From: Thermodesulfobacteriota bacterium
GTDB taxonomy: Bacteria > Desulfobacterota > Desulfobacteria > Desulfobacterales > JAUWMJ01
Direction of reading: 5' to 3'
NCBI GenBank assembly: GCA_034189135.1
Contig: JAXHVO010000019.1
Span: 1-44,214, forward strand
DNA: 44,214 nucleotides
Shown here: in pieces, positions 1-44,214 of the stretch
How positions within the stretch are numbered: position 1 is the stretch's first letter
Layout: each line of letters opens with the position of its first letter
Program-made: the position numbers and the translations under genes
Notes under the pieces: generated by a model
The model's database searches: none
Told to the model about the DNA's origin: nothing
What the model saw: the letters and a program-made list of their open reading frames with translations, nothing else

Positions 1-1578
1 ACCTTTAACGAGTTGCCAATGCAAGTAAATTATGCATTTTCTGGAAAATCTTCGTTTTACTTCTATGCGATTTTACATCGTAAATTCAAACAGTTTTCAA
101 TTGTCGTTCAGACACTAAATAATGAGACGATCATCCATACAACCGATTTATTTCCCCTTGGGCTTTTCCTGTTTATCCTTAGCCAGGCCTTCCTGCAGTC
201 GCTGCGGTTCTCAAGGGCATTTTCCACTGTTGACAGTCAGCGTCAGCAAATGCGGAAGACCAATCAGATCCTGCAAAACGAGATTGTCGAAAGAAAACTG
301 GCCGAAAAAGAACTCAAGGAATCCCATAAGAGATTTCTGACTGTTTTAGACAGCATCGATGCAGATGTGTACGTGGCGGACATGGATAACTATAAGATCC
401 TTTTTATGAACCGCCATATGATCGAAAGTTTTAATAAAGATTTTACCGGTCAGGTCTGCTGGAAAGTTTTCCGAAACGAATCGGGACCTTGTTGTTTTTG
501 CACCAATGATAAACTGTTGGATGCCGACGGTGAACCAGGTGATTTGCATATCTGGGAAGACCAAAACCCGGTAACCCGGCGATGGTATGTCAATTATGAC
601 CGTGCCATCAACTGGGACCAGGGTCATATTGTAAGGCTCCAGGTGGCAACCGATGTCACTGCTCGGAAACAGGCAGAGGAGGCGCTGCAACAGGCCTATG
701 AAGCCTTAGAAAAAAGAGTTGATGAACGCACCAAAGAACTTGTTAAGGCCAATGAACAACTTCAATTCGAGATCGAAGAGCGGAAGCAGGCGCAGGAGAG
801 CAGCAGAAGAGCCAAATTGGAAGCTGAAAGGGCCAACAAGGCCAAAAGCGAATTTCTTGCCAATATGAGCCACGAACTCCGTACCCCACTGAACCATATT
901 TTGGGGTTTACCGAGCTGATCCTGGATAAAAACTTGGGCGAATTGAACCAAATTCAGACGGAATATCTTTCGGATGTTCACGGTAGTGGAAAGCACCTTC
1001 TGTTATTGATCAATGACATCCTTGACCTTTCAAAAGTAGAGGCCGGAAAGTATGAGCTGGAATCCTCTATGGTTCACTTGCAAGGACTTTTGGAGAACAG
1101 CCTGACAATGATAAAAGAGAAAGCCTTGAACCACGGGATAAAATTATCACGGCATTTCATTGATCTCCCCGATACGTTTACCGCTGATGAACGCAAGCTC
1201 AAGCAGATCATGTACAACCTGCTGTCCAACGCAGTGAAATTTACTCCGGATGGCGGCAGCATAACCGTAAAAGCTTGTTCAAGCAATGACAACCAGGACG
1301 ATGTCCTGGACCAACAGCACACCGGACCACCGGGAATTGAGGTCAGCATCAGTGACACGGGAATCGGCATTAAGTCAATTGATTTGGAGCGTATTTTTGA
1401 TTCCTTTGAACAGGTTGAAAATTCAGCCAGTCGGAATTTTCAGGGAACCGGGTTGGGTTTGTCACTGACAAAAAAATTGGTGGAGCTGCATGGGGGTAAA
1501 ATCTGGGCGGAAAGTGACGGCCCGGGGAAAGGGGCAGCCTTTTCGTTCTACCTTCCTGCTCAAAGTATATCAGTCTGA
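1..1578 (+). CDS. PAS-containing sensor histidine kinase, 5' truncated by window edge
   Basis: The reading frame is open to base 1, so the N-terminus is missing; an internal TTG at 13 would give 521 residues but is probably not the true start. Residues about 40-72 (numbered from that TTG) resemble the last helix of a 7TMR-DISM sensor region and end in SLRFSRAF. A coiled coil follows (72-105), then a PAS domain (about 105-220) with clustered cysteines (149, 160, 161, 163), and a second coiled coil (222-280). The HisKA box has the phospho-acceptor His near 287 (MSHELRTP). The HATPase domain shows the N box (NLLSNAVKFTP), G1 (DTGIGI), F box and G2 (GTGLGL), so catalysis looks intact. No response regulator lies next to it. 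The first 35 residues fit the DISM fold poorly, so an upstream frameshift is possible. Family assignment is firm; the signal sensed is unknown. Confidence 0.85.
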   Translation, partial: TFNELPMQVNYAFSGKSSFYFYAILHRKFKQFSIVVQTLNNETIIHTTDLFPLGLFLFILSQAFLQSLRFSRAFSTVDSQRQQMRKTNQILQNEIVERKLAEKELKESHKRFLTVLDSIDADVYVADMDNYKILFMNRHMIESFNKDFTGQVCWKVFRNESGPCCFCTNDKLLDADGEPGDLHIWEDQNPVTRRWYVNYDRAINWDQGHIVRLQVATDVTARKQAEEALQQAYEALEKRVDERTKELVKANEQLQFEIEERKQAQESSRRAKLEAERANKAKSEFLANMSHELRTPLNHILGFTELILDKNLGELNQIQTEYLSDVHGSGKHLLLLINDILDLSKVEAGKYELESSMVHLQGLLENSLTMIKEKALNHGIKLSRHFIDLPDTFTADERKLKQIMYNLLSNAVKFTPDGGSITVKACSSNDNQDDVLDQQHTGPPGIEVSISDTGIGIKSIDLERIFDSFEQVENSASRNFQGTGLGLSLTKKLVELHGGKIWAESDGPGKGAAFSFYLPAQSISV

Positions 1579-1884
1579 AAGCATGGCAAAACATTTTAAC
1601 CGTCTGTGATCCAGGCAACAGTGTTTAAGCCAAACCACGGACGCGTGTTATCTACGATCAAGTCAATTCAACATGTTGTATACACGAAGTTCTTGACACC
1701 CAAGTGCCCCGAACATATACTCGTCTTTCATAAAAGCAAGGTCTTATCCCTTTATATTTAGAACAAAATGAAAAATTGATAAACCCACCCAAATTTTTGT
1801 GTAAAAGGAGGTGAAAAGAGGCACCGATTTTGGTTAAACGCGGCAAAAGACTTCATTCTCACCCACAACTAGGAGGATTTCCCC
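1579..1884. other. Intergenic region holding promoter-element copy 1 and the dctP leader
   Basis: No gene is seen in these 306 bases. They hold the first copy of a repeated promoter element (1645-1750) and a leader of roughly 155 nt before the TRAP binding protein. A strong Shine-Dalgarno-like stretch at about 1804-1811 precedes only an 8-codon open frame, so no leader peptide is called. Confidence 0.6.
1645..1750 (+). repeat. Repeated promoter element, copy 1
   Basis: About 106 bp. It contains a perfect 10-bp palindrome CAACATGTTG (1669-1678), a -35 box TTGACA (1693-1698), a 17-bp spacer, a -10 box TATACT (1716-1721) and a conserved downstream tail ending GTCTTATCCC. Related copies lie at 3351-3432 and 4510-4609. 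The match to a strong housekeeping sigma-70 promoter is read directly. The palindrome just upstream of the -35 box is a possible operator or activator site (inference). Confidence 0.75.
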
Positions 1885-2910
1885 ATGAAGAAGAATGTTT
1901 TTGTGTGTTTATTAGTTGCATCCATATGCGTCCCTTTTATGATGATGGGCTCCCTCAACGCAGAAGCCGCACCCATAAAACTCACTTACAGTAACTTTTT
2001 TCCACCCAGCCACATCCAGGCAAAACTGGCCGATTCCTGGTGCAAAGAGATCGAGAAAAGGACCGATGGTCGTGTCAAGATCGAACACTATCCCGGGCAA
2101 ACCCTGACCAAAGCCAGACAGGTATACGACGGCGTGGTTGAGGGACTATCGGATATCGGTTTCTGCCTCTTCGGATATAACCGTGGCCGCTTCCCCCTGA
2201 TAGAGGTGGTGGATCTGCCCATAGGGTATCCATCGGGCTCTGTGGCTACCAAAGTCGCCAATGCCGTTGCCAACAAGTTCAAACCCAAAGAGCTGAGTGA
2301 TGTGCAGGTCATGTATCTCCATGCCCATGGCCCTGGTCTCTTACACACCAGGGATAAGGCAGTCAAAACCTTGGCCGATATTAAGGGTCTCAGGATACGT
2401 TCCCACGGGACCACGGCAAAGGTAGTCAAGGCCTTGGGTGGCACAGCGGTAACCATGCCTATGCCGGAGCTCTATCAAGCACTCCAAAAAGGCATCGCGG
2501 ACGGTGCCCTTTATCCCGTTGAAGTCAATAAAGGCTGGAGAATGGCCGAGGTTATAAAATATTGCACCCTTGACCTATCCATAGCCAATACCTCCACATT
2601 TTACGTGGTGATGAACAAAGGTAAATGGGCCGCCCTACCTGCGGATATCAAAAAAATTATTACACAGATCAATAAGGAATGGATTCCCAAGCATGGCGCA
2701 GCCTGGGATTCAAGCGACGAAGAAGGAAAAAAATTTATGCTTTCAAAAGGGCGAAAATTTATAAATCTTTCAGCTGCAGAGTCTTCCAAGTGGAAAAAAA
2801 TTGTTGACCCTGTCCTGGGTGAATATGTAAAAGCGGCCAAGGCAAAAGGACTACCGGCACAAGAAGCCCTGGACTACACCGTAAAAATGTTAAAAAAATA
2901 CAGCAAATAG
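1885..2910 (+). CDS. dctP: TRAP transporter solute-binding protein, DctP family
   Basis: This 341-aa protein is the usual length for a DctP-type periplasmic binding protein. It starts with a Sec signal peptide (KKN, a hydrophobic run to about residue 25, cleavage near AEAA). Family features include the N-terminal TYSNFFPPSH strand, the GRVKIEHYPGQTL segment and the central GLRIRS motif preceding the ligand-anchoring region. It would deliver an organic acid or similar anion to a TRAP membrane complex. No DctQ or DctM gene is adjacent, so it is an orphan that must use a permease elsewhere. The ATG is supported by AGGAGG about 9 bases upstream. Expression probably comes from the promoter at 1693-1721. 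The ligand cannot be told from sequence. Confidence 0.9.
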   Translation: MKKNVFVCLLVASICVPFMMMGSLNAEAAPIKLTYSNFFPPSHIQAKLADSWCKEIEKRTDGRVKIEHYPGQTLTKARQVYDGVVEGLSDIGFCLFGYNRGRFPLIEVVDLPIGYPSGSVATKVANAVANKFKPKELSDVQVMYLHAHGPGLLHTRDKAVKTLADIKGLRIRSHGTTAKVVKALGGTAVTMPMPELYQALQKGIADGALYPVEVNKGWRMAEVIKYCTLDLSIANTSTFYVVMNKGKWAALPADIKKIITQINKEWIPKHGAAWDSSDEEGKKFMLSKGRKFINLSAAESSKWKKIVDPVLGEYVKAAKAKGLPAQEALDYTVKMLKKYSK

Positions 2911-3459
2911 AGGAAACGGCCCAGCCGTGAGTGCGGCCACTTACTAAGCAGGCCATTTTCTACCCGACATTTTACAGATAGCGGTTGAACAGTGTGCATC
3001 CGTGTCCCATGGGGTCGGTTTTTATAAACACCTCATCTCAAAAAGAGTGTATCGTGCAATTTGCGCCTCACGGGTCTTGAACAATGCCTTTAGCCGGCAA
3101 AGATTGTTTTTGTCATTACGGGCATTGACTCTGTGGGTGGGTCAGGAATAATTTCAAGACCATTCCATCGTGCCATGGAACCCGAACGGTTGATGCAGGT
3201 TTAAAAAAAGAGATCCCCCATGGGGCATGCCGCGTCAGGATTTATCAGAAAAAGCATCATAAAAATGTCGTGTATTTGACGCACACATCCGTACTTCGCC
3301 CATTTAATCGGATATTTTCACCAGGCGGGAATAAACCCGCCCTCTCTTCTCAACATGTTGTATTCATTAAGTTCTTGACACCCAAGGGTCCTGCATATAT
3401 ATTCGCCTTTCAGAGAAGTAAAGTCTTATCCCGGTGTGCAAATTGAGGACAAGGTGAAA
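2911..3459. other. Intergenic region with a GC hairpin and promoter-element copy 2
   Basis: No gene is recognised between the TRAP protein and the MBL-fold protein. The right end holds a perfect 6-bp stem hairpin (GGCGGG-AATAAA-CCCGCC, 3324-3341) directly before promoter copy 2. It lacks a clean T run, so it is only terminator-like. The rest shows no clear feature. Confidence 0.5.
3351..3432 (+). repeat. Repeated promoter element, copy 2
   Basis: This copy has the same palindrome CAACATGTTG (3351-3360), a -35 TTGACA (3375-3380), a 17-bp spacer, a -10 TATATT (3398-3403) and the shared tail GTCTTATCCC. It lies about 55 bases before the likely ATG of the MBL-fold gene and is its probable promoter. 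It aligns with copy 1 from the palindrome onward; sequence further upstream differs. Confidence 0.75.
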
Positions 3460-4413
3460 ATGAAAAAAGAGATCATACATTTACGTCAGGCAGATGGACT
3501 AGAGATTATTACCCTGGTGGATAATTTTTCCGATGTCCTTTTGCCAGGGAATCAAACAGTCATCCGGCCCCCCCTTGCTAAAGAAGACATAATTCCCCAA
3601 AACACGTTGCTGGCTGAGCATGGTCTTTCCCTTCTGGTGAATGTTCGGGCAAAGGAAGAGACTCATTCTATCGTACTTGATGCAGGCTATACAAATGTTG
3701 CCGTTCCCTACAACCTTGAATATCTGGGGCTGTCGTTAGAAGATGTTGAGGCAATTGTTCTCAGCCACGGCCATATGGATCATGTTGGGGCGTTAAAGGA
3801 AGTTATTGATTTAGCAGGATCGGGAACAAAACTCATCTTTCATCCGGACGCTTTTTTGCCCCGCTCTATTCGATTTCCTTCAGATCAACAGGTGTTTTTA
3901 CCTGAATTTCCCTCTTTAGATACGCTTAAAGAGTGGGGGGCAGATGTGATGGAAAACAAAGACCCGCTCCTGTTGGGCCAGGATTGTATCCTGGTTACCG
4001 GTGAAGTCCCCCGAACCACCTCATTTGAAAAAGGGATGCCAGGGGCTCTGATAAAGCGCAATGGCAAGTTTATTTCAGATACATTCAAGGATGACCAGTC
4101 TTTGGTCATAAATCTCGGTCCAAAGGGACTGGTGGTGATTTCCGGATGTGCCCATGCCGGTATCATGAATTCTGTTTTATATGCCAGCCAAATAACCGGT
4201 CAAAAAAAGATTTGTGCTGTCATTGGCGGTTTTCATTTGAGTGGACCAGTTATGGAGCCTTCGATTGAACCCACCATTGAAGAAATGAAAAAAATGGATT
4301 TGCAACTGATTTCGCCAATGCATTGTACCGGGTTCAAAGCAATTGCACGGTTTGCCGAGGAAATGCCCGAGGCTTTTGTCCTCAACAGTGTCGGCAGCCG
4401 GATCGTGCTTTAG
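3460..4413 (+). CDS. MBL-fold metal-dependent hydrolase
   Basis: This is a single-domain metallo-beta-lactamase fold protein of 317 aa. The metal site HxHxDH is SHGHMDH near residue 106, preceded by the DAGYT strand with its metal-pocket Asp. A later GCAHAG motif and a C-terminal MHCTG histidine complete the site. The layout resembles the archaeal/bacterial family annotated as 7,8-dihydropterin-6-methyl-4-(beta-D-ribofuranosyl)-aminobenzene-5'-phosphate synthase-like hydrolases, but the substrate cannot be assigned. A GTG at 3436 would add 8 residues. The ATG at 3460 is preferred because GAGGACAAGGTG lies just before it and the MKKEIIHL start fits. It is probably monocistronic, driven by promoter copy 2. 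Confidence 0.85.
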   Translation: MKKEIIHLRQADGLEIITLVDNFSDVLLPGNQTVIRPPLAKEDIIPQNTLLAEHGLSLLVNVRAKEETHSIVLDAGYTNVAVPYNLEYLGLSLEDVEAIVLSHGHMDHVGALKEVIDLAGSGTKLIFHPDAFLPRSIRFPSDQQVFLPEFPSLDTLKEWGADVMENKDPLLLGQDCILVTGEVPRTTSFEKGMPGALIKRNGKFISDTFKDDQSLVINLGPKGLVVISGCAHAGIMNSVLYASQITGQKKICAVIGGFHLSGPVMEPSIEPTIEEMKKMDLQLISPMHCTGFKAIARFAEEMPEAFVLNSVGSRIVL

Positions 4414-5238
4414 CGAACGAGTGTATTGATAAAATAAATATTAAGAGATTTAACAGCTCCGATCTATTTTAATCATTGATTCCGTTTGAGAAAGACAAAC
4501 TACGGTCGTGTGTCATCTCCGATAAAGCCAATTCGTTTGTGTACGAAGTTTTTGATACCCCATTGCCCAGAGTAAATATTTGTTTCAACGAAAAGCAAGG
4601 TCTTATCCCTCGAACATCAGGGTTTCAAATTCCAAGCCTGTTCTATTCGCAAACTCACCATGTTTTATCTCTATTTTGCAGGGATCCACACAAATGGATA
4701 TGAATGTCCAATTTTATCTTTATCTCCTTTTCCATGGAAAAAACATATTGTAACGGTGAGATAAATATTACTATAAAATAGCTTCGAGGCTCAAGTTGTT
4801 TCCGCTTTAAATGAGTAAGCTTCACCGAGTGTTAGAAATCGCTAACAAAGAACTTAAGTGCAATATGGTCAATTTGTTGCACCAGTTCTCATACTAAAAG
4901 CAATTGTTATAAAGTCAGTCTGTTCTTTGTTTAAGACTTCTTGTATACGAGTTTTTCATCATTTAAAACGAAATTTATTTTTGAGAAACTGTATAGTCAA
5001 TCCGGATAAGGAAAAAACGGTGGAAGAAGCCTTTAAAATGATTCGTCGCCTTTCGCAAAGGCTGCGGGAAAAGCATCGGCTGGCTGGATAATGCCTGAGC
5101 TTTTTACGGACAGTGACGGAATCTTGGTTTTTAATTGCAATATTTCCTTGATTTATCAATTAGCTACCTTTAAACTCATTGGCAGCATTAAGGAAGTGGC
5201 TCGACCAATCAACCCATGAGAAAAATAAATGAGACACC
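4414..5238. other. Long intergenic region with a degenerate promoter copy, no convincing gene
   Basis: These 825 bases hold promoter-element copy 3 (4510-4609). A 77-codon frame at 4858-5091 has a plausible hydrophilic C-terminal half (EEAFKMIRRLSQRLREK) but an unlikely N-terminal half and no Shine-Dalgarno site. It may be a remnant of a lost gene. The region is AT-rich and looks like decayed sequence. Confidence 0.45.
4510..4609 (+). repeat. Repeated promoter element, copy 3 (degenerate)
   Basis: It aligns with copy 1 across about 100 bp, starting GTGT(C/T)ATCT and ending AAAAGCAAGGTCTTATCCC. The -35 is TTGATA (4552-4557), the spacer is 17 bp and the -10 is AATATT (4575-4580). The CAACATGTTG palindrome is lost here through a small deletion and substitutions. 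No gene follows closely, so this is probably a relic or drives a non-coding transcript. Confidence 0.6.
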
Positions 5239-5904
5239 ATGCGATATTATCCTGTCAGCCTTGATATAAAAAATCGAAAATGCTTAGTGGTCGGGGGCGG
5301 AGCTGTCGGCACCCGGAAGGTCCGCAAACTGGTGGAATGTGGCGCAAAAGTGACTGTTGTAAGCCCTCATGTTAAAGAAAAATTGCTTGAGCTCGCCGGC
5401 AGCCATTCAATAGTTTTAAAAAAGAGGGCTTACCGAGCGACTGATCTTGACGGCATGTTTCTGGTGATGGGTACCACCGATGATGAAGCCTTAAACCGTA
5501 AAATCAGCGAAGCGGCAGAGAAGCGTAATATACTGTGCAACATCGCAGATTGCCCTCAAGTTTGTAATTTTATCCTGCCCTCCATCGTTCACCGGGGGGA
5601 TTTGACCATCAGCATCTCAACTTCCGGAAAAAGTCCGGCGTTAGCAAAGAAATTGCGTCTGGAACTTGAAGGACAATTTGGGAGTGAGTATGCGGAGTTA
5701 CTCTGCTTGATGGGGGCGATACGAAAAAATCTGTTAAGCCAAAAACACCAACCAGAGGCGCATAAACGACTTTTTGAACAGCTTATCGGCAGAGGTCTCC
5801 TTAATATGATCCGCGACAGGCGAAAAGATGAAATTGATTCTTTGCTGCGCGAGGTTCTTGGAGAAGGGTTTGAGTTTGATCTGCTGATGGAAACCGGAAT
5901 ATAG
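5239..5904 (+). CDS. Precorrin-2 dehydrogenase / sirohydrochlorin ferrochelatase-like (siroheme synthase N-terminal domain)
   Basis: A 221-aa single-module protein like the N-terminal (CysG-B / Met8p / SirC) part of siroheme synthase. It opens with PVSLDIKNRKCLVVGGG and the NAD-binding GGGAVGTRKV near residue 20, followed by the family segment NIADCPQVCNFILPS and the SISTSGKSPALA active-site region. It would oxidise precorrin-2 to sirohydrochlorin with NAD+. Siroheme is needed in large amounts by sulfite reductase in a sulfate reducer, which fits the context. It directly precedes a CcsA/HemX-like gene and hemA, the usual tetrapyrrole order in this phylum. The Shine-Dalgarno signal before ATG 5239 is weak. 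Confidence 0.9.
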   Translation: MRYYPVSLDIKNRKCLVVGGGAVGTRKVRKLVECGAKVTVVSPHVKEKLLELAGSHSIVLKKRAYRATDLDGMFLVMGTTDDEALNRKISEAAEKRNILCNIADCPQVCNFILPSIVHRGDLTISISTSGKSPALAKKLRLELEGQFGSEYAELLCLMGAIRKNLLSQKHQPEAHKRLFEQLIGRGLLNMIRDRRKDEIDSLLREVLGEGFEFDLLMETGI

Positions 5905-5912
5905 TGGGATCA

Positions 5913-6734
5913 ATGGAAATTGTAACAATCATTTTTATCTTGTTGTACATGCTAAGTGCGGCAACATATTTGGCATATCTTTTCTTGCAGAAAGACTATC
6001 TGCAAAGGACGGGATTTATTATTCTGCTGGTCGGGTTTTTCTTCCATACGGCCATCATTGCCTCCGGATTTATAAAAACAGGTCATTTTCCTGCGCATAA
6101 TCTTCGGGAAACTCTCATGGTGGCTGGATGCGCCATTGCAGGGGTCTTTTTAATCATCCAGTATAAATTCAAGCTTAAAATTCTGGGAGTATTCGCTGCG
6201 CCGCTGATAGTTCTGGTGGTCATGGGTGCCTATTTATTGCCCGGTGAGCCTGCTCAGCCGACCAATATCTTTAAAAATTTCTGGCTGATCTCCCATATTA
6301 TCACCATTTTTATCGGGGAGGCTTCGTTTGCGCTGGCTTGCTTGGTTGGAATTTTATATCTAATGCAGGAGCACGCCATAAAGACTAAAACTCACGGATT
6401 TTTTTATCGGCGACTTCCTTCACTTGAGCTGCTGGATACCACCGGATATGCCTGTATCGTGGTCGGTTTTACCCTGCTCACCATTGGGCTGATTACCGGT
6501 TTGGTGTATGCCAAAGCGGTGTGGGGTAGATTCTGGAACTGGGACCCGAAAGAAGTATGGTCCGGCATCACCTGGCTTCTGTATGCCGCCCTTCTCCATG
6601 AACGCCTGGTAGTTGGATGGCGGGGGCGAAAAGCAGCCATTATGGCCATTGTCGGTTTTGCAGTCCTGTTGTTTACTTTTTTTGGTGTCAACTTTTTACT
6701 AAAAGGGCACCATGGCGTATTTACAAGATTTTAA
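5913..6734 (+). CDS. CcsA/HemX-like cytochrome c assembly family membrane protein
   Basis: A polytopic membrane protein of 273 aa with about eight hydrophobic helices. Near the C-terminus it carries the tryptophan-rich heme-handling signature WGRFWNWDPKE, typical of CcsA/CcmC/CcmF proteins. Conserved histidines (HNLRET near 60 and others) are possible heme ligands. Between sirC-like and hemA genes it is the protein often called HemX, proposed to influence GluTR amount or heme export, or to act in system II cytochrome c maturation. A GTG at 5904 overlaps the previous stop; the ATG at 5913 is preferred, with GGGA just upstream. The tight spacing implies co-transcription with the flanking genes. 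The exact role is uncertain between HemX and CcsA. Confidence 0.85.
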   Translation: MEIVTIIFILLYMLSAATYLAYLFLQKDYLQRTGFIILLVGFFFHTAIIASGFIKTGHFPAHNLRETLMVAGCAIAGVFLIIQYKFKLKILGVFAAPLIVLVVMGAYLLPGEPAQPTNIFKNFWLISHIITIFIGEASFALACLVGILYLMQEHAIKTKTHGFFYRRLPSLELLDTTGYACIVVGFTLLTIGLITGLVYAKAVWGRFWNWDPKEVWSGITWLLYAALLHERLVVGWRGRKAAIMAIVGFAVLLFTFFGVNFLLKGHHGVFTRF

Positions 6735-6904
6735 ACCAACCCGGATAAAGCGGGAAAAAGGATTTTTATCACCCAAAAGCGAAAAAGGGAAAGCACGAAA
6801 GTTAATTTTATTTTTTGCCTGTTTTGGCGATTGTTTTTATTTTTAACCATATAGAACAAAAAGTTAGCAATTCAGTAATTTCGCTGGATGCTCGAAATAA
6901 AGTT

Positions 6905-8170
6905 ATGGCGGATATCATACTGCTTGGAATAAACCACCAAACAGCAAGTGTAGATCTGAGGGAATGTCTGGCATTCTCAGCAGAAGAGACCGCTGAAGGG
7001 CTGGTATCGCTTCATAATAATCCGTTTATTAAGGAGGCTTTAATCTTTTCCACCTGCAATCGGGTTGAGGTGTTGTTTGTAACTGAAAACAGGACCAAAG
7101 GTACTGATGCGGCAAAGGAGTTCATTGCTGAATTTAAAAAAGTTCCTGTTAGCCAATTTGAGGATGCGCTGTATGTGCATGAAGGTGATGAAGCGGTCAG
7201 GCATATTTTCCGAGTCGCTTCAAGTCTTGACTCCATGATGGTGGGTGAGCCACAGATTCTGGGGCAGGTAAAAGAAGCATATCGGAAGGCCACATTGAAA
7301 AAAACGTCCGGTGTTATTTTAAATCGTTTGTTGCATCGAACTTTTTTTGTGGCAAAAAAAGTTCGAAGTGAAACCGGAATAGGAGATCACGCCGTATCGA
7401 TAAGTTATGCGGCCATTGAACTTGGGCGAAAGATATTCGGCACCCTTGAAAGCAAAAAGGTTCTTTTGATCGGTGCAGGTGAAATGGCGGAACTCGCGGT
7501 TGAACACCTGATTCGAAACAGAGCCGGTGAGATTTTTGTAGCAAACAGAACCTTTGAACGGGGCGTTGAACTGGCCAAAAAATTTAACGGTCAGGCGATC
7601 AAGTTTAAAGAGCTCACCCATTATTTAAAGGAAGTGGATATCATTATCAGCTCAACCGGTTCTTCAAATTTTATCTTAAGACCCGACCAGGTAAAAGGAA
7701 CCATGCGCAACAGGCGCAACCGGCCCCTTTTCTTCATAGATATTGCAGTTCCCAGGGATATTGATCCCGGCATAAACCGGCTGAACAACTCTTATGTGTA
7801 TGATATTGATGATTTAAAAAGTGTGGTTGATGAAAATTTAGGAGATAGAAAAGCAGAGGCCATCAAAGGGGAAAGAATCGTGGATGAAGCCGTCATCCGT
7901 TTTCGGGAGTGGTATGACAATCTCGATGTGGTTCCGACCATTGTTGCTCTGCGAAGCAAGCTCGAAACCATTGCAAAAACGGAGATAGAAAAAACAATGC
8001 AGCTGAATTTTGTTTCAGGTGCTGATTCGCAGGCCATTCAGAGGATGACAGACGCAATTGTCAATAAATTTTTACACGATCCCACCCTTGTTTTAAAAGG
8101 CAATGGCTTTCACCGGGATAAGTCGGTTTATTTGGATGTGGCCAGGAAGTTGTTCAGGTTGGACAAATAA
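6905..8170 (+). CDS. hemA: Glutamyl-tRNA reductase
   Basis: Reduces Glu-tRNA to glutamate-1-semialdehyde, the first committed step of C5 tetrapyrrole synthesis. At 421 aa it is full length. The N-terminal catalytic domain starts ILLGINHQTA and contains the nucleophilic Cys51 in STCNRVEV. The GEPQILGQVK segment follows, then the NADPH domain with LIGAGEMAELA and the C-terminal dimerisation helices. The longest open frame starts at 6815, but the ATG at 6905 fits the family N-terminus exactly. No strong Shine-Dalgarno site precedes it. It lies downstream of the HemX-like gene after a 170-base gap. The other hem genes are not in the window. Confidence 0.95.
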   Translation: MADIILLGINHQTASVDLRECLAFSAEETAEGLVSLHNNPFIKEALIFSTCNRVEVLFVTENRTKGTDAAKEFIAEFKKVPVSQFEDALYVHEGDEAVRHIFRVASSLDSMMVGEPQILGQVKEAYRKATLKKTSGVILNRLLHRTFFVAKKVRSETGIGDHAVSISYAAIELGRKIFGTLESKKVLLIGAGEMAELAVEHLIRNRAGEIFVANRTFERGVELAKKFNGQAIKFKELTHYLKEVDIIISSTGSSNFILRPDQVKGTMRNRRNRPLFFIDIAVPRDIDPGINRLNNSYVYDIDDLKSVVDENLGDRKAEAIKGERIVDEAVIRFREWYDNLDVVPTIVALRSKLETIAKTEIEKTMQLNFVSGADSQAIQRMTDAIVNKFLHDPTLVLKGNGFHRDKSVYLDVARKLFRLDK

Positions 8171-8227
8171 AACGCTTGTTTATAAAAAATTGAAATCAGA
8201 TTTATAAGATCTGTTCGGAGGTATATT

Positions 8228-9166
8228 TTGAAAAAAATAGCATTTCTTTTTCCGGGACAGGGTTCCCAGTCGGTGGGAATGGGGCTCGACTTATATCAGG
8301 AGTATGATTTTGTCAGAGAACTTTTTGATATGGCCGAAGAGACGTGCAGGATAAATATCTCGAAACTTTGCTTTAAAGGACCCATGGAAGATCTTACCAT
8401 GACGGTAAACCTTCAGCCGGCGGTCACAGTGGTAAATCTTGCATTTCTTGCTGCCATTAAAAAAGAAGGATTAAAACCTTATGTTTCAGCCGGTCACAGT
8501 CTCGGCGAATACAGCGCCCTTTGTACGTCAGGTATCGTTTCAAATCAGGATACAGTTGCCCTGGTCTATAAGCGGGGGGAATTAATGCACGATGAATCGA
8601 TAAAACATGCCGGGGCCATGCATGCTGTTATCGGCCTGCCCATTGAAAAGGTGGACGAAATTGTTCAAGATGTTCAACAGGATGGTGTGGTGTCGGTGGC
8701 GAACCATAATACCGAGCTGCAGATTGTCATTACCGGCGCTCCTGAACCGGTAAAAAAGGTGTCTTCCCTGGCCGCCTCACAGGGCGCTAAATCGATCCCT
8801 TTAAAAGTAAGCGGTGCCTGGCATAGTGAATTAATAAAAGGAGCGGAGGAAAAGTTCAGGGAGTTTATCGATCCGTTTGCCTTCAATCAGCCGGAGAAAC
8901 CGGTTATTTTCAACGTCACGGCAGATTATGAGGAAGATCCCGCCCAAATCAAATCGATTATGGCAAAACAGCTTGTCAGTCCGGTTCGATGGTATGATTC
9001 CATGCGAAAGCTTATTGAAGAAGAGATCGACATTTTCGTGGAGGTGGGTCCGGGGAGAGTCCTTAGTGGCTTAAGCAGAAAGATTCTTCCAAAGGAGTAC
9101 GGGGGAAAAATTTATTCAGTAAATAATATGAAAACCCTGGAGCAATTTTTAACCGATGCGGGTTAA
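8228..9166 (+). CDS. fabD: Malonyl-CoA:ACP transacylase
   Basis: Transfers malonyl groups from CoA to acyl carrier protein for fatty-acid synthesis. At 312 aa it is the typical length. It has the N-terminal FLFPGQGSQ motif, the nucleophile elbow GHSLGE with Ser91, and the catalytic His199 in GAWHSEL. The start is a TTG supported by GGAGG six bases upstream and by the canonical MKKIAFLFPGQG opening. It follows hemA by 57 bases, and no other fab gene is nearby, so it may be co-transcribed with the heme genes. It is convergent with the EamA gene only 11 bases away. Confidence 0.95.
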   Translation: MKKIAFLFPGQGSQSVGMGLDLYQEYDFVRELFDMAEETCRINISKLCFKGPMEDLTMTVNLQPAVTVVNLAFLAAIKKEGLKPYVSAGHSLGEYSALCTSGIVSNQDTVALVYKRGELMHDESIKHAGAMHAVIGLPIEKVDEIVQDVQQDGVVSVANHNTELQIVITGAPEPVKKVSSLAASQGAKSIPLKVSGAWHSELIKGAEEKFREFIDPFAFNQPEKPVIFNVTADYEEDPAQIKSIMAKQLVSPVRWYDSMRKLIEEEIDIFVEVGPGRVLSGLSRKILPKEYGGKIYSVNNMKTLEQFLTDAG

Positions 9167-9177
9167 TCAATGTAATT

Positions 9178-10047
9178 TTAAGATCTATTGGTAAGGTATA
9201 CACCTGAACAAACAAATACGGTTCCGATGAAAAGGGACAGCGTAATTGGCTCTTTTAAAATTAGAAAGGCAAGTATGATCGCGGTGACAGGCACAAAATT
9301 GATGAAAAGGCTTGCTCTGGTGGGGCCGATTTTTTTAATTCCTTCATAGTACCATACAAAACCAACAACGGTACCGAAGAATCCCAGGTAAAATATGCTT
9401 ACCCATTCGCTGACCATATAATGCCTCATATCGCTTAGCATTCCTTCAAACAGGGCAGGGACAAACAGGCAGGCCGTACCGATGATTGCGGAGTATGTCA
9501 CGGAAACAAGGGGCGAAAGGGCGTTCATCACGGCTTTTCCAATCAAAGAATAACAAACCCAGCTGGCAACACAGCAGAAAATATACAACTCTCCCAAACC
9601 CAGACCGCTGCTCAGGATAGCGTTGAGGTTACCCTTTGATATAACAATCACTGCGCCGGTAACCGAAATCAGCACTCCGATGAATTTAGGCAGGGTCAGC
9701 TTTTCCCTGAAAATAAGCGCAGCAAAGATGGTTATGAATATGGGATTATTGGCGATAATAATGGAAGCGCGACCCGCGTCAATTAGCCTCAGTCCTTTAA
9801 AAAAAAAGACGTTATAGGAGAACACACCTGTAAGCCCCAGGAGAATGACGGGGAAGATCTGTTTCCTGTGCATTCCAGGTAAACGCCCGTCCATTTTCCA
9901 GGTTATTATTAAAAGAAAGCATGATGCAGTCAAAAACCGCAGAAAGGAAGCTGAAAACGGGCCTACGTTTTGCGCCAGGACTTTGCCGGCGATAAACGTC
10001 CCGCCCCAGAAAGCAGCGGTTAAAAACAGCTTTATATATATAATCAT
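9178..10047 (-). CDS. EamA/DMT-family transporter
   Basis: A drug/metabolite transporter superfamily member of 289 aa with ten predicted membrane helices in two EamA repeats. The first repeat opens with AAFWGGTFIAGK; the second repeat contains FGTVVGFVWYYEGIKKIGPTRAS, the family signature before its last helices. Such proteins export amino acids or other metabolites; the substrate is unknown. A TTG at 10068 would add seven residues. The ATG at 10047 is chosen because CAGGAAAATAAA precedes it. It is monocistronic, convergent with fabD, and the MITE-like element lies about 120 bases upstream of its start. Confidence 0.88.
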   Translation of the reverse strand: MIIYIKLFLTAAFWGGTFIAGKVLAQNVGPFSASFLRFLTASCFLLIITWKMDGRLPGMHRKQIFPVILLGLTGVFSYNVFFFKGLRLIDAGRASIIIANNPIFITIFAALIFREKLTLPKFIGVLISVTGAVIVISKGNLNAILSSGLGLGELYIFCCVASWVCYSLIGKAVMNALSPLVSVTYSAIIGTACLFVPALFEGMLSDMRHYMVSEWVSIFYLGFFGTVVGFVWYYEGIKKIGPTRASLFINFVPVTAIILAFLILKEPITLSLFIGTVFVCSGVYLTNRS

Positions 10048-10170
10048 TTTATTTTCCTGTTTGTACAATAAGTGCCGGACTCACCTAACACAAATTACAA
10101 CCACCTTCAAGAATTACTCAAATTAGGGAGATATGGATATATTTTATTGGTAAATATTTTAAAAATAATT

Positions 10171-10511
10171 GAGAGGTCGGGGAGTTTATCAATCACTGCT
10201 CTGTTCGTCTGGGGGAGTCCCTATTCGGCCGTATCAGCCTTAACAACCATATCGAGGAGTTAACGTACGGCAGCTATCTCGCTGAAAATTAGATTTGAGC
10301 CAGCCCCAGTAGACAGATTCCCACGCAGGCAATGATCGTCTCTACCTGTATGTGCATTGCAGTCGATAGGGGGCGTGTACAGGGCTCTACAATCATTTGT
10401 TAAGGCTGATACGGCCGAATAGGGACTCCTCCAGACGAACTTTTGACAATCATTAAAACGCAAACGGTTCACTCAAAAAAAACTTTGAGGAGGAAACTCC
10501 CCGACCCCTTA
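10171..10511. mobile_element. MITE-like element with nested inverted repeats and flanking 7-bp direct repeats
   Basis: A 341-bp segment lies between direct repeats AATAATT (10164-10170 and 10512-10518). Its ends form an imperfect terminal inverted repeat: GAGAGGTCGGGGAGTTT on the left, and the reverse complement of AAACTCCCCGACCCCTTA on the right. Inside lies a second inverted repeat of 44 bases (10203-10246 against 10397-10440) with one mismatch. The open frames inside are mirrored by-products of the repeat and encode no transposase. It looks like a non-autonomous transposable element. The right terminal arm also holds a GGAG-GAAA-CTCC mini-hairpin. The family is not assigned. Confidence 0.72.
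10203..10440. repeat. 44-bp inverted repeat pair inside the MITE-like element
   Basis: Left arm 10203-10246, right arm 10397-10440; 43 of 44 positions are complementary, and the 150-base spacer shows weaker continuing similarity at its edges. In single-stranded DNA or RNA this would fold into a very stable hairpin. Confidence 0.85.
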
Positions 10512-10549
10512 AATAATTATCATTGCTCATGAAATTGGAGAAAGACGTT

Positions 10550-11350
10550 ATGAAATGGACTTCGCAGGCCGAAGCGGCGGTAAAAAAGGTACCTTTTTTT
10601 GTAAGAAAAAAAGTACGTGCACGTATTGAAAGAGAAGCCGCCCAGGCGGGTAAAAAAACGGTATCGCTTGCGGATGTTAAGGCTACCCAGGCGCGTTTTC
10701 TATCCAATATAAGTTCGGAAATAAAGGGGTATCAGCTCGATACCTGTTTTGGGGCAAGCGGCTGCCCAAACCGGGCAAATAAGGGAGACAAGTTGCTGAA
10801 ACGGATTGAAGCGCTTGTTAAAGAAGAAGACTTGCTCGGTTTTCTAAAACAACAGGTTAAGGGAGATCTTAAGTTTCACCACGAGTTCAGGATAACCCTG
10901 GCTGATTGCCCCAATGCCTGTTCCCAGCCGCAAATTAAAGATATTGGAATTATTGGAGCCAGCCAGCCTGTTTTGACGGATGAGGCTTGCACCTTGTGCG
11001 AGGCATGTGTCGATGCGTGCCGGGAAAATGCCATTACATTGCAAAAGGAAAACAACAGGCCGGATATTGATGATGATCGGTGCCTGGCATGTGGCAAATG
11101 CATGGAGGCTTGTCCCACCGGGACCATTTCAACAGGTAAAATCGGCTTTAAGGTGCAGCTCGGTGGAAAGCTGGGCAGGCACCCGCAACTTGCAAAACAA
11201 CTGCCCGGAATTTATAGTGAAGACGAAGTACTCGATATCATAAAGAACTGTATCATTTTCTATAAGGGTCATAGCAAACAAGGTCAAAGGTTTGCTGAAA
11301 TATTTTCGTCTTCAGATTTTGAAAATTTTTCTAAACGTTATGGCACTTAA
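10550..11350 (+). CDS. PCP-reductase domain / siroheme-[4Fe-4S] / ferredoxin fusion protein
   Basis: Three modules in 266 aa. Residues 1-45 (KWTSQAEAAVKKVPFFVRKK) match the small PCP-reductase (protochlorophyllide reductase 57-kDa subunit type) domain. Residues 60-135 hold the siroheme/[4Fe-4S] signature C-x5-C (66, 72) and C-x3-C (120, 124). Residues 145-190 are a two-cluster ferredoxin (C147, 150, 153, 157 and C178, 181, 184, 188). The protein is much shorter than DsrA/B or AsrC, so it is an assimilatory-like or orphan redox protein rather than the main sulfite reductase. The longest frame starts at TTG 10523, but ATG 10550 is chosen because GGAG lies 9 bases before it and the domain begins there. 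Its promoter region abuts or overlaps the MITE-like element. Confidence 0.82.
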   Translation: MKWTSQAEAAVKKVPFFVRKKVRARIEREAAQAGKKTVSLADVKATQARFLSNISSEIKGYQLDTCFGASGCPNRANKGDKLLKRIEALVKEEDLLGFLKQQVKGDLKFHHEFRITLADCPNACSQPQIKDIGIIGASQPVLTDEACTLCEACVDACRENAITLQKENNRPDIDDDRCLACGKCMEACPTGTISTGKIGFKVQLGGKLGRHPQLAKQLPGIYSEDEVLDIIKNCIIFYKGHSKQGQRFAEIFSSSDFENFSKRYGT

Positions 11351-11463
11351 TTTGTACCTTCGTATAATTTCTTCCCGCCACATCGTTCAATATGATTAAT
11401 TAAAGAAAAAGGGAAAATTGATCTTTTGCCAAGCGTACAATACAGTAACCGCCCGTACGAGTT

Positions 11464-11880
11464 TTAATCCGGTGGCTGATCGGATTTTGTTGCGGCCTCC
11501 GTCCTGACTGCATATCCATTTGCCTTAAAAGCCCTGACTGCGTGATCTAAAGAATGATGTTTTACCAGTATGTAATCCGTATCATAGGTTGATATGGCAA
11601 AAATGCTGATGTTGCTTTCAGCTAAAACTTGGGAAATGCCGGCAAGAATACCGGTAAGGCCAAAATCAAGGGGGCCGTCCACTTGTATGCATGCCCATCC
11701 TTTTTCCTCATGGTCGCTTCTAATGGAAAGGCGTGTTTCACATACGATTGAAAGTTCCTCATCTGTTCGGCAAATTTGATAGAATTTGCTCTCATGAATC
11801 GTATCAGGTATCTTTGTGGAGGGATGCAGCTTATGGATAGAAAACTCACCCGTTAATACAGTTAATGATATTTTATCCAT
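11464..11880 (-). CDS. ACT-domain protein
   Basis: A stand-alone regulatory protein of 138 aa. The C-terminal half (ACIQVDGPLDFGLTGILAGISQVLAESNI split over strand-helix units) is a clear ACT fold of the CASTOR/ACT_7 type, which binds amino acids. The N-terminal part resembles the partner domain of those two-domain ACT proteins. An upstream TTG at 11919 is open, but ATG 11880 with AAGG about 7 bases before it gives the typical MDKISLTVL start. It follows the MetF-MetV fusion by 63 bases on the same strand and could be co-transcribed, perhaps sensing an amino acid such as methionine (inference). Confidence 0.8.
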   Translation of the reverse strand: MDKISLTVLTGEFSIHKLHPSTKIPDTIHESKFYQICRTDEELSIVCETRLSIRSDHEEKGWACIQVDGPLDFGLTGILAGISQVLAESNISIFAISTYDTDYILVKHHSLDHAVRAFKANGYAVRTEAATKSDQPPD

Positions 11881-11943
11881 ATCAACCTTATCATGCACGC
11901 CGAGAACACTCAGCCGCAAATAAAATTTCTTCTTTTATATGTT

Positions 11944-13494
11944 TTAGTGAAACTTTGCAGAATCAAATCTGCATCTATCAGAGCTGCATGACTTGATCAG
12001 ATCCGATGATTTACTCTGATGATCGCGCTTTAGATGAAAATTCAGCCATGAGGAGGTGTGATCCAGTTCCCACATTCTTGGCGGGATGCATTCATTTGTC
12101 ATAACATCGGTTTGATTTACAGATACCAGGCGATGATATGCTTTTTCCCAGACACATCTTCTGTCAGGAAACACTTCACACATTCCGTTTTTACTCCCCC
12201 CGCATGCTCCGTTTCTGGTATGCTTGGGGCATCCGGATTCAGGACATTGAAAAGCAAGGTGCTGGATACCACAATCGCCGCATTTTTGACAGGAAAGCAG
12301 CAATCCTTTGACAGGGTCTTCAAGTAGAATTTTCAACCATCGGCCAAGGCCCCTTTTGTCAATCCATTCGGCTACCATTCGACATAAAGGCGCAACAGGA
12401 GAATCAAAACTAAAAAATATATCATGCCCTTTTTTTAGAAAGCGAAATTTAAGTTTTTCTAATATTGAAAGTTTTTTTTCAGAAGATGAAAAGGATTTAT
12501 GATTTAAATTATCAGAAAAAGCATAATATGTTTTTGAACCGGAAAAATTAAAGTCATCAAAAAAATCTTCCCCGGTTTTCTCTATCTCATCCATACGATC
12601 GAGTATATTGGCAACTGTTTTATAACTCCTTTGCACACCTCCAATATGTATGCCCCGATAACCGAGCTTTTTAAGAGTAACAGCAAGTTTCGCAGTCCGT
12701 TCCACGGCAAGCCTTAATCCATGTTTTTTGTCTTTCCATTCATTCTGCACCTGGTAAAATAGATGGTCTGCCACAACCGCGCCGGGCACCAGGCCTTTGT
12801 TCATTGCCCTGGCCGCTTTAGGGCTTAGGAGATAAACCGAACCAAGCACAGGAATGCTTAGATTCATATTTTTAATAATTAGAGTCAGCTCTTCATATTT
12901 GCGGGAATCATACCCCAGCTGGGTTATCACAAAAGAGGCTCCGGCGTTTACCTTGCGGCACAGCTTTGCATATTGTGCAAAACCTTCACTCTCTGTGGCC
13001 TTAAATGGTGAAACCGCACAGCCGGTAAAAAATTCATCAGGATCGCCTGATTCATAAAGCCGCCTGCTCAGCATTGAAAGCATGCAGGTAAGACTAACGG
13101 AATCAAGGTCATACACAGGCGCTCCCTGACCACCAAAGCCTTTGCCGGGATAATCACCCGTCAGCGCAAGGATGTTTTTCATTCCCATCCTTGAAAGTTG
13201 AAGTGCCCTGCTTTCCAGTCCAATGCGGTTCATATCACGGCAGGTAAAATGAACAATTACGTCCATTCCAAGGCTAAAAATATCACGCCCGAGAACATCC
13301 GGGCTAAGGGATGGATTTCCACCAGGATTATCTGTTATGGAAACAGCGGATATTCGACCGTCTGCAAAAGCATCCTTTGCAATGGCAAGTATTTTATCAA
13401 CTGACTTTCCAAAAGAAGTTCTCCTTGGAACAAGTTCCAGCGTTACGACAAAACGGTCAGGGTCATTAATATCATGTTGAAAAATTCTTAACAT
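11944..13494 (-). CDS. metF: Methylenetetrahydrofolate reductase fused to MTHFR C-terminal (MetV-like) domain
   Basis: Two modules in 516 aa. Residues about 1-310 are a MetF-type TIM barrel (VVTLELVPRR, SITDNPGGNP, NILALTGDYPG, FVITQLGYD), which reduces methylene-THF to methyl-THF with a flavin. Residues about 370-480 are the cysteine-rich MTHFR_C domain (CQKCGDCG, CPESGCPK, NGACGG), the zinc/FeS-type domain found in MetV of acetogens. In most Wood-Ljungdahl bacteria MetF and MetV are separate; here they are one chain. The about 30 C-terminal residues are Ser/Asp/Lys-rich and look disordered. In this organism it probably serves the methyl branch of the acetyl-CoA pathway and/or methionine supply. 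The corrinoid activator gene lies upstream on the same strand, across one plus-strand gene. Confidence 0.88.
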   Translation of the reverse strand: MLRIFQHDINDPDRFVVTLELVPRRTSFGKSVDKILAIAKDAFADGRISAVSITDNPGGNPSLSPDVLGRDIFSLGMDVIVHFTCRDMNRIGLESRALQLSRMGMKNILALTGDYPGKGFGGQGAPVYDLDSVSLTCMLSMLSRRLYESGDPDEFFTGCAVSPFKATESEGFAQYAKLCRKVNAGASFVITQLGYDSRKYEELTLIIKNMNLSIPVLGSVYLLSPKAARAMNKGLVPGAVVADHLFYQVQNEWKDKKHGLRLAVERTAKLAVTLKKLGYRGIHIGGVQRSYKTVANILDRMDEIEKTGEDFFDDFNFSGSKTYYAFSDNLNHKSFSSSEKKLSILEKLKFRFLKKGHDIFFSFDSPVAPLCRMVAEWIDKRGLGRWLKILLEDPVKGLLLSCQKCGDCGIQHLAFQCPESGCPKHTRNGACGGSKNGMCEVFPDRRCVWEKAYHRLVSVNQTDVMTNECIPPRMWELDHTSSWLNFHLKRDHQSKSSDLIKSCSSDRCRFDSAKFH

Positions 13495-13663
13495 AAGAAA
13501 TAAATTTCAATTCATATTGATTTTCTTTGTCCTGCTCACGACCTCAATGAACTTGACTTAAATCCAATTTGGTATATTACTTCTAATATCTCATAAATGA
13601 GTCATACTATTTATATCCAAATATACAATCTGGCTCACTTAGTCAAGGAAAGGAAACCACCCG

Positions 13664-14251
13664 ATGCCGTTAGCTTTCAATTCGCTCAGTCACGGAACTA
13701 TCGCTTTTGGATTCTTCAACATCGATTCCGATATGCTGCTTTGTGACCACTACTTTTTATTTGCCACCGATTTTTGCAACTATATGGGAAGTCTTGCTGA
13801 AAACGCAGGTAAGGAGTCTTATCAGGCACTTTGGCGGGTTTATTTTATCAAATCACCGGAAGATATCGGGGACCTGATGGGGGCTATTCATGGGAATCAT
13901 TTAAGCGGGTTTATGGGTGAAATCTATCGCCGCTTTCCGTTTCCTGAAGGGCCTGAGGATTTCAAACAAAAACCTGAAGGATTTCAAACCCAACCACAGG
14001 TTTCTGAAATGATAGCAAACTACGCTAAGCCTCAGGAAATTTCATTTACTGTATCACACCATGGCAGCGAAATTGAACTTGGTGTCTATCGCTTTACCCG
14101 CATTGGATTTCAGCAATTATTAATATATGTCTGGCAAGGCGGTTATCCTCGCTGGAAAGATGAAATCAGGCCGGGTTACGTGGCGGAAATGAGAGACAAG
14201 ATATTGAAAAATTGCAAAGGAGTATTCGAAAATATAATCTTTGAGGATTAA
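13664..14251 (+). CDS. Conserved hypothetical protein
   Basis: I do not recognise a family for this 195-aa protein. It has no signal peptide or membrane helix. Aromatic-rich stretches (FGFFNIDSDMLLCDHYFLF) suggest a compact globular fold, with a middle segment rich in Pro/Glu/Gln (about residues 85-115). The start ATG is supported by AGGAAAGGAAACC. It is convergent with the corrinoid activator (22 bases between stops) and divergent from the metF fusion, so it forms its own unit. The promoter region is 13495-13663. It could be a cytosolic accessory to C1 metabolism, but nothing in the sequence shows that. Confidence 0.7.
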   Translation: MPLAFNSLSHGTIAFGFFNIDSDMLLCDHYFLFATDFCNYMGSLAENAGKESYQALWRVYFIKSPEDIGDLMGAIHGNHLSGFMGEIYRRFPFPEGPEDFKQKPEGFQTQPQVSEMIANYAKPQEISFTVSHHGSEIELGVYRFTRIGFQQLLIYVWQGGYPRWKDEIRPGYVAEMRDKILKNCKGVFENIIFED

Positions 14252-14273
14252 AAATCGAGCACTAAGATTTAAA

Positions 14274-16370
14274 TCATGCGGATAGCAGTTTGTTTACACT
14301 TGGGAAGGAATCCATATTTGTATGGGGTAGAAAAAGAGCGGATGTAAACTCATCCATGAACTTGCTGTTGCTGGAAAAGTCGATATACGTCATGTTATTT
14401 GAGATGCTCCTGGCTTCTTTGCGATAATCGTCTGACAGAAGCGCCATGTATGCACCTGCAATGGAACTGTTGCCAAGATAGGAAAATTTGTCACGGTCTA
14501 TATCCGGCAACAGACCGATGGTGATGGCCCTTTCAATATTTAGGTACTGTCCGAACCCGCCGGTGATGATGACCCTGTCTACCATGGAAAAATCCAATCC
14601 CGCCTCGTTAAGCAGCACGGAGAAGCCGGCATATACCGCTCCTTTACTCAAAACAAGACTGTTTATATCCGTTTCGGTAAATACGATGTCTTCATCCATC
14701 GCAGTGTTTTTGGCAAATTCAAGGATATAAGATCCTTCACCTTTATACTTCTCCATTCTTGGATGATCGGATGTGAGCATGAACTTTCCGTTGGGGCCGA
14801 TAATGTCGGTTTTAAGCATTTCGGAGATCAGGTCAATCATCCCTGAACCGCAAATACCACGTGGAAGGATATCTCCCACGGTGGAAATTTCCGGTTCCAG
14901 CGTTTCCGGATGTATGGAAACCTTTTCGATGGCTCCTTCTTCAGCACGCATCCCCCATCGGATTCCGCCGCCTTCAAATGCCGGGCCTGCCGAGCATGAG
15001 GCGGTCATCAGCCAGTCCTTATTGCCCAGAACAATTTCACCGTTGGTGCCCACATCAATAAAAAGCGTTAAAGGCTCTTCTCGGTGAAATCCTGTATATA
15101 AAAGACCGGATACGATATCGCCGCCAACATAACTGGCGGGTCCCGGTATAACAAAAACGGCAGCAACAGGGTTGGCCTTGATACCGATGTTTCCTGCTTT
15201 TAAAATGGGGAATTCCGAAACTGAAGGAATATAAGGTTCGCGCCGGATATATTTCGGCTCGATGCCAAGAAGGAGATGGGTCATGGTGGTGTTGCCGGAA
15301 ATGACCACATTTTCGATCTGTTTGAAATCGTCTTCCAGGCTGCTGGTTGCTTCACTGATAAGATTATTGATGGTGATAAGGGACATACCGCTTAATTTCT
15401 TCACCCCGTCTTTTTCAGCACAGACGATGCGGTTGATTACATCGTCTCCGCAGGTTGCCTGGCGGTTATGACCGGAGGTGGCAGAAAGAATGGTTCCGTC
15501 AGTCATATCTACGATGTAAACCACGATCGATGTGGTTCCAAGATCGATTGCCAGCCCAAGAGGTCTCTTTGAGCCGTTTCCAGGGGCAACTCTTAATACT
15601 TCGGATGAGCATTTTTTATGAAGCACGGAAGCGGAAACCTTCCAGTCGTCTTCCCTCATTGTTGACGCCAGTTGCCGCATCACTTTCAGTCCCACACTTA
15701 AACGGCTGACATCGCAGCCTGCTTTTTTTAAGCCGCGGGTAAGCCGGTCTAGATCGCTGACGGAATCTTCCAGGGTAGGTTGATCAAGCTCCAGCGGAAA
15801 GTTTTCCAACATCGGCTCGATCTTGGTCACCAGCCCTTTAAGCTTCTTGGTTGCATCTTTTCCCATGCCGGCAACTTTTAGTTTCTTTTGTATGGACTCC
15901 TCGGGAACGGTTGCGATAATATTCCCTTTGATTTCGGTTAAACAGGCAAGGACATAATTTTTATCTTTTTCCGTATCACTCAGCAAAGGTGTGTCATCGG
16001 TTTCAAACGGTCCTGATTTTATGATCAGTTTACATTTTCCACAGGCCCCTTTTCCGTTACATGAGGCATTAATGTGTATATCCGCTTTTCGGGCAGCCTC
16101 CAGCAGGGATGATCCGTTTGGCACGGTTATTTCTTTTTTGTCCGATTCAAACAGAACAGTGGCTGTTTCGATCTCTTCTGCCACCTTTTTTTCTTCTCCA
16201 GCCCAACCTTCCACACCTTTTTTAGATAGAAAGTTAATGGGGCAGGAAGAACGATATTTACAGTAAATTTCCGGATCGCGGCATTTAATACATTCCTCAC
16301 ACATATAAACGTTGTGCTTCATGCATAAATAATTTGTTTCCCTGTCAGGATGGTTTACACATTTTCCCAT
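14274..16370 (-). CDS. Corrinoid-protein reductive activator (2Fe-2S ferredoxin plus ASKHA domain)
   Basis: This 698-aa protein is the RamA/RACo-type family that re-reduces inactive Co(II) corrinoid to Co(I) using ATP. The N-terminal about 60 residues form a Cys/His-rich B-box-like zinc region (CVNHPDRE, CMKHNVYMCEEC). Residues about 80-165 are a plant-type [2Fe-2S] ferredoxin with CNGKGACGKC and a distal Cys. A linker follows, then an ASKHA ATPase domain (LAIDLGTTSIVVYIVD, ISGNTTMTHLLLG, VDVGTNGEI-like DVGTNGEIVLG, ITGGFGQYLNIE). The zinc module at the front is an addition relative to RACo. GGAG lies 10 bases before the ATG. With MetF-MetV it implies a corrinoid methyltransferase system elsewhere in the genome. 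Confidence 0.9.
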   Translation of the reverse strand: MGKCVNHPDRETNYLCMKHNVYMCEECIKCRDPEIYCKYRSSCPINFLSKKGVEGWAGEEKKVAEEIETATVLFESDKKEITVPNGSSLLEAARKADIHINASCNGKGACGKCKLIIKSGPFETDDTPLLSDTEKDKNYVLACLTEIKGNIIATVPEESIQKKLKVAGMGKDATKKLKGLVTKIEPMLENFPLELDQPTLEDSVSDLDRLTRGLKKAGCDVSRLSVGLKVMRQLASTMREDDWKVSASVLHKKCSSEVLRVAPGNGSKRPLGLAIDLGTTSIVVYIVDMTDGTILSATSGHNRQATCGDDVINRIVCAEKDGVKKLSGMSLITINNLISEATSSLEDDFKQIENVVISGNTTMTHLLLGIEPKYIRREPYIPSVSEFPILKAGNIGIKANPVAAVFVIPGPASYVGGDIVSGLLYTGFHREEPLTLFIDVGTNGEIVLGNKDWLMTASCSAGPAFEGGGIRWGMRAEEGAIEKVSIHPETLEPEISTVGDILPRGICGSGMIDLISEMLKTDIIGPNGKFMLTSDHPRMEKYKGEGSYILEFAKNTAMDEDIVFTETDINSLVLSKGAVYAGFSVLLNEAGLDFSMVDRVIITGGFGQYLNIERAITIGLLPDIDRDKFSYLGNSSIAGAYMALLSDDYRKEARSISNNMTYIDFSSNSKFMDEFTSALFLPHTNMDSFPSVNKLLSA

Positions 16371-16584
16371 TCAGATGATCTCCAGCTTGTCTATTCCTTC
16401 ATTTCGAAATCTGTGCTTTCTATAACAAAGCGCTTTTGCCAATAAGCACCCGGTTCAAAGATAAATTTTATAAGCAAATTTCAACCTTTATGTCTTAATA
16501 GCAATTTTTTCCGATTTATTCGTTTTAGGATTTTCTCGAGGACAAATTTTTCATGCGGCTGACCGCCGCTAGATTCTATCCGGC

Positions 16585-16779
16585 TCAGGAAAAACCTGAC
16601 GGGGCACCGGCAGCGCAGCCGCTCCCTCCGGAGCTGCTGATAAAACCGGTTGAACTTAGAAGCCTTTTCACATCTTTGGCTTTGCAGTCGGGGCAGGAAA
16701 CAGGTTCATCATCACTGTTGAAAACCAGTTTCTCAAAAGAGTGGCCACATTTTTCACATTTATATTCATAGATGGGCAT
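16585..16779 (-). CDS. FmdB-family zinc ribbon protein
   Basis: A 64-aa protein with the family start MPIYEYKCEKCGHSFEKL and two CxxC knuckles (CEKC and CPDC). The C-terminus is a Gly/Ser/Ala tail (SSSGGSGCAAG), common in FmdB-like proteins. These small proteins are often annotated as putative regulators; their function is not known. GGAGG lies 7 bases before the ATG. It may share a transcript with trxB, which lies upstream on the same strand 127 bases away. A second FmdB protein occurs at 43398. Confidence 0.9.
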   Translation of the reverse strand: MPIYEYKCEKCGHSFEKLVFNSDDEPVSCPDCKAKDVKRLLSSTGFISSSGGSGCAAGAPSGFS

Positions 16780-16906
16780 ATGATAACCTCCAAATTTGTG
16801 TTCATTTGATGTTTTTTGCCACGTTTCCTCTGTATAACGAGATCTTCGATGGGTGTGGGTGGTTTACTTTTTTCTTTTGCCTTGGCACCCTTTATTCCTT
16901 AGGTCA

Positions 16907-17833
16907 TTAATTGTTCTCGATATAATGCTCTGCGGAAACAGCAGCGATGGCCGCATCTCCCACAGCCGTTACCACCTGTCGCAAAGGGGTGTTTCTAACA
17001 TCTCCAACAGCGTATACGCCGGGTACCGATGTTTCCATATTGTAATCCGCAATAATGAAGCCGTATTTGTCCACTTTGACGGAATCTTTTAAAAACGAAG
17101 TATTCGGAAAAGTGCCCACCCAGATAAAGCATCCGGAAACAGGGAGTTCTTTATCTTCACCAGTCTTTAAATTCTTTACGGTTATTTTCTCAACATTGGT
17201 CAAGCCACCCCCGATGCCGGTTAATACCGAATCCCATAAAATCTCAATTTTATCGTTTGCCATTGCGCGTTCCTGTAGAATCTTGGTGGCCCTTAATTCA
17301 TCCCTGCGATGTATTAAATAGACCTTTTTTGCAAATTTGGTTAAATAAATACTTTCCTGTACTGCCGTATCTCCACCGCCGACAGCAGCAACAACACTTT
17401 CTTTAAAAAACGGCCCATCACAGGTTGCACAAAAGGATACCCCTTTGCCGATAAAAATATCTTCACCCGGAACTCCCAGTTTTCTCGGTGAAGCACCGGT
17501 GGCAATAATAATGGAACCAGCGGTCATGGTTTTATCGCTTAGCTCTATTTTCTTTATCGGTTCAGACAGGCCGAGAGAAAGCACTTCACCGGTTTCAATG
17601 GTCAGGCCAAAGTGTTTCGCCTGTTCGGCCATTTTGGTTACCAGATCATACCCGCTGATTCCTTTGGGAAAGCCCGGGAAGTTTTCTATCCAGTCTGTTG
17701 TAAGAACCTGCCCGCCAGGTGCGGTCTTTTCCAGCAAAAGCACATTCAGTCTTGCCCGTGATGCATAAATACCTGCTGTAAGACCGGCAGGCCCTCCACC
17801 AATGATAACCAGATCATAGTCCGTTTTTTTCAT
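16907..17833 (-). CDS. trxB: Thioredoxin-disulfide reductase
   Basis: NADPH-dependent flavoprotein that reduces thioredoxin; 308 aa, full length. The FAD motif GGGPAGLTAG is at residues 12-21, the redox-active CATC at 135-138, the NADPH motif GGGDTAVQE follows, and the C-terminal FAD motif is VYAVGDVRN. The RBS is AAGAAAGGAT. A palindromic hairpin (17850-17872 on the plus strand) lies just upstream. A sigma-70 promoter is readable on the minus strand at 17931-17904. The thioredoxin at 22481 is a possible partner. The small RNA candidate A ends shortly upstream of this promoter. Confidence 0.95.
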   Translation of the reverse strand: MKKTDYDLVIIGGGPAGLTAGIYASRARLNVLLLEKTAPGGQVLTTDWIENFPGFPKGISGYDLVTKMAEQAKHFGLTIETGEVLSLGLSEPIKKIELSDKTMTAGSIIIATGASPRKLGVPGEDIFIGKGVSFCATCDGPFFKESVVAAVGGGDTAVQESIYLTKFAKKVYLIHRRDELRATKILQERAMANDKIEILWDSVLTGIGGGLTNVEKITVKNLKTGEDKELPVSGCFIWVGTFPNTSFLKDSVKVDKYGFIIADYNMETSVPGVYAVGDVRNTPLRQVVTAVGDAAIAAVSAEHYIENN

Positions 17834-17903
17834 TTTAATATCCTTTCTTATTTCTCTTTTAAAAAGAGAAATTAAAAATCAACCCCTCACACGCAGTAGA
17901 CAT

Positions 17904-17931
17904 ATTTTAATGATAAATTGTATTAAGTCAA
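17904..17931 (-). promoter_or_regulatory. Probable sigma-70 promoter of trxB
   Basis: On the minus strand TTGACT (17931-17926), a 16-bp spacer and TAAAAT (17909-17904) point at trxB. It lies just beyond the terminator of small RNA candidate A, so trxB does not depend on that transcript. Confidence 0.6.
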
Positions 17932-17955
17932 CATTTACAACTATTCCAAAATTAC

Positions 17956-18017
17956 AAAAATGCAAATCGACCCTGATGGAGTATTATTATAATATGAGGA
18001 TACGGGCCGATTTGCAT
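17956..18017 (-). terminator. Rho-independent terminator of small RNA copy A
   Basis: On the minus strand ATGCAAATCGGCCC (18017-18004) pairs with GGGTCGATTTGCAT (17973-17960) through a 30-nt AU-rich loop, followed by TTTTTGT. All pairs are Watson-Crick except one G-U. The same stem is seen at 37041-37081. Confidence 0.8.
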
Positions 18018-18071
18018 CTTGTGAGGTAGTAAAACAAACGATGGAGGTAAATGCCAAGTTAAACCCCTCGA
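17956..18071 (-). ncRNA. Candidate sigma-54-dependent small RNA, copy A
   Basis: Predicted transcript of about 116 nt, placed by the sigma-54 site upstream and a rho-independent terminator at the end. Its 5' part contains a 25-nt block (18065 to 18041) identical to copy B, including UUGGCAUUUACCUCCAU with the anti-Shine-Dalgarno core ACCUCC. A second ACCUCA occurs about 20 nt later, and CUCC-type motifs recur in the terminator loop. The terminator stem is 14 bp with one G-U pair. No open reading frame with a start site is present on this strand. Unusual pairing motifs in accessible positions suggest a regulator that blocks ribosome binding (inference). Which mRNAs it binds is not known. Confidence 0.72.
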
Positions 18072-18081
18072 ATATAGTATA

Positions 18082-18097
18082 AGCAATTTTAATGCCA
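18082..18097 (-). promoter_or_regulatory. Sigma-54 promoter of small RNA copy A
   Basis: The minus strand reads TGGCAT-TAAAA-TTGCT, an exact GG-N10-GC sigma-54 (-24/-12) match. It reads toward trxB and would start the RNA at about 18071. Confidence 0.82.
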
Positions 18098-18189
18098 AAA
18101 AGGAGTTTTCATATAAAAAATCAAACGAACAGAAAAATCATGATCGATTTCTTTTTAATCATACTCTGACGTCATATGGCAAAATCTTT

Positions 18190-18205
18190 TGGCATAAATA
18201 TTGCT
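18190..18205 (+). promoter_or_regulatory. Sigma-54 promoter of the ferredoxin/cytochrome b operon
   Basis: TGGCAT-AAATA-TTGCT with exact GG-N10-GC spacing, start predicted near 18216. It points to the operon at 18506 and is divergent from the small-RNA promoter 92 bases away, so one activator site could serve both. Confidence 0.8.
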
Positions 18206-18323
18206 GTCGTTGACTTATTCTAATATTGATTTAACTTAAGACTTAGTACAGGATGACATCAACATAATTGCTACAAACAACAACTTAAGACTTTGACAAG
18301 TGGTTTTTATGATATCACTTAAC

Positions 18324-18465
18324 GAGACCTCTGCATAACGTCACTTTTTGCCCGATTTCTTCGTCAGGCTCAAATTTCAATCCTCGAAATATTCAATATA
18401 TTCCTGTGTTTGAAATTTTCGCCTTCCTTGAACTCGAACAAAAATTACCATTTTTCAAAGGTCTC
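18324..18465. mobile_element. 142-bp MITE-like insertion in the 5' leader of the ferredoxin operon
   Basis: The ends are GAGACCTCTGCATAA on the left and, reverse-complemented, GAGACCTTTGAAAAA on the right: a terminal inverted repeat of about 15 bp with 3 mismatches. It is flanked by TTAAC direct repeats (18319-18323 and 18466-18470), as expected for a 5-bp target duplication. It contains no gene. It separates the sigma-54 promoter from the start codon of the operon. Confidence 0.7.
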
Positions 18466-18505
18466 TTAACGATATCTGAATAAACTTTTTTTAAATGGAG
18501 ATAAA

Positions 18506-19462
18506 ATGAAAACCAAATTATCCAGAAGATCTTTTCTAAAGGGAACCATGGCCACGGCATGCACCCTTGCTGCAGCGGGCATCCCGGCAAGTGCTGCAGG
18601 AGCTGAAGACAAACAGCAGCTCGCCACCCTTCTCGATATTCGTAAATGTATCGGATGCGAAGCCTGTGTCGAGGCCTGTAAAGAGGTAAATGAAAAGAAA
18701 TTTCCTGACCCGAAAAAACCGTTTCCTAAAATGTATCCAGATCGCGTACCGGTAATGGACTGGTCGGACAAACAGTATGTGACAGACCGTCTGACACCTT
18801 ACAACTGGCTTTTTATTCAGCATGCCAATGTTAAAATCAACGGGGAAGAGACCGAACTTACGATTCCCAGGCGCTGCATGCACTGCGTGAACCCGCCCTG
18901 TGTTAAGCTGTGCCCGTGGGGATCGGCCAGGCTGCTGGAAAACGGCATATCGAGGATCGATCCTGAACTGTGTCTGGGTGGTGCCAAATGCAAAGCCGTC
19001 TGTCCCTGGGATATTCCTGAACGTCAGACCGGTGTGGGGTTGTATCTTGATATGCTTCCGTCACTGGCGGGAAACGGTGTGATGTACAAATGCGACCGGT
19101 GTTATAACAGAATTGCGGACGGAGAGTTGCCCGCCTGTATAGAAGCCTGCCCCGAAGATGTTCAGACCATCGGGCCAAGGGACGAAATCATTAAACAGGC
19201 TCATAAACTGGCCAAAGAGATCGGCGGATATATCTATGGTGAAAAAGAAAACGGTGGAACCAATACGATATACGTGTCTCCGGTTCCGTTCCAGGAACTG
19301 AACCAGGCCATTGAAAAAGGAAAGGGAAAGCCCCATCTGCAGCCGGTAAAGGATAGCATGGCCGATTCAAACAACCTTGCCGCGGCCATGATTGTCGCAC
19401 CGATTGCCGGACTTGCCGCCGCTGCAGGTAAATTCTACCAAATGACCAAAACCGGTAAGTAA
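18506..19462 (+). CDS. Tat-exported ferredoxin subunit (HybA/FdnH-like) of a membrane redox complex
   Basis: 318 aa. The N-terminus has a twin-arginine signal (SRRSFLKGT) followed by an Ala-rich hydrophobic stretch. It has four [4Fe-4S] Cys groups in the FdnH/HybA/PhsB pattern: CIGCEACVEAC, CMHCVNPPCVKLC, CKAVC and CDRCYNRI with CIEACPEDV. A C-terminal hydrophobic segment (AAAMIVAPIAGLAAAAG) is a likely membrane anchor. It would carry electrons between a periplasmic enzyme and the cytochrome b encoded next. No molybdopterin catalytic subunit lies nearby, so the partner is encoded elsewhere or the pair works as a membrane electron relay. GGAG lies 6 bases before the ATG. Expression is probably sigma-54-dependent. 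Confidence 0.88.
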   Translation: MKTKLSRRSFLKGTMATACTLAAAGIPASAAGAEDKQQLATLLDIRKCIGCEACVEACKEVNEKKFPDPKKPFPKMYPDRVPVMDWSDKQYVTDRLTPYNWLFIQHANVKINGEETELTIPRRCMHCVNPPCVKLCPWGSARLLENGISRIDPELCLGGAKCKAVCPWDIPERQTGVGLYLDMLPSLAGNGVMYKCDRCYNRIADGELPACIEACPEDVQTIGPRDEIIKQAHKLAKEIGGYIYGEKENGGTNTIYVSPVPFQELNQAIEKGKGKPHLQPVKDSMADSNNLAAAMIVAPIAGLAAAAGKFYQMTKTGK

Positions 19463-19489
19463 TACCATAAGTTTCCACGGAGGAAGTCA

Positions 19490-19972
19490 ATGAACCTTGA
19501 TATAACTGCTTCAAAATTCAACCAAAATAAGATCATCCGCTACTTATACCGGGCAACCATTTTTTTTCTCGTTCTGACCGGTTTTGGGAACATGCCGATT
19601 TTCAAGCGCTATTATATTGCGGATATCCCGGGACTGGGATGGCTGGCTGAGTATTACGTCACCCTTTATATCCATTATCTGTTTGCCATACTGCTGATCG
19701 GAATCATTTCGTATATTATCATCGAATATCTGGTCCTCAGGCGAAAAAAAATAAAAATTACGCTGTCCGGTTACATCCGGGGATCAGTGGTTGCCGGGCT
19801 CCTCATCACCGGGATCCTTCTGGTGATAAGAAACCATGAGGTTTCCGGGTTTGCTCCCGGTTTTATCATTTTTTTATACCTGTGCCATCTCACCCTGGTG
19901 ATGGTGCTTCTAATGACCGGGTTGGTCAGTGTTATTTTTAACAAGAAATGGTATTTTGAGGTCAGGCATTAG
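19490..19972 (+). CDS. Four-helix cytochrome b subunit (FdnI/HybB-like) of the same complex
   Basis: 160 aa with four predicted membrane helices and candidate heme-ligand histidines in helices 2 and 4 (YIHYLFA, YLCHLTL) plus RNHEVSG in a loop. This is the layout of gamma subunits of formate dehydrogenase N and related enzymes that reduce quinone. It starts 27 bases after the ferredoxin gene with GGAGG before its ATG, so they form a two-gene operon. Its 3' end overlaps the converging sigma-54 activator gene by 11 bases. The precise complex is not identifiable. Confidence 0.8.
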   Translation: MNLDITASKFNQNKIIRYLYRATIFFLVLTGFGNMPIFKRYYIADIPGLGWLAEYYVTLYIHYLFAILLIGIISYIIIEYLVLRRKKIKITLSGYIRGSVVAGLLITGILLVIRNHEVSGFAPGFIIFLYLCHLTLVMVLLMTGLVSVIFNKKWYFEVRH

Positions 19973-21374
19973 ATGGGTTTTTAAGGGGAATTTCCCATTT
20001 TTTCATATACTTCCATATTGCAGTTCTGCTCAGCCCTGCTCTTCTTCCGACCTCGGCCTTGTTCCAATCGCACTCCTCCAAGAGGGTAAGCAGAGCCTGT
20101 TTTGACAGCTTCTTGCGTGGAACAGAGTTAGAACTTAATCTTTCGGGTATGGCCGCAGTTGAGACCGAATATTGGCTTTGACGGATTTCCACCGGCAAAT
20201 CAAACGGGTTGATTCGTTCTCCGGTGCAAAGCACAAATGCATGTTCAATCGCATTCTCAATCTCCCGGACGTTTCCCGGCCAGGGATAATCCATAAGGAT
20301 ACGCAATGCTCCCGGAGTAGCCCCCTGGATTTTTTTACCGGTTTTACGGTTTTGCGCCTTAATGAAATGACTGATTAAAAGTGGTAGGTCTTCTTTTCGT
20401 TCTCGAACTGGCGGAAGATAAATGGGAAATACCTTGATTCTATAGTACAGGTCCTCCCGGAAATATCCTTGTCGGATGCGGCTATAAAGGTCCTGGTGGG
20501 TTGCGGTGATCACTCTGATATCGACTTTACGCTTTCGCGATTCACCCACGCGTTCGATTTCCCGTTGCTGCAAAACACGAAGAAGCTTTACCTGGATAAA
20601 GGGACTGAGTTCGCCGATTTCATCAAGAAAGATGGTTCCTCCTTGAGCTTCTTCAAAGCGCCCCAAGCGATCTCGCATGGCACCGGTATAAGCACCTTTT
20701 ACATGCCCGAACAACTCGCTTTCCAGTAAGGATTCCGAAAGGGCTGAACAATTAACCGTAATAAGGGGCTTGTCCTTTCGTTCGCTGTTATAATGAATCG
20801 CACCGGCCACAAGCTCTTTGCCGGTCCCGCTTTCTCCATGTACCAGTATAGTGGCATCGCTTGATGCAGCGGCCTTGATGGCCGTAAAAACCTTGCGCAT
20901 CGCCTGGCTTTTACCGATGATGTTGTCCAAACGGTGGATTTCACCCAGCCTAAGTACGGCTTCTTCTGCTTTTTTTCGCGCCTTGTTCAATTCAGTAAGA
21001 TCGGTAACCGTTTCGACCACCCCGATGATACGACCGCCTTCATCCCTGACCGCACTGGCATTCTTGATCACCGGAACATCGTGTCCATCTTTATGCTGCA
21101 CATGGCAATCTTTGGCCTCGGAAAATCCGTGTTCCATAATGCCGCAATTCTCGATGCCGGCAGGACATTCCTTACCAAAGCAGCGGCTGCAACGGAGAAG
21201 CTGACAGGTTTTCCCTATGGCATCCTTTGCCTTATACCCGCTGATGCGCTCCATGGATCTATTCCATGACGATATCCGTCCGTCGGCATCCATGGTAAAT
21301 ACCCCGTCAGCCATGGAGTCTATAATTTGATTCACGAATCTAAAATTCCAGATTTCATGGGTTTTATCTTGCAT
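19962..21374 (-). CDS. Sigma-54-dependent activator 1, PAS-AAA+-HTH
   Basis: 470 aa. An N-terminal PAS domain (about 10-125) carries many cysteines (57, 62, 65, 70, 77 and a later DCHV), consistent with a redox or metal-cluster sensor. The AAA+ domain follows with Walker A GESGTGKE, the sigma-54-contacting loop as GAYTGA, and Walker B FLDEIGELS. The C-terminal Fis-type HTH reads WNKAEVGRRAGLSRTAIWKY. The longest frame begins at GTG 21434; ATG 21374 is chosen because the PAS domain starts soon after. Convergent with the ferredoxin/cytochrome pair, it is the obvious candidate to activate it. The long inverted repeat at 21445-21486 lies just upstream and may be its autoregulatory site. Confidence 0.92.
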   Translation of the reverse strand: MQDKTHEIWNFRFVNQIIDSMADGVFTMDADGRISSWNRSMERISGYKAKDAIGKTCQLLRCSRCFGKECPAGIENCGIMEHGFSEAKDCHVQHKDGHDVPVIKNASAVRDEGGRIIGVVETVTDLTELNKARKKAEEAVLRLGEIHRLDNIIGKSQAMRKVFTAIKAAASSDATILVHGESGTGKELVAGAIHYNSERKDKPLITVNCSALSESLLESELFGHVKGAYTGAMRDRLGRFEEAQGGTIFLDEIGELSPFIQVKLLRVLQQREIERVGESRKRKVDIRVITATHQDLYSRIRQGYFREDLYYRIKVFPIYLPPVRERKEDLPLLISHFIKAQNRKTGKKIQGATPGALRILMDYPWPGNVREIENAIEHAFVLCTGERINPFDLPVEIRQSQYSVSTAAIPERLSSNSVPRKKLSKQALLTLLEECDWNKAEVGRRAGLSRTAIWKYMKKWEIPLKNPSNA

Positions 21375-21444
21375 GGATATTGTCTGCCTCGAATGATTTA
21401 ATAGTGAGTCATTTTTTGCAAGCGTTGGACTCACCAGCGTTACC

Positions 21445-21486
21445 TTAACGTTACAAAACGCTATACTTAATATAGCGTAACGTTAA
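21445..21486. promoter_or_regulatory. Long inverted repeat, possible operator
   Basis: TTAACGTTAC then AAAA then CGCTATA on the left, a CTTAA centre, and TATAGCG-TAACGTTAA on the right. The two arms are complementary apart from a small insertion in the left arm. It sits about 70 bases upstream of the activator 1 start codon. A regulator-binding palindrome is the simplest reading; no T run follows, so a terminator is unlikely. Confidence 0.5.
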
Positions 21487-21626
21487 CTGTGTTGTCAACC
21501 GGTATCGGAAGAATGCCAAGCAAAACCCAGTTGTCTTATATAGAGGGCCATTTTGGTTTTTTATCCTGCTGTTAAAACAGCTAGTTGTAAAAACAGCTCC
21601 ATTTCACTCATAAAGAAATCCAGCAG

Positions 21627-21641
21627 TGGCATACAATTTGT
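21627..21641 (+). promoter_or_regulatory. Near-consensus sigma-54 promoter upstream of the repeat protein
   Basis: TGGCAT-ACAAT-TTGT: the -24 element is perfect but the -12 dinucleotide is GT instead of GC. It lies 110 bases upstream of the 21751 gene on the same strand. Confidence 0.4.
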
Positions 21642-21750
21642 AGATATTAATGCTTAAAAGCGGAAAAAGCCGGAAGCGATGCCGGTAAAGCATGAGGATT
21701 GCATCGCAGTATATTAATTATTTTTAATATCCCCAAGAAAGGAGGTAATC

Positions 21751-22353
21751 ATGCAAGCACTCAACTGTTGTAAAACCATGGAGGCGGAACTTACCGCATG
21801 GAAGGCCAATGTTTATGATATTGTACGCAATATTGAAAACCTTCCCGGTGGTAAAAAGGAAAAGGTTCTTCCCAATATCGAAGAACTCCATACACTCACT
21901 GCGAAGCTGGATGACCGCATTGAACAAATCCGAGCCGACTGCACCCCTGAAACCGGGATCGGCGATATCAGAGCCGAAAAGGAGCTATTCGATAAGTTAT
22001 TGACAACTCTTCGCATGACAGCAGATGTGGACACGATGCAAGCAATGAACTGTTGTAAAACCATGGAGGCGGAACTTGCCGCATGGAAGGCTAATGTCTA
22101 TGATATTGTACGTGGTATTGAAAAGCTGCCCGGTGGAGAAAAGGACAAAATTCTTCCCAACATCGAAGATCTCCATATGCTCATTGCGGAGATGGACGAC
22201 AGGATCGACCAAATCCGGAAGAACTGCACACCTGAAACCGGCATAGCCGACATTCGAACCGAACGTAAAGCGTTTGACGACAACCTTTCCAAACTTCGGG
22301 TAAGTGCAGACGAAGCCATGCAAATCTTGGGAGCGGGGAACTTCGGTGGATAA
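21751..22353 (+). CDS. Internally duplicated helical protein of unknown function
   Basis: 200 aa built of two near-identical repeats, about residues 1-92 and 97-189. Each starts with QA(L/M)NCCKTMEAEL and continues with AWKANVYDIVR, LPGG(K/E)K, ILPNIE and CTPETGI. Each repeat has an adjacent cysteine pair (CC) near its start and one further cysteine. It has no signal peptide or membrane helix and is predicted mainly alpha-helical and charged. DNA identity between repeats is high, so the duplication is recent or maintained by conversion. I do not recognise the family. It leads a plus-strand gene run and has a very strong RBS (AAAGGAGGTAATC) matching the anti-SD motif of the candidate small RNAs. 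Redox thiols or metal binding are possible but not shown. Confidence 0.82.
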   Translation: MQALNCCKTMEAELTAWKANVYDIVRNIENLPGGKKEKVLPNIEELHTLTAKLDDRIEQIRADCTPETGIGDIRAEKELFDKLLTTLRMTADVDTMQAMNCCKTMEAELAAWKANVYDIVRGIEKLPGGEKDKILPNIEDLHMLIAEMDDRIDQIRKNCTPETGIADIRTERKAFDDNLSKLRVSADEAMQILGAGNFGG

Positions 22354-22383
22354 CACAATGAATGATTATTTGTTAATGTCCTA

Positions 22384-22435
22384 ACAAAGCCCTATGGATC
22401 GTATTGATCATCTCTTTGCGACCGGCGGGCTTTGT
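22384..22435 (+). other. Perfect 9-bp inverted repeat upstream of the thioredoxin gene
   Basis: ACAAAGCCC (22384-22392) pairs with GGGCTTTGT (22427-22435) through a 34-nt loop, followed by GAGATAAAAAATT. It could be a weak terminator of the repeat-protein gene or an mRNA processing or attenuation structure. Confidence 0.4.
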
Positions 22436-22480
22436 GAGATAAAAAATTGCTCGATTTAGATTAAGTAAAGGGTAAAGCAA

Positions 22481-22801
22481 GTGGACCGAAATAAACCGTT
22501 AAGCCGGCAGCAGTTTAAAAAAACCATTCAAACCGGTGTAAGCCTGGTAGACTTCAACGCGCCTTGGTGTGCACCCTGCATTGCTCAAAAGCCTATCGTC
22601 GATCAGCTGGCAAAGCTCTATGATGGCAAAGCTTCAATCATAGAAATAAATGTCGATGGAAATCAGCAATCGGCCATGGATCTGGGAATTACCAGTATCC
22701 CGACATTGATCATTTATAAAAACGGTACTGAAATTGAACGCTTCATTGGTCTTCAAAAGGCTGAAGTCCTCTCCGAAGCAATTGATAAAGCCTTGGGTTA
22801 G
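22481..22801 (+). CDS. trxA: Thioredoxin
   Basis: 106 aa, the classical thioredoxin fold. The active site is WCAPC with redox cysteines at 30 and 33, instead of the usual WCGPC, and the cis-Pro loop ITSIPTLIIYKNG is present. GTG start with AAAGGG upstream. It lies 27 bases before the flavin oxidoreductase gene, so it probably belongs to the same transcript. TrxB at 16907 is the likely reductase. The Gly-to-Ala change in the CxxC motif may shift its redox potential (inference). Confidence 0.92.
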   Translation: MDRNKPLSRQQFKKTIQTGVSLVDFNAPWCAPCIAQKPIVDQLAKLYDGKASIIEINVDGNQQSAMDLGITSIPTLIIYKNGTEIERFIGLQKAEVLSEAIDKALG

Positions 22802-22827
22802 GGTTTGAACAAAAAAGGAGGAATTTC

Positions 22828-24741
22828 ATGGACAAAATGTTTAGCGGGTTTTCGCTGGGGAATTTAAACCTAAACAACCGATTTGTCTTTCCGCCAGTAA
22901 AAACCGCCTATGGTCACCCCAAAGGGATGGTGACCGACCGCCAGTTAACCTTTTATAAACAGATCGCATGCAACGGACCGGGGATTATTATCCTTGAACC
23001 TGCTTCGGTGACTCCTGAAGGCAGGGAGCATCCAAAACAACTCTGTGTTCATCTTAAGGAAAGTGCAACAGAACTCAAAAAAATCGTGGATATCATCCAC
23101 GCAGAAAATCGTCTGGTCTGTCTTCATTTAAATCATGCCGGAGCGGCCGCCAATCCCAAGGCAACCGGTACGAAACCCAGGGCCCCTTTAGCCATTACGT
23201 GCCCCACCACAGCTCAGACTGCTGAGCCGTTGACCGAAGAAGAAATCGAATCGGTCATTGCCGGATACAAATCCGCAGCCGAAAAAGCCAAACAGGCAAA
23301 CTTCGACATGATAGAAATTCAGGCCGGTCACGGCTACCTCGTCTCCCAATTTATTAATAAAAAAATAAACCAGCGAACAGATAAATATGGCCAAGATCGG
23401 CTGCTGTTTGCCAGAGAAGCTTTTGCGGCTGTTAAAGAGGGCGCACCGGAGATACCGGTGATAGTGCGAATTTCAGGCAGTGAGATGTCTCTTGAATACG
23501 GTATTGATGTAGAGGATTTAAAATCCCTGCTTTCTCTGGCCGAAAAAGAAAGGATCAGCGCAGTACATGTGGGCATGGGAAGTTCATGCTTTAGCCCGCC
23601 CTGGTATTGCCACCACGCCAGCCTTCCTGAAAAACCACAGTTGGATGCGCTTTCCTGGGTTCGTAAGCAAACATGGCTTCCCATCATCGCTGCCGGCAGA
23701 ATGGGCAGGAAAGAAAAAATAACCCAAGTGCTGGATCAAGGGCTTGCCGACATGGTTGCCCTTGGCCGACCGCTTATTGCCGATCCTGACTTGATTGATA
23801 AATGGGGTAATGATCAAAATGAAAAAGTGAATTATTGCGGTTATTGCCTTCAGGGATGTCTGCATAGGCTGAAAAACGGCGAGCCACTGGGATGTAACTT
23901 AAACCCGGAAATTGGTCTGCCGGAACTTAAGCCGTCGGCCAAGCCGTTGAAGGTTCTGGTCGCCGGCGGAGGGCCCGGCGGGATGAGTGCCGCGCTTTAC
24001 CTGTCGCGCAGCGGACACAAAGTGACCCTTGCTGAAAAAAGCGATAAACTGGGGGGCCAGTTTAACCTGGCCTGGAAAGCCCCCGGCAAGCAATCGATGC
24101 ATGAGGGTCTGGACAAGCTGGAGTACGATGTAAATGCACAAACCGAATCCGTCATACTGAACAGGGCGGTGGATTCCAAGCTAATCGATGAACTCCATCC
24201 GGATCTTCTGGTGTGGGCAACCGGCGCTGTGCAGAATATTCCTCAAATAAAAGGGTTAAGCCACCAGTACACCATGACTGCTGTGGAATATTTTAATGGG
24301 GATAAACCGGTCAAAGGCCCGAGAGTCCTGGTGATCGGTGCTGGACGATCCGGTGTTGAAATTGCAGAAAAACTTGGAATAGATGGCTACGAAATCGTGG
24401 CCACCAAACGGACGGACCCCATCGGCAGCATGATGGAAATGATTACCAAAAAGCTGGCCATGATGCGAATTGATCAATTACCAAATGTGACCCTGATGCC
24501 GCATACCGCCGTTAAGGAGTTTCAAGCTGATAGTGTGGCCGTAGAACAAGACGGCAAGCGGTTAACGCTGGAACCTTTTCAGACGGTTATTCTTTCTTCC
24601 GGAATGCTGTCAGCCTCCGGTCCTGAGGAAGGTATCCGGAAAGCGGTTGCTGATATAGAAGTCATTGGAGATGCAAGACAGGTCCAGGATATCTTTTCAG
24701 CCGTTCACGCAGGGTACGAACTTGCTAAAAAATATGAATAG
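22828..24741 (+). CDS. FMN/FAD/4Fe-4S oxidoreductase, OYE / 2,4-dienoyl-CoA reductase family
   Basis: 637 aa. Residues about 1-330 form an FMN-binding TIM barrel of the old yellow enzyme type (NRFVFPPVKTAYG at the start, HLNHAGA, GHGYLVSQFI, VHVGMGS, ALGRPLIADPDL). A [4Fe-4S] motif follows (CGYCLQGC with a distal Cys in GCNLN). The C-terminal half holds an FAD motif VAGGGPGGMSAALYLSRSG and a second nucleotide motif VIGAGRSGVE. The same arrangement is found in dienoyl-CoA reductase, trimethylamine dehydrogenase and related NADH:flavin enzymes. The substrate is unknown. AGGAGG precedes the ATG. The DUF1638 gene starts 12 bases later. Confidence 0.92.
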   Translation: MDKMFSGFSLGNLNLNNRFVFPPVKTAYGHPKGMVTDRQLTFYKQIACNGPGIIILEPASVTPEGREHPKQLCVHLKESATELKKIVDIIHAENRLVCLHLNHAGAAANPKATGTKPRAPLAITCPTTAQTAEPLTEEEIESVIAGYKSAAEKAKQANFDMIEIQAGHGYLVSQFINKKINQRTDKYGQDRLLFAREAFAAVKEGAPEIPVIVRISGSEMSLEYGIDVEDLKSLLSLAEKERISAVHVGMGSSCFSPPWYCHHASLPEKPQLDALSWVRKQTWLPIIAAGRMGRKEKITQVLDQGLADMVALGRPLIADPDLIDKWGNDQNEKVNYCGYCLQGCLHRLKNGEPLGCNLNPEIGLPELKPSAKPLKVLVAGGGPGGMSAALYLSRSGHKVTLAEKSDKLGGQFNLAWKAPGKQSMHEGLDKLEYDVNAQTESVILNRAVDSKLIDELHPDLLVWATGAVQNIPQIKGLSHQYTMTAVEYFNGDKPVKGPRVLVIGAGRSGVEIAEKLGIDGYEIVATKRTDPIGSMMEMITKKLAMMRIDQLPNVTLMPHTAVKEFQADSVAVEQDGKRLTLEPFQTVILSSGMLSASGPEEGIRKAVADIEVIGDARQVQDIFSAVHAGYELAKKYE

Positions 24742-24753
24742 AGGAGCGTCTAA

Positions 24754-25407
24754 ATGAATAATATATCCTTTGCAGATATCGCAGTCGTTTCCTGCGGAAC
24801 ATTGAGCGTTGAACTGAACCATTTAAAGGAGGAAGGCTTCCTGGATACACCATATATTTTATACACCACTCCGGGTTTGCATCAGGATATTCCTGAACTG
24901 GAACGCCAGCTGATCAACCGAGTCAACAAAGCCAGAGAAAAAACCGATAAGGTTCTGGTCGTATATGGCGGAAAGTTTTGTTATGTTAATCCGGATGAAC
25001 CCACGCGTCTGATGCAAACCATCATTGAAGAGCAGGGAGCTGGGGTGGCCAGAATTCAGGCCACCCATTGCATGGATATGCTGGCCAGTGAAGAGGAAAG
25101 GGAGAAAATTACTGATGAAATTGCCGGAGGAGAACTGGTGTGGTGGATGACCCCCGGATGGGTGAAGTTTCGCAAACAGGTATTTAAAGGATGGGATAAG
25201 GGTCTTGCCAATGAAAACTTTCCCAGGCATACCGGCGGAGCCATCGTGCTGGATGGCATCGGGTATCTCGATCAGTACATGGCAGAAAAACCGGAAGAAT
25301 TTTTAGAGTACTGCGACTGGATGGGAATCCCGATGCAGGCATATCCGGTGACTCTCGATCGGTTAAAATCGCTGCTTACCGAGCAGGCAGAAAAGCTGCT
25401 GAGTTAA
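24754..25407 (+). CDS. DUF1638-family protein
   Basis: 217 aa with the features of DUF1638: VVSCGTLSVELN at the start, a VVYGGKFC turn after a long helix, QATHCMDML and a WWMTPGW segment. The family is often found near methylamine methyltransferase and corrinoid genes, and its biochemical role is not established. It has conserved cysteines (14, about 73 and about 102) that could bind a metal. GAGGAGCG precedes the ATG. It is co-transcribed with the oxidoreductase before it (12-base gap) and precedes the NifX-like gene by 19 bases. The assignment is from remembered family features. Confidence 0.78.
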   Translation: MNNISFADIAVVSCGTLSVELNHLKEEGFLDTPYILYTTPGLHQDIPELERQLINRVNKAREKTDKVLVVYGGKFCYVNPDEPTRLMQTIIEEQGAGVARIQATHCMDMLASEEEREKITDEIAGGELVWWMTPGWVKFRKQVFKGWDKGLANENFPRHTGGAIVLDGIGYLDQYMAEKPEEFLEYCDWMGIPMQAYPVTLDRLKSLLTEQAEKLLS

Positions 25408-25426
25408 GTAATGAGCAAAAAATATA

Positions 25427-25849
25427 ATGAAAATTGCAATAGCCACGGATGACGGAAAGACCATTCGAAAGGGTCATTTTGGTTCAAGCCGGTATTACCA
25501 AGTGATTGAAATACTTAACGGTGAAATTACCGGCAGGGAACTGCGTACAAATCCTCATGTGGAAATTGAAAATACCACCGGACATCATGGCGAGGCCGAG
25601 AAAATCGTTGCCTTGCTAAAAGATTGCGGTCTTTTTATTGCCGGCAGCATGGGGAAAAAATCCTCCTCTGAAATTGCAGCTAAGCACATTGACTGTATTA
25701 TTACTATATTTAAAACAGTTGATTTTGCAGTTTCAAAATATCTGCTGGGAGAAAACGAAGGCTTCAAATTCTATGATTCAGATTCAGAAAAATTTATTTC
25801 ATGTTCGGAAAGAGAAAAAAAGATAGAGTTGCCAAAAAAGCCGCTATGA
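25427..25849 (+). CDS. NifX/NifB-type iron-molybdenum cofactor-binding domain protein
   Basis: 140 aa of the small alpha/beta dinitrogenase iron-molybdenum cofactor domain (NifX / ORP-like): MKIAIATDDGKTIRKGHFGSSRYYQVIEI is split over the first strand and the metal-cluster loop, with GHHGEAEKIV later. The family binds FeMo or Mo-Cu clusters or serves as metallocluster carrier in anaerobes. In this gene run, with redox proteins, it may carry a metal cluster for a neighbour; the role is unknown. The start is an ATG with only a weak RBS. Two paralogues are at 38822 and 39763. Confidence 0.82.
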   Translation: MKIAIATDDGKTIRKGHFGSSRYYQVIEILNGEITGRELRTNPHVEIENTTGHHGEAEKIVALLKDCGLFIAGSMGKKSSSEIAAKHIDCIITIFKTVDFAVSKYLLGENEGFKFYDSDSEKFISCSEREKKIELPKKPL

Positions 25850-25933
25850 GGAGACTTTAAAAAGATATCGATTTGGGGCAAGGTGGAAAGCGGAAAAAGC
25901 ATCCTGACCGGATTGCTAAACGGAGGAAAGGCA

Positions 25934-26584
25934 ATGAAGATTGGGAACGCTTTTAATCGAATTTGTGGGCCTAAAAAAAAATGTGTTGCCGATGTACTGG
26001 AGCAAACAATCCAGTTGGCTGTTGAGATTGCCAGAGAAGGCCGTGAAGGCCGGAAAATCGGCACCCTTTTTGTCGTTTCCGATGAAAAGGAAGTTTTAAA
26101 AAGGTCACGACCTCTGATCCTCGATCCTCTTTATGGCCACCCGATAGACAGAAAAAAAATCTATGACCCCAACATGCGGGAAACGGTCAAAGAACTAGCC
26201 CAACTGGACGGTGCCTTTATTGTAAGCGGCGATGGAGTGGTAATTTCAGCTGCCCGCTATATCAACGCTTCATCCCGTCGGATTGAACTGCCGTTGGGGT
26301 TGGGAAGCCGGCATGTGGCGGCGGCTTCCATCAGCCGTGACACCCAGGCGGTGGCTGTGGTCGTATCTGAAAGCTCTGTGGTTCGCGTTTTCAACGAAGG
26401 CCAATTGATCGCCGAAATCATCCCGGAAATCTGGTTATTCGGAAATGAGGGCTTTAAAATTCCAGGACCGCATGAAGAACAGAAAATAGCTGATTTGCGT
26501 ATTGTGTCGATAAAAACCGGCCAAAAATTGAAACCAGACGATATAAAAGGTTCAGCGGGTGTCGATTTTGCAAGAGATAATTGA
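25934..26584 (+). CDS. Diadenylate cyclase (DAC/DisA_N)-like domain protein
   Basis: 216 aa, covering little more than a DAC domain. The catalytic DGA motif is at 92-94 (LDGAFIVS), and the RHR loop appears as GSRHVAAA (126-131), so the second Arg of the canonical RHRAA is Val. The following SISRDTQAVAVVVSE matches the DisA nucleotide-binding helix and strand. DAC enzymes make c-di-AMP from two ATP. No membrane helices (CdaA) or DisA C-terminal domains are present. An upstream GTG at 25883 is open, but ATG 25934 has GGAGG nearby and is preferred. It lies near a DHH/DHHA1-CBS protein (27135) that could degrade or sense the nucleotide. Activity is uncertain because of the changed motif. Confidence 0.78.
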   Translation: MKIGNAFNRICGPKKKCVADVLEQTIQLAVEIAREGREGRKIGTLFVVSDEKEVLKRSRPLILDPLYGHPIDRKKIYDPNMRETVKELAQLDGAFIVSGDGVVISAARYINASSRRIELPLGLGSRHVAAASISRDTQAVAVVVSESSVVRVFNEGQLIAEIIPEIWLFGNEGFKIPGPHEEQKIADLRIVSIKTGQKLKPDDIKGSAGVDFARDN

Positions 26585-26665
26585 ACCGGCTGGGGAAAAC
26601 CACAGATTTTTCATTGGTTATCGAGGGAGTTGGATCCATTTTATTGAAAAAGAAAGGAGAGAAAT

Positions 26666-26986
26666 ATGGCTGTTCAGGTGTTGATCAAACGAAAATTTGT
26701 AAAAGAAAAAGCTGAAGAGGTCGCCACACTCATGGTAAAATTACGATCCCTCGCCCGGGCACAACCGGGCTACATGTCCAGTGAGTCATTAAAATGCATC
26801 GAACCACCCCATGACGACGAGTACCTGATCAGATCGACCTGGCAATCTGCCGAAGACTGGAAGAAATGGCTAAATAGCAAAGACAGAAGTGCCATTCAGC
26901 AGCAGATCGATTCCATAACCCAAGAAAAAACCGAGTACAGAATTTATGAACCATTGGTAGGGGGTATCATCCCGAAAAAAAAATGA
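26666..26986 (+). CDS. Antibiotic biosynthesis monooxygenase (ABM) domain protein
   Basis: 106 aa with the ferredoxin-like dimeric alpha+beta barrel of the ABM family: VQVLIKRKFVKEKAEEVATLM, QPGYMSSESL, YLIRSTWQSAEDWKKWL. These are often stress-linked small enzymes or heme-binding proteins, and no cofactor ligand can be assigned. AAGGAGAG precedes the ATG. It lies between the DAC-like gene and the DHH-CBS gene, in the same direction, so it belongs to this plus-strand run. Confidence 0.85.
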   Translation: MAVQVLIKRKFVKEKAEEVATLMVKLRSLARAQPGYMSSESLKCIEPPHDDEYLIRSTWQSAEDWKKWLNSKDRSAIQQQIDSITQEKTEYRIYEPLVGGIIPKKK

Positions 26987-27134
26987 ATAACACAACCAGT
27001 GCGACATAAAATAATGACAAGCCAAGTATGCACTTAGCTATGACGAACACACAACGGATAAGGTTCAAAAGTCGATGAAAACACCACCACAAAGGCATTA
27101 AAGGCGATCCAGACTTAATATATATAAAACACCC

Positions 27135-28484
27135 GTGCATATTGTAACCACCCATAAAGGCACTGACTTCGACGCGTTGGCATCCATCGTTGCGGCAAAT
27201 TTGTTATATCCGGGCATGATAACGGTTTTGCCGGGAAGCCTCAATCCGAATGTCCATGCGTTCCTGTCGCTGCATAAAGATCTGTTTGACTTCTGCACCC
27301 CTGAAAAAATCAGCTTGGATAAAGTATCTAAACTGACTGTGGTTGATACAAACAGGTGGGACCGTCTGGATCGGCTGGATTCTCTGAAGAAAGACCCGCA
27401 TCTTGAAATTATCCTGTTCGACCATCATACCCACAAGGGGGATATCAACGCGAAATGGCAGTGCCAGGAAGAGATGGGCGCAAATATTACGCTGATGCTG
27501 CGTTATATCAAGGCGCAGAAAGAGTCAATCACCCCCATTCAGGCCAGCCTTTTTCTGGCAGGTCTTTATGAAGATACCGGCAATCTCACCTTTCAATCCA
27601 CAAAGGCGGAAGATGCCCATGCGGCAGGTTATTTGCTTGACAAAGGAGCGGAGCTTCAGATTGTCGGTACATTTCTCAGCCCGGCATACGGCCCAAAACA
27701 AAAAGATGTGCTGTACCGGCTGCTTAAAAATCCTTCCAGAACCACGGTGGGTGGAAATTTGTTTAGCATAAACCGCCTAAGAGTTCATGGTTACGTGAGC
27801 AATCTTGCCGTGGTGGTTCAGATGTACCGGCAAATATTGAATGTGGAAACGGCCTTCGGTATCTTTGCGCTGGATGGAAATCGCTGCCTGGTAATCGGCC
27901 GGAGTTCGTCGAGGGGTATTGATGTGGCAGCTGTCATGCGGCACATGGGGGGTGGCGGGCATCCCGGCGCAGGTTCGGCCATGCTGAAATCGACAGATCC
28001 GGCTGCTGTGGAAGATTGGATCAGGGCAATGATTGGTGAAGACCATCAAGCATCTATGAAAATTCGGGATTTGATGTCCTTTCCCGTACTGTCGTTGAAT
28101 CCCGAAATGACCATGAGCCAGGCCGGAAAAGTGTTGCGGGAAAAGGGCTACAAAGGATCTCCGGTGGTCACTGGCGGAAAACTGGTCGGCATCCTTTCAA
28201 GAAGGGACTTTCAAAAAATAAAGAAAGCACCACACTTCCAATCACCGGTCAAGGCGTTCATGAGTACCCGTGTAATCACCATCCATCCGGAAGAAAGTCC
28301 GGGTCAAGCGGCCCATTTGATGATAAAAAATGATTTGGGACGGCTTCCAGTGGTGGATGAAGGTGAAATCGTCGGTATCTTCAGCCGCTCCGATGTGGTG
28401 GCGAATCTGTATGGGCTGTGCCCCCTCGGCAATTGTCTGGCCACTGGTTGTAAACAAAATATTTTTTCTTTTGACACAGCTTAA
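27135..28484 (+). CDS. DHH/DHHA1 phosphoesterase with tandem CBS domains
   Basis: 449 aa. The DHH domain shows THKGTDFDALAS near the start (metal site), VVDTNR and LFDHHTH. DHHA1 ends with GGGGHPGAGSA (about residue 275). Two CBS domains follow (about 310-365 and 373-435: VLSLNPEMTMSQAGKVLREKG, VITIHPEES). The same architecture occurs as the N-terminal half of long A-adding tRNA nucleotidyltransferases, but the polymerase domain is absent, so this is a separate protein. DHH-DHHA1 enzymes include NrnA and GdpP/Pde2 phosphodiesterases. Adjacent to a DAC-like protein, a c-di-AMP or nanoRNA phosphodiesterase with adenine-nucleotide sensing CBS domains is plausible. GTG start; no clear RBS. Confidence 0.85.
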   Translation: MHIVTTHKGTDFDALASIVAANLLYPGMITVLPGSLNPNVHAFLSLHKDLFDFCTPEKISLDKVSKLTVVDTNRWDRLDRLDSLKKDPHLEIILFDHHTHKGDINAKWQCQEEMGANITLMLRYIKAQKESITPIQASLFLAGLYEDTGNLTFQSTKAEDAHAAGYLLDKGAELQIVGTFLSPAYGPKQKDVLYRLLKNPSRTTVGGNLFSINRLRVHGYVSNLAVVVQMYRQILNVETAFGIFALDGNRCLVIGRSSSRGIDVAAVMRHMGGGGHPGAGSAMLKSTDPAAVEDWIRAMIGEDHQASMKIRDLMSFPVLSLNPEMTMSQAGKVLREKGYKGSPVVTGGKLVGILSRRDFQKIKKAPHFQSPVKAFMSTRVITIHPEESPGQAAHLMIKNDLGRLPVVDEGEIVGIFSRSDVVANLYGLCPLGNCLATGCKQNIFSFDTA

Positions 28485-28538
28485 AAACGAAGGGTTGGTA
28501 AAAAACGCTTTTCAAGACTCAGCACATTTGAGGCACAA

Positions 28539-29894
28539 ATGGACCAAATCCAGCATTCCATAGAACAGAATTGTCATATCATATTTGACAGTATCGAAGA
28601 GGGTGTCTTTACGGTTGACTTGGACTGGCGTATTACTTCGTTTAACCGGGCAGCGGAAAAAATTACCGGGGTATCGAGGGAAAAGGCCATCGGACGGCCA
28701 TGTTTAGAGATTTTTTGTGCCAATGTATGCAAAACAGATTGTGTTCTTCGCAAGGTATTGAATACCAACAAACCGATTGTAAATATGCCGGTTTACATCA
28801 TCCGTTCTGATGCAAAGCGTATCCCCATCAGTGTTAATGCTACCATACTAAGAGATGACAGAGGCCATATCGTTGGCGGTGTTGAGACCTTCAGGGATTT
28901 GTCTAATTTGAGTAAGTTACAAAAGTCCTTTTACAAGCATTACTCTTTTGGAAATATTGTCAGCAGGAATAAAAAGATGCTGGAGATTTTTTCAACCCTG
29001 CTTTTAATTTCTGAAAGCGATTGCACCGTGTTAATAGAAGGGGAAACCGGCACAGGAAAAGAATTGTTGGCCCGGGCGGTGCATAATAACAGCCCGCAAA
29101 AAAATGGTCCTTTTATACCGGTCAACTGCGGAGCGTTACCCAACACCCTGATAGAATCAGAACTTTTTGGATACAAGGCAGGGGCCTTTACCGATGCCAA
29201 AACAGACAAGCCGGGTCGTTTTGAACTTGCGCAAAACGGGACGATTTTCTTAGATGAGATCGGAGATATTCCCCGGTCCTTGCAAAATCGTCTGTTGCGA
29301 GTTCTGGAAGAAAATGCTTATGAGCCTTTAGGTTCCGTAAAACCTGCCAAGACCAACGCCAGAATTGTAGCCGCAACCAATCGAGAACTGGAAAAATTGG
29401 TTGAAAAAAACAAATTCAGGGAAGATCTTTATTTTCGCATTAATGTGATGAAACTGACCCTGCCTGAGCTTGCGAAACGAAAGGAGGATATTCCTCTTTT
29501 AGTGGATCATTTTATCCAGCGTTTCAATAGTGATAAAAAGAAGAATATTTTAGGTGTCTCCCATGAAGCAATGGCTGCATTAGTACTTTATGACTGGCCC
29601 GGCAACATCCGCGAGCTTGAAAATGCCATTGAACACGCTTTTGTACTTTGCAGAGAAGAGCTTATTGGCCTGCATCACTTGCCGGATGAGCTTTTATCAA
29701 AGATTAATGCAACCTTTGCTGCAACAGGGACCACCCTGAGAGAAATTGAAAAAAACGCGATTTTCCAGACGCTTCAGAGAAATAACTGGAAAAGAGCGGT
29801 CACCGCCGATGAACTCGGAATCAACAAAAACACCCTCCGCCGCAAAATCATACGCTACGGAATTGAAATGGAAAAAGAGAGGTATAAGGAATGA
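28539..29894 (+). CDS. Sigma-54-dependent activator 2, PAS-AAA+-HTH
   Basis: 451 aa. The N-terminal PAS domain (about 12-125) contains the cysteine pattern C55-x4-C60-x3-C64-x3-C68. The AAA+ domain has Walker A GETGTGKE, GAFTDA at the sigma-54-contacting loop (instead of GAFTGA), Walker B FLDEIGD and R-finger region REDLYFRINV. The C-terminal HTH is WKRAVTADELGINKNTLRRK. GAGG is five bases before the ATG. The next gene (YkgJ-like) starts in an ATGA overlap, so the two are translationally coupled. It probably activates a nearby sigma-54 promoter; the partner is not identifiable. It resembles activator 3 (37223) more than activator 1. Confidence 0.92.
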   Translation: MDQIQHSIEQNCHIIFDSIEEGVFTVDLDWRITSFNRAAEKITGVSREKAIGRPCLEIFCANVCKTDCVLRKVLNTNKPIVNMPVYIIRSDAKRIPISVNATILRDDRGHIVGGVETFRDLSNLSKLQKSFYKHYSFGNIVSRNKKMLEIFSTLLLISESDCTVLIEGETGTGKELLARAVHNNSPQKNGPFIPVNCGALPNTLIESELFGYKAGAFTDAKTDKPGRFELAQNGTIFLDEIGDIPRSLQNRLLRVLEENAYEPLGSVKPAKTNARIVAATNRELEKLVEKNKFREDLYFRINVMKLTLPELAKRKEDIPLLVDHFIQRFNSDKKKNILGVSHEAMAALVLYDWPGNIRELENAIEHAFVLCREELIGLHHLPDELLSKINATFAATGTTLREIEKNAIFQTLQRNNWKRAVTADELGINKNTLRRKIIRYGIEMEKERYKE

Positions 29895-30694
29895 CAAAAA
29901 GCAACAAAGAGAATAAAAGGCAAGGCTTAACCGTACTCACTCCGAAAGAGCGGTTTAATTTTGAGTGTCATCAAGGCCTAGATTGCTTTACACGGTGTTG
30001 TCGTAATATTACTATTTTTCTGACCCCCTATGATATCATTCGTATGAAAAACGCACTTAAAATAACTTCGGAAGATTTTTTAGCCCGCTATACCGATATT
30101 GTGGTCGGCGATGCAGGATTGCCGGTAGCCGTGTTGAGAATGGGCGATGACGATAAGAAAAGCTGTCCCTTTGTGGCCCCAGAGGGATGCAAAATATACC
30201 AGGATCGGCCCTGGGCCTGCAGAATATATCCACTAAAACCTGAAAGTACCGAACTAACAGAAAAATCAGGAAAAGAATATTATTCTGTTATGGATGTTCC
30301 CTTCTGCCTCGGTCTTGCTGAGGATAGAGCCATGACTGTGGAAAGATGGAAGGTCGAACAGGGGATTCCCCTTTACTTAGAGATGGAAAATCCTTTTAAG
30401 AATATCACCATGAATAAATCTCTTAGAAATAATAAAATTATCAATAAAAAGATCCAGGAGATGTATTATATGGCCTGTTATGACCTGGATCGTTTCAGGC
30501 GCTTTGTATTTGAAAGCAAGTTTTTAGCGACCTTTGAGATGGACAGGAAAACGGTGGAAAAAATAAGGCAAGATGATGTTGAACTTTATAAATTCGCTAT
30601 GACATGGCTGGAATACGGTTTGCTCGGACAGCATGTGCTCAAGGTAAAACCCGCTGTCATGGAGGCCAAAAAGCAGGAGTTGAAAAACAAATGA
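29891..30694 (+). CDS. YkgJ-family cysteine cluster protein, copy 1
   Basis: 267 aa with the YkgJ-type pattern FECHQGLDCFTRCCRN near residues 24-40, followed by CPFVAPEGCKIYQDRPWACRIYPL with more cysteines. Together these form the Cys-rich metal-binding core (zinc or an FeS cluster) of the UPF0153/YkgJ family. The C-terminal about 110 residues are helical (MYYMACYDLDRFRRFVFESK). The start overlaps the activator 2 stop (ATGA), and the second YkgJ gene overlaps this one. The function of the family is unknown. Coupling to a sigma-54 activator suggests regulation of, or by, that activator (inference). Confidence 0.87.
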   Translation: MTKSNKENKRQGLTVLTPKERFNFECHQGLDCFTRCCRNITIFLTPYDIIRMKNALKITSEDFLARYTDIVVGDAGLPVAVLRMGDDDKKSCPFVAPEGCKIYQDRPWACRIYPLKPESTELTEKSGKEYYSVMDVPFCLGLAEDRAMTVERWKVEQGIPLYLEMENPFKNITMNKSLRNNKIINKKIQEMYYMACYDLDRFRRFVFESKFLATFEMDRKTVEKIRQDDVELYKFAMTWLEYGLLGQHVLKVKPAVMEAKKQELKNK

Positions 30695-31452
30695 TAGATC
30701 AGCCATTGATGCAATCCATACCGGACCGAAAGTTTAGGTTTGCCTGCCATAAAGACTTGCCTTGCTTCACCAAGTGTTGTGCCAATCTTAATCTGGTGCT
30801 TACACCTTACGATGTCATTCGCCTTAAAAACAGGCTCAACCTCTCATCAGAGGCATTTTTAGAAACTTTCACCACCAGTGATATCGACCAATCCTATGGT
30901 GTTCCGGTGGTCAGGTTAAAAATGAAAGACGATGAAAGCAGAAACTGTCCGTTTGTAAGCCGGAAAGGTTGTGCGGTCTATGAAGATCGGCCCGGTGCCT
31001 GTCGGCTTTACCCGTTGGGACGTGCGGCTTTAAAAATTAGTGAAAAATATTCTGCCGGCGAGTATTACTTTGTGGTGAAAGAATCTCATTGTCTCGGATT
31101 CAACGAAGAACAGGAATGGACGGTTCAAGAATGGATCGTGGATCAAGGGGTGGATGAAGATAATGAAACAAATGAGTTGTTTATGAATATTACTGCAGGC
31201 AGGCAGGCAAAAGTCATTAAGGCGCTCAGCGACCCGCAACTACAGATGTTTTATCTGGCCTGCTACAACCTGGATGAATTCAGGCGCTTTGTATTTGAAA
31301 CCACTTTTCTGGATAAGTTTGACATTGCCCCGGATGTTCTGACCCATATTCAAACAGATGATATGAAATTGATGGCATTTGCCTTTAAATGGCTTAGATT
31401 TTCTCTCTTCGGAGAAAAGACGCTTCAAATCAGGCAACATCTCCGTGTTTAA
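30691..31452 (+). CDS. YkgJ-family cysteine cluster protein, copy 2
   Basis: 253 aa, a paralogue of the preceding gene: FACHKDLPCFTKCCANLNL, CPFVSRKGCAVYEDRPGACRLYPL, and the same C-terminal helices (FYLACYNLDEFRRFVFETTFL). It is a tandem duplication with clear divergence. An earlier in-frame start (30604) lies inside copy 1; the ATG at 30691 overlapping the stop of copy 1 (ATGA) and preceded by AGGAG is preferred. The two proteins may form a heterodimer or act on different targets. Confidence 0.87.
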   Translation: MIDQPLMQSIPDRKFRFACHKDLPCFTKCCANLNLVLTPYDVIRLKNRLNLSSEAFLETFTTSDIDQSYGVPVVRLKMKDDESRNCPFVSRKGCAVYEDRPGACRLYPLGRAALKISEKYSAGEYYFVVKESHCLGFNEEQEWTVQEWIVDQGVDEDNETNELFMNITAGRQAKVIKALSDPQLQMFYLACYNLDEFRRFVFETTFLDKFDIAPDVLTHIQTDDMKLMAFAFKWLRFSLFGEKTLQIRQHLRV

Positions 31453-31463
31453 AGACGGAATTT

Positions 31464-31733
31464 TTATTCCTCAATAATATCATCTTTGAGGGCGTCAGAG
31501 GACCACACCGGAAGGGGCGCGCATTTACCGGTATCGGGATCTAAACGGCAGCGATACGATGCCTTTGTTGCCGTCTGTTCCCATATTTGTTCCCAACCCT
31601 GAACGAAATAGGAGCAGGCATCGTTAAAACAGACATAAAAAAATTCATTGGGCCAGGTGGAGGCAATGGGGACCTTCCATTTTTTCATCTTTTGTCCACA
31701 GTGAGGGCATCGTGGCGTTTTCGGTTGGACCAT
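31464..31733 (-). CDS. Small zinc-ribbon protein (ogr/Delta-like)
   Basis: 89 aa with CPHCGQKM near residue 9 and CFNDACSYF near 35, a four-cysteine zinc ribbon of the type seen in ogr/Delta-like and related uncharacterised proteins. The remainder (YRCRLDPDTGKC) has two more cysteines and an acidic tail (DDIIEE). It is convergent with the YkgJ pair, 11 bases after its end. A regulatory or adaptor role is typical for such proteins, but nothing specific is shown. Confidence 0.75.
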   Translation of the reverse strand: MVQPKTPRCPHCGQKMKKWKVPIASTWPNEFFYVCFNDACSYFVQGWEQIWEQTATKASYRCRLDPDTGKCAPLPVWSSDALKDDIIEE

Positions 31734-31875
31734 CCTAATATTTCGTTCCTTTCAATACGGAGCAACTTATTTAATTCAAAAAACATTTGCCAAAAGCAGG
31801 AAAATCTGGCTGAAATTAACATAAAAACGATAAATTTAAAACGATTTAAAAATATTAATCAAGCAGGGATTGAAC

Positions 31876-32136
31876 ATGACCAAAATCATAGAAAAAAATG
31901 ACCTCCCCAACGATTACTATGAAGCCGCACTAGAAAAAGAATCGCTGGTTATGACACCTCATTGTGCATGCGGCAATGCGCTTAATGATGATTACTTTTG
32001 TGAGAAATGCCATAAAAGATGTCATTGCAACCAAATTATCTGTCATGATGAAACAACACTTGAACGGGTGAAAAGCTACGCGTGGAAATCATCTCAATTT
32101 TCCGTTTTTAAAGTCAAACTTGCCCAAGATATGTAA
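31876..32136 (+). CDS. Small Cys-rich protein of unknown function
   Basis: 86 aa with a compact cysteine set: CACGNAL, CEKCHKRCHCNQIICHD (residues about 33-60), probably binding one or two zinc ions or an FeS cluster. I do not recognise the family. The ATG is preceded by AGGGATTGAAC, a weak RBS. It lies between two minus-strand genes, apparently as its own unit. It could be one of several small metal-binding proteins in this part of the window. Confidence 0.65.
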   Translation: MTKIIEKNDLPNDYYEAALEKESLVMTPHCACGNALNDDYFCEKCHKRCHCNQIICHDETTLERVKSYAWKSSQFSVFKVKLAQDM

Positions 32137-32147
32137 TATGGAGCAAG

Positions 32148-33449
32148 CTATAAATCTTTAAGTTTTTGGATTGCTGCATCGATCATTTTTTCGCCCCCGA
32201 TTCTTTCATTGGCGGCAACCATAGCAGGCAGAGCCTTTACGTTGTTGAATTTACCCAGGGCATCTCCAGCCCAATTGACGATATGAGAACTCTTATGCTC
32301 AAGAAGGCGTAAAAGCAACTCATAAGAGGCCGGGGTGCGAATATTTCCCAGCACCGATACGATTCCGGTTTTTATGGAGTCAAACTCCTGATCTCTGGCA
32401 AACGCCTCGTCAATGTCAGGTACTACGCTTTCTCCTATTTTCTCCAGATAATGAAGGCTGGCTCCTGAGGCATAGGAAAAACCAAACATGGATATGTCAA
32501 TCAGAGCACCCTTGGCCCGTTCGTTTTTATAACAGGAAAGAATTTCAGGGACAAAAAGACCTGTCCAGGAGTATTTACAAGCCAAAGGCAGGATATATGG
32601 AATAACTTCAGGTCCTGTTTCCTTGAGCCTATCCAGTGTTTTCCCCAGTTTATCACGCCGCAGTTCAAGGCCATTGGAGTGCTTCTGGGGGAATTGGTTG
32701 GTATCATCAGCCGTTTGGAGGTTTTTGACCAGTGTGATTATTTTCGGATTTTCCGGCTCAGGATACTGCGCCTTATAATCTTTTGCCTTGAGCGCAATCC
32801 AGTATTTTTGCAGCCAGGTGAGGGGAGGATAGTAGTAGGACAATGCAGGCCTGTCTATTTCAGCATCGCGATAACGCCCGTGTTCGATAAAATACGCTTT
32901 TTCCGATCTGGAAACAACCAATCGATGACTGCAGATTTTAATCGCTTCCTCGCACTCACCGGAATATAAGTGACCCGTTGCCACGATGTCGTGAAGTCTG
33001 TCCTCATTGGGGTAACGCTTGAGCAAATTTAATGCAGAATGTATGGCTTTGGAATATTGGTGTGAACCCAGCAGGGAAAAAGCCTTTTCTATATGCCGGA
33101 TCAGTTGTTCCTGTTCTTTTTCCTTTTCCTGAAGATCTTTTTTTTGTTCCATCTGATTCATGCGCTTTGCCGCCTCATGTTTTTCCAGACAGCAATGTTT
33201 GTATTTTTTCCCCGATCCGCACGGACAGGATTCATTCCTGCCGATTTTATCCGATTTTACATCGGTAAGTTCGACCCTTTTGCGTTCAGCCTGAGACAGC
33301 AAATCATCACGCATCTGAAACAGTTGTTCCCTGGTTATTCCAGCTTTTAAAGCGATAGTCTCCGGATTGCCCCCCTGAAGAAGTTGCAATACAGGATCAA
33401 GCTCTGCTTCTGTCATGGCTTCAAATTGTAACTTATTGGAAATGCTCAT
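32148..33449 (-). CDS. SEC-C motif protein with HTH-like and HEAT/TPR-like regions
   Basis: 433 aa. Near residue 70 is a SEC-C zinc motif (GRNESCPCGSGKKYKHCC), usually a C-terminal tail of SecA or accessory protein. N-terminal to it is a short helical segment resembling a transposase-type HTH (PETIALKAGITREQLFQ). After it comes a Lys/Glu-rich coiled coil, then TPR-like helices (about 115-180) and a C-terminal HEAT-like repeat region (SYELLLRLLEHKSSHIVNWAGDALGKF). This is an uncommon combination. It could be a protein-quality-control or export adaptor. ATG 33449 is preferred over an upstream GTG at 33482. Confidence 0.7.
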   Translation of the reverse strand: MSISNKLQFEAMTEAELDPVLQLLQGGNPETIALKAGITREQLFQMRDDLLSQAERKRVELTDVKSDKIGRNESCPCGSGKKYKHCCLEKHEAAKRMNQMEQKKDLQEKEKEQEQLIRHIEKAFSLLGSHQYSKAIHSALNLLKRYPNEDRLHDIVATGHLYSGECEEAIKICSHRLVVSRSEKAYFIEHGRYRDAEIDRPALSYYYPPLTWLQKYWIALKAKDYKAQYPEPENPKIITLVKNLQTADDTNQFPQKHSNGLELRRDKLGKTLDRLKETGPEVIPYILPLACKYSWTGLFVPEILSCYKNERAKGALIDISMFGFSYASGASLHYLEKIGESVVPDIDEAFARDQEFDSIKTGIVSVLGNIRTPASYELLLRLLEHKSSHIVNWAGDALGKFNNVKALPAMVAANERIGGEKMIDAAIQKLKDL

Positions 33450-33562
33450 AAAATATTTCTTTTCAATAATTGGCAGCCGCACAAGGGTGCCAACTCATAC
33501 GGCTGCCAATGGAGGATACCTGTATGGCATTACACAGGTATCAGACCAACAACGTTTCTATG

Positions 33563-33907
33563 TTAACAGATGCTCCATCTCACATTCCTGAATTTTTTCT
33601 CAAAAGTCCGGAAATTTTCAGGATTAAGGATATGCATTCCATGTTGATCAAACTTTAATAACCGATAAGAATCTATTTCTTCTTGTTCATCCACGATCTC
33701 ATCGCACAGGGCGACCAGACTATCTACTGCATCCACATGAGTTTCAACGGTCGCCCGAACAATAGACATATTCGAATTTTCCGGGTCTTTTTTAAAGCCG
33801 GCCAATATTACCTCTGTCTTTCGATCATCGTTAACCGGTATGGGGAAAACCGCAACATAGATTTCTGTCACCCGCTCAATCATATCTTTTTTATCAAAAT
33901 CTATCAT
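33563..33907 (-). CDS. Conserved hypothetical protein
   Basis: 114 aa; I do not recognise the family. It is acidic, has no signal or membrane segment, and looks like a mixed alpha/beta domain (EIYVAVFPIPVNDDRKTEVI, IVRATVETHVDAVD). A good RBS (AAAGGAG, 7 bases upstream) supports the ATG. It follows aprA on the same strand, in the place where qmoABC is often found, but shows no similarity to Qmo. Confidence 0.68.
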   Translation of the reverse strand: MIDFDKKDMIERVTEIYVAVFPIPVNDDRKTEVILAGFKKDPENSNMSIVRATVETHVDAVDSLVALCDEIVDEQEEIDSYRLLKFDQHGMHILNPENFRTFEKKFRNVRWSIC

Positions 33908-34011
33908 TTCAGCACTCCTTTAATTGGGCGGAAACATCAACTACTGGACTGGAAACGGAATGAACCCCCAGGTTTGCAATTTTCCGGGCACCTGGGGGCT
34001 TGTTAGAAAGC

Positions 34012-35964
34012 TTACATGCCTACCACCTCTTTAATGTCCACCAGGTGCATTAATGGTCTTGTCAGCATGGTAAACTCATCTTTTTCCGCATCGTAAACAG
34101 AGTTGACAAACACCTTTCCCCATTTATCTTCATCCATCTTTTTGAAATCCGAACGGTAGTAGTACCCGGGCCATCTGGTTTCCTCGCGGAACAGTTTATG
34201 TCGGGTATGGGCTTCGGCAATCTGAACCCGGTGAATATTTTCCCAGCACCGCATCAGTTCATGGAGATTCCGGGCAGCAAGCTTGGAAAGATCCTCTTTG
34301 AGGAGTTTCAGCAGATCCAGAGCAATGTTCAGTGTAATCGCGCTGCAGGTATACTGAGTACCCCAGCCGGCTACATATTCATCCATGATCTTGTTGAGCC
34401 GGAAGATGGCCATTTTAGGAGTAATATAATTTGGATTGACCTCTTCCACCGGCAGATCATATTTTCGGGTAGCCGTACCCAGGGTGGTGTAAGCGGTATG
34501 CTCTTCATAGTGCTTAAGCGGGAGCACAAGCTGTTCTTTGAGCTTATCCACCTCTGCGGAATCAAATTCAGGCATTTCAGGGTTATCCACACAGTACTTT
34601 ATCGCTGCTTTTGCTGCGATCCGCCCCTCGGTAAAAGAACCCGAAGAGAACTTGTGGCTTGACAGTCCGACCCCGTCACCGGCTGCAAACAGACCTTTAA
34701 CCGTAGTCATACGGTTATACCCCCAGAAATACTCATTCTTGGATTCTTCGGTCTGGATATCTTCAGGGCCACTGCACCATGCACCGGATGCTCCGGAGTG
34801 GGAGCCGATAAAATAAGGCTCGGATGGCTGGATTTCGGAGGGTCCCTCCTCGGGAAAGACATCTTTTGCCGCCCACAGAACCGCCTGGCTGATGGTCATG
34901 TCGAGAAAATCCTCCCATGCCTCGGCCTCAAGCTTTTTTATTTCCTTTTTATACGCTTTTTCATCAGGCGCTTCATCCGCAATCTTTTTAATGGCCTTAT
35001 CCGTATGAATTAAAATGGGGCCATCACCTTTCTGGTACATTTCAATCATCATCAGGTGGTTCCTGAGACAGGTGGGGATCGGTTTCACTTCCCCATAGGG
35101 TGGCCAGTTGTGAAGTTCGCCCCCTTCAGCCAAACCTTCAGCCATGTAGTTGAAACCGTTGGCAGAAGTCGCTGCCGCCTTAAACAGCAAGAACCATGCC
35201 CCAACCGGACCATATGCATCCTTGTATCTTCCCGGTATAAAAACCACTTCCTGAGAAGTCATTTCGGCGCCGGCAGTGGTGGTCAGGTAGGAGGTTGATC
35301 CTGCGTTCCAGGGTGGATACCAAGCTCTGCCCAAGCCTTCTCCGGTTGACCGTGGTTTGAAAACGTGAACGGCACCGCCTGCACAGGCAATGCAGGCCTT
35401 AAATTTAAATACATAGATTTCGGGATCTCTCACGCTAAACCCGATGGCGCCTGCCACTTTAGTTTTATCGTTTTTGTCGAGTAAAAGTCGAACCACAAAT
35501 ACGCGTTCGACAATATTGTCAATACCAACCGCATTCTTCCCGGCTTCCGCAACGATGGCCTTATAAGATTCGCCGTTGATCATAAGTTGCCACCGGCCTT
35601 CATGAACATAATTGCCTTCTCCATCTTTCCAGATGGGAAGTCCGTACCCTTCAAACATGTGGACTGTTCCATTGACGTGTCTGGAAATATCCATGACCAG
35701 GTCGTCCCGGCAAAGGCCCATCAGGTCTTGCCTGACATAGCTGAGGTAATCGGGGGGAGAATTTTCACCCTGATATTGATTAATGGCTGAAAGTCCCATT
35801 CCCACAGCACCGCTTCGTTCCATAGCCGCTTTGTCCACCACGGTGACTTTCAAATTATTTTCTTTGGCCCAATGTGCACCTTCCACGCATGCACCGCATC
35901 CTGCCATTCCTGGACCGATAATCAATAAATCAGTCGTCACCTCGATCGTTTTGAATTCTTGCAT
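34012..35964 (-). CDS. aprA: Adenylylsulfate (APS) reductase alpha subunit
   Basis: 650 aa, the flavin subunit that reduces APS to sulfite and AMP in sulfate respiration. The FAD motif is GPGMAGCGACVEGA near residue 17. The substrate-pocket residues known from AprA are retained: Trp219 in WYPPWNAGS, Arg246 in IPGRYKDAYG and His389 in IGSHSG, with DGVGLSSHKFSSGS later. The sequence differs from standard AprA in several conserved blocks (for example ASGAWCSGP, and LFAAGDGVG in place of LWTCADGVG), so it may be a paralogue. AAGGAGGTG lies 9 bases before the ATG. It follows aprB by 15 bases. The sat and qmo genes are not adjacent. Confidence 0.93.
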   Translation of the reverse strand: MQEFKTIEVTTDLLIIGPGMAGCGACVEGAHWAKENNLKVTVVDKAAMERSGAVGMGLSAINQYQGENSPPDYLSYVRQDLMGLCRDDLVMDISRHVNGTVHMFEGYGLPIWKDGEGNYVHEGRWQLMINGESYKAIVAEAGKNAVGIDNIVERVFVVRLLLDKNDKTKVAGAIGFSVRDPEIYVFKFKACIACAGGAVHVFKPRSTGEGLGRAWYPPWNAGSTSYLTTTAGAEMTSQEVVFIPGRYKDAYGPVGAWFLLFKAAATSANGFNYMAEGLAEGGELHNWPPYGEVKPIPTCLRNHLMMIEMYQKGDGPILIHTDKAIKKIADEAPDEKAYKKEIKKLEAEAWEDFLDMTISQAVLWAAKDVFPEEGPSEIQPSEPYFIGSHSGASGAWCSGPEDIQTEESKNEYFWGYNRMTTVKGLFAAGDGVGLSSHKFSSGSFTEGRIAAKAAIKYCVDNPEMPEFDSAEVDKLKEQLVLPLKHYEEHTAYTTLGTATRKYDLPVEEVNPNYITPKMAIFRLNKIMDEYVAGWGTQYTCSAITLNIALDLLKLLKEDLSKLAARNLHELMRCWENIHRVQIAEAHTRHKLFREETRWPGYYYRSDFKKMDEDKWGKVFVNSVYDAEKDEFTMLTRPLMHLVDIKEVVGM

Positions 35965-35979
35965 AACGCGTCACCTCCT

Positions 35980-36423
35980 TTAATCTCCAAGTGTCCAGAG
36001 TTTATCCTCTTTCAATGATGCCGGTTCCGTGAACAGGAGCTGATCATCCAAAGTTCCCGGTCCTATGCCAAATCCGCCGTCCGGTTTAGCTTCCCCTTCC
36101 GGTGTGGTTCTGATGGGAAACTTGAACCGTTTAATCGTACCTCCGCGGAATTTGACGGTCCACATGATATCTTCTGAACCCCTCATGGGGACAACGCTTG
36201 CACCCAGTGGAGTAAAATCAGCATAACCCCTTACCTCAACCGCCTGGGTGGGGCATATTTTTACACAATTATAACATTCCCAGCACATATCCGGCTCGGA
36301 ATTATACGCTTTCATTCTATCTGCATCCAGCACCATTAGATCGTTAGGGCAAATGTACATGCATGCAGTTTTGTCCCCTCCCTTACATCCATCGCATTTT
36401 TCATCAATGACAAAACTAGGCAT
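35980..36423 (-). CDS. aprB: Adenylylsulfate (APS) reductase beta subunit
   Basis: 147 aa with the AprB ferredoxin core. Cluster cysteines are in CDGCKGGDKTACMYIC (10, 13, 21, 25) and CWECYNCVKIC (47, 50, 53, 57). It feeds electrons from the cytoplasm-facing membrane complex into AprA. The middle RGSEDIMWTVKFRGGT and RFKFPIRTT blocks are typical; the C-terminal tail is somewhat shorter than in common AprB. ATG 36423 is chosen over an upstream frame extension because the protein starts MPSFVIDEKCDGC and GGAGG precedes it. The likely promoter is the sigma-54 site at 36592-36607, giving a leader of about 158 nt. Confidence 0.93.
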   Translation of the reverse strand: MPSFVIDEKCDGCKGGDKTACMYICPNDLMVLDADRMKAYNSEPDMCWECYNCVKICPTQAVEVRGYADFTPLGASVVPMRGSEDIMWTVKFRGGTIKRFKFPIRTTPEGEAKPDGGFGIGPGTLDDQLLFTEPASLKEDKLWTLGD

Positions 36424-36485
36424 TGTGACCTCCTTTTTCTTCAATGATTATTTTCCATCTGTGTTTAAATTCAGCCGGTATGAAT

Positions 36486-36500
36486 GTGATCACCTCCTTT
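36486..36500 (-). promoter_or_regulatory. Orphan full-length Shine-Dalgarno in the aprBA leader
   Basis: On the minus strand AAAGGAGGTGATCAC matches the complete anti-SD complement. No start codon follows at the right distance, and the frame from the overlapping GTG runs into aprB out of phase. It could be a ribosome stand-by or decoy site, or a target for the ACCUCC small RNA. Confidence 0.5.
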
Positions 36501-36591
36501 TTTTCTTATTTTTAAAGCAAGTGTTTTTGGTAACTATTTGCAATTGGGTTGGTTAATTTTGGATCATGGGCAACGTAAAAAATGATGTTAA

Positions 36592-36607
36592 AGCATTATT
36601 TATGCCA
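36592..36607 (-). promoter_or_regulatory. Sigma-54 promoter of aprBA
   Basis: Minus strand TGGCAT-AAATA-ATGCT with exact GG-N10-GC spacing, pointing at aprB; start predicted near 36581. APS reductase genes are generally regarded as housekeeping-expressed, so this is unexpected. Confidence 0.75.
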
Positions 36608-36846
36608 AGATATAACTTACCTTCGGAAAAAACATAACCCATTGAATTGTCAGTTTTTATTAATAATTTAAGGTTCACTGTTAAATAAACGGCCAGGCTC
36701 GATGGCAACAAAATGAGGATTTTGGAAATTAAAAAATGAACAATTTTAACCCTTGTTGACTTATGGAATGTGGTTTCTAGATTGAAAGATGATGTGACCG
36801 GTTGCGTTTTGCGATTAAAAAAAAGAAATGATCCTTTTTAAGACCC

Positions 36847-36865
36847 GTAACGGAAAATCCGCAAC
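36847..36865. promoter_or_regulatory. Possible activator-binding near-palindrome
   Basis: GTAACGGA-AAA-TCCGCAAC, with 6 of 8 arm bases complementary. It lies 107 bases upstream of the small RNA B sigma-54 promoter, a usual distance for an enhancer site. A TGCG-rich block (36803-36815) lies close by. Confidence 0.35.
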
Positions 36866-36971
36866 AGACCTGTTAGCCAGCCATACAAAGGAATTGATCT
36901 TCCCAAACCTGGTCGATTTTTGTGCCTTAAAAAAAACGCAGTCTTGAATAAAATGAACCGGCCCATATAAA

Positions 36972-36987
36972 TGGCATGATAATTGCT
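36972..36987 (+). promoter_or_regulatory. Sigma-54 promoter of small RNA copy B
   Basis: TGGCAT-GATAA-TTGCT with exact GG-N10-GC spacing; start predicted near 36998. Confidence 0.82.
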
Positions 36988-36997
36988 GAAGTCTTTT

Positions 36998-37090
36998 TGG
37001 ATAGAGGTTTAACTTGGCATTTACCTCCATATTGTTGGCAGCAAATCGGCCCTCTGGGATAGGCCCTCCGGGTCGATTTGCATTTTTATT
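36998..37090 (+). ncRNA. Candidate sigma-54-dependent small RNA, copy B
   Basis: Predicted transcript of about 93 nt. The block 37006-37030 is identical over 25 nt to copy A and contains the ACCUCC anti-SD core. A shorter spacer leads to the same terminator stem. CUCC occurs again in the terminator loop (CCCUCCGGG). It lies directly upstream of the activator 3 gene, with about 130 nt between terminator and start codon, so it could be an independent RNA or the leading part of a partly read-through activator transcript. Confidence 0.72.
37041..37090 (+). terminator. Rho-independent terminator of small RNA copy B
   Basis: GCAAATCGGCCC (37041-37052) pairs with GGGTCGATTTGC (37070-37081), 12 pairs with one G-U, loop 17 nt, followed by ATTTTTATTT. 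It shares stem and wobble position with copy A while loop sequences differ. Confidence 0.82.
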
Positions 37091-37222
37091 TCATTTTTAA
37101 AAATAATTTGCTACACTTACCTTTATTCATTCCAAAACCAACCTGCATGCTGTGACCGACTGAATAACTTTGCAGCTCACACAAGCATTAGCAAACAAAG
37201 CCGGCTCAGCAAAGGCCCATAG

Positions 37223-38611
37223 ATGAACAGGCAAATGAAGAACGGCAGCCATAGCCAAATATCACCCCACATAACGGAAACCATACTGGAAAGCATTTCC
37301 GATGGGGTTTTTACCATAGATCGTAACTGGCGGATTACCTCTTTTAACCGTGCCGCCGAAAAGATTACGGGTATCTTCCGTCAGGAAGCCATCGGCAAAC
37401 AGTGCTGCGAAGTTTTTCGTTCAAACATGTGTGAGACGGACTGTGCTTTGCGCCGCACCATGAAACTGGGCAAGCCTTTTGTGGACACTTCCACCTATAT
37501 CGTTAATGGTGAAAAACGGCGCATTCCGGTAAGCGTATGTACTTCCCTGCTAAAAGATGAAAATGGAACGGTAATAGGCGGTGTTGAAACCTTCCGTGAT
37601 ATGAGCACGGTAGAGGAGTTGCGCAAGAGGCTTGACGTAAAATATCAGCAGGGAGATATGATCAGCCGCAGTCCTTTGATGCACAAAATATTTGCCATTC
37701 TTCCCCAGGTGGCCCAAAGCGACTCATCGGTATTGATTCAGGGAGAAACAGGAACCGGCAAAGAGCTTTTGGCCCGAGCAATTCATGAACAAAGCCCGAG
37801 ATGTAAAAAGCCGTTTATTGCAATCAATTGCGGTGCCCTGCCGGACACCTTGCTGGAATCTGAGCTTTTCGGGTACAAGGCAGGGGCGTTTACCAATGCA
37901 AAAAAGGACAAGCCGGGACATTTTGCCCTTGCCCAGGGCGGCACCATTCTTTTGGATGAAATCGGTGATGTCAGCAGCGCATTTCAGGTGCGGCTCTTGC
38001 GCGTGTTGCAGGAACGCAGTTTTCTCCCTCTTGGAGGGACACAAGCGGTTAAGGCCGATGTCCGTGTCATCGCCGCATCCAATAAAAACCTTGAAAATCT
38101 GGTAAAAAAGGAAGTCTTCCGACAGGATCTTTATTATAGAATAAACGTGGTACGAATAGATCTTCCGCCCCTTCGCCACCGCAAGGAAGACATTCCGCTT
38201 TTGACCGAGCATTTTATCAACCGGCTCAATCGGTTGCGAGGTAAAAAAATAACCGGCTTCAACCAGGAAGCGCTTTCGCTTCTGATGTCACATTCTTACC
38301 CCGGCAATATTCGGGAACTGGAAAATATTATTGAACATGCCTTTGTGCTTTGCCTGGAGGGACAAATCAAACCGGATGCACTACCCGATTTTCTTATACC
38401 CACCACTCCCAATCCAAAAGAGGGCGATACGATCAACTCAACCTTGAAACAGGTTGAAGTCCAGGTGATCATAGACACACTCAAACGTAATAAATACAAT
38501 CGTCTGGCAACCGCTGATGAGCTTGGTATGCATAAAAGCACCCTATTTAGAAAGATTAAAGCTCTGGGTATCTATCTTCCGAAAATGAACGGTCGCAGAA
38601 AATCCGATTAA
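37223..38611 (+). CDS. Sigma-54-dependent activator 3, PAS-AAA+-HTH
   Basis: 462 aa. The PAS domain contains C61, C62, C70 and C74, the same C-x8-C-x3-C spacing as activator 2, so probably a redox-responsive or metal-binding sensor. The AAA+ domain has GETGTGKE, GAFTNA at the sigma-54-contacting loop (instead of GAFTGA), and LLDEIGD. The C-terminal HTH is YNRLATADELGMHKSTLFRK. Gene order (activator, NifX/ORP-like protein, MinD-like ATPases) matches the ORP region of Desulfovibrio, where the sigma-54 activator DVU2106 controls the orp operons. It is therefore the likely regulator of the 38773 promoter. ATG with AAGG upstream. Confidence 0.93.
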   Translation: MNRQMKNGSHSQISPHITETILESISDGVFTIDRNWRITSFNRAAEKITGIFRQEAIGKQCCEVFRSNMCETDCALRRTMKLGKPFVDTSTYIVNGEKRRIPVSVCTSLLKDENGTVIGGVETFRDMSTVEELRKRLDVKYQQGDMISRSPLMHKIFAILPQVAQSDSSVLIQGETGTGKELLARAIHEQSPRCKKPFIAINCGALPDTLLESELFGYKAGAFTNAKKDKPGHFALAQGGTILLDEIGDVSSAFQVRLLRVLQERSFLPLGGTQAVKADVRVIAASNKNLENLVKKEVFRQDLYYRINVVRIDLPPLRHRKEDIPLLTEHFINRLNRLRGKKITGFNQEALSLLMSHSYPGNIRELENIIEHAFVLCLEGQIKPDALPDFLIPTTPNPKEGDTINSTLKQVEVQVIIDTLKRNKYNRLATADELGMHKSTLFRKIKALGIYLPKMNGRRKSD

Positions 38612-38629
38612 CTGCGGCCACACCGATAG

Positions 38630-38671
38630 AGTCGCATTAATGCGACTTATAAACAAGGCAATAGTCGCATT
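38630..38671. promoter_or_regulatory. Candidate enhancer for the ORP-like operon: palindrome plus half-site
   Basis: AGTCGCATTAATGCGACT (38630-38647) is a perfect 18-bp palindrome, and AGTCGCATT recurs at 38663-38671. Both lie 100-145 bases upstream of the sigma-54 promoter, the usual place for activator binding. Confidence 0.65.
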
Positions 38672-38772
38672 TCTGCACCACATTTTAATATCTATTCTGT
38701 CCAGCCGCTTGCAATTCTCCCTTAACCTACTGATATATTATAAGAAAAAATTCTATCCATTTATGGTTTTGG

Positions 38773-38788
38773 TGGCACGCTAAATGCT
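38773..38788 (+). promoter_or_regulatory. Sigma-54 promoter of the ORP-like operon
   Basis: TGGCAC-GCTAA-ATGCT with exact GG-N10-GC spacing; start predicted near 38799, about 23 bases before the ATG of the NifX-like gene. Confidence 0.82.
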
Positions 38789-38821
38789 ATGATTAAGTTT
38801 CCAAAGGAGACGGCTTAAAAA

Positions 38822-39202
38822 ATGAAAATAGCTGTTGCGGTTTGGAAGAATCGGATTTCCCCTTTACTTGATTCGGCGAGCATGCTGCTTATTGCAAGGA
38901 TTGAAGACGGGATGATTGCCAGTAGTCACTATGAAAATGTTCATTCCGAAATTCTGTCTTCAAAAGCTATAAGAATCTATACCATGGGAGTAAAAGTGGT
39001 CATTTGCGGTGCGGTATCACATTTTTTAGAAAACATGATCGAAGCCTACGGTATCCGGGTTATTCCGTTTGTTGCAGGCGATGTGAATCAGGTCATTGAC
39101 GCCTATTTAAAAGGAAACCTTTCTGCTGCAAAATTCCAGATGCCGGGCTGTGGGTTCAAACGGCGGCGTTTCAGTGCCAATGGTTCATGGAAGAAAATAT
39201 GA
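38822..39202 (+). CDS. NifX/ORP-like metallocluster-binding protein
   Basis: 126 aa of the NifX/NifB cofactor-binding fold: MKIAVAVWKNRISPLLDSAS, VVICGAVSHFLENMI, and a C-terminal basic segment (FKRRRFSANG). This family includes the orange protein (ORP) of Desulfovibrio, which holds a Mo-Cu sulfide cluster. It is first in the operon behind the sigma-54 promoter and enhancer. AAAGGAG lies 12 bases before the ATG. The role of ORP-type proteins is still unclear, although a link to cell division has been suggested for the Desulfovibrio complex. Confidence 0.82.
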   Translation: MKIAVAVWKNRISPLLDSASMLLIARIEDGMIASSHYENVHSEILSSKAIRIYTMGVKVVICGAVSHFLENMIEAYGIRVIPFVAGDVNQVIDAYLKGNLSAAKFQMPGCGFKRRRFSANGSWKKI

Positions 39203-39229
39203 CATCAACCCGTAAGAAAGGAGGCGACT

Positions 39230-39586
39230 ATGCCAGGAGGAGATAGGACAGGACCATCAGGGATGGGTTCCATGACAGGACGAGGAGCCGGTTATTGTGC
39301 CGGATATTCAGCACCGGGCTCGGTCAATCCGACTCTCGGTAGAAGTTTCGGCGCAGGCTTTGGACGGGGCCTCGGTCTTGGCTTCCGGGGAGGACGGGGC
39401 GGAAGATGGGGCGTGCCCTACGCCGGGTATGGTTACGGTGCTCCGTATGCCCCTGGCTATAGTTATGCTCCGACCCTGGAGCAGGAAACGAGTGCGCTTA
39501 GAAATCAGGCTCAATATTTTGAAGATAGTCTTAAAGAGATCAAGAAACGGTTAAAAGAGCTGGAAGTTAAAAAATCCACACCATAA
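39230..39586 (+). CDS. DUF5320-type Gly/Arg/Tyr-rich protein
   Basis: 118 aa. It begins MPGGDRTGPSGMGSMTGRG and is rich in Gly, Arg, Tyr and Ala to about residue 80, then ends in a helical coiled coil (EQETSALRNQAQYFEDSLKE). This is the DUF5320 layout, usually next to NifX-like and MinD-like genes in anaerobes. AAAGGAGGCG precedes the ATG. It follows the NifX-like gene by 27 bases. A low-complexity, partly disordered adaptor is likely; no enzyme motif is present. Confidence 0.83.
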   Translation: MPGGDRTGPSGMGSMTGRGAGYCAGYSAPGSVNPTLGRSFGAGFGRGLGLGFRGGRGGRWGVPYAGYGYGAPYAPGYSYAPTLEQETSALRNQAQYFEDSLKEIKKRLKELEVKKSTP

Positions 39587-39623
39587 CTGAGCAAAATTTC
39601 TAAAGCTATGAAACAACCAACGT

Positions 39624-39652
39624 TAAGCCGCCTGAGTTCCTCGGGCGGCTTA
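39624..39652 (+). terminator. Terminator-like hairpin inside the ORP-like cluster
   Basis: TAAGCCGCC (39624-39632) pairs with GGCGGCTTA (39644-39652), extended by GAG/CTC with a TTC loop. The following TCTAATATT is only weakly T-rich, so it may attenuate rather than fully stop transcription toward 39763. Confidence 0.6.
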
Positions 39653-39762
39653 TCTAATATTAAAGAGAAATCGTGTAAAAAATATATGTTTAAATATGAG
39701 TGCAAACAGTGTGGATTCCAATTTATGCGATTTATAAAGATATAACATAGGAGAAAATGGTT

Positions 39763-40173
39763 ATGAAAATTGCAGTAAGCAGTAATGGAAAGAGTTTAGA
39801 TTCCCCGGTGGATCCTCGTTTTGGCCGGTGTGCCTATTTTATCGTTGTGGAAACAGAGGACATGAGCTTTGAGGCCTTTGATAACGAAAATCTCGCTCTT
39901 GGTGGAGGCGCCGGCATTCAATCAGGCCAATTCGTGGCATCTAAGGATGTAAAATCCGTAATAACGGGTAATTGTGGGCCAAATGCCATGCAAACCCTTT
40001 CGGCTGCCCGGATTGAGATTTTTTTAGGGAATTCCGGGACAGTAAGAGAGGCGGTAGAAAAATATATAAGGGGCGATATAAAACCTGCAAGCGCTGCCAA
40101 TGTGGCCGAGCACTACGGCATGGGAGGCGGAGCAGGAATGGGACGCGGAATGGGGAGAGGCCGGGGCATGTAA
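39763..40173 (+). CDS. NifX/NifB-type cofactor-binding protein with Gly/Met/Arg tail
   Basis: 136 aa; the fold is clear from MKIAVSSNGKSLDSPVDPRFGR, VITGNCGPNAMQTL and AVEKYIRGD. The tail (GGGAGMGRGMGRGRGM) is low-complexity. It is a typical neighbour of MinD-like ferredoxin ATPases. ATG 39763 is preferred over 39757 because GGAG then lies 9 bases upstream instead of 3. Conserved Cys in GNCGP and in FGRCAYF could bind the metal cluster. Confidence 0.85.
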   Translation: MKIAVSSNGKSLDSPVDPRFGRCAYFIVVETEDMSFEAFDNENLALGGGAGIQSGQFVASKDVKSVITGNCGPNAMQTLSAARIEIFLGNSGTVREAVEKYIRGDIKPASAANVAEHYGMGGGAGMGRGMGRGRGM

Positions 40174-40225
40174 CCCGGAGTAAACCTCTGAGGAAATAGA
40201 TAAGCGCAATGAAAAGGAGTCAATG

Positions 40226-41062
40226 ATGATTATCAGTATAGCAAGTGGAAAAGGAGGCACGGGAAAAACAACGGTCGCCACCAATCTGGCTGTTTCTCTT
40301 GGATCCGATGTCCAGATTCTGGATTGTGATGTGGAAGAGCCCAATGCCCATCTCTTTATCCAACCTACCTTTGAAGAAACCAAAACGATTACAACCCCTG
40401 TGCCCGAGGTAGACATGGACAAATGCACCCTATGTGGCGAATGCGGTGAAATATGCCAGTTCAAAGCCATTGTGGTGATTGCCGAGACCGTATTGTCTTT
40501 TCCCGAACTCTGCCACAGTTGCGGGGGATGTATGGAGGTTTGCCCTGTAAAAGCCATCACCGAAACGAAACGTGAATTGGGTGTAATCGAAACGGGACAT
40601 AGAAATGGCCTGGAGTTTATCCATGGAAAATTAAGGATCGGAGAGGCCATGTCGCCCCCGATGATAAGAAAGGTGCGAGAATATACCCGGCCTGAGATAT
40701 TGACTATTATTGATGCCCCGCCGGGCACATCGTGCCCTGTGATTGCCTCCATGAAGGATGCCGATTTTGTTTTGTTGGTTACAGAACCAACGCCATTCGG
40801 CCTGCATGATCTTGAGCTGGCGGTGGAAGCGGTTAAAATCCTGGGGATACCGCATGGTCTGGTTATTAACCGGTCGGATATGGGTGATGATAAGGTAGAG
40901 AAATATGCCAAAGAAAAAAATGTACCTATTTTAATGGAAATTCCATTTGACCGACGGATTGCAGAGGCCTATTCACGGGGAAAAATGATCGTGGAGGCGA
41001 TGCCTGAATACAAAGACAGGTTTTCAGAGTTATATCTTCGTATTAAAAAAATTGTAGATTGA
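40226..41062 (+). CDS. MinD-like ATPase with inserted ferredoxin, ORP-associated, copy 1
   Basis: 278 aa. Deviant Walker A SGKGGTGKT, a two-[4Fe-4S] ferredoxin insert (CTLCGECGEICQFKAI and CHSCGGCMEVCPVKAI, about residues 70-125), then Walker B DAPPGTSCPV and the EPTPFGLHD switch region. It is the family of DVU2103/DVU2104, associated with ORP in Desulfovibrio. It likely hydrolyses ATP while transferring an FeS or Mo-type cluster or electrons. ATG 40226 is taken because AAGGAG lies 6 bases before it; ATG 40223 is an alternative. Confidence 0.9.
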   Translation: MIISIASGKGGTGKTTVATNLAVSLGSDVQILDCDVEEPNAHLFIQPTFEETKTITTPVPEVDMDKCTLCGECGEICQFKAIVVIAETVLSFPELCHSCGGCMEVCPVKAITETKRELGVIETGHRNGLEFIHGKLRIGEAMSPPMIRKVREYTRPEILTIIDAPPGTSCPVIASMKDADFVLLVTEPTPFGLHDLELAVEAVKILGIPHGLVINRSDMGDDKVEKYAKEKNVPILMEIPFDRRIAEAYSRGKMIVEAMPEYKDRFSELYLRIKKIVD

Positions 41063-41077
41063 AAAGGAGCACTATAA

Positions 41078-41944
41078 ATGAAAGAGATCGTTATCATCAG
41101 CGGTAAGGGAGGAACCGGAAAGACCAGTATTGTTGCTGCATTTGCCTCGCTTGCTGAAAACAAGGTTCTTTGTGATGCGGACGTGGATGCGGCAGACCTT
41201 CATCTTATCATGGACCCGGAAATTAAAGAGAGCCATGATTTTGAGTCCGGGTACACTGCAACCATTGATAAAAACAAATGCACTGAGTGCGGCCTGTGTC
41301 GGGATTTATGCAGGTTTAATGCCATTGGCGAAGATTTTGTAGTAGATGCCGTTGAATGTGAAGGCTGTGGTGTGTGCTATTATTTCTGTCCGGAGAAAGC
41401 CATCGAGTTTCCGCTGAATACTTGCGGAGAATGGTATCTTTCCGAGACCCGCTTCGGCCCCATGGCCCATGCCCGGCTGGGCATTGCGGAAGAAAATTCC
41501 GGCAAGCTGGTGACCCTTATCCGGCAGGAAGGCAAAAAGCTTGCTGAAGAAAAGCAGCTGGATTTACTTCTTACCGATGGGCCTCCGGGGATCGGTTGCC
41601 CGGTCATTGCATCCCTGGGTGGGGCCACAGCGGTGCTCATCGTCACTGAACCGACGGTTTCCGGTAGGCACGACATGGAGCGTGTTACCGAGCTTGCCGC
41701 ATTTTTCAAAATTCCCGCCATGTTATGTATTAACAAGTTTGATCTCAATCCGGATGAAGGAAAAGCGATTGAGGATTTTGCCACACAAAAAAATATAAGA
41801 GTAATAGGAAGGGTCCCTTTTGACTCCTCCTTCACCAAGGCAATGGTTCAAGGAAAAACCGTGGTGGAATTTGACAACGACTGCGAAGGTTGCAAAGCGG
41901 TAAAGGGTATATGGAAAAGTCTGGCACAGGGTATTGAGATTTAA
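41078..41944 (+). CDS. MinD-like ATPase with inserted ferredoxin, ORP-associated, copy 2
   Basis: 288 aa, a paralogue of the preceding gene (15-base gap). Walker A SGKGGTGKTS, ferredoxin insert CTECGLCRDLCRFNAI and CEGCGVCYYFCPEKAI, Walker B DGPPGIGCPV and EPTVSGRHD. The C-terminal CEGCKAVKG adds two more cysteines. AAGGAG precedes the ATG. The pair probably works as a heterodimer, as in other ORP-type clusters. The permease gene starts immediately after or just overlapping its stop. Confidence 0.9.
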   Translation: MKEIVIISGKGGTGKTSIVAAFASLAENKVLCDADVDAADLHLIMDPEIKESHDFESGYTATIDKNKCTECGLCRDLCRFNAIGEDFVVDAVECEGCGVCYYFCPEKAIEFPLNTCGEWYLSETRFGPMAHARLGIAEENSGKLVTLIRQEGKKLAEEKQLDLLLTDGPPGIGCPVIASLGGATAVLIVTEPTVSGRHDMERVTELAAFFKIPAMLCINKFDLNPDEGKAIEDFATQKNIRVIGRVPFDSSFTKAMVQGKTVVEFDNDCEGCKAVKGIWKSLAQGIEI

Positions 41945-41948
41945 CGAA

Positions 41949-42992
41949 ATGCAAATTATTTTTAAGCATGCTTTGATGATCACATTCTTTGTGTTTGTGA
42001 TGATGCTTCTGGTCGATTTTATCGATATGGTCAGTCGCAGACGTATGTCGGGCATCATCAAAGAAGGCCGGTGGAGACAGTATACCTTGGCATCTTTTTT
42101 GGGGTCCACCCCTGGTTGTCTGGGTGCTTTCATGAACGTCAGCCTTTATGTCCACGGCTTGATCTCTTTTGGTGCCATAGTGGGTGGAATGATCGCCACC
42201 TCAGGGGATGAAGCGTTTGTGATGCTCACACAATTCCCGGGGACAGCGTTGACTCTTTTCGGATTGCTGTTTGTGTTTGGAATCGTTTTTGCCTGGATCA
42301 GTGATTGGATTGTGCCTCGCCTTAGATTTACTCCGTGCGAATCATGCATGGATAATCATTGTGAAGAATGCATGCCTGATAGAGGCAATCAGCAAAGTAT
42401 CCACGATGTTTTTCGAACAGAAAATCTCATTAAAAATTTCCAACCCTTTTGTTTTGCTCGATTTCTTCTCCTTGTACTTATCGTTTCTTTTATGGTGTTA
42501 ATCACAACGGGAACCCTTGGCCCATTGACCTGGGACTGGAAACGCATTACTTTTATATGCCTTTCCGTATGCACCCTATTCATTATTATTATTTGTTCCG
42601 AGCATTATCTTGAATTTCACATCTGGGATCACATCTTTAAGAAGCACCTGTTTCGTGTCTTCTGGTGGAGTTTTGGCGCCCTTCTTTTTGTGCACTGGGG
42701 TCTGGCCTTGTGGAATCTGGATAGTTTTATCCGTGATCATATGCTGTGGGTATTGCTGATCGGTGCTTTTATGGGAGTCATTCCTGAATCAGGTCCCCAC
42801 CTTATATTTGTTATGATGTATGCACAAGGCCTTATACCCTTTTCCGTTCTTTTGACCACATCATTTGTACAGGATGGTCACGGCATGCTCCCCCTTCTTT
42901 CCTATAGCCTTAAGGATTCTGCGGTAATTAAATTTTTCAATGTTGTTTTTGGACTATTCGTTGGGGGTATCTTTTATGTTCTGGGTTTCTGA
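41949..42992 (+). CDS. Putative 10-TM heavy-metal exporter (ArsP_2-type permease)
   Basis: 347 aa with about 8-10 hydrophobic helices and family blocks LASFLGSTPGCLGAFMNV and GGMIATSGDEAFVM near residues 45-85. Between helices lies a loop with CESCMDNHCEECM (about 122-134), a CxxC-x4-CxxC motif that can bind a thiophilic metal. The family is annotated as putative manganese or heavy-metal exporter. A TTG at 41934 overlaps the preceding gene by 11 bases; ATG 41949 is the alternative used here. As the last gene of the ORP-like operon it could handle the metal of the cluster (Mo, Cu; inference). Confidence 0.82.
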   Translation: MQIIFKHALMITFFVFVMMLLVDFIDMVSRRRMSGIIKEGRWRQYTLASFLGSTPGCLGAFMNVSLYVHGLISFGAIVGGMIATSGDEAFVMLTQFPGTALTLFGLLFVFGIVFAWISDWIVPRLRFTPCESCMDNHCEECMPDRGNQQSIHDVFRTENLIKNFQPFCFARFLLLVLIVSFMVLITTGTLGPLTWDWKRITFICLSVCTLFIIIICSEHYLEFHIWDHIFKKHLFRVFWWSFGALLFVHWGLALWNLDSFIRDHMLWVLLIGAFMGVIPESGPHLIFVMMYAQGLIPFSVLLTTSFVQDGHGMLPLLSYSLKDSAVIKFFNVVFGLFVGGIFYVLGF

Positions 42993-43397
42993 TAATAGCT
43001 AATGTGTTTGTTGCAAAACCGGTAGTGCTTGACACCGCCAAATCCTTTGGTATGGTGAACCAATTTTTTAAAAACGACTGAGAATAGGTAATCGTCCTTT
43101 ATACTGTTTTTCATGAGTATATTCCGTTTTACACGATCGAAACTCGTATAAGAACGAATGACAAAAAAATTTTTGCTAAAGTGCGTATGAATAAAGAAAA
43201 AAAACTCAAAAACGATTCGTCTCAAAAAGCTTCCAGAAAGACTTGGCCTTGGAAAAGATTTTTAGACTGGATAGCCAGGGGAACAGAAAAATCGGGAACA
43301 GGCAAGCCCTTCTGCCCCACCTGACGAATCAAGCGTTAGCGATTCTTCGGGTTAAGAAGGAGCCCTTTGTTTAAAAGAAGGTTAAAGGAGGTTTGAA
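42993..43397. other. Intergenic region with a sigma-70 promoter and a small CDS
   Basis: A promoter-like TTGACA (43029-43034), 16-bp spacer and TATGGT (43051-43056) is readable. Its TTGACACC context resembles the repeated promoter of the first 5 kb, though the -10 differs. The small CDS 43187-43324 lies downstream. The rest has no clear feature. Confidence 0.5.
43187..43324 (+). CDS. 45-aa small basic protein
   Basis: The peptide begins MNKEKKLKND, continues with a tryptophan-rich amphipathic segment (TWPWKRFLDWIARGTEKS) and ends GKPFCPT. The composition and the defined Cys near the C-terminus argue for a real gene, although no strong RBS precedes the ATG (GTG 43181 is an alternative in frame). 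I recall small proteins of this style in related deltaproteobacteria, but the family has no name that I can give. A membrane-surface or ribosome-associated peptide is possible. Confidence 0.5.
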   Translation: MNKEKKLKNDSSQKASRKTWPWKRFLDWIARGTEKSGTGKPFCPT

Positions 43398-43640
43398 ATG
43401 CCAATCTATGAATATCGCTGCAAGGCATGTGGAACCACCTCGGAGTATTTAGTGGGTATGGGAAAAGATGAACGTGTGTCTTGTAAAGAATGCGGAAGCA
43501 CTGAGATGGAGAAGATATTATCCGTTGCCTCATTTATGACTGGAGAGCCGCAACGCACTCCGGGCAGGACATGTTGTGGTCGCGAAGAGCGTTGCGAGAC
43601 CCCTCCGTGCACGGATGGAGGCACATGCAGACGCGGATAA
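43398..43640 (+). CDS. FmdB-family zinc ribbon protein with Cys-rich tail
   Basis: 80 aa. MPIYEYRCKACGTTSEYLV and CKECG make the FmdB zinc ribbon. The C-terminus has an unusual tail with many cysteines (CCGREERCETPPCTDGGTCRRG). AAAGGAGG lies 6 bases before the ATG. It probably forms an operon with the J-domain protein 21 bases downstream. Function of the family unknown. Confidence 0.88.
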   Translation: MPIYEYRCKACGTTSEYLVGMGKDERVSCKECGSTEMEKILSVASFMTGEPQRTPGRTCCGREERCETPPCTDGGTCRRG

Positions 43641-43661
43641 AAATATGGACAGGAGGTACCA

Positions 43662-44033
43662 TTGATAGCAAAAGATTATTATCAAACCCTCGGGTTGACG
43701 TATGAAGCATCCGAACAGGATATCAAAAAGGCATATCGCAAACTTGCCATGCAATATCATCCCGATCGGAATGGGGGCAATCCAGGGAGCGAAGAACGCA
43801 TAAAGGAGATCAACGAGGCTTATCAGATACTAGGTGATGAGGAAAAACGGAAAGGCTACGATCTTCTATATAGACAGCCTTTGGAAAACGGTGTGTTTTT
43901 TTCACAAGGCATGGATGACGATTTTGTGACGGTGCTGCGGAAGTTTTATCAAATGGGTTTTAATACGAACCGAACCAGAGGTTGCCGAAAAAGAGGTTTT
44001 GGCAGAGGCGGATGTGGAAGATGGAAAACATAA
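43662..44033 (+). CDS. Short J-domain (DnaJ-like) protein
   Basis: 123 aa with a J domain at 3-65 (YYQTLGLTYEASEQDIKKAY, then the HPD motif in YHPDRNGG) and a short basic, Gly/Arg/Cys-rich tail (RTRGCRKRGFGRGGCGR) instead of the DnaJ zinc and C-terminal domains. It would stimulate an Hsp70. TTG start with AGGAGG five bases upstream. A terminator overlaps its stop codon. Confidence 0.9.
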   Translation: MIAKDYYQTLGLTYEASEQDIKKAYRKLAMQYHPDRNGGNPGSEERIKEINEAYQILGDEEKRKGYDLLYRQPLENGVFFSQGMDDDFVTVLRKFYQMGFNTNRTRGCRKRGFGRGGCGRWKT

Positions 44034-44034
44034 G

Positions 44035-44061
44035 CTATCTAATATACTCAGATAGTTTTTT
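44035..44061 (+). terminator. Rho-independent terminator after the J-domain gene
   Basis: CTATCT (44035-44040) pairs with AGATAG (44050-44055), loop AATATACTC, followed by TTTTTT. Confidence 0.75.
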
Positions 44062-44147
44062 ATTAATAACGGAATATATTGAGGAGAATTACTATAATAC
44101 CCCAATTGAGCGAAAAAAAGTAGTAATAACCATCTAAAAAAGCTGGA

Positions 44148-44212
44148 AAAGCCTTTAGAATAAGGGTATACAGATGGTGACGAAACCAAAAACCCAAATT
44201 CTGAAAGGCTTT
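44148..44212. repeat. Inverted repeat at the window end
   Basis: AAAGCCTTTAGAAT (44148-44161) against ATTCTGAAAGGCTTT (44198-44212), complementary with one bulged base. An ATG at 44174 opens a frame (MVTKPKTQILKGF) that leaves the window between and over the arms. It may be the start of a mobile-element gene or a regulatory hairpin; the context is cut off. Confidence 0.4.
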
Positions 44213-44214
44213 CA

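Follow-up and report, generated by a model that had tools for sequence, protein, structure and literature searches.

The two intergenic units W1 and W2, which lie in the window (the whole 44,214-nt stretch of DNA analysed here), probably belong to a family of sigma-54-driven RNAs that would act in trans to block translation of aprB, the gene for the beta subunit of APS reductase. Judged by comparison of sequences, we give this reading a probability of roughly three in four. The comparison shows the family, its promoter, its hairpin, the complementarity to aprB and the rank of that complementarity. The features to which the text refers are the following, with coordinates in the window and strand in brackets.

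36972-36987 (+): W1 sigma-54 (-24/-12) promoter, TGGCAT-GATAA-TTGCT
36998-37087 (+): W1 predicted small RNA, putative start about 12 nt past the -12 GC
37006-37030 (+): W1 conserved core, GGTTTAACTTGGCATTTACCTCCAT, antisense to a Shine-Dalgarno (SD) sequence plus AUGCCAAG translation start
37041-37087 (+): W1 intrinsic terminator, stem 37041-37052/37070-37081 (GCAAATCGGCCC/GGGTCGATTTGC), T tract 37083-37087
18097-18082 (-): W2 sigma-54 promoter, TGGCAT-TAAAA-TTGCT
17956-18070 (-): W2 predicted small RNA, putative start
18065-18041 (-): W2 conserved core, the same 25 nt as in W1
17956-18015 (-): W2 intrinsic terminator, stem 18015-18004/17973-17962, identical to the W1 stem, then a T tract
37223-38611 (+): PAS / sigma-54 activator gene, downstream of W1
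35983-36423 (-): aprB-like gene (APS reductase beta), adjoining W1
36412-36433 (-): translation start of this second aprB, GGAGGU-CACA-AUGCCUAGUUUU, less strongly predicted as a target (the core places it third of 301)
39220-39237 (+): translation start of a DUF5320 gene, GGAGGC-n-AUGCCAGG, rank 6 of 301
contig C85 of the same genome: main aprB

The initial annotation had described two intergenic units with a common order of sigma-54 promoter, 25-nt block and terminator, and direct reading of the sequence bears this out; each terminator stem contains one G-U pair. An exact repeat of 25 nt is expected about 2e-6 times by chance in 44 kb (arithmetic), and in the whole genome 23 nt of the block, with up to three mismatches allowed, were confined to the W1 and W2 sites. 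The motif TTTACCTCC was found at these two sites only (0.37 expected; two occurrences were reached in 5 of 100 shuffles). TGGCA-N6-TTGC is present three times in the window, against 0.72 expected and a count reached by 3 of 100 shuffles; two of the three are the W1 and W2 promoters. Folding gave z values of -2.4 for W1 and -5.1 for W2. When eight copies were folded singly, four had z values of -2.4 or below and the other four, with terminators cut short, ranged from -0.95 to 0.04. W1 does not contain the 3' strand of a 5' hairpin that is present in most relatives. The CUCC motifs reported in the terminator loops turned out to be inconstant across the family copies. Another part of the W1 terminator loop, GGGAUAGG at 37056-37063, recurs in many copies and exceeds what a terminator needs; it is absent from W2 and from G081. 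Next to W2, a sigma-54-like site, TGGCATAAATATTGC at 18190-18204 (+), points in the divergent direction, upstream of a 4Fe-4S gene at 18506. Between W2 and this gene TCTTAAGTT (around CTTAAG) occurs twice, at about 18240 and 18290, some 50 nt apart. These paired copies are candidate activator binding sites that both divergent sigma-54 promoters would share; CTTAAG is absent from the 412 nt upstream of W1.

The element had been called a two-copy family, which is correct for its own genome but too narrow for the family as a whole. Homologues in relatives, which the annotation had proposed to search for, were found with a covariance model (R1) that was built from eight copies and spans the RNA only, with the promoter excluded. 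It matched 35 of 389 genomes of the window's order, in 22 of the 150 genera sampled and with up to five copies per genome. W1 itself scored an E value of 3.5e-17, being, like W2, one of the eight sequences used to build the model. G213 has five copies; G143 and G101 carry tandem pairs spaced by 0.2-0.3 kb. Two other families of the order yielded related copies in pattern searches, and G081, from the same genus, also has the element. The R1 search gave 54 rows, of which two were not fetched (one antisense, in G000, and one partial, in G117); the counts below are based on 50 copies, i.e. the remaining 52 rows minus two variants with another 5' domain (G007, 2720; G182, 11027). As a separate observation, a second type of RNA (L031:2720-2820 and L030:8028-8128) is also preceded by a sigma-54 site and has the same kind of terminator; its 5' hairpin differs (UUGGCAU..AUGCCAA, then UCUCCUCC), and it lies about 0.3 kb past a standard copy.

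A second model (R2) matched 50 of the 389 genomes of the order. It added copies with core and promoter in G093, G126 (two), G180, G301, G069 and G267, and matches in G073 and G141 have a promoter and a deviating core. The core is present in G299, G337 and G339, where the 60 nt upstream revealed no sigma-54 site. Several weak extra matches were rejected as chance or as antisense to the palindromic terminator, and matches without the core (G288 twice, G286, G177, G212) were judged by eye to be chance. Among 395 genomes of the phylum R2 matched eight, two of which are members of the order; among the remaining six the core is confined to G652. That genome also has a weaker sigma-54 site and a terminator and is the one convincing member outside the order, the matches in G413, G452, G608, G720 and G733 being chance by eye. 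Five of eight matches to an 18-nt block (Haliea, Alistipes, Arthrobacter, Lutibacter, MAG26) showed neither promoter nor terminator by eye and were also taken as chance, and a match in G006 with two mismatches (L021) was dropped because by eye it resembles coding sequence. A mobile element was considered and rejected; viral contigs did not contain the exact 18-nt block. The earlier statement that no described family has this layout agrees with an Rfam scan of the window and ten further loci, in which no family reached its gathering threshold; the single match, to a Plasmodium family, had an E value of 4.8.

The layout of the copies supports a stand-alone small RNA with a predicted sigma-54 promoter and terminator of its own. 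A sigma-54 promoter (GG-N10-GC; score of at least 7.5) precedes 43 of the 50 copies, compared with a mean of 0.42 and a maximum of 3 in single-base shuffles of the upstream sequence, a region that lies outside the covariance model. In seven of the 50 copies no sigma-54 promoter could be recognised, and the usual terminator is missing from at least one, G166. In most members the RNA, whose predicted start is near the 5' strand of the hairpin, consists of a 5' hairpin with a variable, covarying stem and a loop containing CUUGGCAU-n-ACCUCC, followed by the intrinsic terminator. Within the hairpin, CUUGGCA and ACCUCC are separated by a stretch of variable length. Its helices differ in sequence at the same place (GAGAUGU/ACAUCUC, GCAAGGG/CCCUUGC, GGUAAUUA/UAAUUACC, GGAGGCU/AGCCUCC), and the native strands outpaired all 200 strand swaps (score 14.7, versus a mean of 13.5 and a maximum of 14.4). 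For the terminator, 10 of 12 pairs were changed on both sides in 52 rows, with 98.5% of the cells paired, and none of 500 shuffles reached any of five covariation measures; this alignment was fitted to the stem itself, includes the two variant copies and excludes six antisense rows. The terminator sequence is replaced in the more distant G126, G301 and G267 and missing in G166, and the hairpin stem is variable, so the loop core is the most constant part of the RNA.

The genes around the copies recur in part. A sigma-54 activator gene is the immediate neighbour of 17 of the 50 copies (within two genes in 21); 14 of these 17 copies lie just downstream of the activator on the same strand. A DUF1638 gene adjoins eight copies. 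In 37 of the 50 an activator, DUF1638, OYE-like reductase, RACo/AcsV-like or thioredoxin gene lies within two genes, counts that include W1 and W2 although the query proteins originate from the window. The window itself contains three sigma-54 activator genes in its 44 kb (19962-21434, 28539-29894 and 37223-38611), located among AcsV-like, MTHFR, thioredoxin, OYE-like, DUF1638 and NifX-like genes.

Two other readings were considered. One is a cis-acting leader or attenuator of the downstream gene, as W1 and W2 are each followed, after 120-140 nt, by a gene on the same strand (for a sigma-54 activator and a thioredoxin reductase). However, six of the 50 copies abut a convergent ORF of at least 250 aa that overlaps the copy or lies within 45 nt of its end (ORFs called mechanically), so a same-strand downstream gene is not shared by all members; these convergent neighbours led us to reject a cis-attenuator. 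The downstream genes also vary among the copies, and the gene to which the core is antisense lies at another place. A cis-acting role is therefore highly improbable. The other reading is that the conserved sequence is translated, either as a leader peptide (SD-TTG GCA TTT ACC TCC) or from an ORF on the opposite strand. An SD-like GAGG does precede the TTG by a few nucleotides in W1, W2 and others. Against this, the distance from TTGG to CCTCC varies from 3 to 18 and equals 0, 2 and 1 modulo 3 in 31, 12 and 7 copies, respectively. Spacers are thus not multiples of three in 19 of the 50 copies, which leaves the conservation unexplained by a reading frame on either strand. The leader-peptide frame MAFTS[IV] was rejected on these spacer lengths, which also contradict conservation that tracks an opposite-strand frame, a pattern the annotation had told its readers to look for. 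We see hardly any chance for a translated element.

The constant part of the stand-alone RNA points to its predicted main target. Read as its reverse complement, the core spells a translation start, GGAGGU-n-AUGCCAAGU, and CUUGGCAU together with ACCUCC is antisense to the full start GGAGGU-n-AUGCCAAG, that of aprB. The anti-SD pairing described initially is therefore only half of the site: the ACCUCC half faces the SD, whereas CUUGGCAU pairs with the AUG and codons 2-3. In the window's own genome the pattern GGAGGTN{1,14}GCCAAG occurs eight times, W1 and W2 included, which is not above chance since a reversed control pattern gives nine. Of the six remaining matches two are plausible gene starts, namely the main aprB (GGAGGTATAATAAATGCCAAGTT, MPSFVIAEKCDGCKGG) and a gene labelled DUF5320-like from its by-eye similarity to the DUF5320 N-terminus; among the six, only aprB extends the match to ATGCCAAGTT.

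Target prediction against starts with their SD regions, as the initial annotation had proposed, placed aprB at rank 1 with the genome's own core in four genomes from four families (301 starts in G000, 306 in G029, 275 in G213 and 306 in G126). The z values were -3.6 to -6.3 in G000, G029, G213 (two core versions) and G126; the ranked starts are samples rather than whole genomes, with aprB starts placed by motif and the others approximate. When the part before ACCUCC was shuffled, aprB kept rank 1 in 1, 5, 0, 0 and 0 of 60 trials (same order). When the core was replaced by the longer 5' domains of W1 and W2, aprB ranked 2 and 3 of 301. In G029 the core and the aprB start are complementary at 24 of 26 nt without a gap, the next best among 681,084 positions on both strands being 17 of 26; the corresponding values are 23 of 26 in G296 and 22 of 26 in G330.

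For a comparison across genomes, AprB was searched in 80 genomes, of which 66 matched, and aprB starts were read at 76 of 78 places (none found in G337 and G201); second or paralogue-type copies (labels x and b; G000w, G103, G004, G005) were left out. AprB went undetected by the protein search in 12 of 46 genomes that carry a copy, each less than 90% complete; one of them, G104, nonetheless shows an aprB start. Immediately 5' of CUUGGC, 20 genomes have an A, each combined with AGU as aprB codon 3, and seven have a G, with AGC in three and AGU (a wobble) in four. The combination of A with AGC did not occur in the 29 genomes compared, two of which are without the standard core. The independent changes behind this match are few; of the three AGC genomes, two are in one genus. 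G079 has CAAGGC instead of CUUGGC, yet its aprB reads AUGCCAAG. The aprB start AUGCCAAGU was present in 26 of 29 genomes with a copy versus 21 of 31 without a detected copy (Fisher p 0.06), and pairing within the own genome was barely better than with the aprB of other positives (energy -25.1 versus -24.6).

These data also bear on the possibility that the RNA is a general one, whose ACCUCC loop sequesters many GGAGGU ribosome-binding sites with no special role for aprB. ACCUCC is identical to the anti-SD sequence of 16S rRNA, and many genes with a strong SD score well. One is gene 21751, which had been named as an example of such a site; it scores -18.1 kcal/mol and ranks 13 of 301 with the core. 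A general anti-SD function does not account for the conservation of CUUGGCAU, which is kept at a varying distance from ACCUCC, for the loss of rank 1 that shuffling the part before ACCUCC mostly costs aprB, or for the antisense match of 24 of 26 in G029; we regard it as unlikely. It is also conceivable that the RNA pairs with aprB and activates or stabilises its mRNA. We found nothing in favour of this, and the predicted pairing spans the SD, the AUG and the next codons, an arrangement that normally blocks initiation, which makes activation very unlikely.

Two further starts in the window resemble the site. The second aprB (35983-36423) reads AUGCCUAGU, with a mismatch inside the pairing. It belongs to a second aprBA-like pair (34012-36423, -), whose AprB is distinct from the main AprB and shares 91-97% identity with copies found in several further genomes. 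DUF5320 and DUF5320-like genes (39220-39237; L119:1501) have starts of the form GGAGG-n-AUGCCA(A/G)G, and starts like these are seen again in other genomes; the genes are possible secondary targets.

Repression of aprB in trans could thus proceed as follows. The RNA gene would be turned on by a sigma-54 activator of the PAS type, frequently the product of a neighbouring gene. The RNA would then pair with the aprB(A) mRNA, ACCUCC with the SD and AACUUGGCAU with AUG CCA AGU U (Met-Pro-Ser-Phe) of aprB, and ribosome binding would be blocked, so that less APS reductase is made; the block may perhaps also affect aprA behind aprB. Transcription of the RNA, its pairing in the cell, the repression, and which activator acts under which signal are what we infer from the comparison. 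A repressor of this kind, sigma-54-driven and acting in trans, had been proposed for a set of mRNAs; the comparison favours the kind, but with aprB as the main predicted target. The family also has, as far as can be predicted from sequence, what characterises trans-acting small RNAs, namely a promoter and terminator of its own and conserved complementarity to a target encoded elsewhere. Hfq (PF17209) gave no match in the own genome, which is 95.5% complete; the same search matched 5 of 14 control genomes, including E. coli. A lack of Hfq there would fit the G+C-rich, loop-presented seed.

C-rich loops that pair with SD sequences are known from RNAIII/RsaE and RepG. The RNA described here is similar in that a C-rich loop faces the SD; it differs in that the predicted pairing extends over the start and following codons of one gene and in its sigma-54 promoter (compared via Rfam only). 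Rfam also includes a model for Qrr, the hosts of which (Vibrio) belong to another phylum. According to PMC8043402, the Qrr small RNAs are sigma-54-driven, number five in V. harveyi with one beside the activator gene luxO, and act on the translation of target mRNAs. The family resembles Qrr in its sigma-54 promoter (43 of 50 copies), its several copies and the position of some of them beside a sigma-54 activator gene (17 of 50). It differs in its predicted metabolic target and in that Qrr acts through Hfq, which was not detected in the own genome, the only one searched. Sequence comparison by the Rfam scan gave no match; the likeness to Qrr is one of design and does not indicate membership. In Desulfovibrio vulgaris, Dv_sRNA2 is a target of the response regulator DVU0679, its gene lies downstream of DVU0679 and its function is unknown, according to PMC3333781. 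It shares with the present family the layout, in a sulfate reducer, of a small RNA gene downstream of a regulator gene, which controls it in D. vulgaris and may do so here. This comparison is by description; outside the order, R2 found only G652 to be convincing among the 395 genomes of the phylum. Open-licence papers, a set that leaves out most subscription papers and all preprints, yielded no description of a small RNA directed at APS reductase in sulfate reducers; in PMC11124144, on RNAs predicted in Oleidesulfovibrio, 'apr' and 'adenylylsulfate' do not occur in the text, supplements aside.

A wider proposal, which we make tentatively and with the odds somewhat against it, is an RNA control of sulfate respiration in a large part of the order. 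PAS-sensing sigma-54 activators, linked to DUF1638, OYE-like, thioredoxin and corrinoid-activation genes, would make a multi-copy RNA, folded and antisense to the aprB start, that shuts off APS reductase at a switch of energy metabolism without Hfq, and the second aprB, with its mismatched seed (CCU/CCG), would escape. To our knowledge, the regulation of the central enzymes of sulfate respiration in sulfate reducers is poorly understood. If true, a globally important process would be subject to a direct and testable post-transcriptional switch in the form of a conserved antisense RNA to the aprB start, and this RNA would exemplify a Qrr-like mode of action in a sigma-54-driven, multi-copy RNA that apparently does without Hfq. 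The small RNA, previously unnamed, often multi-copy and apparently present in many sulfate-breathing bacteria, suggests through its complementarity to the aprB start an RNA switch that lowers the production of APS reductase.
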